Part shown: in pieces, positions 1 to 53,461 of the stretch
How the letters are laid out: each line of letters opens with the position of its first letter
Position numbering within the stretch: position 1 is the stretch's first letter
DNA from: Clostridia bacterium
GTDB taxonomy: Bacteria; Bacillota; Clostridia; TANB77; CAG-465
Assembly: GCA_017536445.1 (NCBI GenBank)
Contig: JAFXHJ010000018.1
Coordinates: forward strand, 94,772-148,232
Direction of reading: 5' to 3'
Length of the DNA stretch: 53,461 nt
Translations under genes and position numbers: made by a program
Notes under the pieces: generated by a model
What the model saw: the letters and a program-made list of their open reading frames with translations, nothing else
Database searches by the model: none
What the model was told of the DNA's origin: nothing

Positions 1-647
1 TTTTTAAAGGTACTTAAAGGTTTTGTATATATAGTATCTATAACATTTTCTATAGAAGAATATTCGTTAGGATTATTACATAAAACCTCATTTAATTCTG
101 ATATTGTGAATGGCAATATAACACTTTGTTTTTTCTCGGAAATAATAAGAGTATTTTCTTTTATGTCTTGAGGAATTATGACGGTAGATATTTCAGGCTC
201 TTGCGCGATTGTTTCTAGTTCCTTCTGTTCAACGGATTCTTTGAAAGTAACAGTCATAAAATGTGAAATGTCATTTAAAAAATCACAAACATTATTATTA
301 ATATCTAGATATTTTTTAAATACATCTTTATATAGCCTGTTATATGCAACTACTCTTTGAACGTCGGCCTCTTTTTTTAAATTATTTAGAGTCCCTATTA
401 AATTATTTAATGTTGTATCTAATTCAGATGTGTTTTCAATATTTAATTTTATTTTTTCAACACAGTTATGAAATTCATCTGTGTTTTGAAGATTTTCTAT
501 ATTATTAATTTCGCAAGAAATTTTATCCATATATGATGAAAATAAGGATTTGGATTTTTTAATATTTTCTATCATTGAATTAATGCTATTAATTTCATCA
601 TTTATTGTGCTTTCCATTATATTTTTTATTTTAGAATGTACGATCAT
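1..647 (-). CDS. Unknown coiled-coil protein, 3' end outside window
   Basis: An open frame on the minus strand runs from an ATG at 645-647 to the left edge without a stop (215 codons visible). The start follows AAGAGG with 7 bases of spacing on the coding strand. The first 130 residues are rich in Asn, Glu, Lys, Ile and Leu and look helical or coiled-coil. A later stretch reads ILPFTISELNEVL and PNEYSSIENVIDTIY, which resembles a small folded domain. No signal peptide or membrane segment is visible. I do not recognise the family. The next gene to the right is divergent, so nothing can be said about an operon. Confidence 0.75.
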   Translation of the reverse strand, partial: MIVHSKIKNIMESTINDEINSINSMIENIKKSKSLFSSYMDKISCEINNIENLQNTDEFHNCVEKIKLNIENTSELDTTLNNLIGTLNNLKKEADVQRVVAYNRLYKDVFKKYLDINNNVCDFLNDISHFMTVTFKESVEQKELETIAQEPEISTVIIPQDIKENTLIISEKKQSVILPFTISELNEVLCNNPNEYSSIENVIDTIYTKPLSTFK

Positions 648-832
648 ATTAAAACCTCTTTTACGAGTTAATTATATAATTAATATAAATTAAAAGCAAT
701 AAAAAATATAATAATTATAATGGTATGACATATAGTGGAAGAGATATTCTAAAAAGTTTAAGAAAAATATTAAAAAACATATAGCATTTAAAAAATCTTT
801 GTGGTAACATATATTTGTATAGTAATAAAGTG

Positions 833-863
833 GATACTTATGCGTAGATTTAAGCAAAGTATC
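833..863 (+). other. Leader inverted repeat before the SDR gene
   Basis: GATACTT (833-839) and AAGTATC (857-863) form a 7-bp inverted repeat ending just before the AGGAGG ribosome binding site of the SDR gene. It could be a weak leader hairpin or chance in AT-rich DNA. The rest of 648-879 shows only AT-rich sequence without a convincing promoter. Confidence 0.25.
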
Positions 864-879
864 TTAGGAGGTAAAACAT

Positions 880-1698
880 ATGAAGACGGTCGTAATAACT
901 GGAAGCGCAAGAGGGCTTGGGTTTGAAATGGCAAAGGTATTTAAGAAAAACAATGTTAATGTTGTAATAAGCGATTTAAAGGAAGAAAATCTAAAGAAAG
1001 CTAAAAAATTATTAGATGAAATTGAAAGCGAATCTAAAGTGTCTTATGCAGTTTGTAATGTAACAAACGAAGAACAAATTTTAGATTTAATTGCTCATGC
1101 AAATAAAACATTTGGCAGAATAGATATATGGATAAATAATGCTGGTGTAAACCAACCAGAAAGAGCTATATGGGAATTAGATACTAAAGATATAGACACA
1201 GTACTTAATGTAGATTTAAAGGGTGCTATAATAGGCTCTAAGTATGCTATGTTAGATATGACTAAAAATGGTGGTGGAGCTATATATAACATAGAAGGTT
1301 ATGGTAGCAATGATGCTAAAATGTTAGGTTTATCTATATATGGAACAAGTAAAAGAGCGGTTACATATTTTACAGAAGCATTAGCGAAAGAATCTGCTGA
1401 AAGGAATACAGGAGTTATTGTTGGAAAACTTAGCCCTGGTATTATGATAACAGACTTTATAACTAATGCACTTGGAAATGGTGAAGCAATTAACCTTTCA
1501 GATAAAACTAAAAAAGTATATAACATACTTGGAGATTATCCAGATGTAGTTGCTAAATTCTTAGTAGAAGGAATGTTAAAAAATACTAAGAATGATGCTA
1601 AAATAGAATGGCTAACAGGATCTAAAGCGGCTTGGAGATTTATGACAGCAGGCTTTAACAAAAGAGATTTTTTTGATCAAAAGTTATTAAAAGAATAA
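880..1698 (+). CDS. Short-chain dehydrogenase/reductase (SDR)
   Basis: 272-residue classical SDR, a cytosolic NAD(P)-dependent oxidoreductase. Visible motifs are the Rossmann TGSARGLG near residue 7, INNAGVN near residue 85, and the catalytic YGTSK with an upstream Ser in the GYGSN segment. The length is slightly above the usual 250. The start follows AGGAGG with suitable spacing. The substrate cannot be told from sequence. It sits 21 bases before a kinase/phosphoesterase fusion with a shared downstream terminator, so the two are probably co-transcribed and may act on the same small metabolite (inference). Confidence 0.85.
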   Translation: MKTVVITGSARGLGFEMAKVFKKNNVNVVISDLKEENLKKAKKLLDEIESESKVSYAVCNVTNEEQILDLIAHANKTFGRIDIWINNAGVNQPERAIWELDTKDIDTVLNVDLKGAIIGSKYAMLDMTKNGGGAIYNIEGYGSNDAKMLGLSIYGTSKRAVTYFTEALAKESAERNTGVIVGKLSPGIMITDFITNALGNGEAINLSDKTKKVYNILGDYPDVVAKFLVEGMLKNTKNDAKIEWLTGSKAAWRFMTAGFNKRDFFDQKLLKE

Positions 1699-1719
1699 TC
1701 TAAAGATAAAAGAGGAAAA

Positions 1720-3513
1720 ATGAAAAAAATAATACAAAAATATTTAGGTATAAAGAAACCTGAAATAACAAAAATGGATATTGGTTCTCAAAATGAAACA
1801 TACGACATTAATGGTAAATATGTACTTAAAGTATTTAGTAAAGATGCAGTAGCAAACGATAAAGAAAAAGATTTGCGCGAATTAAAAGAAATGGTTGCAG
1901 AGGTCTTTAAGGATAAAGGAGTACCAATGGTACTTCCTTTAATGTTTAAGGACAGATACATTCAAGGAGATAATCCATACTTTGTAATATATCCAAAGGT
2001 TAAAATGAAGAGTGTTACAAGAGATGAGATTACAGATGAACATATTTTAGCAATAAGTAACTTTGTAGCTAAAATGCATAATATAAGAGTTGATGTTCCA
2101 GCGCTTAAACATAAAAAAGAGAAGTTTGCTATTGATGTAGATAAATACATTAGGCTATATAACCTAAACAACAAGATGAATGTTACATTAAGAGAAAATA
2201 AAGAGTTAATAGAAAAATTACAAAGAAAAATAAATAATGCAATAGATTCTTTGAAATCTAAAGAGGTAATAAGTCATAATGACCTTAAATTAGATAATGT
2301 TTTATGGGATAAATTTAATCCATACTTTATAGATTTTGATGCAGTAGGATATGTAAACCATATGTGTGCAGCGAATGAATATGCATATGTGTGGTGTACA
2401 AAGAATGGTAAAATAGACCTAAAACGTTATGAGCTATTTATGGCAAATTATCTTAAGTATCATTACTCATTAGATAATTTTGAAGATGTACTTTACATGA
2501 CACTTTACGGTAAATTTTCTTGGCTTAGATATAGTTTAGATAGAGGAAGATCAAAAGATGAGGAACAGGCAAAACAAGGAATAAATGCAGTAGTGCATCT
2601 ATTAAAAGACTTTACTATGTATGAAAGAACAATACCAGGTATGCTTAGGGTTTTAGAAAAACTTGTAAAGAAAGATGAACCAGTAAAGAATACAGGTATA
2701 AAGCAATTAACGAATTACCACTCACATACATATAGATGTCGCCATGCAGATGATACAGTAACAGATGAAGATTATGTAAAAGAATATATAAAGGCCGGAT
2801 TTAAAGAAATAGCCTTTACAGACCACGTACCGCAAAAGAATGTTATTGATACAAGAAAACGCATGAGAATGGATTATAGCGAAAAAGAAGACTATTTAAA
2901 TAGCGTAAGACATCTTAAAGAAAAGTATAAAGATAAAATAAATATAAAAGTTGGATTTGAAATAGAATACTTACCAGAACATTTGGAAGAATTTAAAGAA
3001 TTAAAAGAAGAATGTGATCTTTTAGTACTAGGGCAACATTATACGTATGACAGAAAAAACAACGAAGTAAAAGTATTTAATGAAAAGATAAGACCAGAAT
3101 TTTCAGATGATGAAATAATGGAACACTATGAATATATGAAAGAAGCTGTAGAACATAATTTGGTAAAAATTATTGTTCATCCAGATATGTATATGTGCGT
3201 AAGAAAAGAATTTGGTGAGTTTGAAGAAAAAATAGCAAGAAAGATAGCTAGCCTTGCGGAAAAGCATAATATAATACTTGAAATAAATCTAATGGATATA
3301 TTTAAACATATGTGCGGAAAGAAACAAAATATAGAATATCCAAATAGAGAGTTCTGGAGAATTGTATCAGAGTACGATGTGCCAGTAATATATGGAATAG
3401 ATGCACATTTTAGAGGTCAAATAAGAAGTCATAAAGAAATGATAAAATTTACACGTGCATATCTTGGAAAAGATATAGTTTCTAAATTAAAATTTGTAGA
3501 AGATTGTAAATAA
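1720..3513 (+). CDS. Fusion: APH/choline-kinase-like domain + PHP phosphoesterase domain
   Basis: 597 residues with two enzymatic parts. Residues 1 to about 315 look like an aminoglycoside phosphotransferase/choline kinase-like fold: the catalytic loop reads SHNDLKLDN (H186, D188, N193), followed by the metal-binding DFD at 205-207. Residues 330-597 look like a PHP domain of the histidinol-phosphatase type: H334 and H336 in NYHSHTYRC, TDH at 367-369, then GFEIEYLP, a HPDMYM motif and GIDAH. The PHP family hydrolyses phosphoesters using a metal centre. Kinase plus phosphatase in one chain is unusual. The start follows AGAGGAAAA. The true substrate is unknown, and the upstream SDR is the likely partner. 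Confidence 0.8.
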   Translation: MKKIIQKYLGIKKPEITKMDIGSQNETYDINGKYVLKVFSKDAVANDKEKDLRELKEMVAEVFKDKGVPMVLPLMFKDRYIQGDNPYFVIYPKVKMKSVTRDEITDEHILAISNFVAKMHNIRVDVPALKHKKEKFAIDVDKYIRLYNLNNKMNVTLRENKELIEKLQRKINNAIDSLKSKEVISHNDLKLDNVLWDKFNPYFIDFDAVGYVNHMCAANEYAYVWCTKNGKIDLKRYELFMANYLKYHYSLDNFEDVLYMTLYGKFSWLRYSLDRGRSKDEEQAKQGINAVVHLLKDFTMYERTIPGMLRVLEKLVKKDEPVKNTGIKQLTNYHSHTYRCRHADDTVTDEDYVKEYIKAGFKEIAFTDHVPQKNVIDTRKRMRMDYSEKEDYLNSVRHLKEKYKDKINIKVGFEIEYLPEHLEEFKELKEECDLLVLGQHYTYDRKNNEVKVFNEKIRPEFSDDEIMEHYEYMKEAVEHNLVKIIVHPDMYMCVRKEFGEFEEKIARKIASLAEKHNIILEINLMDIFKHMCGKKQNIEYPNREFWRIVSEYDVPVIYGIDAHFRGQIRSHKEMIKFTRAYLGKDIVSKLKFVEDCK

Positions 3514-3540
3514 AAGGTCGTTATGACCTTTTATTTTTTT
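3512..3540 (+). terminator. Intrinsic terminator after the APH-PHP gene
   Basis: AAAAGGTC (3512-3519) pairs with GACCTTTT (3525-3532) around a 5-base loop and is followed by a run of T. It closes the SDR/APH-PHP unit. Confidence 0.85.
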
Positions 3541-3605
3541 ATACCTTGTTATATAATTACAAAGTAAAATATTATAAAAGAAACAAAGATTTTAATGGGG
3601 GAAAT

Positions 3606-4508
3606 ATGAAATCTGAAAAAAATATATTTATAGCATTTATATTAAACTTGCTATTTGCAATAGTTGAGCTTATAGGTGGTTTTGTAACAAATAGTATCTC
3701 TATAGTATCAGACTCTGTTCATGATTTTGGGGACGCGTTAAGTATAGGAATGGCATTTTTCTTAGAGAAGAAATCTAACAAAAAACCAGATACTAAATAT
3801 ACATATGGATATCTTAGATATTCATTATTAAGTGCTTTGCTTACATCAGTAATATTGCTTGTTGGAGCAATATTTGTAATAATAAACGCAGTGCCAAGAT
3901 TAGTAAATCCAACTGAAGTAAATCATACTGGTATGATTATTCTTGGAATACTTGGAGTATGTGTAAATTTAATAGCAGCAGCAAGAACATCACATAGCCA
4001 CAATTTAAATGAGAAAGCTATTAATCTTCATTTAATAGAAGATGTATTAGGATGGGTAGCAGTTTTAGCAGGAAGTGTAGTAATTAAGTTTACAGGTTTG
4101 TACATAATAGACCCAATATTATCTATTGGAATAACAATATACATTTTATATCACGTATATAGAAATATTAAAGAAGTATTTGAAGTACTACTAGAAAAAG
4201 CACCAAGCGATGTAGATGTAGATAAACTAACACACGAATTAAATGAATTAGAAGAAATAAAAGATGTACATCATATGCATATATGGACTATGGATAATAT
4301 ACACCATTATATAACTTTACACGCAGTACTAGATGAAGAAAATAAAGATATAGAACATGCAAAATATGAAATAAGAGAAGTATTAGAAAAATATAATCTT
4401 ACACATTCTACTATAGAAATAGAATATAACAAATGTGAACATGATGGTTGTGAGATATCTCACATAGAAGGTGAGTATGAACATCATCACCACCACCATC
4501 ATCATTAA
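3606..4508 (+). CDS. Cation diffusion facilitator (CDF) metal transporter with polyhistidine tail
   Basis: 300 residues. CDF proteins exchange divalent metal (often Zn) for protons across the membrane. Six hydrophobic segments, the SDSVHDFGD metal-site motif in TM2, HLIEDVLGW in TM5 and a cytosolic C-terminal domain with HHMHIWTMD support the call. I chose the ATG at 3606 because AATGGGGG precedes it. An in-frame ATG at 3546 would add a basic 20-residue leader but has no ribosome site. The tail contains C-E-H-D-G-C and ends in eight consecutive His, a probable metal buffer or sensor. It begins the 3.6-9.0 kb run of genes. Confidence 0.85.
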   Translation: MKSEKNIFIAFILNLLFAIVELIGGFVTNSISIVSDSVHDFGDALSIGMAFFLEKKSNKKPDTKYTYGYLRYSLLSALLTSVILLVGAIFVIINAVPRLVNPTEVNHTGMIILGILGVCVNLIAAARTSHSHNLNEKAINLHLIEDVLGWVAVLAGSVVIKFTGLYIIDPILSIGITIYILYHVYRNIKEVFEVLLEKAPSDVDVDKLTHELNELEEIKDVHHMHIWTMDNIHHYITLHAVLDEENKDIEHAKYEIREVLEKYNLTHSTIEIEYNKCEHDGCEISHIEGEYEHHHHHHHH

Positions 4509-4541
4509 TATATAATTAGTTATAGTTTAGGAGGTAGTACT

Positions 4542-5051
4542 ATGGAAAAAGTGGATATATACAATAGATTTAGAGAACATACTGGAAAAACTAAAGGAAG
4601 AAAAGAAGTAGAAGCAGGAGAATACAGAATCTCTACACACATTTGGGTAAAAGATTTAGAAGGAAAAATTCTTGTACTAAAACGTTCAGAAAAGGAAGAT
4701 AAATTCCCTGGTATGTGGGCTCAAGTAGGTGGCGGAGTAGTAGCAGGAGATACAAGCAAAGAAACAGTTGTAAAAGAATGTTTAGAAGAACTAAATCTAA
4801 CTGTAGAAGAAAATAATATGTACTATGTTGGAAGTTATATAAGAACTAGAGATATAGTAGATGTATGGCTTGTAGAACAAGATATAGATGTATCTAAACT
4901 TGTATTCCAAGAAGAGGAAGTAGCAGATGCTAAATTAGTAACTATGGAAGAATTTGATCATATGATTGAACAAGGAATAGTAGTACCTTCAATAAATCCT
5001 TCATATGATTTAATGAAAAACTATTTGAAACAATATAAAGATAAGAAATAA
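4542..5051 (+). CDS. Nudix hydrolase-family protein with degenerate Nudix box
   Basis: 169 residues of Nudix fold, which usually hydrolyses nucleoside diphosphates linked to another moiety. The N-terminal strand RISTHIWVKDLEGKILVLKR and FPGMWAQVGGGVV are typical. The Nudix box is off consensus: GVVAGDT at its start lacks the usual Glu, and the core reads KECLEELNL where REUXEEXGU is expected. The two metal-binding Glu of the EE core are present, so activity is possible. The start follows TAGGAGGTAG. The substrate cannot be assigned. Confidence 0.75.
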   Translation: MEKVDIYNRFREHTGKTKGRKEVEAGEYRISTHIWVKDLEGKILVLKRSEKEDKFPGMWAQVGGGVVAGDTSKETVVKECLEELNLTVEENNMYYVGSYIRTRDIVDVWLVEQDIDVSKLVFQEEEVADAKLVTMEEFDHMIEQGIVVPSINPSYDLMKNYLKQYKDKK

Positions 5052-5079
5052 AAGTAATATATATTAAAGAGGTAAATAT

Positions 5080-5412
5080 ATGGTAGGTAAATATAAAGTA
5101 ATAACACTATGTGGTTCTACTAAATTTAAAGATGAATTTTTAAGGGAGCAAAAACGTTTAACACTAGATGGAAATATAGTAATTTCTGTAGGACTATTTG
5201 GTCATTCCGGAGATAAAGAAGTATGGGAAAACATGGATGAAGGGACTTTAACTAAAACTAAAGAAATGCTAGATGATATGCATAAAAGAAAGATAGATAT
5301 GGCAGATGAAATATTTGTTATAAATGTAAATGGTTACATAGGTGAAAGTACAAAGTCTGAAATATCTTATGCAGAAAGTACAGGCAAAACAGTTAATTAT
5401 CTTGAAAAATAA
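5080..5412 (+). CDS. Nucleoside 2-deoxyribosyltransferase-like protein
   Basis: 110 residues. The N-terminus VITLCGSTKFKDEF, the middle HKRKIDMADEIFVINVNGYIG and the C-terminal GESTKSEISYAEST match the small Rossmann-like family related to nucleoside 2-deoxyribosyltransferases, with the Glu of STKSEI in the position of the family's catalytic Glu. Members act on nucleosides or nucleotides, often in salvage or clean-up. The neighbouring Nudix gene would fit a nucleotide-related role. The AAGAGG ribosome site is at normal spacing. Confidence 0.65.
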   Translation: MVGKYKVITLCGSTKFKDEFLREQKRLTLDGNIVISVGLFGHSGDKEVWENMDEGTLTKTKEMLDDMHKRKIDMADEIFVINVNGYIGESTKSEISYAESTGKTVNYLEK

Positions 5413-5430
5413 TAATTAAGGAGAGAACAT

Positions 5431-6306
5431 ATGAAAAATGTAATATTAGAAATAAAAGGATTAACTAAATATTATGGGAAAATATTAGGCGTAGAAGACT
5501 TATCTTTATCTTTGAACGAAGGTGAAGTGTTTGGCTTTATTGGACCTAATGGTGCAGGTAAAAGTACTACCATTCGTTCAATAATGCATTTAATAAACAA
5601 AACAGCGGGAACCGTTTTAGTTAATGGTAAAGAGTTTAATAGAAATGATACTAGTATAAAAGAGATGATTGGTTATCTTCCAAGTGAAGTTAATCTTTAT
5701 GAAGATTTAACAGTTAAGCAAATGTTAGACTATCACGAATCTTTTTATAACAAAGACATACATAAAAGAAGATGCGAACTAGTAGAAAGATTAAAATTAG
5801 ATGAGAGCAAAAAGGTAGAAGATTTATCTTTAGGTAATTCTAAAAAGTTAGGTATAGTTCTTGCGTTTATGCATGAACCAAAGCTTTTAATACTAGACGA
5901 ACCAACAAGTGGACTTGATCCTATTATGCAACAAGAGTTTTATAAGTTACTTAAAGAGGAAAAGAAAAAAGGAACAACAATATTCTATTCTACACATATA
6001 TTAAGTGAAATATCTAAGATTTGTGATAGAGTGGGTATTATTAAAAATGGAAAGCTTTTAAAGGTGGAAAAAATAGGAGAACTTCTAAAGAAGAATTTAG
6101 ATTTAGTAACAATTGAATCTAAAGATGTGGCTGCTATTTTGTCTGAACTTAAAGTAGAAGCTATAGAGAAGGAAAAGAATACTGCTAAGTTCAAAAACGT
6201 ATTACCTGCAAACGAGTTAATAAAAGTTATATCTAAATATGATATAGATGATATTTTAATAGAGGAAGCAAGTCTAGAAGATATCTTCCTGCATTATTAT
6301 GAATAG
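5431..6306 (+). CDS. ABC-2 type exporter, ATP-binding subunit
   Basis: 291-residue cytosolic ATPase of an ABC-2 exporter. Walker A is GPNGAGKST, the signature is LSLGNSKKLG (a divergent form common in this subgroup), and Walker B is LLILDEPTSGLDP, followed by the switch His in YSTHILSE. A C-terminal extension of about 80 residues is typical of BcrA/NatA-like proteins. The permease gene follows after 11 bases, so the two form a transporter. The substrate is unknown; peptides, antibiotics or ions are all handled by relatives. Confidence 0.9.
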   Translation: MKNVILEIKGLTKYYGKILGVEDLSLSLNEGEVFGFIGPNGAGKSTTIRSIMHLINKTAGTVLVNGKEFNRNDTSIKEMIGYLPSEVNLYEDLTVKQMLDYHESFYNKDIHKRRCELVERLKLDESKKVEDLSLGNSKKLGIVLAFMHEPKLLILDEPTSGLDPIMQQEFYKLLKEEKKKGTTIFYSTHILSEISKICDRVGIIKNGKLLKVEKIGELLKKNLDLVTIESKDVAAILSELKVEAIEKEKNTAKFKNVLPANELIKVISKYDIDDILIEEASLEDIFLHYYE

Positions 6307-6317
6307 GAGGTAATAAT

Positions 6318-7109
6318 ATGTTTAAGAGAGAAATGAAAATAAACTTAAAAGGATTTTTAATTTGGACAGCAATACTTGTTGGTATGTTTTTCTTAATACT
6401 TGTTATTTATCCGAATGTAATAGCAGGTGAAAGCGCAGAAATGATGGATGAAATGCTTAAGATGTTCCCGGAAGATTTGTTAAAAGCATTTAATATGGAT
6501 ATATCTTCAATTAATACAGCTTTTGGTTGGCTTAAATCTGAAGGCTTTGTTATGATACTTTTAATAATAGGATGCTATGCTGGAGTATTAGGTTCTAATA
6601 TACTACTTAAAGAGGAAAGTGATAAAACAATAGAATACTTAAATAGCTTGCCTGTAAGTAGAACAAAGATTGTTATAAGTAAGGTATTTGCGGGATTAAT
6701 ATACATAGTTTTAATGGTAGTACTACTTGGAATATTTAACTTCATAGGATTAAGTATTACAGAAGAATTTGATGAAAAACTTCTACTATTGCTTAGTATA
6801 ACGCCATTATTACCAGCAGTTGTAATATACTTTATGTGTATGTTTTTATCTACATTTACACATAAGACTAAAAAGACATTAGGCATAAGTTTAGGAATAG
6901 TAATGCTAAGCTATGTATTACAAGTCTTGTCTACTATGGGAGAAAAATTAGAATTCTTAAAGTATACATCTGCATTTACACTAGCAGATATACGTAATGT
7001 AATGACAGATGTTTGTATAAACCCTGTTATGATAGTTGTAACAGTAACAATATCTTTAATACTATTTATAGTTACATTATTTAGATATGATAGAAAAGAG
7101 TTAGTATAA
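6318..7109 (+). CDS. ABC-2 type exporter, permease subunit
   Basis: 263-residue integral membrane protein with about six hydrophobic segments. It starts MFKREMKINLKGFLIW, typical of ABC-2 permeases, and has the motif LLKEESDKTIEYLNSLPVSRTKI between TM2 and TM3, which contacts the ATPase in this family. It partners the ATPase immediately upstream. The start has TAGGAGG eight bases ahead. Confidence 0.85.
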   Translation: MFKREMKINLKGFLIWTAILVGMFFLILVIYPNVIAGESAEMMDEMLKMFPEDLLKAFNMDISSINTAFGWLKSEGFVMILLIIGCYAGVLGSNILLKEESDKTIEYLNSLPVSRTKIVISKVFAGLIYIVLMVVLLGIFNFIGLSITEEFDEKLLLLLSITPLLPAVVIYFMCMFLSTFTHKTKKTLGISLGIVMLSYVLQVLSTMGEKLEFLKYTSAFTLADIRNVMTDVCINPVMIVVTVTISLILFIVTLFRYDRKELV

Positions 7110-7126
7110 GATTTTAGGAGAAACAT

Positions 7127-7684
7127 ATGACAGAAAAAGAGAAGATGTTAAATTGTGAAATATATAATCCAAATTATGATGAAGAATTAATAGAAGAAAG
7201 AACAATAGCACAAGATTTATGTTTTGAGTATAACAATATAAGACCGTCTGAAATTGAAAAAAGAAAAGAGCTAATAAAGAAAATAATAGGTAAATGTACA
7301 GATAATTTTTTAATAGAGCAACCTTTTGTTTGTGATTATGGATATAACATAGAATTAGGAGATAATTTCTATGCAAATCACAATCTAACTATTCTAGATG
7401 GCGGTAAAGTTAAATTTGGAGACAATGTCTTTATTGCGCCTAATTGTTCATTTTATACTGCAGGACATCCAATAGACTATATACAAAGAAATAAAGGTTT
7501 AGAGTATGTAAAACCAATAACAGTTGGAAGTAATGTGTGGTTTGGTGGAGATGTATGCGTATTACCAGGAGTAACTATTGGAGATAATGTAGTTATTGGT
7601 GCTGGTAGTGTGGTTGTAAAAGATATACCATCAAATTCTGTAGCAGTGGGGAATCCTTGCAAGGTAATAAAGAAAATAAAGTAA
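7127..7684 (+). CDS. Maltose/galactoside O-acetyltransferase-like (hexapeptide repeat)
   Basis: 185 residues, the usual length for the Maa/LacA family. These trimeric left-handed beta-helix enzymes move an acetyl group from acetyl-CoA to a sugar hydroxyl. The N-terminal helical cap (MTEKEKMLNCEIYNPNYDEEL), the catalytic His in YTAGHPIDYIQR and the hexapeptide series VGSNVWFGGDVCVLPGV then IGDNVVIGAGSVV are clear. It lies 17 bases after the ABC permease with TTAGGAG ahead of the start. Confidence 0.9.
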   Translation: MTEKEKMLNCEIYNPNYDEELIEERTIAQDLCFEYNNIRPSEIEKRKELIKKIIGKCTDNFLIEQPFVCDYGYNIELGDNFYANHNLTILDGGKVKFGDNVFIAPNCSFYTAGHPIDYIQRNKGLEYVKPITVGSNVWFGGDVCVLPGVTIGDNVVIGAGSVVVKDIPSNSVAVGNPCKVIKKIK

Positions 7685-7704
7685 TTCGTTAAGAGGTGAA
7701 TTAA

Positions 7705-8973
7705 TTGGAAAATGAAAATAATAAATGCTTGTATAAATGTGAAAGTATAATAGATGTAAACGAGTATAAAAAGATGGCTAGGTATTTCCCTAAAAGAATG
7801 TACCTTACATATGTTAAAAGGAGCGCGTTTTTAAATTTAATTTTAACTGCTATAATTGCAATAGCAACGCAAAGCTTACTTTTTACTTTAGAATTTTTTG
7901 TTGTTTCGCAAATAATATATATGATTGTTATTAATTTTAGGTTAGAATATTATGCTGAACAAGGCTTCTATGCTTTAGAAAAACAAGGGCCGGTTGACAA
8001 AAAAATTGAAACGGAATTTTATGAAGACTATTTGATAAGAAAAGGTGAGACCATTTCATTTACTGTTAAGTATTCGGATATAAGTAAATGCATAGAAACA
8101 GATACTAATTTTTATCTTGAATATGGAATTAAAAATGTAATTATAATCTTCCAAAAGGCTAGTTGTAGCGAAGAAATAATGGAATTTATCAGAAAAACTT
8201 TTGCAAATTTTGAAAGTCATGTTCAAGGTAAAACTAAAGTTAAGAAAGAAAAAAGTGAGAAAAAGAATAATCCTTATCTTATAAAATTAGTGCTGCTAGT
8301 GTTGTTTATAGCATCAATAGCAAGCCTTTGGGGTGCACTGTATTCTGTAAGCCTAGTGAATACACTAATTCCGCAATATGGATTTAACTTTACTAAAAAC
8401 TTATGGGTATTTTGGTGTTGGTTGCCGGTTCCGATTTCGTCTATAATTTTAGGAAAGAAGTATAAAAAAGAAGGATTTAAATGTACTAAAAATATTGTAG
8501 CAGGATATATAATGGCAGTATTGTTATTTATGTACGGTGCTTTTGTTTTCTTTCCTACACACGAACAAGATTATAGTAAAATAAATGAATATAAAGAAAT
8601 AATTAATTTAGAGCTTCCAAGTAATGGTGTTCTAGAAATTCAAGATTGGGATACATATATCGATGAAGATATAACAGAGTATGTAACCATAAATGCATAT
8701 TATGCAGAAGAAGATGTAACTCTGCTAGAAAAAAGCATTGAAAATAATCCTAATTGGATACTAGGTAATAAAATTACATCTGATTTAAAAGTATTTATAC
8801 CAATTCTGCTTCAAGGTGCTGATAGTGCATATTATTCTATTTATAACAAAACAACTAATGAGTATAATACAATACCAGAAGAATCTGGAGATTATAAAAT
8901 ATATGCAATGAGATATGATAAAGTAAATAAAAAACTAGAAATTCACGAATTTAGAATTGCATATAGTAAATAA
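7705..8973 (+). CDS. YcxB-like membrane protein of unknown function
   Basis: 422 residues. The start is TTG at 7705, placed by GAGGTG at 7693-7698; the nearby ATG at 7712 is out of frame. Residues 45-85 hold two membrane segments, followed by a soluble region (ETEFYEDYLIRKGETISFTVKYSDISK) resembling the YcxB-like C-terminal domain. A second membrane block lies at about residues 195-285. The C-terminal 130 residues are predicted outside or inside without obvious motifs. The function is not known. It is the last gene of this run, followed by a stem-loop. Confidence 0.65.
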   Translation: MENENNKCLYKCESIIDVNEYKKMARYFPKRMYLTYVKRSAFLNLILTAIIAIATQSLLFTLEFFVVSQIIYMIVINFRLEYYAEQGFYALEKQGPVDKKIETEFYEDYLIRKGETISFTVKYSDISKCIETDTNFYLEYGIKNVIIIFQKASCSEEIMEFIRKTFANFESHVQGKTKVKKEKSEKKNNPYLIKLVLLVLFIASIASLWGALYSVSLVNTLIPQYGFNFTKNLWVFWCWLPVPISSIILGKKYKKEGFKCTKNIVAGYIMAVLLFMYGAFVFFPTHEQDYSKINEYKEIINLELPSNGVLEIQDWDTYIDEDITEYVTINAYYAEEDVTLLEKSIENNPNWILGNKITSDLKVFIPILLQGADSAYYSIYNKTTNEYNTIPEESGDYKIYAMRYDKVNKKLEIHEFRIAYSK

Positions 8974-8982
8974 AATATTTTG

Positions 8983-9010
8983 AATAACCTGTACGAAAGT
9001 ACAGGTTATT
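8983..9010 (+). terminator. Stem-loop, probable terminator
   Basis: AATAACCTGTAC (8983-8994), a GAAA tetraloop and GTACAGGTTATT (8999-9010) form a perfect 12-bp hairpin 10 bases after the preceding stop. The following T-run is short (TTTGCTGTTT), so termination strength is uncertain. Confidence 0.6.
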
Positions 9011-9120
9011 TGCTGTTTATGTAGCTAAAGAAACATTAAAAGTAAATGGTGAATATTCCTGAGTTTTAGACTTTTAATGATGTATATCACATAAAATAAC
9101 TGTAAATAATATATAAAATA

Positions 9121-9149
9121 TTGTGAAAAAACAAGAAATGTGATAAATA
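9121..9149 (+). promoter_or_regulatory. Weak sigma-A-like promoter for the surface protein gene
   Basis: TTGTGA (9121-9126) and TAAATA (9144-9149) are separated by 17 bases, about 40 bases before the start of the next gene. Both boxes deviate from consensus in an AT-rich stretch, so this is tentative. Confidence 0.3.
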
Positions 9150-9187
9150 TATTATAAATTATACAATACGATTTAGGAGATTAACAC

Positions 9188-11074
9188 ATGAAAGGAAGAG
9201 GATTTATGAAAAGTAGGAACATATTAAAAAAAGTATCTATGATTTTCTGTTGCATAAGTATGCTTTTAAGCATATTACCAGTGACAGTTAGTGCGGCAAA
9301 TACGTCTGTACCTGGAGCGGAAGGACATATTCTAACAGATATAATAACAGGTACTTTTGAAGGTGGTTATGATTCTACAATTTTGGTATATAGTACGCCT
9401 AATGTTTCGGATTCTATTAAATATGAAATTAATGATAATATGGCTATTTTTGAAATACCTTCTTATGATAGCAACCAATGGTATTTTGATGGTTGGCGTA
9501 CATGGTATAAAGGCAGTCAACTAGGAGTAGGAGTTGTAACTAGTGATAAAGCAAATCCCAAATATGATGATGATTTAAATTACTTTGAAAGAAATGCTGA
9601 TGAAAAAGTAGTATCAGGGAAATATTATGCTGCAGGATCTATGAGTGTATATAAAGAAGACGCGTGGCAGGGTACATATTATTTAAGTGCTATATTTAAA
9701 CCAATTGTTACTGTAAATGTTGGAGATGGCGTAAGTTATACTGTTTCACAAGGTACGGCTATAAATAATAATAAATATGCAGTAACTTATGGTGGAAATG
9801 CAAGCATAAATTATACTGTTACAGATAGCAGATATAAAGTAAAAAGCATATCTGCAAGTTATGGCACAAATTATTCAGAACAAGACGGAAAAGTAAATGT
9901 AAATTCAATTGAGAGACCGGTTACTATAACAATACAAACAGAATTAAAGCCAGAAGCAACATATATTGCTCCTACTGAAAAGACATTAACATATAATGAG
10001 AAACAACAAGAACTTGTAAATAAAGGGACTAGTACTGAAGGTACATTAATGTATAGTCTTGAAGAAAATGGAACGTATAGTGAAAACATTCCAAAGGCAA
10101 AAAATGCGGGAGAATATACAGTTTGGTACTATGTAAAAGGAGATGCTAATCATTTAGACAGTGCTAAGCAGTCTATAACTGTTAGTATTTCTAAAGCGAA
10201 TACAGATATTGGAGAAGTAACTGCACAAGTGCTTAATAATACAACAGATATTTCTCAAGTTGTTCTAAGTAGAACTAACACAACATTAAAAGGAATTCTA
10301 AAAATTAAAGATGGCCAAACATTAGTATATGGAAATAATGAAGTAGAATATGTTTTTACTCCAGAAGATAATAACTATAAAGTAGTTGAAGGAATAGTAA
10401 ATGTTGGCGTAGCAGATACAATAGCGCCTGTGGGAACAGTTAGCATAAATGGAATAGCTAGTGCTAATTGGAATCAAATAGTTGAACCTATTACATTTGA
10501 ATTATTCTTTAATACAGATCAAATATTGCAAATATCTGTTAATGATAATTTATCTGGAGTAGATAAAATAGAATATTATAGAAGTGAAAATATAATAGAT
10601 GTTAATTTGTTAGAAGATGAAAAGTGGGAAACAGTTATTGATGGAAAACTCAACTTAAAAGCAGAAAACAATAAGTTAATTTACTATGTAAGAATTACAG
10701 ATAAAGCTAATAATGTGGCTCTATTATCTACTAACGGACTAGTATTTGATACAGTAGCTCCTAAAATAAGTGGTGTGGAAGATGGTAAAACATATAATTC
10801 TACAAAGACAATTACAATATCTGATGAGAATCTAGATAAAGTAACATTAAACGGAGAAGATGCAACAAATAAAATAACTCTTAAGAAAACTAATCTTGGT
10901 ACTTATAAAATAGTAGCAACAGATAAAGCAGGAAATATTAGTACTGTAACTGTGGAAATTTCAAATAATCCACCAACAGGAGATAATATAATGCTATATA
11001 TAATGTTGGTTTTAGTATCTAGTATAGGTTTAATAATAACAATAAGAGCTAAAAAAACTATAAAAAACAATTAA
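9188..11074 (+). CDS. Secreted Ig-like/MBG-repeat surface protein with NPPTG sorting signal
   Basis: 628 residues. A signal peptide with a long hydrophobic core ends near residue 36 (VTVSAA). The mature part is beta-rich: a unique domain (about 38-250), an MBG-like domain around residues 260-335 (TLTYNEKQQELVN to HLDSAKQSITVSI), then Ig-like domains, the last with GTYKIVATDKAGNIS. The C-terminus has NPPTG at 594-598, a hydrophobic span and a basic tail, a complete sortase signal. NPxTG suits class B sortases, and one is encoded next. The start at 9188 has AGGAG eight bases ahead; 9206 is an alternative. Confidence 0.85.
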   Translation: MKGRGFMKSRNILKKVSMIFCCISMLLSILPVTVSAANTSVPGAEGHILTDIITGTFEGGYDSTILVYSTPNVSDSIKYEINDNMAIFEIPSYDSNQWYFDGWRTWYKGSQLGVGVVTSDKANPKYDDDLNYFERNADEKVVSGKYYAAGSMSVYKEDAWQGTYYLSAIFKPIVTVNVGDGVSYTVSQGTAINNNKYAVTYGGNASINYTVTDSRYKVKSISASYGTNYSEQDGKVNVNSIERPVTITIQTELKPEATYIAPTEKTLTYNEKQQELVNKGTSTEGTLMYSLEENGTYSENIPKAKNAGEYTVWYYVKGDANHLDSAKQSITVSISKANTDIGEVTAQVLNNTTDISQVVLSRTNTTLKGILKIKDGQTLVYGNNEVEYVFTPEDNNYKVVEGIVNVGVADTIAPVGTVSINGIASANWNQIVEPITFELFFNTDQILQISVNDNLSGVDKIEYYRSENIIDVNLLEDEKWETVIDGKLNLKAENNKLIYYVRITDKANNVALLSTNGLVFDTVAPKISGVEDGKTYNSTKTITISDENLDKVTLNGEDATNKITLKKTNLGTYKIVATDKAGNISTVTVEISNNPPTGDNIMLYIMLVLVSSIGLIITIRAKKTIKNN

Positions 11075-11085
11075 CATATGATATA

Positions 11086-11114
11086 ATGAACTAGTGAAAG
11101 CTAGTTCATTTTTT
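11086..11114 (+). terminator. Intrinsic terminator between surface protein and sortase
   Basis: ATGAACTAG (11086-11094) pairs with CTAGTTCAT (11101-11109) around TGAAAG, followed by T residues. Partial read-through, or a sortase promoter close to it, would be needed to express the sortase. Confidence 0.85.
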
Positions 11115-11127
11115 ATAGGGAGCGTTT

Positions 11128-11883
11128 ATGGAAGAACAGAGAATAAAAAATAAAAGCATAAAAGAAATATTTCTAAACATATTAATACTGTTATTTATAA
11201 TAATATTAATAATTTCTGTTGGTTGTATTGCTAAGTGGTTTGTAGATAACAAAGAAAACGAAGAGATATCAGATAAAGTATCGGAGGCTATAATAGAAAT
11301 TAACGAAAATAAAGACGAAGAAATAGAGTATAAAGTAGATTTTGTTAAATTAAAAGAAATAAATAATCAAATAGTAGCATACTTAAAGGTAAATGGAACA
11401 AAAATAGAATATGCGGTAGTACAAGCCAAAGATAATAGTTATTATCTAAGAAAAAACTTGGATAAAAAATATAATGTTGGCGGTTCAATATTTATGGACT
11501 ATAAAAATAAACTAGATGGAACGGATAAAAATATTGTAATATATGGACATAATATGAAAAATGATTCAATGTTTGGAACATTAAAAAACATATTAAAAGA
11601 AGAATGGTATAACAATGAAGAAAATTATATAATAAATTTAACAACAGAAAAAGAAGAGAAAAAGTACAAAGTATTTTCAGTATATAAAATAAAGACGGAA
11701 GATTATTATATAGATACTGAGTTTAAAGAAAACGAATTTGAGAAATTTATAAATACACTAAAAGATAGAAGCATAAAAGATTTTGGAACAGAAATAGATG
11801 AACAAGATAACATATTAACATTATCTACTTGTGCAGATAATAACGCATATAGGATAGTGTTACATGCAAAACAAATAAATTAG
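11128..11883 (+). CDS. srtB: Class B sortase
   Basis: 251-residue membrane-anchored transpeptidase that cleaves sorting signals and attaches proteins to the cell wall. One N-terminal membrane helix spans about residues 14-36. The catalytic domain follows: VNGTKIEYAVVQAKDNSYYL, YGHNM with catalytic H141, TLSTC with C235 and R242 in YRIVLHAK. The N-terminal strand pattern and the KDNSYYL segment are those of class B rather than class A. It directly follows a gene whose product ends in NPPTG, its likely substrate. The start has GGGAGCG ahead. Confidence 0.85.
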   Translation: MEEQRIKNKSIKEIFLNILILLFIIILIISVGCIAKWFVDNKENEEISDKVSEAIIEINENKDEEIEYKVDFVKLKEINNQIVAYLKVNGTKIEYAVVQAKDNSYYLRKNLDKKYNVGGSIFMDYKNKLDGTDKNIVIYGHNMKNDSMFGTLKNILKEEWYNNEENYIINLTTEKEEKKYKVFSVYKIKTEDYYIDTEFKENEFEKFINTLKDRSIKDFGTEIDEQDNILTLSTCADNNAYRIVLHAKQIN

Positions 11884-11940
11884 ATAAAATATATAAATTC
11901 AGTTGTTGTATATTTTGTACAAGCTGAAAAAGGAGAAGAC

Positions 11941-13890
11941 ATGTTTAAATTAGTATCAAATTTTGAACCAACAGGTGATCAACCAGAAGCAATTAAAGCT
12001 TTGGTGGAAGGAATAAAAAGAGGAGATAGAGGTCAAACACTACTTGGTGTAACAGGTAGTGGTAAAACCTTTACAATTGCGAATGTTATTAAAGAGGTAA
12101 ATAAACCAACAATAATAATGGCACATAATAAAACACTAGCAGGACAACTGTACAGCGAATTCAAGGAGTTCTTCCCTGAAAATGCGGTTGAGTATTTTAT
12201 TAGTTATTACGATTACTTCCAACCAGAAGCATATATTGCAGCAACAGACACATATATAGAAAAAGACAGTAGTATAAATGATGAAATAGATAGAATGAGA
12301 CATAGTGCAACAGCAGCGGTTTTCGAAAGAAAAGATATAATAATAATCGCTTCTGTTTCAGCTATATATGCATTAGGTTCACCAGAAGAATATAGAGACC
12401 ATACATTGTCTGTAAGACCAGGAATGCAAAAATATCGTGAAGAAGTAATGGAAAAGTTAATAGAGATGCAATATACAAGAAGTGACATGGAATTCTTACG
12501 TGGTACTTTTAGAGTAAAGGGAGATATAATAGATGTATATGAAGTAGGTAACAATGAACATGCCCTTCGTATAGAGTTCTTTGGTGATGAAATAGACAAA
12601 CTAACATTTATAGAACCTATCTCTGGCAAAACAATAGCTAGAGTAGATCACGAGTTAATATATCCTAAATCTCACTATGTTACATCTAGAGATAAAGTAA
12701 ATAAAGCGATAGCAAGAATTAAGGAAGAACTTGATGAAAGACTAGCTGAGCTAAGAGCAGAAGAAAAGATAGTTGAAGCATATCGTTTGGAACAACGTGT
12801 GAACTTTGATATAGAAATGCTTCAAGAAACGGGCTTCTGCCAAGGAATAGAAAACTATTCTGTATATATGGCAGATAGAGAACGTGGAAGTACACCATAT
12901 TGTCTTTTTGATTTTATGGGAGAAGATTACTTAACAGTAATAGATGAATCTCATGTAACAATACCTCAAATAGGTGGTATGTATAATGGAGATAGAGCGA
13001 GAAAACAAGCTTTAGTAGACTATGGATTTAGACTTCCATCTGCAATGGATAATAGACCGTTATCTTTCAAAGAATGGGAAGAAAAAACAAGACAATTAAT
13101 ATTTGTAAGCGCTACGCCTGGAGACTATGAAAAGAATAATTCTACACAAGTAGTAGAACAAATAATAAGACCAACAGGACTACTTGATCCTAAGATTACA
13201 GTTAAAGAAACTGATGGACAAATAGAAGATTTAATACAAAATATTAACGAAAGAGTTGCTAAAAAGGAAAGAGTATTAGTTACTACTTTAACTAAGAAGA
13301 TGGCAGAAGAACTTACTAGTTATCTTGAAGAAAAAGGTATCAAGGTAAGATATATGCACTCAGATATAAAAGCACTAGATAGACTTGAAATAATTCGTGA
13401 ACTAAGACTGGGCAAGTTTGATGTGCTAGTTGGAATTAACCTTTTAAGAGAAGGCCTAGATATTCCAGAAGTATCTTTAGTAGCTATACTTGATGCGGAT
13501 AAAGAGGGATTCTTAAGAAGTGAGCGTTCTTTAATACAAACAATAGGTAGAGCGGCAAGAAACTCTGAAGGTCAAGTAATAATGTATGCAGATGAGCTTA
13601 CAGACTCTATGGAAAATGCAATAAGAGAAACAAATAGAAGAAGAAAGATACAAGAAGAATATAATGAAAAGCATGGAATAGTTCCAAAGAGCATAGTAAA
13701 AGATGTTAGAGATAGTGTTAAGGCTGTATTTAATGATGAAGAAGCACCTGTAATAGAACAAGAAAAAGGTGAAACATTAGAAGAAACAATAGATAGACTT
13801 ACTAAAGAAATGTTTGAGTATGCTAGAAAATATGAGTTTGAAAAAGCAGCAGTATTAAGAGATTTAATAAATGAATTAAAAAACAGCTAA
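11941..13890 (+). CDS. uvrB: UvrABC excinuclease subunit B
   Basis: 649 residues, full length. UvrB is the helicase-like damage-verification subunit of nucleotide excision repair. Walker A is [10 protein letters not shown] near residue 38, the beta-hairpin region [11 protein letters not shown] is intact, and helicase motifs [29 protein letters not shown] and QTIGRAARN follow. The C-terminal UVR domain (residues about 612-647) binds UvrC. The start follows AAAGGAGAAGAC. uvrA is also in the window, about 12 kb downstream, and uvrC is not seen. Confidence 0.98.
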
Positions 13891-13906
13891 TAAGCTGTTT
13901 TTTATT
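13880..13906 (+). terminator. Intrinsic terminator of uvrB
   Basis: AAAACAGCT (13880-13888), loop AATA, AGCTGTTTT (13893-13901) and more T. The stem overlaps the last codons of uvrB. Confidence 0.85.
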
Positions 13907-14020
13907 GCTATTATATAAAATATTTGGTATAATATGGATGTGAATTTCTTGGGGGAAAATTCTAATATTATATGTGTGCACAAGATTTTTAGGGTTGCAA
14001 AATATAAAGGAGGAATTTTT

Positions 14021-14530
14021 ATGAAAGAAGAAATGAGCGAGTTTCTAAAATTTGTATACGAAAACAATTTAGCTAAAGATGTAAGTGAGGCATTTAAGGA
14101 GTATCCACCAGAGGAAGAATGGCATAAAGGAATACTAGAAAATGCGGTTGCTGAAGAAAGTTTAATAGAGTATGCAACTACATATGAAGAAGGAGATATT
14201 GTATTTGTAAAAGAATACGAATATGCTGATGGAAAAAAAGGACATGATCACTTATTTGTAATAATAGAAAGAAATACAAAGGCTGTGCCTATAGAATATC
14301 TTTCAATGATACTTTCATCTAAGGTAGAAAAACAAAAGTATAAAGCTAACAAACTTCTAAAGAAAGACACTCAAAATAATTTGAAAAAAGATAGTATAGT
14401 AAAGACAGATAAAGTATATATGTTATCTTTTAGTCAAATAGTATGTAAAGTTGGAAGTGTAAGTAAAGATATAGTAGAGGAATACAAAGCTAACTATTCT
14501 AAATACAATAATCACAAAACGACAACCTAA
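14021..14530 (+). CDS. PemK/MazF-fold-like protein, possible
   Basis: 169 residues from the ATG at 14021, chosen because AAAGGAGG lies nine bases ahead. An in-frame ATG at 13934 has no ribosome site and would add an unlikely 29 residues. After a helical N-terminus of about 55 residues, EEGDIVFVKEYEYADGKKGHDHLFVII resembles the opening strands of PemK/MazF-like proteins. VYMLSFSQIVCKVGSVSKDIVEEY resembles their C-terminal helix. There is no antitoxin gene next to it, so a toxin role is not supported; an SH3-like regulator is equally possible. Confidence 0.55.
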   Translation: MKEEMSEFLKFVYENNLAKDVSEAFKEYPPEEEWHKGILENAVAEESLIEYATTYEEGDIVFVKEYEYADGKKGHDHLFVIIERNTKAVPIEYLSMILSSKVEKQKYKANKLLKKDTQNNLKKDSIVKTDKVYMLSFSQIVCKVGSVSKDIVEEYKANYSKYNNHKTTT

Positions 14531-14543
14531 AAGAGTAATAAAG

Positions 14544-14575
14544 AACCCTTGACTAAGTCAAGGGTTTAATTTTAT
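14544..14575. terminator. Bidirectional terminator
   Basis: AACCCTTGAC (14544-14553) and GTCAAGGGTT (14557-14566) form a 10-bp stem with a TAA loop. A-rich sequence precedes it and T-rich sequence follows, so it can serve both the PemK-like gene (+) and abrB (-). Confidence 0.8.
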
Positions 14576-14588
14576 ATGTTTGATTATA

Positions 14589-14828
14589 TTATTTAGAAAG
14601 TTCTTTTTTGCATTTTGCACAAACGTTTTTGTCCTTAAATACTGTAACGTCATTTCCTTCGCCACAGAATATGCAGCAAGGAGCATATTTTTTAAGAATT
14701 ATTGATTCGCCTTCTACATAGATTTCTAAAGCATCTTTAGTATCTACACCTAAAGTTCTTCTAAGTTCCATTGGAAGTACGATTCTTCCTAATTCATCTA
14801 CTTTTCTAACTATTCCTGTTGATTTCAT
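14589..14828 (-). CDS. abrB: AbrB-family transition-state regulator
   Basis: 79 residues. The N-terminus MKSTGIVRKVDELGRIVLP is the SpoVT-AbrB swapped-hairpin DNA-binding domain that dimerises and binds many promoters. The C-terminus has CIFCG and CAKCK, a small four-Cys knuckle as in clostridial AbrB. The start was set at 14828 because GAGGTG precedes it on the coding strand; the longer frame lacks a ribosome site. A consensus-spaced promoter lies just upstream, so it is probably its own transcription unit after rlmH. Confidence 0.9.
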   Translation of the reverse strand: MKSTGIVRKVDELGRIVLPMELRRTLGVDTKDALEIYVEGESIILKKYAPCCIFCGEGNDVTVFKDKNVCAKCKKELSK

Positions 14829-14847
14829 AATTTTACACCTCGATAAG

Positions 14848-14876
14848 ATAATACCATAGCTGTAAAATAAATACAA
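14848..14876 (-). promoter_or_regulatory. Sigma-A promoter of abrB
   Basis: On the minus strand TTGTAT (14871-14876) and TATTAT (14848-14853) are 17 bases apart, 20 bases before the abrB start codon. Confidence 0.6.
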
Positions 14877-14891
14877 GCATTTTTTTCAATT

Positions 14892-15380
14892 CTAGTGGTG
14901 ATAAGTTTCGCCTGAATTTATCTTAAACGCCCTAAATATCTGCTCTAGAAGGAATATTCTAATCATTTGATGAGGGAAAGTAAATTTTGAAAATGAAAGT
15001 AATACATTCGCGCTTTTCTTAACATTTTCACTTAAACCTAAACTTCCGCCAATAACAAATGTAATAGTGGAGTTACCTTCAGTAGGAATCTTAGCTAATT
15101 TTTCACTAAGTTCTACAGAAGTAAATTCTTTTCCATGTTCATCTAATACAAAATTAAATGAGTTGTTTATATTATTTAATTTTTGAAGTATTGCTTGTCC
15201 TTCTTTTTCTTTTACAATATTAATGTTACTTTCGTTAAGTGTAGTAGGGAGCTTTTCATCTTTAAGACAGATTATTTCTAACTTACAATATTTAGAAAGT
15301 CTTTTTACATATTCTGCTTCATATTCTCGTAAATACTTTTCTTTAAGATCTCCTACACATATTATCTTTATATTTATCAT
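14892..15380 (-). CDS. rlmH: 23S rRNA pseudouridine-1915 N3-methyltransferase
   Basis: 162 residues, the normal length of RlmH, a SPOUT-fold enzyme that methylates pseudouridine 1915 on the assembled 70S ribosome using S-adenosylmethionine. LDEHGKEFTSVELSEKL, FVIGGSLGLSENV and the C-terminal LLEQIFRAFKINSGETYHH are diagnostic. The start codon overlaps the stop of the preceding metallo-hydrolase gene by four bases (ATGA type), so the two are translationally coupled. Confidence 0.95.
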   Translation of the reverse strand: MINIKIICVGDLKEKYLREYEAEYVKRLSKYCKLEIICLKDEKLPTTLNESNINIVKEKEGQAILQKLNNINNSFNFVLDEHGKEFTSVELSEKLAKIPTEGNSTITFVIGGSLGLSENVKKSANVLLSFSKFTFPHQMIRIFLLEQIFRAFKINSGETYHH

Positions 15381-16171
15381 AAAATGTACTCCTCATATGA
15401 AACATCCCTAGTAGCACAGTGGATGTTAAATTCATTTAGGTCAAAACCATTTTCTTTAAGTGTTTGGTTAACAGCAAATAGTGCTTGTTCTGGTTCGTTA
15501 TTGTTTTCGCTAATATGACCTAAAAGGAAATTTCTTTTTCCTTCTTTAGCAAGACATAGTATCGTATCTGATGTATCATCATTAGATAAGTGACCAATAT
15601 CGCTTTGTATTCTACATTTTAGTGGGTAAGAGTAAGGGCCGTACATAAGTAGGTTTCTATCATAGTTACACTCTAAAACTGTAAATGTTGAATCTGAAAG
15701 TTGTTTATATACATCATCTGAAACATAACCTAAATCTGTAGCTATTGTAAGTTTTGATTCCTCATTTGCAAATGTAAAGCCTAGAGGCTCTTTTGCGTCG
15801 TGCGAAATTCTAAATGGTGTAACTTTAATATCTTTAAGATAAAACTCGTTATTTTGGCTTACAGTAACAAATACAGGTTCTTTTTTTAGCTTGTCCTTAT
15901 GTTTATCTAAAAGGTATGATTTAGTTCCATTAGATGTATATATTGGTATATCTGTTTTATTAATTAAAGTGGCAACACCTTTTGTGTGATCTATGTGTTC
16001 GTGGGTAATAAATAGGGCGTCAATTTCAGAAATGTTGATACCAAGAGTATCTAAAGATTCTGTAAGTGACTTAAAAGAAACCCCAATGTCTACTATTACA
16101 GTAGCCTTTGGGGATCTAATTAAATACATATTACCTGAACTGCCACTATATAATGGATATAGTTTTAGCAT
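15377..16171 (-). CDS. Metallo-beta-lactamase-fold hydrolase, YycJ/WalJ-like
   Basis: 264 residues. LYPLYSGSSGNMYLI at the N-terminus and the metal motif THEHIDHTKG are those of the YycJ/WalJ group, putative nucleases found beside the WalRK system in Firmicutes. SHDAKEPLGF, ATDLGYV and LGHISENNNEPE are the further metal-site segments. Here it lies between murA (18 bases upstream) and rlmH (overlapping), without walRK in the window. Its exact substrate is not established. Confidence 0.85.
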   Translation of the reverse strand: MLKLYPLYSGSSGNMYLIRSPKATVIVDIGVSFKSLTESLDTLGINISEIDALFITHEHIDHTKGVATLINKTDIPIYTSNGTKSYLLDKHKDKLKKEPVFVTVSQNNEFYLKDIKVTPFRISHDAKEPLGFTFANEESKLTIATDLGYVSDDVYKQLSDSTFTVLECNYDRNLLMYGPYSYPLKCRIQSDIGHLSNDDTSDTILCLAKEGKRNFLLGHISENNNEPEQALFAVNQTLKENGFDLNEFNIHCATRDVSYEEYIL

Positions 16172-16189
16172 AATACGCTCCGTTTCTTA

Positions 16190-17455
16190 TTAGTCGTTTG
16201 TAATTTCGTATTCAATATTAGCACCAAGTGCTTTAAATTTATCTACGATATTTTCGTAACCACGTTCGATGTGGTGTATGTCATATATTTCTGTTGCACC
16301 ATGAGCAGTAAGACCTGCAATTATCATAGCAGCACCAGCTCTTAAGTCCATAGCTTTAACTGGAGAACCGTAAAGTTCTTTTACGCCAGTAAACATTGCT
16401 GTTCTATCATGGTAAGAGATAGTAGCACCCATTTTAACAAGTTCTGCAGTATATTGGAAACGAGATTCCCAAATACTTTCAACTATCATAGAGCTTCCAG
16501 TTGCAAGTGTTAAATATGTACCAAATTGTGGTTGCATATCTGTAGGAAATCCTGGGTATGGTAGAGTTTTAATGTTAATAGCTTTTGGAGATTTGTTCAT
16601 TCTAACTCTAATACTATCTTCGTATTCTATAACTTCAGCACCAGATTCTTCAAGTTTTGCAGATATTGGTTCCATATGTTTTGGAATACAGTTTTTAATT
16701 AAAACATCACCTTTAGTAGCTGCTGCTGCAACCATAAATGTACCAGCTTCAATTTGGTCTGGGATGATTGCATAGCTTGATGTTTGTTTTAAGCTTTTTA
16801 CACCAGTAACTTTAATAACGTCTGTACCAGCACCTTTAATACTAGCGCCAACAGAGTTTAAGAAGTTAGCTACGTCAACTATGTGTGGTTCTTTAGCACA
16901 GTTTTCTATTGTTGTTGTACCAGGAACTAAAGTAGCAGCTAAGATTGCATTAATTGTTCCACCAACTGTAACAACATCAAAGAAGATAGAAGAAGCTTCT
17001 AATTTTTTAGAAGTAGCATAAACATTTCCTCTTTTAACTTCAACTTCAGCACCTAAAGTTTCGAATGCTTTAATATGTTGATCTATTGGTCTTGCACCAA
17101 TATTGCATCCACCAGGTAAGCTTATTTGTGCATTACCAAAACGGCTAAGTAAAGCTCCAAGTAGGTAGTATGATGCTCTAAATTTACTTGTTAAATCATA
17201 TGGAGCTACTGTTGTATGTATATTTGTGTTATCTATTATCATTTCATGTTCAGAAACGTATTCTATTTTAGAACCTAAGCTTTCTAATATTTTAACGAAA
17301 GCACGTATATCTGAAATGTTAGGTACGTTCTCTAAATGACATTTGCCAGCAACTAGTAACGTAGCTGGAAGTATTGCAACTGCTGCGTTTTTTGCACCAG
17401 AAATTGTAACTTCACCTTCAAGGCGACAAGGCCCATTAACTATAATTTTTTCCAC
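16190..17455 (-). CDS. murA: UDP-N-acetylglucosamine 1-carboxyvinyltransferase
   Basis: 421 residues. MurA transfers enolpyruvate from PEP to UDP-GlcNAc, the first committed step of peptidoglycan synthesis. The N-terminus has ISGAKNAAVAILPATLL. The active-site loop LPGGCNIGARPIDQH contains the Cys that is alkylated by fosfomycin in sensitive enzymes, so no Asp substitution is present. The GYENIVDKFKALGANIE end is typical. It heads the minus-strand run murA, metallo-hydrolase, rlmH. AAGGGGGA precedes the start. Confidence 0.97.
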   Translation of the reverse strand: MEKIIVNGPCRLEGEVTISGAKNAAVAILPATLLVAGKCHLENVPNISDIRAFVKILESLGSKIEYVSEHEMIIDNTNIHTTVAPYDLTSKFRASYYLLGALLSRFGNAQISLPGGCNIGARPIDQHIKAFETLGAEVEVKRGNVYATSKKLEASSIFFDVVTVGGTINAILAATLVPGTTTIENCAKEPHIVDVANFLNSVGASIKGAGTDVIKVTGVKSLKQTSSYAIIPDQIEAGTFMVAAAATKGDVLIKNCIPKHMEPISAKLEESGAEVIEYEDSIRVRMNKSPKAINIKTLPYPGFPTDMQPQFGTYLTLATGSSMIVESIWESRFQYTAELVKMGATISYHDRTAMFTGVKELYGSPVKAMDLRAGAAMIIAGLTAHGATEIYDIHHIERGYENIVDKFKALGANIEYEITND

Positions 17456-17511
17456 TAAAAAATCCCCCTTAAAATATTTTTAGTAATATTTTTTTATCTT
17501 CTGTCAAGGAC

Positions 17512-17540
17512 AGTATAGCACAAAAACAAGTAAAATACAA
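17512..17540 (-). promoter_or_regulatory. Sigma-A promoter of murA
   Basis: On the minus strand TTGTAT (17535-17540) and TATACT (17512-17517) lie 17 bases apart, about 55 bases before the murA start. Confidence 0.5.
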
Positions 17541-17569
17541 CCCACAAAGTAGGTTATATACATGTATAT

Positions 17570-17815
17570 TTATTGTATATTTTCGTTAGGATTTTCTGTA
17601 GTACCTATTTTATCTTTAGATTCTCTTAAACACTTTTTATTATTTGCGATTAAACATTTGCAACTGTTAGTAGCACCTGTTAAACAACTTTCTACTTGGG
17701 CAATAGAAGAAAAGATAGAGAGATTAAATCCACAAATATAATGGTTACAAGGAAGTGGGAAACGAGGATTTAAACAACATAGCAGTTTATTTATTAAATT
17801 TGGGTTATTGTACAT
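17570..17815 (-). CDS. Small Cys-rich protein of unknown function
   Basis: 81 residues from the ATG at 17815, which has GGAGGT six bases ahead; a longer reading from 17854 lacks a ribosome site. It begins MYNNPNLINKLLCCLNPRF and holds eight Cys, including CC and CKC. No signal peptide is seen. The pattern could bind metal or be cross-linked, but no family is recognised. It lies just upstream of the murA promoter on the same strand. Confidence 0.5.
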   Translation of the reverse strand: MYNNPNLINKLLCCLNPRFPLPCNHYICGFNLSIFSSIAQVESCLTGATNSCKCLIANNKKCLRESKDKIGTTENPNENIQ

Positions 17816-17940
17816 AGTTACCTCCAAGAAGTTTTTGTATATTTTATGCATCAAAAAATGAACTGTTAAAATGGTTTATGGTAAAAAATTATTCTTTTCT
17901 TTTTTGTTTCTTTATGATAAAATACTTCTGAGGATTTTTT

Positions 17941-18696
17941 ATGGAAAGAATAGATGATTTAAACCTAAATGGCAAGAAGATTATACAAGATACAGACCTC
18001 TTTTTATTTGGTATGGATTCTGTACTTCTTGCGAATATGGTTAAGAAAACAAATAAAGATACAAATATATTAGATTTAGGGACGGGCTCAGCGGTTATGC
18101 CTGTAATTATTTCTGAGAAAGTTAAGTGTAACAAAATAATTGGAGTAGAGCTTCAAGATAAAATGTACAATTTAGCTCTTAAGAACATTGAGCTTAACGA
18201 ATTAACGGGTAAAGTATATGCTGTTAAAGAGAACCTTAAAAATGTAGAAAAAATTCGCGAGAAAATTGTCGAAATAACTGGAAAAGATAATGTGGATGTG
18301 GTAATATCTAATCCCCCATATAAAAAGGTAGGGACTGGAACGGTAAATGATACAGATGAAAAGTATATAGCTCGTCATGAAGTAAAGTGTGAACTTGAGG
18401 ATATATTTAAAACTGCATCTAAGTTATTAAAATTTAAAGGTAAGTTATATATTGTACACAAACCAGAAAGAATTGCAGATTTAATAACATTAGGTAGAAA
18501 ATACAATCTTGAAGTTAAAGAATTGCAATTCTTGCAACCTAGCACTAAAAAGAAGCCGAGTATTGTTCTATGCGAATATGTTTTAGGCGGTGGCAATGAA
18601 TGTACAGTATTGCCTAGTATAATAGAATATGATGAGAACGGAAATTACACAGACCATGTATATGAAATATATGGAATGGATAATGTGGAGGAATAA
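17941..18696 (+). CDS. trmN6: tRNA1(Val) adenine-37 N6-methyltransferase-like
   Basis: 251 residues. A Rossmann methyltransferase with motif I ILDLGTGSAVMPVI and the catalytic VVISNPPYKKVG, the (D/N)PPY motif of N6-adenine enzymes. The N-terminus NLNGKKIIQDTDLFLFGMDSVLLA is characteristic of the TrmN6 group. The stop codon shares a base with the start of rsmI, the usual partner of this gene in Firmicutes. ATG 17941 follows TGAGGA. Confidence 0.88.
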   Translation: MERIDDLNLNGKKIIQDTDLFLFGMDSVLLANMVKKTNKDTNILDLGTGSAVMPVIISEKVKCNKIIGVELQDKMYNLALKNIELNELTGKVYAVKENLKNVEKIREKIVEITGKDNVDVVISNPPYKKVGTGTVNDTDEKYIARHEVKCELEDIFKTASKLLKFKGKLYIVHKPERIADLITLGRKYNLEVKELQFLQPSTKKKPSIVLCEYVLGGGNECTVLPSIIEYDENGNYTDHVYEIYGMDNVEE

Positions 18697-19562
18697 TGAG
18701 TAAAAAAGAAGAAATAACTGGTAAGTTATATTTGGTAGGTACACCAATAGGTAATTTAAGAGATATTACTTTACGTGCAATAGATACATTAAAAGAAGTA
18801 GATTTAATACTTGCAGAAGATACAAGACAAACATTAAAGCTACTAAATCACTTGGAAATATCTAAACCACAAATTAGTTACCATAGACACAATGAAAAAG
18901 ATAAAATAGATGAAGTAAGAAGACTTCTAGATGAAGGGAAACAAATTGCATTAGTATCTGATGCTGGTATGCCAAGGATATCTGATCCTGGTGAAGCGTT
19001 AGTAGAAACATTAATAGATGAAGGATATAAGATAGAAGTTATACCTGGTGTTACTGCTCTTACTACAGCAATAGCATACACCAACTTTGATTCAGATACC
19101 TTTACATTTGAAGGCTTTTTGCCAATGAGACCAACTAGACGTCGTGAAAGATTAGAAAGTCTTAAATATGAAACAAGAACAATGGTATTCTATGAAGCAC
19201 CACATAAGATTTTATATACATTAAAAGATATATTAAAACATTTAGGCGAAAGAAGAATATGTATAGCAAGAGAACTTACAAAGCTTCATGAAGAATGTAG
19301 ATATTCTACACTTACTGAACAAATAGAAGAAATTGAAACAAACGGTATTAAGGGTGAAATTGTTTTAATTGTTGAAGGTAATATTGAAGGCGAGAGCTTA
19401 AAAAAAGAAGAAGAAAATGAAAAACTTGGAATAGATAAAATGACAGATAGAGAACTTGTAGAATATTATGTTGGACAAGGAATGGATAAAAAAGAAGCAA
19501 TAAAGAAAGTAGCAAAAGAAAGAGGAAAAACAAAGAACGAAGTATATATGGAGTGTGTTTAA
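18696..19562 (+). CDS. rsmI: 16S rRNA cytidine-1402 2'-O-methyltransferase
   Basis: 288 residues of the tetrapyrrole-methylase fold. GKLYLVGTPIGNLRDITLRA, ILAEDTRQTLKLL, LVSDAGMPRISDPG and VIPGVTALTTAI are signature segments of RsmI, which methylates the ribose of C1402 in the decoding centre. It sits between trmN6 and rnhB with a one-base overlap upstream and no gap downstream. The C-terminal region (about 240-288) is Lys/Glu-rich and helical as usual. Confidence 0.97.
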   Translation: MSKKEEITGKLYLVGTPIGNLRDITLRAIDTLKEVDLILAEDTRQTLKLLNHLEISKPQISYHRHNEKDKIDEVRRLLDEGKQIALVSDAGMPRISDPGEALVETLIDEGYKIEVIPGVTALTTAIAYTNFDSDTFTFEGFLPMRPTRRRERLESLKYETRTMVFYEAPHKILYTLKDILKHLGERRICIARELTKLHEECRYSTLTEQIEEIETNGIKGEIVLIVEGNIEGESLKKEEENEKLGIDKMTDRELVEYYVGQGMDKKEAIKKVAKERGKTKNEVYMECV

Positions 19563-20186
19563 ATGACAGAAAAAGAACAACTTAGATTAGATAAAATGTT
19601 AGAGTACGAAAGAGCGTTATATGCTAAAGGATATGAATTTGTATGTGGAATAGATGAAGCTGGGCGTGGACCGCTTTGTGGACCAGTTGTAGCAGCTGCA
19701 GTTATTCTTAAAAAAGATGATCATATTGAAGGTGTAAATGATTCTAAGAAACTTTCAGAAAAGAAAAGAGAACAATTATTTGAAACTATAAAGGAAAGAG
19801 CTGTAGCTTGGTCTGTTGGTATAGTAGATGAAGAAACAATAGATAATATAAACATACTAGAAGCAACAAGGCTTGCTATGAAAAAAGCAGTAGAAGGATT
19901 GAAGCAAAAACCAGACTTTGCATTAGTAGATGCAGAAAAGAAAGTGCCAATAGATGTACCATATTCACCAATTATTAAAGGTGATGCGCTAAGTGAATCT
20001 ATTGCAGCAGCATCTATTATAGCTAAGGTAACAAGAGATCATATGATAATTGAACTAGACAAAGAATATCCAGAGTATGGATTTGCTAAAAACAAAGGAT
20101 ATGGAACAAAAGAACATACAGAAGCAATTAAAAAATATGGGCTTTGTAAAGCACATAGAAAGAGCTTTTGTAAGAAATTTATCTAG
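19563..20186 (+). CDS. rnhB: Ribonuclease HII
   Basis: 207 residues. RNase HII cleaves RNA in RNA-DNA hybrids and at single embedded ribonucleotides. GIDEAGRGPLCGPVVAAAVIL carries the first two acidic metal ligands. DALSESIAAASIIAKVTRD and GYGTKEHTEAI carry the remaining signature. The start codon follows the rsmI stop directly, so translation is probably coupled. Confidence 0.97.
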   Translation: MTEKEQLRLDKMLEYERALYAKGYEFVCGIDEAGRGPLCGPVVAAAVILKKDDHIEGVNDSKKLSEKKREQLFETIKERAVAWSVGIVDEETIDNINILEATRLAMKKAVEGLKQKPDFALVDAEKKVPIDVPYSPIIKGDALSESIAAASIIAKVTRDHMIIELDKEYPEYGFAKNKGYGTKEHTEAIKKYGLCKAHRKSFCKKFI

Positions 20187-20195
20187 GAGGTAAAT

Positions 20196-20396
20196 ATGAC
20201 AGTTGCATTTAAAGTGGAAGGTATGATGTGTGGCGGTTGCGAAAATAGAGTTAAAAATGCGTTAAAAGATATGGATGGAGTAATAGTCGTAGCTGCAAGT
20301 CATGAAACTAAAACAGTTATAGTAACTACGGATAGAGATATAACTAATATACTCAAAGATAAAATTGAAGCATTAGGCTTTGATGTAATAGATTAA
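20196..20396 (+). CDS. copZ: Heavy-metal-binding (copper chaperone) protein
   Basis: 66-residue ferredoxin-like HMA domain with the MMCGGCENRV metal loop (CxxC). Such proteins carry Cu(I) in the cytosol and hand it to a CPx-type ATPase; one follows 18 bases downstream. TAGGAGG precedes the start. The pairing supports copper export, although other soft metals cannot be excluded. Confidence 0.85.
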   Translation: MTVAFKVEGMMCGGCENRVKNALKDMDGVIVVAASHETKTVIVTTDRDITNILKDKIEALGFDVID

Positions 20397-20414
20397 TTAA
20401 ATGGGTAATAATAT

Positions 20415-22610
20415 ATGAAAAAAGTAATTTTAAGTATAGGTGGAATGAGCTGTAGTGCTTGTTCTTCGGGGTTAGAAAAATATTTGAATAAGCAGGAAGG
20501 AATAAAAGCATCAGTTAATCTGGTGCTTGCTCAGGCTTTAGTAGAATACGATGAAACTAAGGTAAATGTAAAACAAATAGAAGAGTATATTAAAGAAGCT
20601 GGTTTTGAGTCTTTAGGTATATATAATCCTAAAAAAGAAAATAGAAAGAATATGAATAAACTCTGGTTAATATTATTTGGAATATTAACTTTAGTTACTA
20701 TGTATGTCTCTATGGGAGAAATGTTTAATATACCTGTACCAGGATTTATTAGTATGGATAAAAGTCCGATAGTATATTCTATACTTTTATGTATATTTGC
20801 AATATGTGCTCTTATTTATGGTAGAGATATATTAATAACTGGAGTAAAAAGATTTATTAAGACGATGCCTAATATGGATACTCTAGTAACATTAGGAGTC
20901 CTTGCAAGTTTCATATATAGCTTTATTAATATGATACTTGTATTTGCTGGAAAGCATGAACTAGTGCATAATTTGTATTTTGAAGCTTGTGTATCTGTAG
21001 TATTCTTTGTAAAACTAGGTAGATATATAGACTATAACAGTAAAGAGAAGACTAAAGAGGCAATAAAAGACCTTGTTAAAATAACTCCAGAATATGCAAT
21101 AATAAAAACAAAAGATGGAGATAAAAAGGTTACTATAGATGAAGTAAAAGTAGGAGACATACTTGTATGTAAAGCAGGGGATAGAGTCGCAGTGGATGGT
21201 ACTGTAATAAGTGGTTCTGCACACGTAGATGAGTCGTTTATAACTGGCGAATCATTACCTAGAAAGAAAGTAACAGATTCTAAGGTTATCGCGGGAAGCA
21301 TTAACTATGATGGATACTTTGAGTATAGAGCTGAACGTATAGGTAAAGATTCTACAATATCTGAAATAGTACATTTAGTATCTGAAGCATCAAATACTAA
21401 ACCTAAAATAGCTAAATATGCAGATTATGTATGTGGAATATTTGTAGCAGTAGTAATAGGAATAGCAATATTTACACTATGCATGTATATTATGTTTGAT
21501 TTAGGATTTAAAGAGGGAATAAAACACTTTGTAAATGTGCTTGTGGTAGCATGCCCTTGTGCGTTAGGCTTAGCAACTCCACTTGCTGTAGTAATAAGTG
21601 AAGGTAAACTTGCTAAACGTGGAATACTTGTTAAGTCTAGTGACGTATTAGAAACTGCAAATAAAATTAATACAGTAGTAATGGACAAAACAGGGACATT
21701 AACAAATGGTGAAGTTAGTATATATGAAGTATTAAATTATACAAATGATATAGATAATGTAGAGATAATGCAAATAGTAGGAAGTTTAGAAAGACATTCT
21801 ACACATCCTATTGCTTATCCGTTTATTAAATACCTAGATGAAATAGGAAGGCGTGAACTTGATGTAGAATATTTCGAAGAATTACCTGGTGTAGGTATAA
21901 GAGGTAAAGTTGGAGATTTTGAATACTATGTTGGAAACGGAAGAGTATTTCAAATATTAGGAGTAGAAAACAAATTCTTAAAGAATGAAGAACGCTTAGC
22001 AGCTGCTGGCTGTAGTATTATGTATGTAATTAAAAACTTCCAAGTAATTGCGTTAATAGGTGTAAAAGATACAATAAGAAAAGGTTCTTATGATGCAATG
22101 GCAGAACTATTTAAGATGGATAAGAAATTCATAATGCTTACTGGAGATAACGGCTTAACAGCAAAAACTGTTGCAAACGAACTTAATATCTATAGAGTAA
22201 TTGCAAATGTACTTCCTAAAGATAAGACAGAAAAAATACGAGAATTAATAGATAATGGTAAGTATGTTATGATGGTTGGCGATGGAATAAATGATGCACC
22301 GGCTTTAGCTACAGCAACTATAGGAGTTTCTATGCATAGTGGAACAGATATAGCGCAAAACTCTGCAGATGTAATTCTTATGAACAACGATATATCTAGT
22401 ATTGCTGAACTATTTAGAACAAGCAAGAAAACACTAAATGTAATTAAGTCTAATATGTTCTGGGCATTTGCATATAACACGGTTATGATAACGATAGCAT
22501 CTGGAATACTTGAAAGATTTGGAATAGGGTTAACACCAATGTATGCAAGTATGGCAATGATGTTTAGTAGCATAACAGTAATATTAAATTCATTTAGATT
22601 AAAGAGATAA
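20415..22610 (+). CDS. copA: Copper-exporting P1B-type ATPase
   Basis: 731 residues. One N-terminal HMA domain (GGMSCSACSSGLEKYL, about 1-70) precedes eight predicted membrane segments. VACPCALGLATPLAV holds the transport-site CPC, MDKTGTLTNG is the phosphorylation site, and TGDN with GDGINDAPAL completes the hinge. The actuator is TGESLPRKK. This is the Cu(I)-efflux type. It is the last gene of the trmN6-rsmI-rnhB-copZ-copA run. The ribosome site is weak (GGGTAAT). Confidence 0.92.
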   Translation: MKKVILSIGGMSCSACSSGLEKYLNKQEGIKASVNLVLAQALVEYDETKVNVKQIEEYIKEAGFESLGIYNPKKENRKNMNKLWLILFGILTLVTMYVSMGEMFNIPVPGFISMDKSPIVYSILLCIFAICALIYGRDILITGVKRFIKTMPNMDTLVTLGVLASFIYSFINMILVFAGKHELVHNLYFEACVSVVFFVKLGRYIDYNSKEKTKEAIKDLVKITPEYAIIKTKDGDKKVTIDEVKVGDILVCKAGDRVAVDGTVISGSAHVDESFITGESLPRKKVTDSKVIAGSINYDGYFEYRAERIGKDSTISEIVHLVSEASNTKPKIAKYADYVCGIFVAVVIGIAIFTLCMYIMFDLGFKEGIKHFVNVLVVACPCALGLATPLAVVISEGKLAKRGILVKSSDVLETANKINTVVMDKTGTLTNGEVSIYEVLNYTNDIDNVEIMQIVGSLERHSTHPIAYPFIKYLDEIGRRELDVEYFEELPGVGIRGKVGDFEYYVGNGRVFQILGVENKFLKNEERLAAAGCSIMYVIKNFQVIALIGVKDTIRKGSYDAMAELFKMDKKFIMLTGDNGLTAKTVANELNIYRVIANVLPKDKTEKIRELIDNGKYVMMVGDGINDAPALATATIGVSMHSGTDIAQNSADVILMNNDISSIAELFRTSKKTLNVIKSNMFWAFAYNTVMITIASGILERFGIGLTPMYASMAMMFSSITVILNSFRLKR

Positions 22611-22659
22611 AGTGACAATGTAGAAAAAGCACTAGTTTTGTCGAATGGACATATTTTGG

Positions 22660-22689
22660 TTGACAATTTCATATTACCTAAGGTATAAT
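22660..22689 (+). promoter_or_regulatory. Strong sigma-A promoter of the small RNA
   Basis: Perfect TTGACA (22660-22665) and perfect TATAAT (22684-22689) with an 18-base spacer. Transcription should begin near 22696. No protein gene follows before the terminator at 22830. Confidence 0.85.
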
Positions 22690-22695
22690 GTATAT

Positions 22696-22860
22696 AATAT
22701 TAATGGTACTGAAAAGTACTAGTATAAATGTTAGTCGCCACCTTGTTGGCGGGGTATAAATGCACAAGTGGACGAAATGTAATTCGCAACCCTACTTGCG
22801 AACAATAAATGCGTAGGTGGACAAATTAGAAATCTATCCCATATGGGATAGATTTTCTTA
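22696..22860 (+). ncRNA. Small RNA with two tandem predicted pseudoknots
   Basis: A transcript of about 165 bases between a consensus promoter and a strong terminator. Unit 1: stem CGCCA/TGGCG (22736-22740, 22747-22751); its loop bases CTTGT (22742-22746) are complementary to ACAAG (22764-22768). Unit 2: stem TTCGCAA/TTGCGAA (22783-22789, 22796-22802); loop CCTAC (22791-22795) is complementary to GTAGG (22813-22817). In both, ATAAATGC precedes and TGGAC follows the second pseudoknot strand. Stem and loop sequences differ while pairing is kept, which argues for RNA structure. A GAAA-capped hairpin at 22706-22719 followed by ATAAATG may be a third, partial unit. The family is unknown to me. Confidence 0.75.
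22830..22860 (+). terminator. Intrinsic terminator of the small RNA
   Basis: AAATCTATCCC (22830-22840), loop ATAT, GGGATAGATTT (22845-22855), then TTCTTATCT. It separates the RNA from the independent rpmF promoter. Confidence 0.9.
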
Positions 22861-22924
22861 TCTATAAGGGGTAATAATGAAGATAGAATTTAAGTACTAA
22901 ATTTATAACTTTAATAAAAATCAC

Positions 22925-22953
22925 TTGACAATATTTAACTCGTGCTATATAAT
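22925..22953 (+). promoter_or_regulatory. Sigma-A promoter of rpmF
   Basis: TTGACA (22925-22930) and TATAAT (22948-22953) with an ideal 17-base spacer, about 58 bases before rpmF. It shows that rpmF is transcribed separately from the preceding small RNA. Confidence 0.85.
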
Positions 22954-23010
22954 ATATGGGTAATAAGATAATCTCGGGCATTATGTGTTCGCTTAAAGGA
23001 GGGAATAGAA

Positions 23011-23205
23011 ATGGCACAACCAAAAAGAAGATGGTCAAAAGCTAGAACAGGTCTTCGCCGTTCTACATGGAAATTAGAAGAAAAATCATTAGCTACATGT
23101 GAAGCTTGTGGAGAAACAATACTTCCACATAAAGCATGTCCTGCTTGCGGAAAATATAATAAAAGACAAGTAGTAGAAATCAAAACTAAAAAAGAAGAAA
23201 AGTAA
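23011..23205 (+). CDS. rpmF: 50S ribosomal protein L32
   Basis: 64 residues. AQPKRRWSKARTGLRRSTW is the classic L32 start, and CEACGE with CPACGKY forms the four-Cys zinc ribbon, so this is the zinc-binding form. AAAGGAGGG precedes the ATG. The usual upstream partner yceD/DUF177 is absent here. Confidence 0.97.
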   Translation: MAQPKRRWSKARTGLRRSTWKLEEKSLATCEACGETILPHKACPACGKYNKRQVVEIKTKKEEK

Positions 23206-23211
23206 GATAGA

Positions 23212-23238
23212 CCTCACGTAACGTGGGGTTTTACTTTT
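23212..23238 (+). terminator. Intrinsic terminator of rpmF
   Basis: CCTCACG (23212-23218), loop TAA, CGTGGGG (23222-23228), then TTTTACTTTT. One T-G wobble lies in the stem. Confidence 0.8.
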
Positions 23239-23250
23239 ATGAGGAATAAT

Positions 23251-23937
23251 ATGAAAGAGTTAAAAGTAATATATGAAGATAACCACTCAATAGTAGTAAT
23301 AAAGCCTGCAGGTATTCCATCTCAAGCGGATAAAACTGGAGACACGGATATGCTTACTTTGGTTAAAGCGTATATAAAAGAAAAATATAATAAACCAGGA
23401 GAAGTGTTTTTAGGTTTAGTACATAGATTAGATCGTATGACTGAAGGTATTATGGTGTTTGCTAGAACATCTAAAGGTGCTAGTAGACTTTCTGAAGCAA
23501 TACGTAATGGAGACTTTAAGAAAGAATATATTGCTGCTGTAGAAGGAAAATTAGAAGGTACAGGACACCTAGAAAACTATCTATATAAAGATGAAAGAAC
23601 TAATACAAGTAGTGTAGTACCTGAAACTAAAAAAGGGGCTAAACTTGCATCACTAGATTATACAGTAGTTGGTCATACTAATTTTAAGAATAAAGAATAT
23701 ACATATGTTAGAATTAAATTACATACAGGTCGTCACCACCAAATAAGAGTGCAAATGAGTAACATTGGGCATCCGTTATATGGTGATGTTAAGTACGGTG
23801 GAACAAAAGGAGACCTTGCGTTATTTGCATGCTCACTTAAGTTCATTCATCCTACTAAAGACGATATTATGGAATTTAATGTTATGCCAGATAATACTGG
23901 TATATGGGAGGATATAGATGGAGCTAACAGAAATTAA
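23251..23937 (+). CDS. RluA-family pseudouridine synthase
   Basis: 228 residues from the ATG at 23251. GAGGAA six bases ahead decides this start; an in-frame ATG at 23239 overlaps that site. The catalytic motif is LVHRLDRMTEGIMVFAR with the essential Asp, and HTGRHHQIRVQMSNIGHPLYGD is the second signature. It lacks an S4 domain, as in the shorter YhcT-like members. It makes pseudouridine in RNA, but the site cannot be assigned. Its end overlaps prfB by 20 bases. Confidence 0.88.
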   Translation: MKELKVIYEDNHSIVVIKPAGIPSQADKTGDTDMLTLVKAYIKEKYNKPGEVFLGLVHRLDRMTEGIMVFARTSKGASRLSEAIRNGDFKKEYIAAVEGKLEGTGHLENYLYKDERTNTSSVVPETKKGAKLASLDYTVVGHTNFKNKEYTYVRIKLHTGRHHQIRVQMSNIGHPLYGDVKYGGTKGDLALFACSLKFIHPTKDDIMEFNVMPDNTGIWEDIDGANRN

Positions 23938-25021
23938 ATATAGCTTAGAAGAATATACAAAAAGATTAAATGAGATTAAAACTACATTAAAAATAGAAGC
24001 TAAAGAACAAGAATTAAAAGCTTTAGAAGAAAAAACATTAGAGGCGGGATTTTGGGATGATGCTAAGTCAAGCGGAGTTGTTCTAAAAGAAATAAAAGAG
24101 TTAAAGGTAGCTTTAGCTGCGTACTATAAAGTAGCAGATGTAGTAGAAAATGCAGCAGTTTCTTATGAGCTTTTAAAAGAAGAAATGGATGAAAGTATTA
24201 AATCAGATCTTGAAAAAGAAATTGAGTTATTAGAAGGAAAGATAGAAAAACTAGAAGTGTCTTCACTTCTTGCTGAAGAATACGATACATTAAATGCAAT
24301 TGTAACAATACATGCAGGCGCAGGTGGAACAGAATCTCAAGACTGGGCAGAAATGCTAAATAGAATGTATACAAGATGGGCAGAACGTTCAGGGTTTGAG
24401 TATTCTCTTTATGATATGCAAGAAGGTGATGAGGCTGGAATTAAGAGCGTTACATTTGGAGTTAAAGGAATGTATGCTTATGGCTATCTTAAAGCAGAAA
24501 AAGGTGTACACAGACTTGTTAGAATATCTCCTTTTGATGCAAATAAAAGAAGACATACTTCTTTTGCAGCTGTAGATGTAATGCCAGAAATAGAAGATGA
24601 TATAGAAGTAGAAATTAAAGCAGAAGACTTAGAAGTTGGAACATATAGAGCAAGTGGTGCTGGTGGACAACATATTAATAAAACAGACTCTGCAGTAAGA
24701 ATTAAGCATATACCAACTGGTATAGTTGTAGCTTGTCAAACAGAACGTTCTCAAATACAAAATAGAGAAACTTGTATGAAAATGCTTAAAGCTAAACTTT
24801 ATCAATATGAATTAGATAAATCTCAAGAAAGATTAAAAGAAATTAAAGGTGAACTTTCAGAAAATGGTTGGGGAAGCCAAATCCGTTCTTATGTATTTTG
24901 TCCATATACTATGGTTAAAGATCATAGAACAAACGCAGAAATGGGTAATGTACAAGGTGTTATGGATGGAGATTTAGATTTGTTTATATCTGAATATCTA
25001 AAAATGAATGCAAAGAAGTAG
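23918..25021 (+). CDS. prfB: Peptide chain release factor 2, without programmed frameshift
   Basis: 367 residues. RF2 terminates translation at UGA and UAA. The GASGAGGQHINKTDSAVRI equivalent (here RASGAGGQHINKTDSAVRI) holds the GGQ hydrolysis motif, and ILVSFDANKRRHTS-like SPFDANKRRHTSFA precedes it. The usual CUU-UGA frameshift site around codon 25 is absent: the frame is continuous through NEIKTTLKIEAKEQ. The start follows GGGAGG and lies inside the preceding synthase gene, so translation is likely coupled. Confidence 0.95.
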   Translation: MELTEIKYSLEEYTKRLNEIKTTLKIEAKEQELKALEEKTLEAGFWDDAKSSGVVLKEIKELKVALAAYYKVADVVENAAVSYELLKEEMDESIKSDLEKEIELLEGKIEKLEVSSLLAEEYDTLNAIVTIHAGAGGTESQDWAEMLNRMYTRWAERSGFEYSLYDMQEGDEAGIKSVTFGVKGMYAYGYLKAEKGVHRLVRISPFDANKRRHTSFAAVDVMPEIEDDIEVEIKAEDLEVGTYRASGAGGQHINKTDSAVRIKHIPTGIVVACQTERSQIQNRETCMKMLKAKLYQYELDKSQERLKEIKGELSENGWGSQIRSYVFCPYTMVKDHRTNAEMGNVQGVMDGDLDLFISEYLKMNAKK

Positions 25022-25031
25022 AGGTGTACAT

Positions 25032-25364
25032 ATGATTAGAAGAATATTAAGAATTATATTACCAGCTATATTTATAGCATTACTTGTATGTGCTATGCAA
25101 GGTGGCAAAAATATATTAGATGGAATATATATAATATTTCCAGTAGTATACATAGCAATAGTTCTTATGAATGAAAAGTGGGATGTATTAATAAGCTTAA
25201 TATTAACATCTATAGCTTTTATAATTCCAATAAATCTTTTATATAATATGGGAAGTTGCATAGACTTATTAGTCATATATAATGTAATAGCAGGACTTAC
25301 ATATTTAATAAGGTTTGTTATAAGAAAAAAGAAGGATAAAAATAATGCTAGAGAAACTGTTTAA
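25032..25364 (+). CDS. Small membrane protein of unknown function
   Basis: 110 residues starting at ATG 25032, eight bases after GAGGTG; a longer reading from 25008 would overlap the prfB end. It has three to four hydrophobic segments (IILPAIFIALLVC, GIYIIFPVVYIAIVL, LILTSIAFIIPINLL, LLVIYNVIAGLTYLI) and a basic C-terminus. No family is recognised. It overlaps the next small gene by 20 bases. Confidence 0.6.
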   Translation: MIRRILRIILPAIFIALLVCAMQGGKNILDGIYIIFPVVYIAIVLMNEKWDVLISLILTSIAFIIPINLLYNMGSCIDLLVIYNVIAGLTYLIRFVIRKKKDKNNARETV

Positions 25365-25689
25365 TTATTATAATAATAAGTATAAAGTAGAATGGTTACC
25401 AAATGGTGATGTAGATGTTTATGATAAAAATATTAAACAAGAAGAGCATATAGGTTTTGTAATATATTTTAATAAAAATAATAAAGACTATGCTATAACT
25501 GTGGATACGGAAATTATATTTATTCTAAAAAAGAAAAAACAGATATTTACAAATAAAACATATTGGAAACAAATAAATCATATTCATATGGATGAATTTA
25601 GTGAAAAGAAAGTTATAGAAATTATAGATGAGTATTTGAAGTGGGTTATATGTAATTTGCCAATAAATACTACTAGTATATATAAATAA
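25345..25689 (+). CDS. Small unknown protein
   Basis: 114 residues, soluble, mixed alpha/beta by eye (VEWLPNGDVDVYDKN, GFVIYFNKNNKDYAITVDTEIIF, then a C-terminal helix). It has no recognised domain. The start lies within the end of the preceding membrane protein gene and both are closed by one terminator, so they are probably co-expressed with prfB. Confidence 0.55.
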   Translation: MLEKLFNYYNNKYKVEWLPNGDVDVYDKNIKQEEHIGFVIYFNKNNKDYAITVDTEIIFILKKKKQIFTNKTYWKQINHIHMDEFSEKKVIEIIDEYLKWVICNLPINTTSIYK

Positions 25690-25696
25690 AATGTGA

Positions 25697-25736
25697 TATA
25701 ATGTATAGTGGTTTAACATACATTATATCTTTTTAT
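25697..25736 (+). terminator. Intrinsic terminator before uvrA
   Basis: GATATAATGTA (25697-25707) and TACATTATATC (25721-25731) form a perfect 11-bp stem with a 13-base loop, followed by TTTTT. The embedded TATAAT could also act as a -10 box, but no -35 box is visible. Confidence 0.75.
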
Positions 25737-25774
25737 ATATTTAAGAAGAATATATATGTATATAAGGAGGAACT

Positions 25775-28600
25775 ATGCAAGAAAAACTTACTATTAAAGG
25801 TGCAAGAGAAAACAATCTAAAGAATGTAGATTTAGAAGTGCCAAGAAATACTCTTACTGTATTTACTGGACTTTCTGGTAGTGGTAAAACATCTTTAGCT
25901 TTTGATACTATATATGCAGAAGGACAAAGAAGATATGTAGAAAGTCTTTCTTCTTATGCAAGACAATTCTTAGGTCTTATGGAAAAACCAGATGTAGATA
26001 GTATAGAAGGATTATCTCCAGCTATATCTATAGACCAAAAGACTACATCTAAAAATCCACGTTCTACTGTTGGGACTGTAACAGAGATTTATGATTATCT
26101 TCGTCTTCTTTATGCAAGTATAGGTGTACCACATTGTCCTAAATGTGGAAAGAAAATATCTATGCAAACAGTAGACCAAATAGTGGACAGCATAATGGAA
26201 CTAGAAAAAGGCACTAAGATTCTTGTAATGGCTCCTGTAATTCGTGGTAAAAAAGGTGAACATGCTAAAGTTATAGAAAACGCTATTAAAGAAGGATATG
26301 TAAGAGCAAGAATTGATGGCAAGCTATATGATCTTGCAGAAGAACTTCCAGAAATAGAAAGAACAAAGTCGCATAATATAGAGATTGTTGTAGATAGATT
26401 AGTTGTTAATGAAGACATGGAAAAACGTCTAGCAGATTCTGTTGAACTTTGTATGAAACAAGCAGACAATCTTGTTTTAGTTAAAATAGTAGACGGAGAA
26501 GAAATGCTATTCTCAGGAAATTATTCTTGTCCAGATTGTAACATATCTATGGAAGAAATAACTCCAAGAATGTTTTCGTTTAATACACCATATGGAGCTT
26601 GCCCAAGTTGTACTGGTGTTGGCGAACTTTTAATGGTAGATCCTGAAAGAATTGTTTCGGATGAGAATAAAAAGTTAAGTGATCCTACATTGTTCTATGC
26701 TTGGGGTGGTAATGGAGTAGACTCTGTAACTCTTATGTATATGAGAGGCCTTTGTGACCACTATGGTATAGATATAGAAACTAAGTTTAACAAAATACCG
26801 AAAGCGTTTAAGGATGTCCTTTTATATGGTTCTAAAGGTGAAGTAATTTCTTTCAAACATGAATCTGCAAGATTTAGCCGTTCGTTTGAGGGAGAATTTG
26901 AAGGTGTTATAAACATCATTCAAAGAAGATACCACGAAACTACTTCTCTTGGTATGAAAACATATTATGAATCTTTTATGAATACAATTCCTTGTGAAGC
27001 TTGTCATGGAACAAGACTTAAAGATACCGTATTGGCTGTTAAGGTTGGAAAACTAAATATACACGAGCTATGCTCATTACCAATAATAGAAATAAAAGAA
27101 TATATAAACAACTTAAAACTAAGTGAGAAGAATAAAGTAATATCCGAACAAATATTAAAAGAATTAAATAATAGATTAGGCTTTTTAATAGATGTAGGAT
27201 TAGATTATTTAACACTTGCAAGAAGTGCTGGAACACTTTCTGGCGGTGAGTCTCAAAGAATTAGACTTGCCACTCAAATAGGTTCGGGCCTAACTGGTGT
27301 GTTATACATACTAGACGAACCAAGTATTGGTCTTCATCAAAGAGATAATGAGAAGTTACTTGAGTCTTTAAAGAAGATGAGAGATTTAGGTAATACATTA
27401 ATTGTTGTAGAACATGATGAAGATACAATGAAAGCAGCAGACTATATAGTAGATATTGGACCTGGAGCAGGTGTTCATGGTGGTAATGTTGTATTTGCTG
27501 GAACACCAGAAGATATAATGAAATGTGAAGATAGTGTAACTGGTAAATACTTAAGTGGTAAGCTTAAAATAGAAGTACCTAAAGAAAGAAGAAAAGGTAA
27601 TGGAAAGAAGTTAGAAATAGTTAAGGCTGAAGAGAACAACTTAAAGAAAGTTAATGTAGACATTCCTTTAGGAGTATTAAACTGTGTAACTGGTGTTTCT
27701 GGTTCTGGAAAGAGTTCTTTAGTAAATGAAATACTATATAAATATGTAGCGCACGAGGTAAATAGAGCAAAAACAAAACCGGGTAAAGTTGGTAAAATAA
27801 CTGGCCTTGAAAATATAGACAGTATAATTAATATAGACCAATCTCCAATAGGAAGAACACCACGTTCTAATCCTGCAACATATACTGGTATGTTTGATCA
27901 TATACGTGATCTTTTTGCTACTACTAATGAAGCAAAACTTAGAGGATACCAAAAAGGAAGATTTAGCTTTAATGTGCCAGGTGGTAGATGTGAAGCTTGT
28001 TCTGGAGATGGAATAATTAAAATAGAAATGCATTTCTTGCCAGATGTGTATGTACCTTGTGAAGTGTGTCATGGAAAGAGATATAGTCGTGAAACATTAG
28101 AAGTAAAATACAAAGGCAAAAATATAAGTGATGTATTAGATATGACTGTAGAAGAAGCATTAGAGTTCTTTAAGAATGTTACACCAATTAGAAATAAACT
28201 AGAAAGATTAAATGATGTAGGACTTGGATATATTAAACTTGGTCAACCATCAACAACATTATCTGGTGGCGAAGCACAAAGAATTAAGCTTGCAACAGAG
28301 CTAGCTAAGCGTTCTACAGGGAAAACATTATATATTCTAGATGAGCCAAGCACAGGACTTCATACAGCAGACGTAGATAAATTAATAGGAATAATAAATA
28401 GACTTGTAGATGCTGGAAACACAGCTGTAGTAATAGAGCATAATTTAGATATAATTAAATGTGCAGATCATATTATAGACCTAGGACCAGAAGGTGGTAA
28501 TTTAGGTGGTAATATTGTTGTTACAGGAACTCCAGAAGAAGTAGCTAAATGTAAAGATAGTTATACAGGTAAATTCCTAAAGCCAATGTTAGAAAAGTAA
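25775..28600 (+). CDS. uvrA: UvrABC excinuclease subunit A
   Basis: 941 residues, full length. UvrA is the dimeric damage-scanning ATPase of nucleotide excision repair, with two ABC modules. Module 1: GLSGSGKTSLAFDT, LSGGESQRIRLA. Module 2: GVSGSGKSSLVNEIL, LSGGEAQRIKLA. Zinc-knuckle Cys pairs are CPKC, CPDC...CPSC, CEAC...CEVC. TAAGGAGG precedes the start. UvrB lies in the same window but in a separate unit. Confidence 0.98.
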   Translation: MQEKLTIKGARENNLKNVDLEVPRNTLTVFTGLSGSGKTSLAFDTIYAEGQRRYVESLSSYARQFLGLMEKPDVDSIEGLSPAISIDQKTTSKNPRSTVGTVTEIYDYLRLLYASIGVPHCPKCGKKISMQTVDQIVDSIMELEKGTKILVMAPVIRGKKGEHAKVIENAIKEGYVRARIDGKLYDLAEELPEIERTKSHNIEIVVDRLVVNEDMEKRLADSVELCMKQADNLVLVKIVDGEEMLFSGNYSCPDCNISMEEITPRMFSFNTPYGACPSCTGVGELLMVDPERIVSDENKKLSDPTLFYAWGGNGVDSVTLMYMRGLCDHYGIDIETKFNKIPKAFKDVLLYGSKGEVISFKHESARFSRSFEGEFEGVINIIQRRYHETTSLGMKTYYESFMNTIPCEACHGTRLKDTVLAVKVGKLNIHELCSLPIIEIKEYINNLKLSEKNKVISEQILKELNNRLGFLIDVGLDYLTLARSAGTLSGGESQRIRLATQIGSGLTGVLYILDEPSIGLHQRDNEKLLESLKKMRDLGNTLIVVEHDEDTMKAADYIVDIGPGAGVHGGNVVFAGTPEDIMKCEDSVTGKYLSGKLKIEVPKERRKGNGKKLEIVKAEENNLKKVNVDIPLGVLNCVTGVSGSGKSSLVNEILYKYVAHEVNRAKTKPGKVGKITGLENIDSIINIDQSPIGRTPRSNPATYTGMFDHIRDLFATTNEAKLRGYQKGRFSFNVPGGRCEACSGDGIIKIEMHFLPDVYVPCEVCHGKRYSRETLEVKYKGKNISDVLDMTVEEALEFFKNVTPIRNKLERLNDVGLGYIKLGQPSTTLSGGEAQRIKLATELAKRSTGKTLYILDEPSTGLHTADVDKLIGIINRLVDAGNTAVVIEHNLDIIKCADHIIDLGPEGGNLGGNIVVTGTPEEVAKCKDSYTGKFLKPMLEK

Positions 28601-28611
28601 ATAAAATATGC

Positions 28612-28701
28612 AAATATAACAAATTCATTACAATGAGTAAAATACATTGTAATGAATTTTCTTTTGTGATTAAATAAAATATATAAGTGTAAATAAAGGA
28701 G
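28612..28701 (+). repeat. Cassette leader element, copy 1
   Basis: First of three near-identical 90-base elements at 28612, 31074 and 34223, each ending at the ribosome site of an A gene. It contains a perfect 15-bp inverted repeat, AAATTCATTACAATG (28621-28635) and its complement (28645-28659), with a 9-base loop, then TTTTCTTTTGTGATTAAAT and a conserved AT-rich stretch to AAAGGAG. Its place 20 bases after the uvrA stop suggests terminator function. Its conservation through to the RBS suggests that it also controls the A gene. No good sigma-A promoter lies between stem and start codon. Confidence 0.85.
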
Positions 28702-28711
28702 AGATAAACAT

Positions 28712-29434
28712 ATGAAAAAACTAAAAATATTAGCAATTGCTTGTGCATTGCTTATGACTACAAATGTACATGCAGCATTGCAATCTAGACCAGGTGGAAC
28801 AGCTACAAGTAGACAATATGCAAGTGTATTTTTTAAACTAGCAAGAGAAATGGAAGCAAGTGGAGGTGCACTAGGATTATCTGCAACGTTTGCAGAAAAA
28901 TCTAAAGCGTACGAGGAAACATCAGTAGCGAACGGAATAGATTCACATATGTGTAAAAATACCGAATGGGGTGCGGCTGCAATGTTAGCTGCGTCTAATT
29001 ATGGTGCTGGAGCAGGCAATGTAAAAACGGATTATAACAGTTCTACCAAAATGTATGGAGTAACCGCTTCAACTACTGGGAATATGACAGGTATATTTGG
29101 GTTAAACGGCGGAGCAGCATCTTATGAATATGTATCAGCTGGTATCGTTTCAAAAATGATAGATGGGTACAACAGATATATAGCTAATGCAGCACCTAGA
29201 TATGTAGATAAATATTCTGAAAGCGATACTAATCCTGTAGGAGCAGATAGATTTATCCCAGGAGATGCAACATATGAAACAAGAAAACTTCCTAGTGGTT
29301 CAACAAACTGGGTAAGTAATAGTAGACCGATTGGACTTCGTACAGATGGGTTGTTTTCTATTATGCATTATACTGGTATAGGAGATAGCGGTGAAGGTAT
29401 TCATATTTGTGTGTGGGTAGGAGACGGAATATAA
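28712..29434 (+). CDS. Cassette 1 protein A: secreted C-terminal half of FGE/C-type-lectin-like domain
   Basis: 240 residues. A signal peptide ends at A21 (TNVHA). The mature protein matches only the second half of the lectin-like domain known from clostridial and mollicute pilin-like surface proteins: a helix ASVFFKLAREMEAS, then IDSHMCKNTEWGAAAML (77-92), STTGNMTGIFGLNGG (120-134), RYVDKY, IPGDATYE and a variable end closing in CVWVGDGI. The first half of that domain is missing here but is present in the next gene. It has no anchor of its own. It is 24 bases upstream of the pilin-like partner. Confidence 0.8.
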   Translation: MKKLKILAIACALLMTTNVHAALQSRPGGTATSRQYASVFFKLAREMEASGGALGLSATFAEKSKAYEETSVANGIDSHMCKNTEWGAAAMLAASNYGAGAGNVKTDYNSSTKMYGVTASTTGNMTGIFGLNGGAASYEYVSAGIVSKMIDGYNRYIANAAPRYVDKYSESDTNPVGADRFIPGDATYETRKLPSGSTNWVSNSRPIGLRTDGLFSIMHYTGIGDSGEGIHICVWVGDGI

Positions 29435-29458
29435 TAGAGTTAATACGGGGGAAGTAAA

Positions 29459-31054
29459 GTGAGAAAAGGAATAAGCTTAATAGTATTAGTAATAACAATT
29501 ATTGTTATGATAGTATTAGCTGCCGCTGTGGTTATAACATTAAATAATGCAGGGATAATAAACAAAGCAGATGATGCTACATTTATTACTAATATAAAAT
29601 TAATAATTGAAGAATATGGAGTATTCCAAGGATTTTACATATTAGAAGGAAATGATATAAAAACTTTAAATGTAGGTTCGGATGATTTAAGCACAATCAT
29701 TAAATCCATACCAGAAGATTGGGCATATAAGGATAAACTGGAGATAATTAAAGGCGAGTTAACATATATGGTTGATCCTGATGATGTAAATGATGTAGAA
29801 AGAGCAAAAAAAGTATGTCTATTAGGTATGAAAGTTGATGGGGCAGATAGCTGTAATGATGTTGGGCATATAGAACCACATAAAACAAGTTATGCTAAAG
29901 TAGGAAATATATATTATAATACTCCGGATATATCCAATTTCAATGCAACAAAAACATATTTTGTAACATATGATTCAAATGGTAATGAAAAATTAGGTAA
30001 AAATATTACAAGAAAAGCGCCAGAAGATTGGTTTGATTATGAAAATAAAGAATGGGCTAATATTGTAGTTATAAATGGAAATTTAAAAACATATTTAGTA
30101 TGGATACCTAGATATGCATATAAAGTAGACAGTACAAATAAGGTTGTAGATGTAAGATTTGTAGATAACAATAATACATATATAGCACCAGATGGAACAC
30201 AGATTACATATAATGATACAGTTCCAACTTTCGACGCTAATGGTAATCAAACAAATTATGTTGTAAATAGTGCATTTAATATAAATATGGGAACAGATGA
30301 AAATCCAAGTATGAAAGCTTTAGGTGGATTTTGGATGAGCAAATACGAAGCACAAAATGGATTAGATTTAGAACCTGCAATAGAAGTATGGGATACGAGT
30401 ATTGAAATATTTAAATGTAGTTCAGCAATACCATCTGGGTATAAATATGAATATTATTTAAACGGAAATTTAATTACAACTTTAACAACAGGAACATATA
30501 AATTTGAAAACTTAACACCTAATACGGTATATCATTTAGTTATTAGCTTAAAAACGGGAGATTTAGAAGTTGGTAGATATGAAGAAACTATAAGAACTCC
30601 TGCTACACAAACATATAATCAAGCAAATGCACCAGAATTAGGGGCATTATCAAAAGCAGGTACATATTACTTAACATGGGATGCAGATGGAAATGAAATA
30701 AGAACAGAAGTTGTTGATGAGTCAGGAAATAAAGTTAACGCACCTGCTGATTGGTATGATTATGATAATAAAGAATGGGCGAATATTGTAGTTGTAAATG
30801 AAACCATAGGTTCTGAAACATATTTAGTATGGATACCAAGGTATGAATATAGAGTGTTAGATGGAAATCCTACTACGACTGAAAGGAAGGTAGACATTGC
30901 ATTTATTTCGGCTAACCAAACAGAGCCAACACCAGGATATATAATCCAATCAGCGTTCATATTAAATATGGGAACCGATGATAATCCATCTATGAAACAT
31001 ATACCAGGTTTTTGGATGAGTAAATATGAAGCACAAAATGTAACTACAAATTAA
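29459..31054 (+). CDS. Cassette 1 protein L: pilin-like anchor with two N-terminal lectin-half domains
   Basis: 531 residues with a GTG start after GGGGGAAG. The N-terminus KGISLIVLVITIIVMIVLA is a class III/prepilin-like membrane helix, cleavable after Gly but lacking the usual Glu5. After a helical region (about 35-130) come a lectin-half domain (about 140-295: DWFDYENKEWANIVV, YLVWIPRYAYKV, GGFWMSKYEAQ), one Fn3-like domain (about 300-380) and a second lectin half (about 385-531) that ends the protein right after GFWMSKYEA. The complementary half is in the preceding gene, so A and L may assemble on the surface (inference). Confidence 0.8.
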   Translation: MRKGISLIVLVITIIVMIVLAAAVVITLNNAGIINKADDATFITNIKLIIEEYGVFQGFYILEGNDIKTLNVGSDDLSTIIKSIPEDWAYKDKLEIIKGELTYMVDPDDVNDVERAKKVCLLGMKVDGADSCNDVGHIEPHKTSYAKVGNIYYNTPDISNFNATKTYFVTYDSNGNEKLGKNITRKAPEDWFDYENKEWANIVVINGNLKTYLVWIPRYAYKVDSTNKVVDVRFVDNNNTYIAPDGTQITYNDTVPTFDANGNQTNYVVNSAFNINMGTDENPSMKALGGFWMSKYEAQNGLDLEPAIEVWDTSIEIFKCSSAIPSGYKYEYYLNGNLITTLTTGTYKFENLTPNTVYHLVISLKTGDLEVGRYEETIRTPATQTYNQANAPELGALSKAGTYYLTWDADGNEIRTEVVDESGNKVNAPADWYDYDNKEWANIVVVNETIGSETYLVWIPRYEYRVLDGNPTTTERKVDIAFISANQTEPTPGYIIQSAFILNMGTDDNPSMKHIPGFWMSKYEAQNVTTN

Positions 31055-31073
31055 TAGATTACATATAAACAAA

Positions 31074-31164
31074 AAATATAACAAATTCATTACAATGCGT
31101 AAAATACATTGTAATGAATTTTCTTTTGTGATTAAATAAAATATATAAGTGTAAAATAAAGGAG
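31074..31164 (+). repeat. Cassette leader element, copy 2
   Basis: Second copy. The 15-bp inverted repeat is at 31083-31097 and 31107-31121 with loop CGTAAAATA (copy 1 has AGTAAAATA). The following stretch to the GGAG of the next A gene is nearly identical to copy 1. It starts 19 bases after the stop of the cassette 1 L gene. Confidence 0.85.
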
Positions 31165-31171
31165 AAAAAAT

Positions 31172-31891
31172 ATGAAAAAACTAAAAATATTAGCAATAGC
31201 TTGTGCATTACTTATGACTACAAATGTACATGCTGCGTTGCAATCGAGACAAGGAATCTCGACTGCAAAAATGTCTCAAAGTAGCTTTTTTAAAAATATA
31301 CGAGATATGGAAATGGAAGGTGGCACACTAGGGCTAGCTGCAACTCTTGCAGATGTAAATGGTGTTTATACAGAAACATCTCCATCTAACTCAATAGATG
31401 CACATATGTGCAAAAATATAGAGTGGGGTGCGGCTGCAATGTTGGCGCTTTCAGATTATGGTGCTGGAAGTGGTAACATATCTGGGTCGGACTATAACAG
31501 TACTACAAGAATATATGGAGTAAAATGTTCAACAACAGGAAATATGTATGGGATTTTTGGCATGCATGGTGGTTTTGCGAGCTATGAATTTACGGCTGCT
31601 GGGATTGTATCTAAAATGAACTCATCGCCATCATATAGTAAATATTTAATAAGTGCACCGCCAAGATATGTAGATAATTATGCAGAGAGTACAGACTCTT
31701 CAGATTATACAAGATATATACCAGGGGATGGAACTTACGAGTTATTGGGAATTACAACTGGATATATGATAACAAACGGAAGACCCGTTTTTGAGAGGGG
31801 GAGTACCCACGTTGCTTATCATAATGCTGGTCTGGGATATAGTGATACAAGAGCTTCACGTGCATGTTTGTGGGTAGGAAACGGAATTTAA
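31172..31891 (+). CDS. Cassette 2 protein A: secreted C-terminal lectin-half
   Basis: 239 residues, a paralogue of the cassette 1 A protein. The signal peptide is virtually identical (MKKLKILAIACALLMTTNVHA), whereas the mature part diverges: IDAHMCKNIEWGAAAML, STTGNMYGIFGMHGG, YIPGDGTYE. The last 45 residues differ strongly (TNGRPVFERGSTHVAYHNAG) before the conserved RACLWVGNGI end. The pattern of fixed signal and variable C-terminus suggests diversification of an exposed surface. The L gene follows after 19 bases. Confidence 0.8.
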   Translation: MKKLKILAIACALLMTTNVHAALQSRQGISTAKMSQSSFFKNIRDMEMEGGTLGLAATLADVNGVYTETSPSNSIDAHMCKNIEWGAAAMLALSDYGAGSGNISGSDYNSTTRIYGVKCSTTGNMYGIFGMHGGFASYEFTAAGIVSKMNSSPSYSKYLISAPPRYVDNYAESTDSSDYTRYIPGDGTYELLGITTGYMITNGRPVFERGSTHVAYHNAGLGYSDTRASRACLWVGNGI

Positions 31892-31910
31892 TATTATGGA
31901 GGCAATAAAA

Positions 31911-33776
31911 GTGAAAAAGGGAATAAGCCTAATAGTATTAGTAATTACAATTATTGTTATGATAATACTAGCTGCTTCTGTAGTAATAACATTAAGTAAT
32001 ACTGATATAACAAATAAAGCGGACAAGTCTACTTTTATATATAATCTAAAGAATTTCGTAGATGAATACAATGTATACCTAGCTTTTTATTTAGCGGAAG
32101 GAAATAAAGCAACAGATTTAAATGTAGAAAGTGAGAATATGCAGAGTGTTATAAAATCTATACCAGATAATTCTATATATAAAGAAAAGTTAGCAATAAT
32201 AAGTGGTGAGCTAACATATATGGTAGATGACCGAAATAAAGATGATGTTGAAAGAGCTAAATGGGCGTGTGAAGCAGGAGTAAAAGTATATGGAATGGAA
32301 TCTTGTGGAGATATAGAATTTTCAGAAACACATAAAGCGGCTTTTGAAAAAAGAGGGAACATATATTACAACACACCAGATTTAACAGGATTTAATCCTG
32401 AAAAAACATTCTTCGTATCATATGATGCAGATGGAAATGAAAAAATAGGAAATAATATAAGTAAAAAGCCACCAGAGAATTGGTTCGATTACGAGAATAA
32501 AGAATGGGCAAATGTCGTGGTTGTAAATGAAAGCATAGGAACAACAACATATTTTGTATGGATCCCAAGATATGCATATAAAGTAGATAAATCGGGGAAA
32601 AAAGTAGATGTAAGATTTGTAAACAACTCAAATGAATATGTAACATATAATGAAACAAAAATAACATATAACGATACAGAACCAATGTTTGATGCTGATG
32701 GGAACCAAACTAATTATGTAATTAGTAGCGCATTTTATATAAATCTGGGAAAAGAAACTTCAGAAGTAAAACAACTATCTGGTTTTTGGATGAGTAAATA
32801 TGAATTGAATGATACAATAGATATTACTAATATTAACACATGCTATGGGACTAATTATATAGAAATTACAGGAATAACGCATACAGGCGTTGCGATGTTT
32901 GATTACTATTTGGATGGGAATTTAATAATTGAAAATACTGGTACGACATATAAATTTGAAAACTTAAAAAACGACACAATATATAATATTAAAATTGTTG
33001 GCAAGAGTGGTTATGGAGAAGAACTTGCAGTATATGAAAGAGAGATAACGACTTTAGGAAGTAACACTAACGGAATGACTACATTTAAAGCAGACGCTCG
33101 CCACAACTCGATAATAATATACGATACATCTTTAACAGATATAGCAAGACAAAATAGAGTAAAAACATATGAATATTATTTGGATGATGAATTAATAACA
33201 ACTAATACCAATGGTAAATATACTTTTGAAGGTTTAGAACGACAAAGGACATACAAGGTAACAATAAAGGTTAAAGATACTGGTATATATTATGGAGAAT
33301 ATACAAGAACATTTACTACGCCAGAAGTACCTGTATATGGAGAAGCAAATGCGCCAGAATTAGGTGAATTATTAAAAGCAGGTACTTACTATTTAACATG
33401 GGACGCAGATGGAAATGAAATAAGAACAGAAGTTGTGGATGAATCTGGAAATGCTGTAGCTGTGCCTGATGGTTGGTATGACTATAGCAATAAAAAATGG
33501 GCGAATATTGTGGTTGTAAATGAAAGTATAGGAGCAACAACATATTTTGTATGGATTCCAAAGTATGAATATAGAGTAATGGGGGCAGAGTCTTCATATG
33601 CTTCAGATGAAAAGGTAGATATTGCATTTATTCCAACTACAAGATTAGAAGCAACACCAGGATATATACTTCATTCAGCTTTTGATGTAAATATGGGAAC
33701 TGATGAAAATCCAGATATAAAACATTTACCAGGCTTCTGGATGACTAAATATGAATTAAATGAAGTAACGAATTAG
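31911..33776 (+). CDS. Cassette 2 protein L: pilin-like anchor, two lectin halves, two Fn3-like repeats
   Basis: 621 residues. I set the start at GTG 31911, seven bases after ATGGAGG; the in-frame ATG at 31896 contains that ribosome site and would mask the prepilin leader. The protein begins KKGISLIVLVITIIVM. Domains: membrane helix, helical stalk (30-130), lectin half 1 (about 140-300, ending LSGFWMSKYEL), two Fn3-like repeats (about 305-470) and lectin half 2 (about 475-621) ending PGFWMTKYELNEVTN. It is close to the cassette 3 protein over its first 130 residues. Confidence 0.8.
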   Translation: MKKGISLIVLVITIIVMIILAASVVITLSNTDITNKADKSTFIYNLKNFVDEYNVYLAFYLAEGNKATDLNVESENMQSVIKSIPDNSIYKEKLAIISGELTYMVDDRNKDDVERAKWACEAGVKVYGMESCGDIEFSETHKAAFEKRGNIYYNTPDLTGFNPEKTFFVSYDADGNEKIGNNISKKPPENWFDYENKEWANVVVVNESIGTTTYFVWIPRYAYKVDKSGKKVDVRFVNNSNEYVTYNETKITYNDTEPMFDADGNQTNYVISSAFYINLGKETSEVKQLSGFWMSKYELNDTIDITNINTCYGTNYIEITGITHTGVAMFDYYLDGNLIIENTGTTYKFENLKNDTIYNIKIVGKSGYGEELAVYEREITTLGSNTNGMTTFKADARHNSIIIYDTSLTDIARQNRVKTYEYYLDDELITTNTNGKYTFEGLERQRTYKVTIKVKDTGIYYGEYTRTFTTPEVPVYGEANAPELGELLKAGTYYLTWDADGNEIRTEVVDESGNAVAVPDGWYDYSNKKWANIVVVNESIGATTYFVWIPKYEYRVMGAESSYASDEKVDIAFIPTTRLEATPGYILHSAFDVNMGTDENPDIKHLPGFWMTKYELNEVTN

Positions 33777-33785
33777 GAGAGATTT

Positions 33786-34217
33786 ATGAACAAGAAAAAA
33801 TTATTAATAATTATTGGAATAATAGTAGTTATTGCAGCAGTAGTAGTTGGTATAATAGGCGGTTCCAAAGGTAAATCAAATACAAGTTTGAGTAAGGCTG
33901 AAGGCGACAGCCTTTACTCAAAACTTGAAAATATATTAAAATCATCCAACTTTACATATGATGTACTTCAAAACAATGGAACAAATTATGGTGCATCAAG
34001 TAGAGTAGAATATGCATTAAGTGATGGCACCGTTTTTGAAGTATACGAGTTTGTAGAAAAATCTGTTGTATATGAAAGTATATTAGATACAGGATATATG
34101 TATCTTTTAGGAACAGAAACAAAATATAAAGTAAGCACGGTAAAAGAACTAAATATAGCAATAAAATACTTAAATGAAGGTTCTAGAATAAAAGAAATCA
34201 AGAAGATATTAAAATAA
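33786..34217 (+). CDS. Cassette 2 accessory membrane-anchored protein
   Basis: 143 residues, found only in cassette 2 and starting nine bases after the L stop. One N-terminal membrane helix (about 5-26) is followed by a soluble domain beginning at the residues SLSKAEGDSLYSKLE. It has FEVYEFVEKSVVYESILDTGYMYLLG and a C-terminal helix. No family is recognised. The DNA at 33887-33922 forms a long hairpin inside the coding region. Confidence 0.65.
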   Translation: MNKKKLLIIIGIIVVIAAVVVGIIGGSKGKSNTSLSKAEGDSLYSKLENILKSSNFTYDVLQNNGTNYGASSRVEYALSDGTVFEVYEFVEKSVVYESILDTGYMYLLGTETKYKVSTVKELNIAIKYLNEGSRIKEIKKILK

Positions 34218-34222
34218 CAAAA

Positions 34223-34311
34223 AATATAACAAATTCATTACAATGAGTAAAACACGTTGTAATGAATTTTCTTTTGTGATTAAATAGATATATAGGTAAA
34301 ATTAAAGGAGA
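34223..34311 (+). repeat. Cassette leader element, copy 3
   Basis: Third copy. The stem strands are 34232-34246 and 34256-34270 and the loop is AGTAAAACA. The right strand reads CGTTG where the others have CATTG, which replaces an A-U pair by G-U and keeps the RNA stem. The tail to the AAAGGAG of the A gene is slightly more diverged. It begins 6 bases after the accessory gene stop. Confidence 0.85.
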
Positions 34312-34318
34312 TAAATAT

Positions 34319-35047
34319 ATGAAAAAATTAAAAATATTAGCAGTAGTATGTTCATTGCTTATGACTACAAATGTGTATGCAGCGTTACAATCTAGACCAG
34401 GTGTAGATGCAAAAAGAGACGCAACTGTAGAAAATATGTTTAACTATATTCGTGATATGGAATCAGAAGGTGGAGCATTAGGACTTTCAGCAAATTTTGC
34501 AACGAATGCTACTACGAAAGAATATGAAGAGACTACATCTTCAAATAATATAGATACACATCTGTGTAAAAATACCGAATGGGGAGCAATAGCAATGTTA
34601 TCTGCTTCTAACTATGGCGCTGGAAATGGAAATGTAAAAAATAATTATAATAGCACCACCAAAACATATGGTGTTACAGCATCAACTACTGGCAATATGA
34701 CAGGAGTATTTGGTATGTTCTCTGGTGCAGCAGGTGGTGAATTTGTAGCTGGTGGAGTGGTTTCACAATTGACAGTTTGGCCTTGCGATGGTTTAAAAAC
34801 AGTTTCATTAAGATATATAGATAATTATAAAACAGGAACAAGTTCATCAGACTTCTCAAATTACATACCAGGGGATGCAACATATGAAACAAGAACGTTT
34901 TCGGGTAATGGTGGCTTTTTTGTAACATCTGGTACTTCTTCACTTTTTTATCGAGGAAATAGTTATGGAATATTTAACTTTGGGACTAGCTATGGTGGCG
35001 AAAGCTACGGTTCTCGTGCATGCGTATGGGTAGGCAACGGAATTTAA
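34319..35047 (+). CDS. Cassette 3 protein A: secreted C-terminal lectin-half
   Basis: 242 residues. The signal peptide MKKLKILAVVCSLLMTTNVYA is slightly diverged. The mature chain has IDTHLCKNTEWGAIAML, STTGNMTGVFGMFSGA, RYIDNYKTG, YIPGDATYETR, then a Gly/Ser/Phe/Tyr-rich variable stretch (FYRGNSYGIFNFGTSYGG) and RACVWVGNGI. The RG(N/G) and G-x-F pattern in that stretch matches the exposed C-terminal loop of FGE/lectin-fold domains. It pairs with the L gene 19 bases downstream. Confidence 0.8.
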   Translation: MKKLKILAVVCSLLMTTNVYAALQSRPGVDAKRDATVENMFNYIRDMESEGGALGLSANFATNATTKEYEETTSSNNIDTHLCKNTEWGAIAMLSASNYGAGNGNVKNNYNSTTKTYGVTASTTGNMTGVFGMFSGAAGGEFVAGGVVSQLTVWPCDGLKTVSLRYIDNYKTGTSSSDFSNYIPGDATYETRTFSGNGGFFVTSGTSSLFYRGNSYGIFNFGTSYGGESYGSRACVWVGNGI

Positions 35048-35066
35048 TATTATGGAGGCAATAAAA

Positions 35067-36929
35067 GTGAAAAAAGGAATAAGCCTAATAGTATTAGTAA
35101 TTACAATTATTGTTATGATAATATTAGCTAGTGGAGTAGTTCTAACATTGAATAACACTGGAATAATAAACAAAGCAGACAAGTCTACTTTTATATATAA
35201 TTTAAAGAACTTTGTTGATGAATACAATGTATACCTAGCCTTTTACTTAGCTGAAGGAAATAAAGCAGCAGAGTTAAATGTAGAAAACGAAAATATACAG
35301 GATGTTATAAAATCAATACCAGATAATTCTATATATAAAGAAAAGTTAGAGATAATAAGTGGTGATCTAACATATATAGTAGATGATAAAGATAAAGCGG
35401 ACGTCGAAAGAGCTAAATGGGCATGTGAAGCAGGAATAAAAGTATATGGAATGGAATCTTGTGGAGATATAGAATTTTCTGAAACACATAAGCCGGCTTT
35501 TGAAAAAAGAGGAAATATATATTATAATACGCCAGATTTAACGGGATTTAATCCAGAAAAAACATTTTTTGTATCATATGATGCAGATGGAAATGAAATA
35601 ATAGGAAATAATATAAGTAAAAAACCACCAGAGAATTGGTTCGATTATGAGAATAAAGTGTGGGCAAATATAGTAACTATAAATGGCAATTTAAGGACAT
35701 ATTTTGTATGGATACCAAGATATGTATATAAAGTAGATAAAGGTAATATGGTTATAGATGCAAGATTTGTAGATAATGCGAATACGTATGTAGACACAGA
35801 GGGTACAAAGACTATATATAGTGATGTTACGCCGACTTTTGATACAGACGGAAATCAAACAAATTATGTTATCAGCAGCGCGTTCTATATAAATATGGGG
35901 ACAGAAGAAGTTCCGGATATAAAACAGTTGCCTGGTTTTTGGACTACTAAGTATGAATTATCAGATTCCGGCATATCAAGTATAACTACTAGTATAGGAA
36001 CTAACTTTATCGAAATAACAGGTATAACGCCTGCTAATGCAGCTTCGTATGAATATTATTTAGATGGCAATTTAAAGCAAACAACTAGTACTAAAACATA
36101 TAAATATACAGAATTAGAGCCAGACAGAGCGTATGAGATAAAAATTATTGCTAAAACTGTTGACGGCATGTTAATTGGCGAATATGTTGAAAACATAACA
36201 ACACTAGGCAATAATACTAAAGGTATAACTAATTTTAAAGCAGATGCTTACGGCGAAAGAATAGTAGTATATAGTACAACAATAACAGAACTAGCAAAAC
36301 AAAATAGCGTAAAAAATTATGAGATTTATCTAGATGATAATTTAATAACTACAAATACAACAGGAAAGCATACGTTTGAAAATTTAGAACGAGGAAAGAC
36401 ATATAAAGTCACAGTAAAATTAACAGATGGCGGAGCATATTATGGCGAATATACAAGAACTTTTACTACACCAGAAATTCCAGTATATGGAGAAGCTAAT
36501 GCGCCAGAATTAGGAACATTATTAAAAGATGGAACATATTATCTAACATGGGATGCTGATGGGAATGAAATAAGAACGAGAGTTGTTGATGAGTCTGGAA
36601 ATAAAGTCGATGCCCCGGCTGATTGGTATGATTATAGTAACAAAGAGTGGGCGAATATTGTTGTAGTAAATGAGAGCGTTGGAGCTGAAACGTATTTAGT
36701 GTGGATTCCAAAGTATGAGTATAGAGTAATGGGAGCTGAATCTTCATCAACTTCGGACAAGTACATAGATATTGCATTTATTCCAACTACAAGATTAGAA
36801 GCAACACCAGGGTATATACTTCATCCCGCATTTGATGTAAATATGGGAACAGAAGAAAATCCAGATATAAAACATTTACCAGGTTTTTGGGCTACTAAAT
36901 ATGAGTTACAGGATGTACCTGTGGAATAA
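35067..36929 (+). CDS. Cassette 3 protein L: pilin-like anchor, two lectin halves, two Fn3-like repeats
   Basis: 620 residues from GTG 35067, eight bases after GGAGG; an ATG at 35052 is in frame but spans the ribosome site. Order: prepilin-like helix KKGISLIVLVITIIVMIILA, stalk, lectin half 1 (EWANI replaced by VWANIVTINGNLRTYFVWI, ending PGFWTTKYEL), two Fn3-like repeats, lectin half 2 ending PGFWATKYELQDVPVE. In both halves Met of FWMSKYE is changed to Thr or Ala, so this copy is diverging. A terminator follows and ends the array. Confidence 0.8.
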   Translation: MKKGISLIVLVITIIVMIILASGVVLTLNNTGIINKADKSTFIYNLKNFVDEYNVYLAFYLAEGNKAAELNVENENIQDVIKSIPDNSIYKEKLEIISGDLTYIVDDKDKADVERAKWACEAGIKVYGMESCGDIEFSETHKPAFEKRGNIYYNTPDLTGFNPEKTFFVSYDADGNEIIGNNISKKPPENWFDYENKVWANIVTINGNLRTYFVWIPRYVYKVDKGNMVIDARFVDNANTYVDTEGTKTIYSDVTPTFDTDGNQTNYVISSAFYINMGTEEVPDIKQLPGFWTTKYELSDSGISSITTSIGTNFIEITGITPANAASYEYYLDGNLKQTTSTKTYKYTELEPDRAYEIKIIAKTVDGMLIGEYVENITTLGNNTKGITNFKADAYGERIVVYSTTITELAKQNSVKNYEIYLDDNLITTNTTGKHTFENLERGKTYKVTVKLTDGGAYYGEYTRTFTTPEIPVYGEANAPELGTLLKDGTYYLTWDADGNEIRTRVVDESGNKVDAPADWYDYSNKEWANIVVVNESVGAETYLVWIPKYEYRVMGAESSSTSDKYIDIAFIPTTRLEATPGYILHPAFDVNMGTEENPDIKHLPGFWATKYELQDVPVE

Positions 36930-36956
36930 AGGTGTTCTTTTAACAGAATATATAGT

Positions 36957-36984
36957 AAAGAAGAGAGTAATCTCTTCTTTTTTT
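36957..36984 (+). terminator. Intrinsic terminator ending the cassette array
   Basis: AAAGAAGAGA (36957-36966), loop GTAA, TCTCTTCTTT (36971-36980), then T residues. It is unrelated to the leader stem-loop, which does not recur at the 3' end of the array. Confidence 0.85.
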
Positions 36985-37043
36985 CTTGTAAAAAACAACA
37001 AAATATGATAAAATATATTATGTAATATGTTTGGAGGTATTTT

Positions 37044-38204
37044 ATGGCAAAACAACAAAAGCAAATTGTGTATTTTAATGCTGTAAGACAAATAGAAACA
37101 ATAACAATTAAATATAACGATAGATTAGATGGAGCTTTTGTAGATGATGTATGTACATATATAAAAGAAATATCTAAGAAAATGCCAAGAATAGATTTAA
37201 AAAATCCTAGGGAGTATTATGCAATAACTGTATACGTTTATCCTAGTGTTAAAATGTTTAATCAAGTGTTTAATGGTGTAATAGAAAAAAGATATTATGA
37301 AAGAAGACGTTCATTACAAGATTTATACGTAGTTAAAGATGAGGAAGGTAATATTCACATCGCATCACCTAGAGGACGTGGAACAGAACAGGCAGAAACA
37401 TTTAAAAGAATACTTGTTATGAATGTTCTAGGTGAATATATGAATGAACAAGATAAACAAACGGCGGATAAAATGTTAAAAGCTTCTATGATGAAAAAGA
37501 AAGAACAAGATGAAGAAGAAAAAGAAGTTGAGCCTGTAGAAGGGGAAGAAATAGAAGAAACTGAAGAAATTGCGGAAGAAATAGAAGAAGTGTCTGAGGA
37601 AGAAATGGACGAACTAATTATGTTAGAGGACGAAATGGCAGATGTAGATGCTTCTGAAGGGACATTAGATGCTGATGCAGACGAGGAAGAAATCCATGAA
37701 GTTTCGGCTGAAGATATCGTCCCGGGAAATGTAGTACAAGCTAGACAATGGTTAAGTTTAGGTTGGATGGGGTATCTAAGTGGAAAATTAAATAGCGAAA
37801 AAGAAGTTAGATATTTTGCAGAACATATATCAGCTAATGGTGTAAAAAAACTAGGGAAATTAAAAGATACAGGTTGGTATGAAAGATATAATTATTCTCA
37901 AGAATATTCAATTGCAATAGTAGAATACATAGTTTCTACATATGGCGTAAGAACGTTTAAAAAATTCTATGAAGATCCTACAGATTATGAGCATACACTA
38001 GGAACAAATAAAAAAGCATTTGAGGCTAGAGTAAAGGCATATATCTATGGCAAATATGGACCTAATAGAATGAAAGAAGAAGTAGAAAGAAAATCAGATG
38101 AAGATTTAAGTATTACCGAAGTAAGAATGGATAAAAATGGTGGGGCAACAATGACAGAATTAAAAGTTCCAGAAATAAAAGCTCCAGAGCTAGAAATAGT
38201 GTAA
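37044..38204 (+). CDS. Gluzincin-like protein lacking catalytic residues, with acidic insert
   Basis: 386 residues, no signal peptide. The order of segments resembles peptidase MA-like gluzincins: YYAITVYVYPSVKMFNQVF (59-77), NIHIASPRG (103-111), then the position of the HExxH helix reads FKRILVMNVLGEYM (120-133) with no zinc-binding His. QWLSLGWMGYLSGKL (235-249) replaces the WLNEGLA-type third-ligand helix. A 70-residue Glu/Asp block (about 153-222) separates them. Predicted inactive; a binding or scaffold role is only a guess. TTTGGAGG precedes the start. It lies directly upstream of rnpB. Confidence 0.55.
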   Translation: MAKQQKQIVYFNAVRQIETITIKYNDRLDGAFVDDVCTYIKEISKKMPRIDLKNPREYYAITVYVYPSVKMFNQVFNGVIEKRYYERRRSLQDLYVVKDEEGNIHIASPRGRGTEQAETFKRILVMNVLGEYMNEQDKQTADKMLKASMMKKKEQDEEEKEVEPVEGEEIEETEEIAEEIEEVSEEEMDELIMLEDEMADVDASEGTLDADADEEEIHEVSAEDIVPGNVVQARQWLSLGWMGYLSGKLNSEKEVRYFAEHISANGVKKLGKLKDTGWYERYNYSQEYSIAIVEYIVSTYGVRTFKKFYEDPTDYEHTLGTNKKAFEARVKAYIYGKYGPNRMKEEVERKSDEDLSITEVRMDKNGGATMTELKVPEIKAPELEIV

Positions 38205-38214
38205 AATAATTATT

Positions 38215-38546
38215 ACAAGTATTTCTAACAATCGCGCAAGTTTAACTTGTGAGGAAAGTCCGGGCACCTCAAGGTAGTAATGGTAGATAACGTCTACTGG
38301 GAGTGATCCTAAGGAAAGTGCAACAGAAAATAACCGCCACTTATGTGGTAAGGGTGAAAATGTGAGGTAAGAGCTCACAAATTTGTATGGTGACATACAG
38401 ATGGTGTAAACCCCATTTGGTGCAACACAGATAGAGAAGGTTAAGGTTACCTTGCCGTCTTTTCGAAATGTGGCTAGAGGTGTATAGTGATATACATCCC
38501 AGATTAATGATTGTTTAAAACAGAACCCGGCTTACGAAATGCTTGT
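38215..38546 (+). ncRNA. rnpB: RNase P RNA
   Basis: Catalytic RNA of RNase P, which trims tRNA 5' ends. P1 forms between ACAAGTATTTC (38215-38225) and GAAATGCTTGT (38536-38546). GAGGAAAGTCCGGGC near 38250, ACAGAAAATAACCGCC, AAGGGTGAAAA, GGTAAGAGCTCAC and the 3' AACCCGGCTTA are conserved family segments. The start 11 bases after the preceding gene means that its promoter lies inside that gene or that it is processed from a longer transcript. Confidence 0.95.
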
Positions 38547-38550
38547 AAAA

Positions 38551-38578
38551 AGTTGTATGTTATCATACAACTTTTTTT
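38551..38578 (+). terminator. Intrinsic terminator of rnpB
   Basis: AGTTGTATG (38551-38559), loop TTAT, CATACAACT (38564-38572) and seven T. Confidence 0.9.
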
Positions 38579-38661
38579 GTAACCAAAATGTAATAAAAAA
38601 AGTGTTGTAAAAGAAAAGAATATAGAGTAATATTATTGTATATAGTAATAGGTGATAACAA

Positions 38662-39147
38662 ATGAAACATAGAAAAATAACTAAAAAAGAGCATAAAACA
38701 AAAATAAGCTTAATAACATTTTCTTTGATGATTATAACAATAGTTATATTAGCTGCGGCAGTAACAACTAGTATAAATAATAGAGAATCTTTTTTAATGG
38801 CTATATTTAGTTCGTCTGACGAAACAAATAATAGTGTAAGCATAGTTAATGAAATGGCAAAAGAAGTTGATCTGGAAGTAGCCTCATCAGTAGCTACAAC
38901 ATCAGGAAAAGTAGCATTAAACGTCAAGGCGAAATCTACAAACCCAAAGACATTTAAAGAATATAGATATTATATAAAAGAGAGTGCAAATGATATGTAT
39001 GTTTTAGATGCAATCAAGATTGATGAACAACATGCATATGTAAAATTAGAACCAAATACAAGTTATGATGTAAAAGTAGAAGCTGTAAGTCATAGCGGAG
39101 AAACAATGACATCAATGACTTCAGGAGCGACTCCCACCATAGATTAA
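38662..39147 (+). CDS. Small membrane-anchored Fn3-like protein
   Basis: 161 residues. A basic N-terminus leads into the helix ISLITFSLMIITIVILAAAV, similar to the prepilin-like segment of the cassette L proteins. The C-terminal 90 residues (about 70-160) form one Fn3-like domain with VKLEPNTSYDVKVEAVSHSGETM, also like those in L. It may be a monomeric satellite of the cassette family. No lectin half is present. AATAGGTGATAACA precedes the ATG, a weak ribosome site. Confidence 0.6.
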   Translation: MKHRKITKKEHKTKISLITFSLMIITIVILAAAVTTSINNRESFLMAIFSSSDETNNSVSIVNEMAKEVDLEVASSVATTSGKVALNVKAKSTNPKTFKEYRYYIKESANDMYVLDAIKIDEQHAYVKLEPNTSYDVKVEAVSHSGETMTSMTSGATPTID

Positions 39148-39159
39148 TTAAAATTTATG

Positions 39160-39188
39160 TTGACAACTTGTAAAAAAAATAGTATACT
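39160..39188 (+). promoter_or_regulatory. Sigma-A promoter of the aspS T-box leader
   Basis: TTGACA (39160-39165) and TATACT (39183-39188) with 17 bases between, immediately ahead of the T-box leader. Confidence 0.85.
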
Positions 39189-39195
39189 TAATTTG

Positions 39196-39430
39196 TTAAA
39201 TGCGATGACAAGGGAAGAGTAATAAACTAAACTAATCAATAGAGAATAACACCTAGGCTGGAAGTGTTAGATTGGTCTTTATGAAAGACACCCTATGAGC
39301 AGACTTATGAAAAGTAAGTACGTGTATTGCACGTTAAAATAAATGAGAAGTAAATAGGGTGGCACCACGAAAGAATATATCTCTCGTCCCTAATATGTTT
39401 AAACATATTAGAGGCGAGAGCCTTTTTATA
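39196..39430 (+). promoter_or_regulatory. T-box leader (tRNA-Asp sensing) of aspS
   Basis: T-box RNAs read uncharged tRNA and let transcription continue when it is bound. The conserved AGGGTGGCACCACG T-box is at 39356-39369. The terminator is CTCTCG (39381-39386) pairing with CGAGAG (39415-39420), then CCTTTTT. Stem I contains the GAC triplet at 39287-39289 in the specifier region, matching an Asp codon and the aspartyl-tRNA synthetase gene downstream. Confidence 0.92.
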
Positions 39431-39498
39431 TCTAATGTGTTTAACATATTAAATATTTATTATAATTTATATATACATATTAAAAGGAGGAAAGAAAA

Positions 39499-41289
39499 AT
39501 GTCAGAATTAATTACAGGACAAAAAAGAAGTGCAAGATGCACAGAGTTTACTGAAGCCGATGTTGGAAGAGATGTAACAGTTATGGGCTGGGTAGACACA
39601 AGAAGAGATATGGGTAAAATAATATTCGTAGACCTTCGTGACAGAAGTGGAATAATTCAAGTTGTAATAGACGACAGAGTGTCAGCTGAAGATTTCGAAA
39701 AAGCAAGCCATATCAAAAACGAATACGTTATATCAGTAGAAGGTGTGGTTAATAAGAGAGAAGATTCGAAAGTTAACCCAAAATTAAAAACAGGAACAAT
39801 AGAAGTTATTGCTAAATCTGTTAGAATACTTTCAGAATGTGATACTTTACCATTCCAAATTGAAGAAGCAGATCAAGTAGGAGATCAAACAAGACTTAAA
39901 TATAGATATCTAGATTTAAGAAGTAAATCAATGCAAAGAAACTTAAAATTAAAAAGTGATATTTGTCACATTACAAGAAACTTCTTCCATGATGAAGGAT
40001 TTATTGAAGTTGAAACTCCAATGTTAAATAAATCTACACCAGAAGGAGCACGTGACTACTTAGTACCAAGTAGAGTAAATCCAGGAATGTTTTATGCATT
40101 ACCTCAATCTCCACAATTATTTAAACAAATATTAATGTTATCTGGATATGATAGATATATCCAAATAGCTAGATGTTTTAGAGATGAGGACTTAAGAGCA
40201 GACAGACAACCAGAATTTACACAAATAGATATGGAATTATCTTTTGTAGACGAAGATGATGTAATCGATGTAAACGAAAGATACTTAAAGAAAATATTTA
40301 AGGAAATAAAAGGTATAGATATTGAAACTCCATTCATGAGAATGACTTATGATGAAGCTATGAGAAGATTTGGTTCAGATAAACCAGACTTAAGATTTGG
40401 CATGGAACTTACAGATATGTCAGATATATTTGCAGGTTGCGAATTCAAAGTATTTGCAGATACTATAGCTAAAGGTGGAAGTGTTAGAACAATAACTGTT
40501 CCAGGAGCAGCTAACTATACTAGAAAACAAATCGATGAACTTATAGATTTCGTTAAAATATATAAAGCAAAAGGTCTTGCATCATTTGCTATTGAAAACG
40601 GAGAATACAAATCTAATATATTAAGATTTATGTCTGAAGATATAATAGCTAAAGTTGTTGAAAGAGCAAACGCTAAAGAAGGAGATCTTGTATTATTTGT
40701 AGCAGATACTAACGAAGTTGTATTTGCAGCATTAGGGGCACTTAGATGCGAAATGGCTAAGAGATTAAATCTAATAAACAAAGATGAATACAAATTCTTA
40801 TGGGTAGTAGACTTCCCTATGTTTGAATGGGATGAAGAAAATAACAGATGTAAAGCTGTTCACCATCCATTCACAGCACCTAAAGATGAAGATTTGAGCT
40901 TCATGGAAGAAAGACCATTAGATGTTAAAGCTAAAGCTTATGATATCGTATTAAACGGTACAGAACTTGGTGGAGGAAGTATTAGAATACACTCTAGAGA
41001 AGTTCAAAGAAGAGTATTTAACCTGCTTGGATTTACAGATGAACAAGCTCAAGCTAGATTTGGTTTCTTACTAGATGCATTCAAATATGGTGTGCCACCT
41101 CATGGAGGTTTAGCATATGGTCTAGATAGACTTGTAATGTTAGTACTTGGATTAGATACAATAAGAGATACAATAGCATTTCCTAAAGATAAGAGTGCAA
41201 GTTGTCAAATGTCTGAAGCACCAAACGTTGTTGATGAAAAACAACTTGATGAACTTCACATTAAATTAAACTTACCAGAAGAACAATAA
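39499..41289 (+). CDS. aspS: Aspartyl-tRNA synthetase
   Basis: 596 residues, bacterial-type AspRS with OB-fold anticodon domain (VTVMGWVDTRRDMGKIIFVDLRDRSG), class II core and GAD insertion. Motif 2 is RCFRDEDLRADRQPEFTQID, and motif 3 is GLAYGLDRLVMLV. QSPQLFKQILM marks the Asp-binding loop. It charges tRNA-Asp; a gatCAB locus is not in the window, so specificity for Asn cannot be judged. AAAAGGAGG precedes the start. Controlled by the T-box leader upstream. Confidence 0.98.
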   Translation: MSELITGQKRSARCTEFTEADVGRDVTVMGWVDTRRDMGKIIFVDLRDRSGIIQVVIDDRVSAEDFEKASHIKNEYVISVEGVVNKREDSKVNPKLKTGTIEVIAKSVRILSECDTLPFQIEEADQVGDQTRLKYRYLDLRSKSMQRNLKLKSDICHITRNFFHDEGFIEVETPMLNKSTPEGARDYLVPSRVNPGMFYALPQSPQLFKQILMLSGYDRYIQIARCFRDEDLRADRQPEFTQIDMELSFVDEDDVIDVNERYLKKIFKEIKGIDIETPFMRMTYDEAMRRFGSDKPDLRFGMELTDMSDIFAGCEFKVFADTIAKGGSVRTITVPGAANYTRKQIDELIDFVKIYKAKGLASFAIENGEYKSNILRFMSEDIIAKVVERANAKEGDLVLFVADTNEVVFAALGALRCEMAKRLNLINKDEYKFLWVVDFPMFEWDEENNRCKAVHHPFTAPKDEDLSFMEERPLDVKAKAYDIVLNGTELGGGSIRIHSREVQRRVFNLLGFTDEQAQARFGFLLDAFKYGVPPHGGLAYGLDRLVMLVLGLDTIRDTIAFPKDKSASCQMSEAPNVVDEKQLDELHIKLNLPEEQ

Positions 41290-41336
41290 TACTAAAAATA
41301 TATAGATATATAAATACATATGAAAGGAAAAGATTT

Positions 41337-42299
41337 ATGAAAATAGCAATATTAGGAGCTGGAGCATTAGCAATTGGATTTGCTAAGGTTTTAGAAGGTC
41401 GTGGTTTTGACATAATAATGTGGACAAAATTCGAAGCGGAAAAAGATGAAATTCTAACAACTAGAGTAAATTCTAAGTTATTCCCAGGAATAAGACTTGC
41501 GGATGAAGTTAAAATAACAACAGATATAGTGGAAGCTGTAAAAGGGGCGGACGTAATACTTAACGTCCTTCCGTTTATAGCGATTAGAGATACTATAGAA
41601 TTAATAAAAGATTTTTATGATGAGAAGCAAATAATAATTAGTGCAACTAAAGGTATAGATGAGGAAAACTTTATAACTACAACTAAGCTTTTTGAAGAAT
41701 ATTTAGGAGCAACAAAGATTTCAGCATTATCTGGTCCATCATTCGCAATAGATGTTGCAAAACATACAGAAATTTCTCTTATGTTAGGTACAAAATCTAA
41801 AGAAGCAGAAGATATGACTCGTATGCTGCTTGAAACAGAAGCTATAAAAATGGAAACTACAGAAGATATTGACGGAATACAATTCTGTGGAGCAATTAAA
41901 AATGCTATCGCTGTTGGTTCAGGAATGTTAGCTGGATTAAATGTTGCAGACTCAACTAGAGCGGCGTATCTAGCAACTGGAATGACAGATATGGCAAAAG
42001 CGTTAGTTACTTTAGGCGGAAAGAAAGAGACTGCATATAGTTATGCTGGAGCGGGAGACCTTATGCTTACATGTATGAGCCCTACAAGTCGTAACTTTAC
42101 ATTTGGATATTATTTAGGACAAGGATTAAATGTTGATGAGGCGTTTAAGATGATGAATAATAAAACTGTAGAAGGATACAAAGTAATACGTGCGCTTAAG
42201 AAATATAGCGGAGAAATGGACATACCTTTCTACACAATACCAGTATTATATGACATAGTATTTAATGGTAAGGATGTAAATAATATAAAGAAAGTATAA
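41337..42299 (+). CDS. gpsA: Glycerol-3-phosphate dehydrogenase [NAD(P)+]
   Basis: 320 residues. GpsA reduces dihydroxyacetone phosphate to sn-glycerol-3-phosphate for phospholipid synthesis. The N-terminal ILGAGALAIGFAKVL is the Rossmann loop. SATKGIDE, ALSGPSFAIDVAK, FCGAIKNAIAVGSGM (catalytic Lys) and YAGAGDLMLTCMSPTSRN are signature segments. It lies 47 bases downstream of aspS and shares a bidirectional terminator with the converging gene. Confidence 0.95.
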   Translation: MKIAILGAGALAIGFAKVLEGRGFDIIMWTKFEAEKDEILTTRVNSKLFPGIRLADEVKITTDIVEAVKGADVILNVLPFIAIRDTIELIKDFYDEKQIIISATKGIDEENFITTTKLFEEYLGATKISALSGPSFAIDVAKHTEISLMLGTKSKEAEDMTRMLLETEAIKMETTEDIDGIQFCGAIKNAIAVGSGMLAGLNVADSTRAAYLATGMTDMAKALVTLGGKKETAYSYAGAGDLMLTCMSPTSRNFTFGYYLGQGLNVDEAFKMMNNKTVEGYKVIRALKKYSGEMDIPFYTIPVLYDIVFNGKDVNNIKKV

Positions 42300-42333
42300 A
42301 ATAGAAACTATTCGGATAGACATATAAGTAATA

Positions 42334-42371
42334 AATAACAACGGAAAGATTTTAATCTTTCCGTTGTTATT
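42334..42371. terminator. Bidirectional terminator after gpsA
   Basis: A perfect 18-bp stem, 42334-42351 and 42354-42371, with a 2-base loop, ends exactly at the stop codon of the converging small gene. Its A-rich left and T-rich right flank allow termination on both strands. Confidence 0.85.
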
Positions 42372-42704
42372 TTAGTTAATACGGTGTTTTGATGTGTATT
42401 CTGTCGGAATATATCCTAAGTTGATGTATTTTTGGATAACTAGTTCATAGTCTTCATGTGCGGTGTAACAGATAGATTTTAAAGGATAATCAGTGACTTT
42501 TATCCAACCGAGTAAAAGAACAGCTATATCGTCTAATGACGAAAGACCTATCTGTTCAGCCCGCTTCATAATTCTTGCCAGAGATGTCTCGTCGAGTTTT
42601 TCCAAATAATTTTGGACAACTAAGATATGTTCCTTACAACCAGAGAATGACCGGCAACTAAAGCCGTCTACCAAGTTTGGTAGTATCCATCCACTAAGAA
42701 TCAT
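42372..42704 (-). CDS. Small unknown protein
   Basis: 110 residues from ATG 42704, seven bases after GGAGGT on the coding strand; a TTG at 42719 overlaps that site. It begins MILSGWILPNLVDGFSCRSF. It has a helical middle (LEKLDETSLARIMKRAEQIG) and CYTAHEDYELVIQKYINLGYIP. No membrane segment or known domain. Its base composition looks less AT-rich than the neighbours, and it is inserted between gpsA and lepA on the opposite strand, so recent acquisition is possible. Confidence 0.6.
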   Translation of the reverse strand: MILSGWILPNLVDGFSCRSFSGCKEHILVVQNYLEKLDETSLARIMKRAEQIGLSSLDDIAVLLLGWIKVTDYPLKSICYTAHEDYELVIQKYINLGYIPTEYTSKHRIN

Positions 42705-42831
42705 AAGGTACACCTCCAAAGTTTTGTTAGTATTAATATAGTTATACTAATATTAATATTTATCGACTGAACAAATTATACCACAGATGACAAAAAAGAG
42801 AATATTATGTTATTCATAACCACTAAAATTA

Positions 42832-42860
42832 TTTACAATTCTTTTGTTCTGTGGTAGAAT
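42832..42860 (+). promoter_or_regulatory. Sigma-A promoter of lepA
   Basis: TTTACA (42832-42837) and TAGAAT (42855-42860) with 17 bases between. The start codon at 42880 gives a short leader. Confidence 0.65.
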
Positions 42861-42879
42861 ATCCCCGTGGAGGAAGAAA

Positions 42880-44685
42880 ATGTACGACATAAATAACATA
42901 AGAAATTTTAGTATAATTGCACATATTGATCACGGTAAATCTACAGTTGCAGATAAGCTTTTAGAACTTACCGGAACTATAGAAAAAAGAGATTTAACAG
43001 CTCAAGTGTTAGATAATATGGATATTGAACGCGAAAGAGGGATTACAATTAAATCTCAAGCGGTAAGAATGAAATATACTAAAGATGGTGAGGAGTATAT
43101 ATTAAATTTAATAGACACTCCGGGGCACGTGGATTTCAACTATGAAGTGTCTCGTTCATTAGCAGCATGTGAAGGGGCTATACTAGTAGTAGACGCTTGC
43201 CAAGGAGTTGAAGCACAAACTTTAGCAAACGTATATTTAGCATTAGAAAATAATTTAGAGATTATACCAATAATAAATAAGATAGACCTACCCCAAGCAA
43301 GACCAGACGAAGTAAAGAATGAAATAGAAAATATAATAGGAATTGAAGCTATGGAAGCTCCTTGTGTATCAGCTAAGACTGGTATTAATATGGAACAAGT
43401 ACTAGATGAAATCGTAGAAAAAGTCCCAGCACCTAAAGGAGATATAAATAAACCTACTAAAGCATTAATATTTGACTCTAAATATGATAACTATAAAGGT
43501 GTTGTCGTTCACGTAAGAATGGTAGATGGAACTTTAAGACCAGGAGATAAAATAGTTGCAATGGCAAGCAAACGTGAATATGAAATAGTTGAAGTCGGAT
43601 ACTTTAAACCAGGAGATTATGAACCAGCTAAAGTGCTTAATGCAGGCGAAGTTGGATATATTACAGCAAGTATTAAAGATATTTCAGATATTCGTGTTGG
43701 TGATACATTAACTATAAAAGCTAATCCGGCATCAGAAGCGCTACCAGGATATAAAGAAGTAAAATCTATGGTATATGCAGGTATATTCCCAGCAGACGGA
43801 AGCGATTATGAAGAACTTAAAGAGGCGTTATTAAAACTTAAATTAAATGATGCATCATTAAACTTTGAACTTGAATCTTCGGCTGCCTTGGGACATGGAT
43901 TTAGATGTGGATTCTTAGGACTTCTTCATATGGAAATAATAGAAGAAAGAATAGAAAGAGAATATGGAATAAGTATAATAACTACTGCACCATCAGTTAT
44001 ATATAAAATACATAAAACTAATGGTGAAGAACTAGAGTTATATAATCCAGCAGATTTACCTTCCGCACAAGAAATAGATTATATGGAAGAGCCAGTAGCT
44101 AAGGCTGAAATTATAGTACCAAAAGAATACGTTGGTAATGTAATGGAACTTTGTACTGAAAGAAGAAGCGATTACATCAATATGAAATATATAGATGATA
44201 ATAGAGTGTGTTTGGAATATAATATGCCACTTAATGAAATTATCTATGATTTCTTTAATAGCTTAAAATCTAGAACAAGAGGATATGCTTCTTTTGATTA
44301 TGAAATATCTCATTACCAAAGAGCGCATCTTGTAAAACTAGACATTCTATTAAATGGAGACGTAGTGGATGCTTTATCTTTCATAGTACATAGAGCAAAA
44401 GCAGAAACTAGAGGTAGAAAGATTGCAGAAAAACTTAAAGAAGTTATTCCAAGGCAATTATTCGAAATACCAATACAAGCAGCTATAGGAGGAAAGGTAG
44501 TAGCTCGTGAGACAGTAAGAGCTATGAGAAAAGATGTTTTAGCTAAATGTTATGGCGGAGATATAAGTAGAAAGAAAAAACTTCTTGAAAAGCAAAAAGA
44601 AGGAAAGAAAAGAATGCGACAAGTTGGTAGTGTAGAACTTCCGTCAGAAGCGTTTATGACAGTTCTTAAGGTGGATGATAATTAA
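42880..44685 (+). CDS. lepA: Elongation factor 4 (LepA)
   Basis: 601 residues from ATG 42880, which has GGAGG ahead; an in-frame ATG at 42844 precedes the promoter -10 box and is excluded. LepA is a ribosomal GTPase that acts on stalled or initiating ribosomes. [17 protein letters not shown] is the P-loop, [16 protein letters not shown] is G3, and NKIDLPQA is G4. The C-terminal LepA-specific domain with [14 protein letters not shown] is intact. Confidence 0.97.
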
Positions 44686-44686
44686 T

Positions 44687-44727
44687 AAAAAGCAAGTTTG
44701 GATTTATTCAAACTTGCTTTTTATTTT
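44687..44727 (+). terminator. Intrinsic terminator of lepA
   Basis: AAAAAGCAAGTTTG (44687-44700) and CAAACTTGCTTTTT (44709-44722) pair around 8 bases, followed by ATTTTT. Confidence 0.85.
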
Positions 44728-44818
44728 TACAAATATTTCTTATAATATATATTTAAAAAATGTTGAGTTTTGACTATATAAATGATAACATATATAGAGA
44801 GAAAATAAGGGGGAAAAT

Positions 44819-47800
44819 ATGAAGAAACAGAGTAAATTTTTGCTAGTTATAATAATGATGTTTACACTTGTGTTAACTACAACAAATTATAAAGGTAATG
44901 AGTATAAAACAAGTGAATTAATAAACATAACCAATTGTTCATCATCGTTTATGAACAAATACTTTGAAGAAGTAGGGAAAATAGATGATGAAGACAAAGA
45001 AAATATATTGATAGTAACAAGCAAAACAAAGATGCTTGATACATATGGAGCAACAAAAACAATAGCAGCTCCTAACAATCAATATATATTGGTATATTCT
45101 TCAACAGAAGCTAAGGATAAAGCATTAGATAAATTAACTAGTGCTAAAGGCATATTAACAGTAGAAGAAAATATAATTTATAAAATTTCGGCATTTAATT
45201 CTTGGGGTGTAACTTCAACAGGAATGGATGTTGCATCTAATATTATAGAACAACGAACAGGCAAAGAGAATGTAGTAGTTGCAATAATAGATACTGGCTT
45301 AGATACAACTTTATTTAAAAACAAATATCCGAATAAACTAGCGGGTACATATAATGCGTTAAATGGAAGTACAAGCTCTATGTCTGATGAAAATGGCCAT
45401 GGTACACATATAGCTGGAACAATAGCGGAAAGCACACCATCAAATGTAAAAATTCTTCCAGCAAAAGCGTCTAATGGTTCTACATTGTCTTCAACAGATA
45501 TAATAGCTGCTATAAATTATATTGTATATAACGAAAAAGCAGATGTAATAAATATGAGTTTTGGTTCATATACACCACACGAAGCGACAAGACAAGCTAT
45601 AATAGCAGCACATGCAAGAGGAATAATATGTGTAGCTGCAGCAGGAAACGAAGCTACAGCTCAAACAGCATATCCAGCGGGGTATGATGAAACTATAGCA
45701 GTTTCAGCTGTAAATTCAAGTAATGCTCTTGCAGACTTTTCTAATGTGGGAAGAAATATAACATTTGCAGCACCTGGTGTGTCAATCAAGAGTATAAATG
45801 CTACAATGAGTGGTACGTCAATGGCAGCACCACATGTTGCTGCTGCAGCTGCGATAATTAAGAGTTATGATATAGATTGTACAACAAATGAGCTTATAGA
45901 TATATTAAAATCAAACGCAGTAGATTTGGGAACTCCAGGCTGGGACTTCCAATTCGGATATGGAGTTATAAGTTTTAAAAACTTCAAATATTGTGAATGT
46001 AACTGTACTACATGTAAAAGCATAAGCTGTGATGGATGCTCTTGCACAACATGTATACATAAAGATTTAACAAAAAATTTAACAAGCATTTCAGTTTCAA
46101 AAACAGTGTTAGAAAAATATAATTATGGTAGTATTTCAAATTTAGCAAACACGGAACTAAAATTAAATTATAGTTCTGGTTCGTTAATTAAAAAAATATC
46201 AGAACTAGAAGAGGTAACAATTTCAGGATATGATCCTTACAAATATACAAGCCAAACAATTACTATATTTTATGCCGGAAAATCAACTCAAGTAACACTT
46301 CCAGCAATACAGCAACCCGAATCGTTCTGGACATATGTGCTATATGATGGAAAGGCACAACTTTATGATATGGAAGATGTGCCAGTAAAATGGTTACATT
46401 TGCCAGAAAAAGTTGGTGGGTACACGGTAGACTCAATTGTTAGTGGACTTTTCAGAAATAAAGATTTAACAATTGTAACTATGCCAAATACAATAACTAC
46501 AATAGGTGCTGAGGCTTTTGCAGGTTCGACAGTAAGAGAAATAAGGTCAAAAGCAAGTGCATTAACGCTTGGAGAAAAGGCTTTTTCTAATGCAACTAAC
46601 TTGATAGGAATAGATGCAAATCTAATATTCGAAGGTAATGATACATTTGAAGAGTGTTATTCGTTAAAAACAGCAAGAATAGACAGTAGTAACACTAAAA
46701 TACCATATGGTACATTTTATAATTGTACAAACTTAGAATTAACAACTATACCAGACAATGCAGTTGCGATAGAAGATTACGCATACACAAATACAAAACT
46801 TAAATCAGCATATATTCCCGCTAAAGTTACAAGCATAGGCAAATATGCATTTGCAAACTGCTTTAATTTAACTACTCTTACAATTAAAGAAGGTGTTAAA
46901 ACTATTGGAGAAGGAGCATTCTTAACAAATTCAAATTTATCTTCATTAGCAATACCTTCAACAGTAACAAACATAGGGTACAAAGCGTTCAGAAATTGTA
47001 CTGGACTTGGTAAAATAACCGTAGCAGAGGGAAATACAAACTACGATAGTAGAGAAAATTGTAATGCTTTAATAGAAACTTCAACTAATACACTACTAAT
47101 AGGAACATATAATACAATAACGATACCTTCAACAGTAAAAGTAATAGATGAGATGGCGTTTGCATTTAACCAATTGTTATATGCAATTGAACTATCAGAA
47201 GATTTAACTACAATAAAATCAAATGCTTTTTACGGGGTTTCTAATTTAATTCAAGTATTAACTTCAAAGAAACTTACAAGTATAGCGACTGGAGCGTTTG
47301 ATTACACACCAACAAATCTTACTTTCTGGGTGTATAGCGATTCATATGCAAAAATATACGCATCTGCTAATAACAGACATTATAGATGCTATGATCCATA
47401 TGAAACTAAGGTTTATGGATTAAAAACTTCATATGTTGCATTTGAAACAATAGCACCATCAGATATATATTTAATAGCAAAATATGAAGATTACGACGGT
47501 ACAAGAAGTGAAACGATATCTAGTGGAATAACAATTGAATATCAAAATGGAAACACAAGTCTTAGAGCGACGGATACGCACATTATCATAGGGGCATATA
47601 ACAATATAGGATATTATTTACATGGCAATGTGACAGTAACTGTTAATAAGGCTAATCCAAGTTATACAGTACCAACTGGACTTTCAGCAACGGAAGGACA
47701 AAAATTATCCGAAGTAGTTTTACCTTCAGGATTTAGTTGGATGTCACCTGATACGGTGATTTCTGGTACGGGAAACAAAACATATTTAGCAACATATACA

Positions 47801-49246
47801 CCAACGGATACAACAAATTATAATGTGATAAAAAATATAAGCATTACGGTTGCAGTTGTTGCAACTAAAATTGAAATAATACCAACTATTACAATAAAAG
47901 ATAAAGTATATGATGGAACGCTAGGAGTAGATTCGTCTACGGTAAGTGTAGCAGAATTAAAATCAGGTGAATATACAATAGAGGATATAACATTGTCTTC
48001 GGCAAACGTAGGAAATGTTATTGCTACAGTTAGAATTAAATTAACTGATGCTAAGTTTAAAACCACTTCTTTCCCAAACAAAAAACAAGATTATGAAGCT
48101 ACAGTAAATGTAAAAATATTACCGGCTACAGTTAAAAAACCAGTTAAAACTTCAAAAGTATATGTATACACAGGTAAAGAACAAGAACTAGAAATAACAG
48201 GATTCAATAATAATATAATGACTATAACAGGTAATAAAAAAACTACAGCTGGAGAACAAATGGCGGTAATTAAACTAGCTAATTCAAATTATATATGGGA
48301 AGATGGAACTACAACGGAAGTAAATATTATTTGGAATATTAATAGAGCAGATATAGTATATACAGCAGCAGACACCCATTATTTGAAGGACGGAAAAGAA
48401 TACGGAATCGAGATTAATGTTACTAGTCCTACAAATGCTATAATAAGATATGCGAATGAAAATGGGTCATATACATTATCTACAATGCCAAAATATTCTG
48501 AAGCAGGAACGTATGTAATTAAGTTTAAAATATACTTAAACGACAACTATAATGAAGTTTATGATGAACGCAAAGTATATATATATAAAGACGGAATTGT
48601 AAACAACACTAAAGATAAAGAAGTAATTTATGATGGTTTAGAACATACGTTAACAATGGATATTAACGTTGGAGATGTTGTCTTAAAATATTCTGTGGGA
48701 AATACAGAATATGATTTAGATACATTGCCTATGTTTAAAAATGTAGGAGAATATACAATAAATTACAAGATAGAAAAAGACGGATTTGCTACCGTATATG
48801 GAAGCAATAAATTACATATATATGGAATTAAGAAAACAGATTCTAAAATTAGAATATCTGAGAATTTATTAAAAGTTAAAAACTTTAGTTTTAGTTTTGA
48901 TGATATATCTAAGAGAATAACAATGTATGCTCCAAAATATCAATTCGAGCATATGGATAGGAACCAAAACACTAAATTAGAAGATAAAGTTTTAACAGGA
49001 GAGTATATAGGAATATCATTAGATGGTTTTGGAATGTTTAGATATAGAATAATAGTGCTTGGAGACGCGGACTGTGATGGAAAGATATCGGCGTTAGATT
49101 ACGTAACAATTAAAAATCATATAATGGGAACGTCTAGAATAAAAGATGAACTGCCTATGTTATCGGCTGATGCTGATGATGACGGGAAGATATCGGCACT
49201 AGACTATGTGAGCATTAAGAATCATATAATGAACGGAGGAAAATGA
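44819..49246 (+). CDS. Secreted subtilase with leucine-rich repeats and C-terminal dockerin
   Basis: 1475 residues. Signal peptide 1-22; propeptide-like segment about 55-125; S8 protease with D158 (VAIIDTG), H194 (NGHGTHIAG), N277 and S334 (SGTSMAAPH). A Cys-rich cluster (392-412, eight Cys) follows, then BspA-type leucine-rich repeats around 540-870 (AFAGSTVREI, AFANCFNLTTL, AFRNCTGLGKI), several MBG/YDG Ig-like domains to about 1380, and two dockerin-like Ca-binding repeats at the end (DADCDGKISALDY, DADDDGKISALDY). No wall anchor, so attachment is probably through a cohesin elsewhere. GGGGGAAA precedes the ATG; a four-base overlap links it to the next gene. Confidence 0.88.
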   Translation: MKKQSKFLLVIIMMFTLVLTTTNYKGNEYKTSELINITNCSSSFMNKYFEEVGKIDDEDKENILIVTSKTKMLDTYGATKTIAAPNNQYILVYSSTEAKDKALDKLTSAKGILTVEENIIYKISAFNSWGVTSTGMDVASNIIEQRTGKENVVVAIIDTGLDTTLFKNKYPNKLAGTYNALNGSTSSMSDENGHGTHIAGTIAESTPSNVKILPAKASNGSTLSSTDIIAAINYIVYNEKADVINMSFGSYTPHEATRQAIIAAHARGIICVAAAGNEATAQTAYPAGYDETIAVSAVNSSNALADFSNVGRNITFAAPGVSIKSINATMSGTSMAAPHVAAAAAIIKSYDIDCTTNELIDILKSNAVDLGTPGWDFQFGYGVISFKNFKYCECNCTTCKSISCDGCSCTTCIHKDLTKNLTSISVSKTVLEKYNYGSISNLANTELKLNYSSGSLIKKISELEEVTISGYDPYKYTSQTITIFYAGKSTQVTLPAIQQPESFWTYVLYDGKAQLYDMEDVPVKWLHLPEKVGGYTVDSIVSGLFRNKDLTIVTMPNTITTIGAEAFAGSTVREIRSKASALTLGEKAFSNATNLIGIDANLIFEGNDTFEECYSLKTARIDSSNTKIPYGTFYNCTNLELTTIPDNAVAIEDYAYTNTKLKSAYIPAKVTSIGKYAFANCFNLTTLTIKEGVKTIGEGAFLTNSNLSSLAIPSTVTNIGYKAFRNCTGLGKITVAEGNTNYDSRENCNALIETSTNTLLIGTYNTITIPSTVKVIDEMAFAFNQLLYAIELSEDLTTIKSNAFYGVSNLIQVLTSKKLTSIATGAFDYTPTNLTFWVYSDSYAKIYASANNRHYRCYDPYETKVYGLKTSYVAFETIAPSDIYLIAKYEDYDGTRSETISSGITIEYQNGNTSLRATDTHIIIGAYNNIGYYLHGNVTVTVNKANPSYTVPTGLSATEGQKLSEVVLPSGFSWMSPDTVISGTGNKTYLATYTPTDTTNYNVIKNISITVAVVATKIEIIPTITIKDKVYDGTLGVDSSTVSVAELKSGEYTIEDITLSSANVGNVIATVRIKLTDAKFKTTSFPNKKQDYEATVNVKILPATVKKPVKTSKVYVYTGKEQELEITGFNNNIMTITGNKKTTAGEQMAVIKLANSNYIWEDGTTTEVNIIWNINRADIVYTAADTHYLKDGKEYGIEINVTSPTNAIIRYANENGSYTLSTMPKYSEAGTYVIKFKIYLNDNYNEVYDERKVYIYKDGIVNNTKDKEVIYDGLEHTLTMDINVGDVVLKYSVGNTEYDLDTLPMFKNVGEYTINYKIEKDGFATVYGSNKLHIYGIKKTDSKIRISENLLKVKNFSFSFDDISKRITMYAPKYQFEHMDRNQNTKLEDKVLTGEYIGISLDGFGMFRYRIIVLGDADCDGKISALDYVTIKNHIMGTSRIKDELPMLSADADDDGKISALDYVSIKNHIMNGGK

Positions 49247-49248
49247 TA

Positions 49249-50517
49249 ATGAAGAAAATATTAACAGCATTGGTTATATGTATGTTTGTATTAACGGCAT
49301 TGACAGTAAATGTCTATGCTAAAGGTTCGGTAAAACCTTCAAAAACAAGTATAACAATAGAAAAAGGCGGTTCAACTACGTTTAAAATAACTGCATCTAA
49401 TGCAGCTGGAAGAGTGGATATTTCTACATCCAACTCTTCGGTTGCATCAATAAGTGCAACGAATAAATGGTTGGACAACAATAGTGCTACTATAACAGTT
49501 AAAGGAAAAGCTATAGGAACTGCTACAATAACAGTGAAATTAACTGATGTAGCAACTTATGATAAGGAGCCTTTAACGAATACGTATAAAATAACGGTAA
49601 AGGTAACAGAACCTAAATCTAAGAATAACAATTTAAGTTCTATATCTGTAGACGGATATAAACTAGTAAAGAAAAGTGATACATCTTATACATTAGATGT
49701 TGGAAACAGTGTTACTAAAATAACAATTAAGGCTACAGCGGCAGACGATAAGGCATCTGTTACTGGTACTGGAACAAAGACTCTTAAAGAGGGTAAAAAT
49801 ACATTTAATGTAATTGTAACTGCAGAATCAGGTGCGAAGAAAACATATGTTATAACGGTAACAAGAAAAGATGGGTATTATCTAGAAGATTTAGCTGAGG
49901 CGTTAAAGACGAGCGATCCAACAATAAAACTAAGAGAAGGTGATAAACTTACTGCAGCTCATTTAGACAAAATTAAATCTAGTGGAAAGAAAGTAGACTT
50001 AAATGCATTTGATAAAGACGGAAATGTTATCTATACTTGGAAAATAGACGGCTCAAAACTTTCTACATATGCAGAAACAGATACTGGAATAGTATTTGAT
50101 TCAGAATATAAAGAGGAGATAGGTAAATTATCTAATTATGCCGAAGGTAAATATGTACATTTTGAACAAATAGGAGCATCAATAAACGGCTCAACGGTGA
50201 AGATGCATGTGGGAGATGATTTTAAAGATACAGCGGTATTAAATGTATACTTATATAATAAAGATGGTAATACATTGACTTTAGCAGCAGATGGTCTATC
50301 TATATTAAATGGAAATGTAGAATTAAATCTAAAAGAATATGGTAAATACTTTATAACAAGATCTACAGTAAGAGACCAATCAGAAAATAGCAAACCACAA
50401 GTATTAAGTGGTAGTACAACAGAATCAGTTGACTTTAAAATAATAGCAATTATAGAAGCGGTTGTTATAGTTGTTTTAGTATCTGTAGTAATCGTTAAAA
50501 GTAAAAAGAGACAATAG
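49249..50517 (+). CDS. Membrane-anchored Ig/cadherin-like surface protein
   Basis: 422 residues from ATG 49249, nine bases after GGAGG; the ATG at 49243 overlaps the upstream stop and is only three bases from the ribosome site. A signal peptide ends near VNVYA. Domain 1 (about 30-125) is BIG2-like (SITIEKGGSTTFKITAS, IGTATITVKLTD). Domain 2 (about 128-205) is a cadherin-like beta-sandwich (LSSISVDGYKLV, GKNTFNVIVTAESGAKKTYVITV). A C-terminal domain and one membrane helix (DFKIIAIIEAVVIVVLV) with a basic tail complete it. No cohesin motif is recognised. Co-translated with the subtilase, so a partner role is likely. Confidence 0.75.
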   Translation: MKKILTALVICMFVLTALTVNVYAKGSVKPSKTSITIEKGGSTTFKITASNAAGRVDISTSNSSVASISATNKWLDNNSATITVKGKAIGTATITVKLTDVATYDKEPLTNTYKITVKVTEPKSKNNNLSSISVDGYKLVKKSDTSYTLDVGNSVTKITIKATAADDKASVTGTGTKTLKEGKNTFNVIVTAESGAKKTYVITVTRKDGYYLEDLAEALKTSDPTIKLREGDKLTAAHLDKIKSSGKKVDLNAFDKDGNVIYTWKIDGSKLSTYAETDTGIVFDSEYKEEIGKLSNYAEGKYVHFEQIGASINGSTVKMHVGDDFKDTAVLNVYLYNKDGNTLTLAADGLSILNGNVELNLKEYGKYFITRSTVRDQSENSKPQVLSGSTTESVDFKIIAIIEAVVIVVLVSVVIVKSKKRQ

Positions 50518-50531
50518 AAGGAATAGCAAAT

Positions 50532-50577
50532 AATAAACTATAAAGCTCAAGTTTAAACTTGAGCTTTATAGTTTATT
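50532..50577. terminator. Bidirectional terminator, 23-bp perfect palindrome
   Basis: 50532-50554 and 50555-50577 are exact complements, covering the stop codon of the converging glycosyltransferase-like gene. It can end transcription from both sides. Confidence 0.85.
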
Positions 50578-52045
50578 TCTTTGTTTTAACGTCTCTAGAA
50601 AGTTTGACAGCGGTTTTAACAACTTCGTATCCACCATCATAGATTTTAATCTTATTAGCTTTAATTATATTTTCACACATTGCGCTAATATTACTTCGTT
50701 CGGTGTTAAGCATATCTAGCATACTTTTTACCTGTTTAAAGGTTCTACATTCAATAGTGCCATCACCAATTTCAGCAGAACGAAGAGCACCATATGCCTC
50801 GTGCGCTCCCACTCTTCTAATAAGAAGTTTAGGAACAGGGTAGAAAGCAAGTTCACTTGGCTTTGTTACCATTACATCGCATTCGCGCATTAAAAGGTTT
50901 GTAGAATATACAGCTGCGAATATGTCGCTGTGTAAAAACACATGCAGGCCTTTTAAATCTTCGTTAGTAGAAGCAAGTGCAGCAAATTCTTCTGTTTTAG
51001 AAAAATCATCTGGATGAAGTGTGATAACATCTTTAAAGTTAGGAATTTTCTTAAATAGGATTTCTAAAACATTTTTATGGTCACCAAGATTTAAGAATAC
51101 AGTTGCTGTTCCGCCTTTAATTCTAGGAAGTAGGTGAGTAATAATGGTTTCAATCATTTCGAGACCAGCTCCAGCGCCGCCAACGGGAATTAAATATCTT
51201 ACAGGCTTTCTTTCTATCATACGATTGATTCTTCTTGTACAATCGTAATTAATGTTCGAAACAATTTCATGATCTACATAATGACCAGCAAGAACAATGT
51301 CTTTAGAAGACATTGATTTCGTTTCTCCGTCGTACATTTCATTTAGCGTTTTATATCCTAAATACGATGAAGGGGTTTGGACGGTGTGTACAGAACCTTC
51401 TGCAAGATGCAATGTCATAGGCAGGTTATCTGGGATAACATTAACTACACAGTTCATTCCTGCATGTATTGCTGCTTGAGCGGGCCAAGAATGGGTTGCT
51501 ATAAATGGTAAGTTCTTGTCTAAATCTTGGTAAGCTCGTGTCATAAGCTCACTATTCTTTTGATCCACTGCATTACGAGAAAGTTTCTTATACATATTTT
51601 TGCTTCCTGGTTCCCAAAGCAGTTTATCAAAAAGAGGAACTCTTTGGGATAATCTTGAACCTAATGAATAAAGGTCGTTAAGGTAAGATATAACTTTACC
51701 GCCGGTTGTGTCTTCAAACGAGTTTAAGTCTAGCCAATAAGGTGTAAATCCAAGCGAGTGTGCACAAGATGCAATAGCAAGAGCTATTCTATAGTGTCCA
51801 AATCCCATACGGATGTTGCCGATAATGACAGGACGAGGACCAAGCTCTAATGGTTTATCTGAACGCACAAGATTATGAATCTTAAAATACTTTGAAAGGG
51901 TTGGATTAGGCACAGCTTTTAGATGATAGATTTGTTTTGTATCATCTCCATATTTAAGTACAAAGCGGCGTTTGCTGTTTGCAGCACGTTTGTAATCTGC
52001 TTTTTTAATTTCGTTTCCAAATATTTTTTTAGAACGGTCAATCAT
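50573..52045 (-). CDS. GT-B-like glycosyltransferase-family protein
   Basis: 490 residues. IIGNIRMGFGHYRIALAIASCAHSLGF resembles the N-terminal glycine-rich loop of MurG/MGDG-synthase-like GT-B enzymes. The second half has YLIPVGGAGAGLEMIETI and VFLNLGDHKN as donor-domain strands, and VTKPSELAFYPVPKLLIRRVGAHEAYG resembles the donor-binding helix. No signal peptide or membrane helix. The donor and acceptor are unknown; a lipid or wall glycan is a reasonable guess. AAGGAG precedes the start. It diverges from rlmB. Confidence 0.65.
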   Translation of the reverse strand: MIDRSKKIFGNEIKKADYKRAANSKRRFVLKYGDDTKQIYHLKAVPNPTLSKYFKIHNLVRSDKPLELGPRPVIIGNIRMGFGHYRIALAIASCAHSLGFTPYWLDLNSFEDTTGGKVISYLNDLYSLGSRLSQRVPLFDKLLWEPGSKNMYKKLSRNAVDQKNSELMTRAYQDLDKNLPFIATHSWPAQAAIHAGMNCVVNVIPDNLPMTLHLAEGSVHTVQTPSSYLGYKTLNEMYDGETKSMSSKDIVLAGHYVDHEIVSNINYDCTRRINRMIERKPVRYLIPVGGAGAGLEMIETIITHLLPRIKGGTATVFLNLGDHKNVLEILFKKIPNFKDVITLHPDDFSKTEEFAALASTNEDLKGLHVFLHSDIFAAVYSTNLLMRECDVMVTKPSELAFYPVPKLLIRRVGAHEAYGALRSAEIGDGTIECRTFKQVKSMLDMLNTERSNISAMCENIIKANKIKIYDGGYEVVKTAVKLSRDVKTKK

Positions 52046-52155
52046 ATTAGTTACTCCTTAATTTACTGATAATTTTCTTATATAATATCACATGTAAATT
52101 TTTATTACAATAAGTTATAAAGTTCTTTCTTAATATATATAAATTGACATAAATC

Positions 52156-52184
52156 TTGACTATTTTAATAATGTGATATACAAT
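52156..52184 (+). promoter_or_regulatory. Sigma-A promoter of rlmB
   Basis: TTGACT (52156-52161) and TACAAT (52179-52184) with a 17-base spacer. An alternative TTGACA at 52144 has AATAAT at 17 bases. Confidence 0.5.
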
Positions 52185-52206
52185 TAATATGTTGTTTGGA
52201 GGAATT

Positions 52207-52950
52207 ATGGGATTAATATATGGAGTAAATCCAGTAAAAGAAGCAATAGAATCTGGAAAGACAATAAATAAATTATATGGGTCAAAGGGAAGTAAAGAAG
52301 TGTATGAACTTTTAAAGCTTGCTAAATCTAAAGGAATAGTAACTGTAGAAGCAGATAAGATAAAATTAGATAAGATGATAACCACTGAAGGAGAGAAGTT
52401 AAAAAACTCGCAAGGTATAATTGCTTCTGTTACGGATTATGAATATTATGAAATAGAAGATATTTTAGAATATGCAAATAGCAAGAATGAGAAACCATTT
52501 GTACTTATATTAGATAAGATAGAAGATCCACATAATCTTGGCGCTATAATACGTAGTGCAGAGTGTATGGGAGTACATGGCATAGTAATTCAAAAAAGAA
52601 ATGCATGCCAGATTACAGATGTAGTAGAAAAGACTGCTGCTGGTGCTGTTAATTATATGAGAGTTGCAAGAGTAACTAATATAACACGTGCAATAGAAGA
52701 ATTAAAAGAAGCTGGTCTATGGATATATGGTTTAGATATGGAAGGTGCTACTACTATATATGAAACAGACTTAACAGGAGCAATAGGAATAGTAGTTGGT
52801 AATGAAGGAGAAGGAATATCTAGACTTGTTAGAGAAAATTGCGATGGTATAATCAAGATACCTATGGTTGGCAAAACAGAATCTTTAAATGCTTCAGTAA
52901 GTGCGGCTATAACTATATATGAAATAAAGAGACAAATGGATAAAAAGTAA
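52207..52950 (+). CDS. rlmB: 23S rRNA guanosine-2251 2'-O-methyltransferase (TrmH family)
   Basis: 247 residues from ATG 52207; GGAGG at 52199-52203 fixes the start and excludes the ATG at 52189. A small N-terminal substrate-binding domain (IYGVNPVKEAIESGKTINKLY) precedes the SPOUT domain with LDKIEDPHNLGAIIRSAECMG, VGNEGEGISRLV and IPMVGKTESLNASVSAAITIYE. Such enzymes methylate the ribose of G2251 in the P-loop of 23S rRNA; tRNA G18 is the alternative target in this family. Confidence 0.93.
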   Translation: MGLIYGVNPVKEAIESGKTINKLYGSKGSKEVYELLKLAKSKGIVTVEADKIKLDKMITTEGEKLKNSQGIIASVTDYEYYEIEDILEYANSKNEKPFVLILDKIEDPHNLGAIIRSAECMGVHGIVIQKRNACQITDVVEKTAAGAVNYMRVARVTNITRAIEELKEAGLWIYGLDMEGATTIYETDLTGAIGIVVGNEGEGISRLVRENCDGIIKIPMVGKTESLNASVSAAITIYEIKRQMDKK

Positions 52951-52957
52951 CATATAT

Positions 52958-52997
52958 AACAAGGATGGTTTTGAGTTAAAAACATCCTTGTTTTTTT
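52958..52997 (+). terminator. Intrinsic terminator of rlmB
   Basis: AACAAGGATG and CATCCTTGTT pair (52958-52967 with 52983-52992), loop of 15 bases, then T-rich sequence. Confidence 0.85.
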
Positions 52998-53043
52998 ACA
53001 AAAAAGAAAAACAAAATTTTGTAACATTTTTGTAATATTTTTG

Positions 53044-53072
53044 TTGACATTTTTAAAACAAAGAGTTATAAT
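53044..53072 (+). promoter_or_regulatory. Probable rrn promoter P1
   Basis: Perfect TTGACA (53044-53049) and TATAAT (53067-53072) with 17 bases between. It is the first of two tandem strong promoters in a 511-base stretch without a protein gene. Confidence 0.8.
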
Positions 53073-53124
53073 AATAGCAGTGGTTGATGAAACACACTAC
53101 ATAACATATGATAAATAAGTAAAT

Positions 53125-53160
53125 AACTACATATTACAGTATGATTGTAGTTAATTTTTT
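53125..53160 (+). terminator. Terminator-like hairpin between P1 and P2
   Basis: AACTACA (53125-53131) and TGTAGTT (53146-53152) are followed by AATTTTTTG. A second hairpin (TTGTTC/GGAACAA) lies just after. Transcripts from P1 might stop here, giving a short RNA, or be attenuated. Confidence 0.45.
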
Positions 53161-53265
53161 GTTCTCGAAGGGAACAAGATTATTTACATAAAATTGTAAC
53201 AAAAACCACTTTTTAAAACGGGTAAAAAAATAAAATAAAATTTTTAAAAAAATGTCACTTTTTTG

Positions 53266-53294
53266 TTGACAAACAAAATTACCTGTGTTAGAAT
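53266..53294 (+). promoter_or_regulatory. Probable rrn promoter P2
   Basis: TTGACA (53266-53271) and TAGAAT (53289-53294), 17-base spacer, about 160 bases before the window edge. Confidence 0.8.
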
Positions 53295-53299
53295 AAGTC

Positions 53300-53461
53300 T
53301 TGTCGCTAACGAGTGACAAAAAAGCACATTGAAAAATAAAGAGTAAAACAAGCCAAGTAAAGATGGGGTTATGTAAAACATAACAACCACGTTAATTTTA
53401 AAAAGTTTTTTAAACAAAGTAATTAAAGATAGCTAACGTTATCTTGAGAGAATTTAAGACA
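53300..53461 (+). other. Probable 16S rRNA operon leader
   Basis: After P2 comes GCACATTGAAAAATAAAGAG, similar to the boxA-type antitermination motif (GCTCTTTGAAAA) of Firmicutes rRNA leaders. Short hairpins (GTTATGT/ACATAAC, AGATA/TATCT) and no open frame follow. The 16S gene itself is not seen, so this rests on leader and promoter style. Confidence 0.55.

Follow-up and report, generated by a model that had tools for sequence, protein, structure and literature searches.

Descriptions of type III toxin-antitoxin systems present them as antitoxin-terminator-toxin operons. Surveys of them take the toxin protein as their starting point and are therefore blind to antitoxins that lack one. Promoter, repeats, terminator, and toxin gene form the defining order of these systems (PMC5086642). 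In CptIN of Eubacterium rectale, the crystallised antitoxin repeat, CptI_Er, folds over 45 nt into an H-type pseudoknot whose loop L1 is a single base and whose loop L2 is A27–G35, and its antitoxicity is abolished by a change of A29 or by deletion of U30 (PMC4627078). This L2 reads AUAUAAAUG, as taken from a primer given in the same paper. When the system is intact, the toxin CptN processes its own repeats, and these in turn capture it (PMC4627078; PMC5086642). ToxIN/AbiQ, which belongs to another type III subfamily, shares the tandem pseudoknot RNA antitoxin, the terminator, and the ribonuclease toxin, but has repeats of 34–36 nt, other pseudoknot loops, and a hexameric complex (PMC5086642). 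Antitoxins are also found without a toxin: in phages, pseudo-ToxI repeats act in trans to neutralise a type III toxin (PMC3475682), and orphan type II protein antitoxins, such as chromosomal CcdA, have been proposed to neutralise incoming toxins (PMC7354431). In the literature searched, of which coverage was partial, type III antitoxin arrays that lack a toxin were not found described for bacterial chromosomes. The locus presented here is very likely such a case, a CptI array that has become an orphan.

The locus lies at 22660–22862 of the window, i.e., the whole stretch of 53,461 nucleotides that was analyzed, from the genome of a Clostridia bacterium (G000). A consensus promoter is followed there by a 5′ hairpin, then by two H-type pseudoknots and a Rho-independent terminator; all of these, like the toxin stump and rpmF described below, are on the + strand. 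The order of promoter, two tandem repeats, terminator, and toxin start is shared with CptIN of E. rectale (PDB 4RMO; PMC4627078), while the repeats are longer (49–50 nt against 45), the helices and linker have other sequences, and a 7-codon stump stands where E. rectale has the toxin gene. The sigma-70-type promoter, TTGACA-18-TATAAT (22660–22689), matches the consensus at 12/12 positions, and TATAATGTATATAATA, which continues from it, is the conserved start region of the CptI family. A leader hairpin, TGGTACT-GAAA-AGTACTA, follows at 22704–22721. Repeat 1 (22730–22778; 53.8 bits with the covariance model described below) has the helix S1 CGCCA/TGGCG (22736–22740/22747–22751), L1 of the single base C22741, the helix S2 CTTGT/ACAAG (22742–22746/22764–22768), L2 GGGTATAAATGC with AUAAAUG at 22756–22762, and the linker TGGAC (22769–22773). 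Repeat 2 (22779–22828; 74.1 bits) has S1 TTCGCAA/TTGCGAA (22783–22789/22796–22802), C22790 as L1, S2 CCTAC/GTAGG (22791–22795/22813–22817), L2 CAATAAATGC with AUAAAUG at 22805–22811, and again TGGAC (22818–22822). All four helices are Watson-Crick throughout. The terminator (22829–22862, hairpin at 22829–22856) comes directly 3′ of the two repeats, as in CptI antitoxins, and the next gene, rpmF for ribosomal protein L32 (22925–23205), is unrelated and has its own promoter at 22925–22953, again a 12/12 match. The original prediction had described a promoter and a terminator around the RNA, two tandem H-type pseudoknots, and a transcription unit independent of rpmF, and each of these descriptions holds. 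The strand carrying the locus folds at z = −3.7 against shuffles, a value from a method that cannot represent pseudoknots.

Relatives were first searched for with the element ATAAATGC-N5-TGGAC, of which the window has exactly two copies where chance would give 0.02. Among 36 genomes of the same family, the element search found the repeat in other genera. At one locus, L009, two repeats come first, then a terminator, and after it an ORF beginning MVIENGKFYFLKDEFFDEFKD, which matches the NCBIfam CptIN equivalog NF047359 at 7.2e-40 (score 136, cut-off 90 bits) and the crystallised E. rectale CptN (PDB 4RMO) at 1.6e-18. The CptN gene at this locus (L009 1092–1436, minus strand, genome G019) is frameshifted, either really or by an assembly error; other genomes have intact copies. 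With a covariance model made from eight repeats, in which the S1 helix alone is encoded, the repeat of about 49 nt was found in 98 of 336 genomes of the order. The matches listed comprise 150 units in 95 arrays, and CptN genes positioned independently with NF047359 lie 3′ on the same strand in 54 of these 95, at a gap of 35–134 bp (median 86) and in many genera of the order. The window RNA is therefore almost certainly a CptI antitoxin array of a type III (CptIN) toxin-antitoxin system. Rather than founding a new RNA family, it belongs to a known class and is in an unusual state, orphan and conserved. In intact cptIN loci of the order, such as L152, L154, and L164, which define the family that includes the window array, the start region, leader hairpin, spacing, and a near-identical repeat 2 are shared with the window, whereas CptN lies 3′ of these arrays and not of that in the window. 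S2 of window repeat 1 (CTTGT/ACAAG) is rare; relatives usually have CCTGT/ACAGG or CCTAT/ATAGG.

The RNA had at first been left unplaced, as a tandem-pseudoknot motif of Clostridia or a candidate riboswitch, and a model search of Rfam and clostridial genomes had been proposed. The outcome in genomes is given above; in Rfam, the window RNA has no gathering-level match, and up to E 10 merely chance eukaryotic families appear (E 1–3). A new riboswitch or unclassified motif would agree with the Rfam result, but 54 arrays among the matches listed precede CptN genes in many genera and the structure matches that of crystallised CptI, so that this reading, dropped once the repeats turned up before CptN genes, is now extremely improbable. 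The family appeared unknown because Rfam has no CptI model. A CptI covariance model would close this gap, so that the RNA would no longer be reported afresh as an unknown motif. Elsewhere in the window, Rfam gives ordinary matches to RNase P RNA (class A; 38216–38549) and a T-box leader (39196–39394). Weak matches to the repeat model occur in G020 and G024 (L088 1601 and the L089 2100 region), where a near-identical RNA-like stretch with GAGGTGGACAAATGTG is followed by a terminator-like hairpin; these are probably not CptI.

Both helices of the pseudoknot are conserved as pairings. Of the 135 model hits aligned, 104 are distinct. Paired cells amount to 97.5% in S1 and 94.8% in S2, and every one of the 10 pairs shows two-sided changes. 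Such changes total 122 cells for S1 and S2 together against a shuffle mean of 29, and 85 against 24 for S2 alone; as the sequences are related, these shuffle counts are not probabilities. Because S2 is absent from the search model, its covariation tests the pseudoknot independently of the search, and slid controls for S2 are only 19–52% paired. The S2 helices differ in 48 of 49 adjacent repeat pairs of the family, plausibly keeping one repeat from pairing with the next. The original prediction was right that the helix strands differ between the two units while pairing stays perfect. It took this as evidence of compensatory change, but the difference is a standing feature of the arrays and, taken alone, no evidence of a recent change of that kind. 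At the loops, L1 is a single base in each window repeat, and the AUAAAUG in each L2 is identical, at the sequence level, to A29–G35 of CptI_Er at the same place and includes the two bases essential there. The loops of CptI type, namely a short L1 and an A-rich L2 with an A-minor twist, are accordingly predicted for the window repeats from their sequence. About 40 distinct leaders have the start region TATAATGAATATAATA and, directly after it, a hairpin of 6–12 pairs and variable sequence. Some of the shorter leader hairpins, including that of the window, are individually no better than shuffles, and it is the shared position that carries the argument. A third, degenerate pseudoknot, which had been suggested at 22706–22719, was rejected, for the conserved leader hairpin occupies that place in the relatives.

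What the description of a stand-alone RNA, correct in itself, had overlooked is the toxin gene that normally follows and is missing here. An intact CptN gene is absent from the window locus, and right behind the terminator, at 22866–22900, there is a ribosome-binding site, AAGGGG, and 5 nt past it a 7-codon stump, ATG AAG ATA GAA TTT AAG TAC TAA, i.e., MKIEFKY*. The stump matches the N-terminus of intact CptN, M-x-I-E; it is short, and peptides starting M[KIVLQD][IV]E are found at only 6 of the 2177 ATGs in the window. Longer and clearer stumps lie behind other toxin-less arrays, for example MQINVGCFYFIKY* (L124) and MQIDVGYFY* (L129), and in L127 a CptN with an internal deletion lies behind the array; toxin loss with the antitoxin kept has therefore happened repeatedly. 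At the window locus, the cis toxin has very probably been lost. The array could instead act in trans on a CptN-type toxin encoded at another site and either diverged or missing from the assembly; the genome is a draft in 21 contigs, and type III toxins diverge fast. This is improbable: no CptN/ToxN was found in G000 with PF13958, NF047359, or a local profile of 12 CptN sequences at E up to 10, none was found with these three in G035, the one further species sampled from the genus, the estimated completeness of the G000 assembly is 100%, and the stump sits at the cis position. Likewise, no further array copies were found in G000 by BLAST, and the RNA model returned the two window repeats alone.

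The array is present in G035 at the same site, between a P-type ATPase gene and rpmF. There, too, the terminator is followed by a short reading frame, MIIEFKH*, the counterpart of MKIEFKY* in the window. Between the species, 2 of 70 sites in the two pseudoknot cores have changed, against 157 of 943 four-fold degenerate sites in nine neighboring genes (Fisher p about 5e-4), and when the leader is added to the cores, 3 of 114 sites differ (p about 5e-6). Both core changes fall outside the five-pair core of S1, S2, and AUAAAUG. The promoter hexamers and the leader hairpin (TGGTACT-GAAA-AGTACTA in both) are kept, and the terminator stem of G035 is altered in sequence but retains its pairing via paired changes. 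Since the cores change so little compared with four-fold sites, the orphan array seems to be maintained, which is suggestive of purifying selection in this one species pair. It may be asked whether the locus is rather a non-functional relic, in which the toxin is gone and the antitoxin is drifting and yet to be erased. The stump fits such a history, toxin-first loss is the expected path, as a cell that lost the antitoxin before the toxin would die, and the linker TGGAC has become TGATC in both repeats of G035 (L081 3824–3921 compared with window 22730–22828). The linker, however, varies among intact cptIN loci as well, and the scarcity of core changes, together with the promoter hexamers, leader hairpin, and terminator pairing retained in both species, argues against drift, so that a relic appears rather unlikely. 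The identical linker change in both repeats suggests gene conversion between them or another concerted change. Co-option of the array, be it into a regulatory small RNA or into the leader of rpmF or of other cellular genes, would also account for an array with its own promoter and terminator that is kept without a toxin. It is nonetheless hardly probable, for rpmF has a promoter of its own, the conserved positions are those of CptI (L2, S1, and S2), and the genes 3′ of other toxin-less arrays are unrelated.

The preferred reading is that of a maintained orphan antitoxin. From its own promoter to its own terminator, the locus would give an RNA of about 165 nt with the leader hairpin and the two repeats, and we infer that this RNA is transcribed and can bind CptN. 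In an intact system, CptN, a ribonuclease, processes a precursor of this kind to single repeats, which then hold it in a toxin-RNA complex. Here, on this reading, deletion of the toxin gene predates the split between the two species sampled from the genus, and its first codons and the RNA are what remains. When a related cptIN module enters on a mobile element, the resident repeats would capture its CptN, and a carrier of the array could lose the incoming element unpoisoned (anti-addiction) or tolerate it. To judge from the comparisons above, the window array may well now serve in this way, as an anti-addiction or immunity RNA. The trans neutralisation proposed is that of the toxin-less pseudo-ToxI repeats; those are phage-borne, used in counter-defence, and of the ToxIN family, whereas the window array is chromosomal (PMC3475682). 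With chromosomal CcdA it shares the state of an antitoxin without a toxin, and differs in being RNA and not protein (PMC7354431). CptI antitoxins tested are strictly specific, with no cross-protection among toxins 35–44% identical (PMC4627078), and protection would therefore be limited to closely related toxins. As window repeat 2 is near-identical to repeat 2 of intact loci, protection against the toxins of those relatives is plausible. No viral contigs with the repeat were found by three exact patterns, whose reach does not extend to diverged copies.

The RNA-based search indicates that toxin-less CptI arrays are common in the order, with at least one conserved between species. Among the matches listed, 41 of the 95 arrays have no CptN 3′; nine of the 41 have less than 600 bp of 3′ sequence and three lie directly behind a CptN gene, and clear toxin-less arrays number about 28 of 95, including that of the window and apart from the deleted copy in L127. 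Toxin stumps follow several of them, and about nine toxin-less arrays among the matches listed are just 5′ of a large serine recombinase gene, often behind a PIN-domain gene. Probably, the recombinase-linked arrays represent a mobile element carrying an antitoxin array. Three toxin-less arrays, L117 (G063:C11), L125 (G144:C39), and L147 (G313:C5), combine repeats of the window subtype with a repeat of E. rectale type, copied exactly or nearly so; elsewhere in the order, repeats of that type stand before a CptN gene of their own. It is possible, and put forward tentatively, that toxin-less CptI arrays are widespread RNA immunity modules, either repeats kept after toxin loss or repeats on mobile elements beside large serine recombinases, and that they sometimes mix CptIN subtypes so that one RNA disarms several toxins. 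If CptN from outside is indeed neutralised by the arrays, these would be the RNA equivalent of anti-addiction antitoxins and influence what mobile elements can persist. The arrays directly 5′ of a large serine recombinase, a protein with Resolvase and Recombinase domains, include those of L117, L120, L122, L123, L130, L132, L146, and L147. In L132 (G203:C2), L144 (G295:C7), and L150 (G325:C58) a second CptI array lies right behind the toxin gene, giving the order array-CptN-array.
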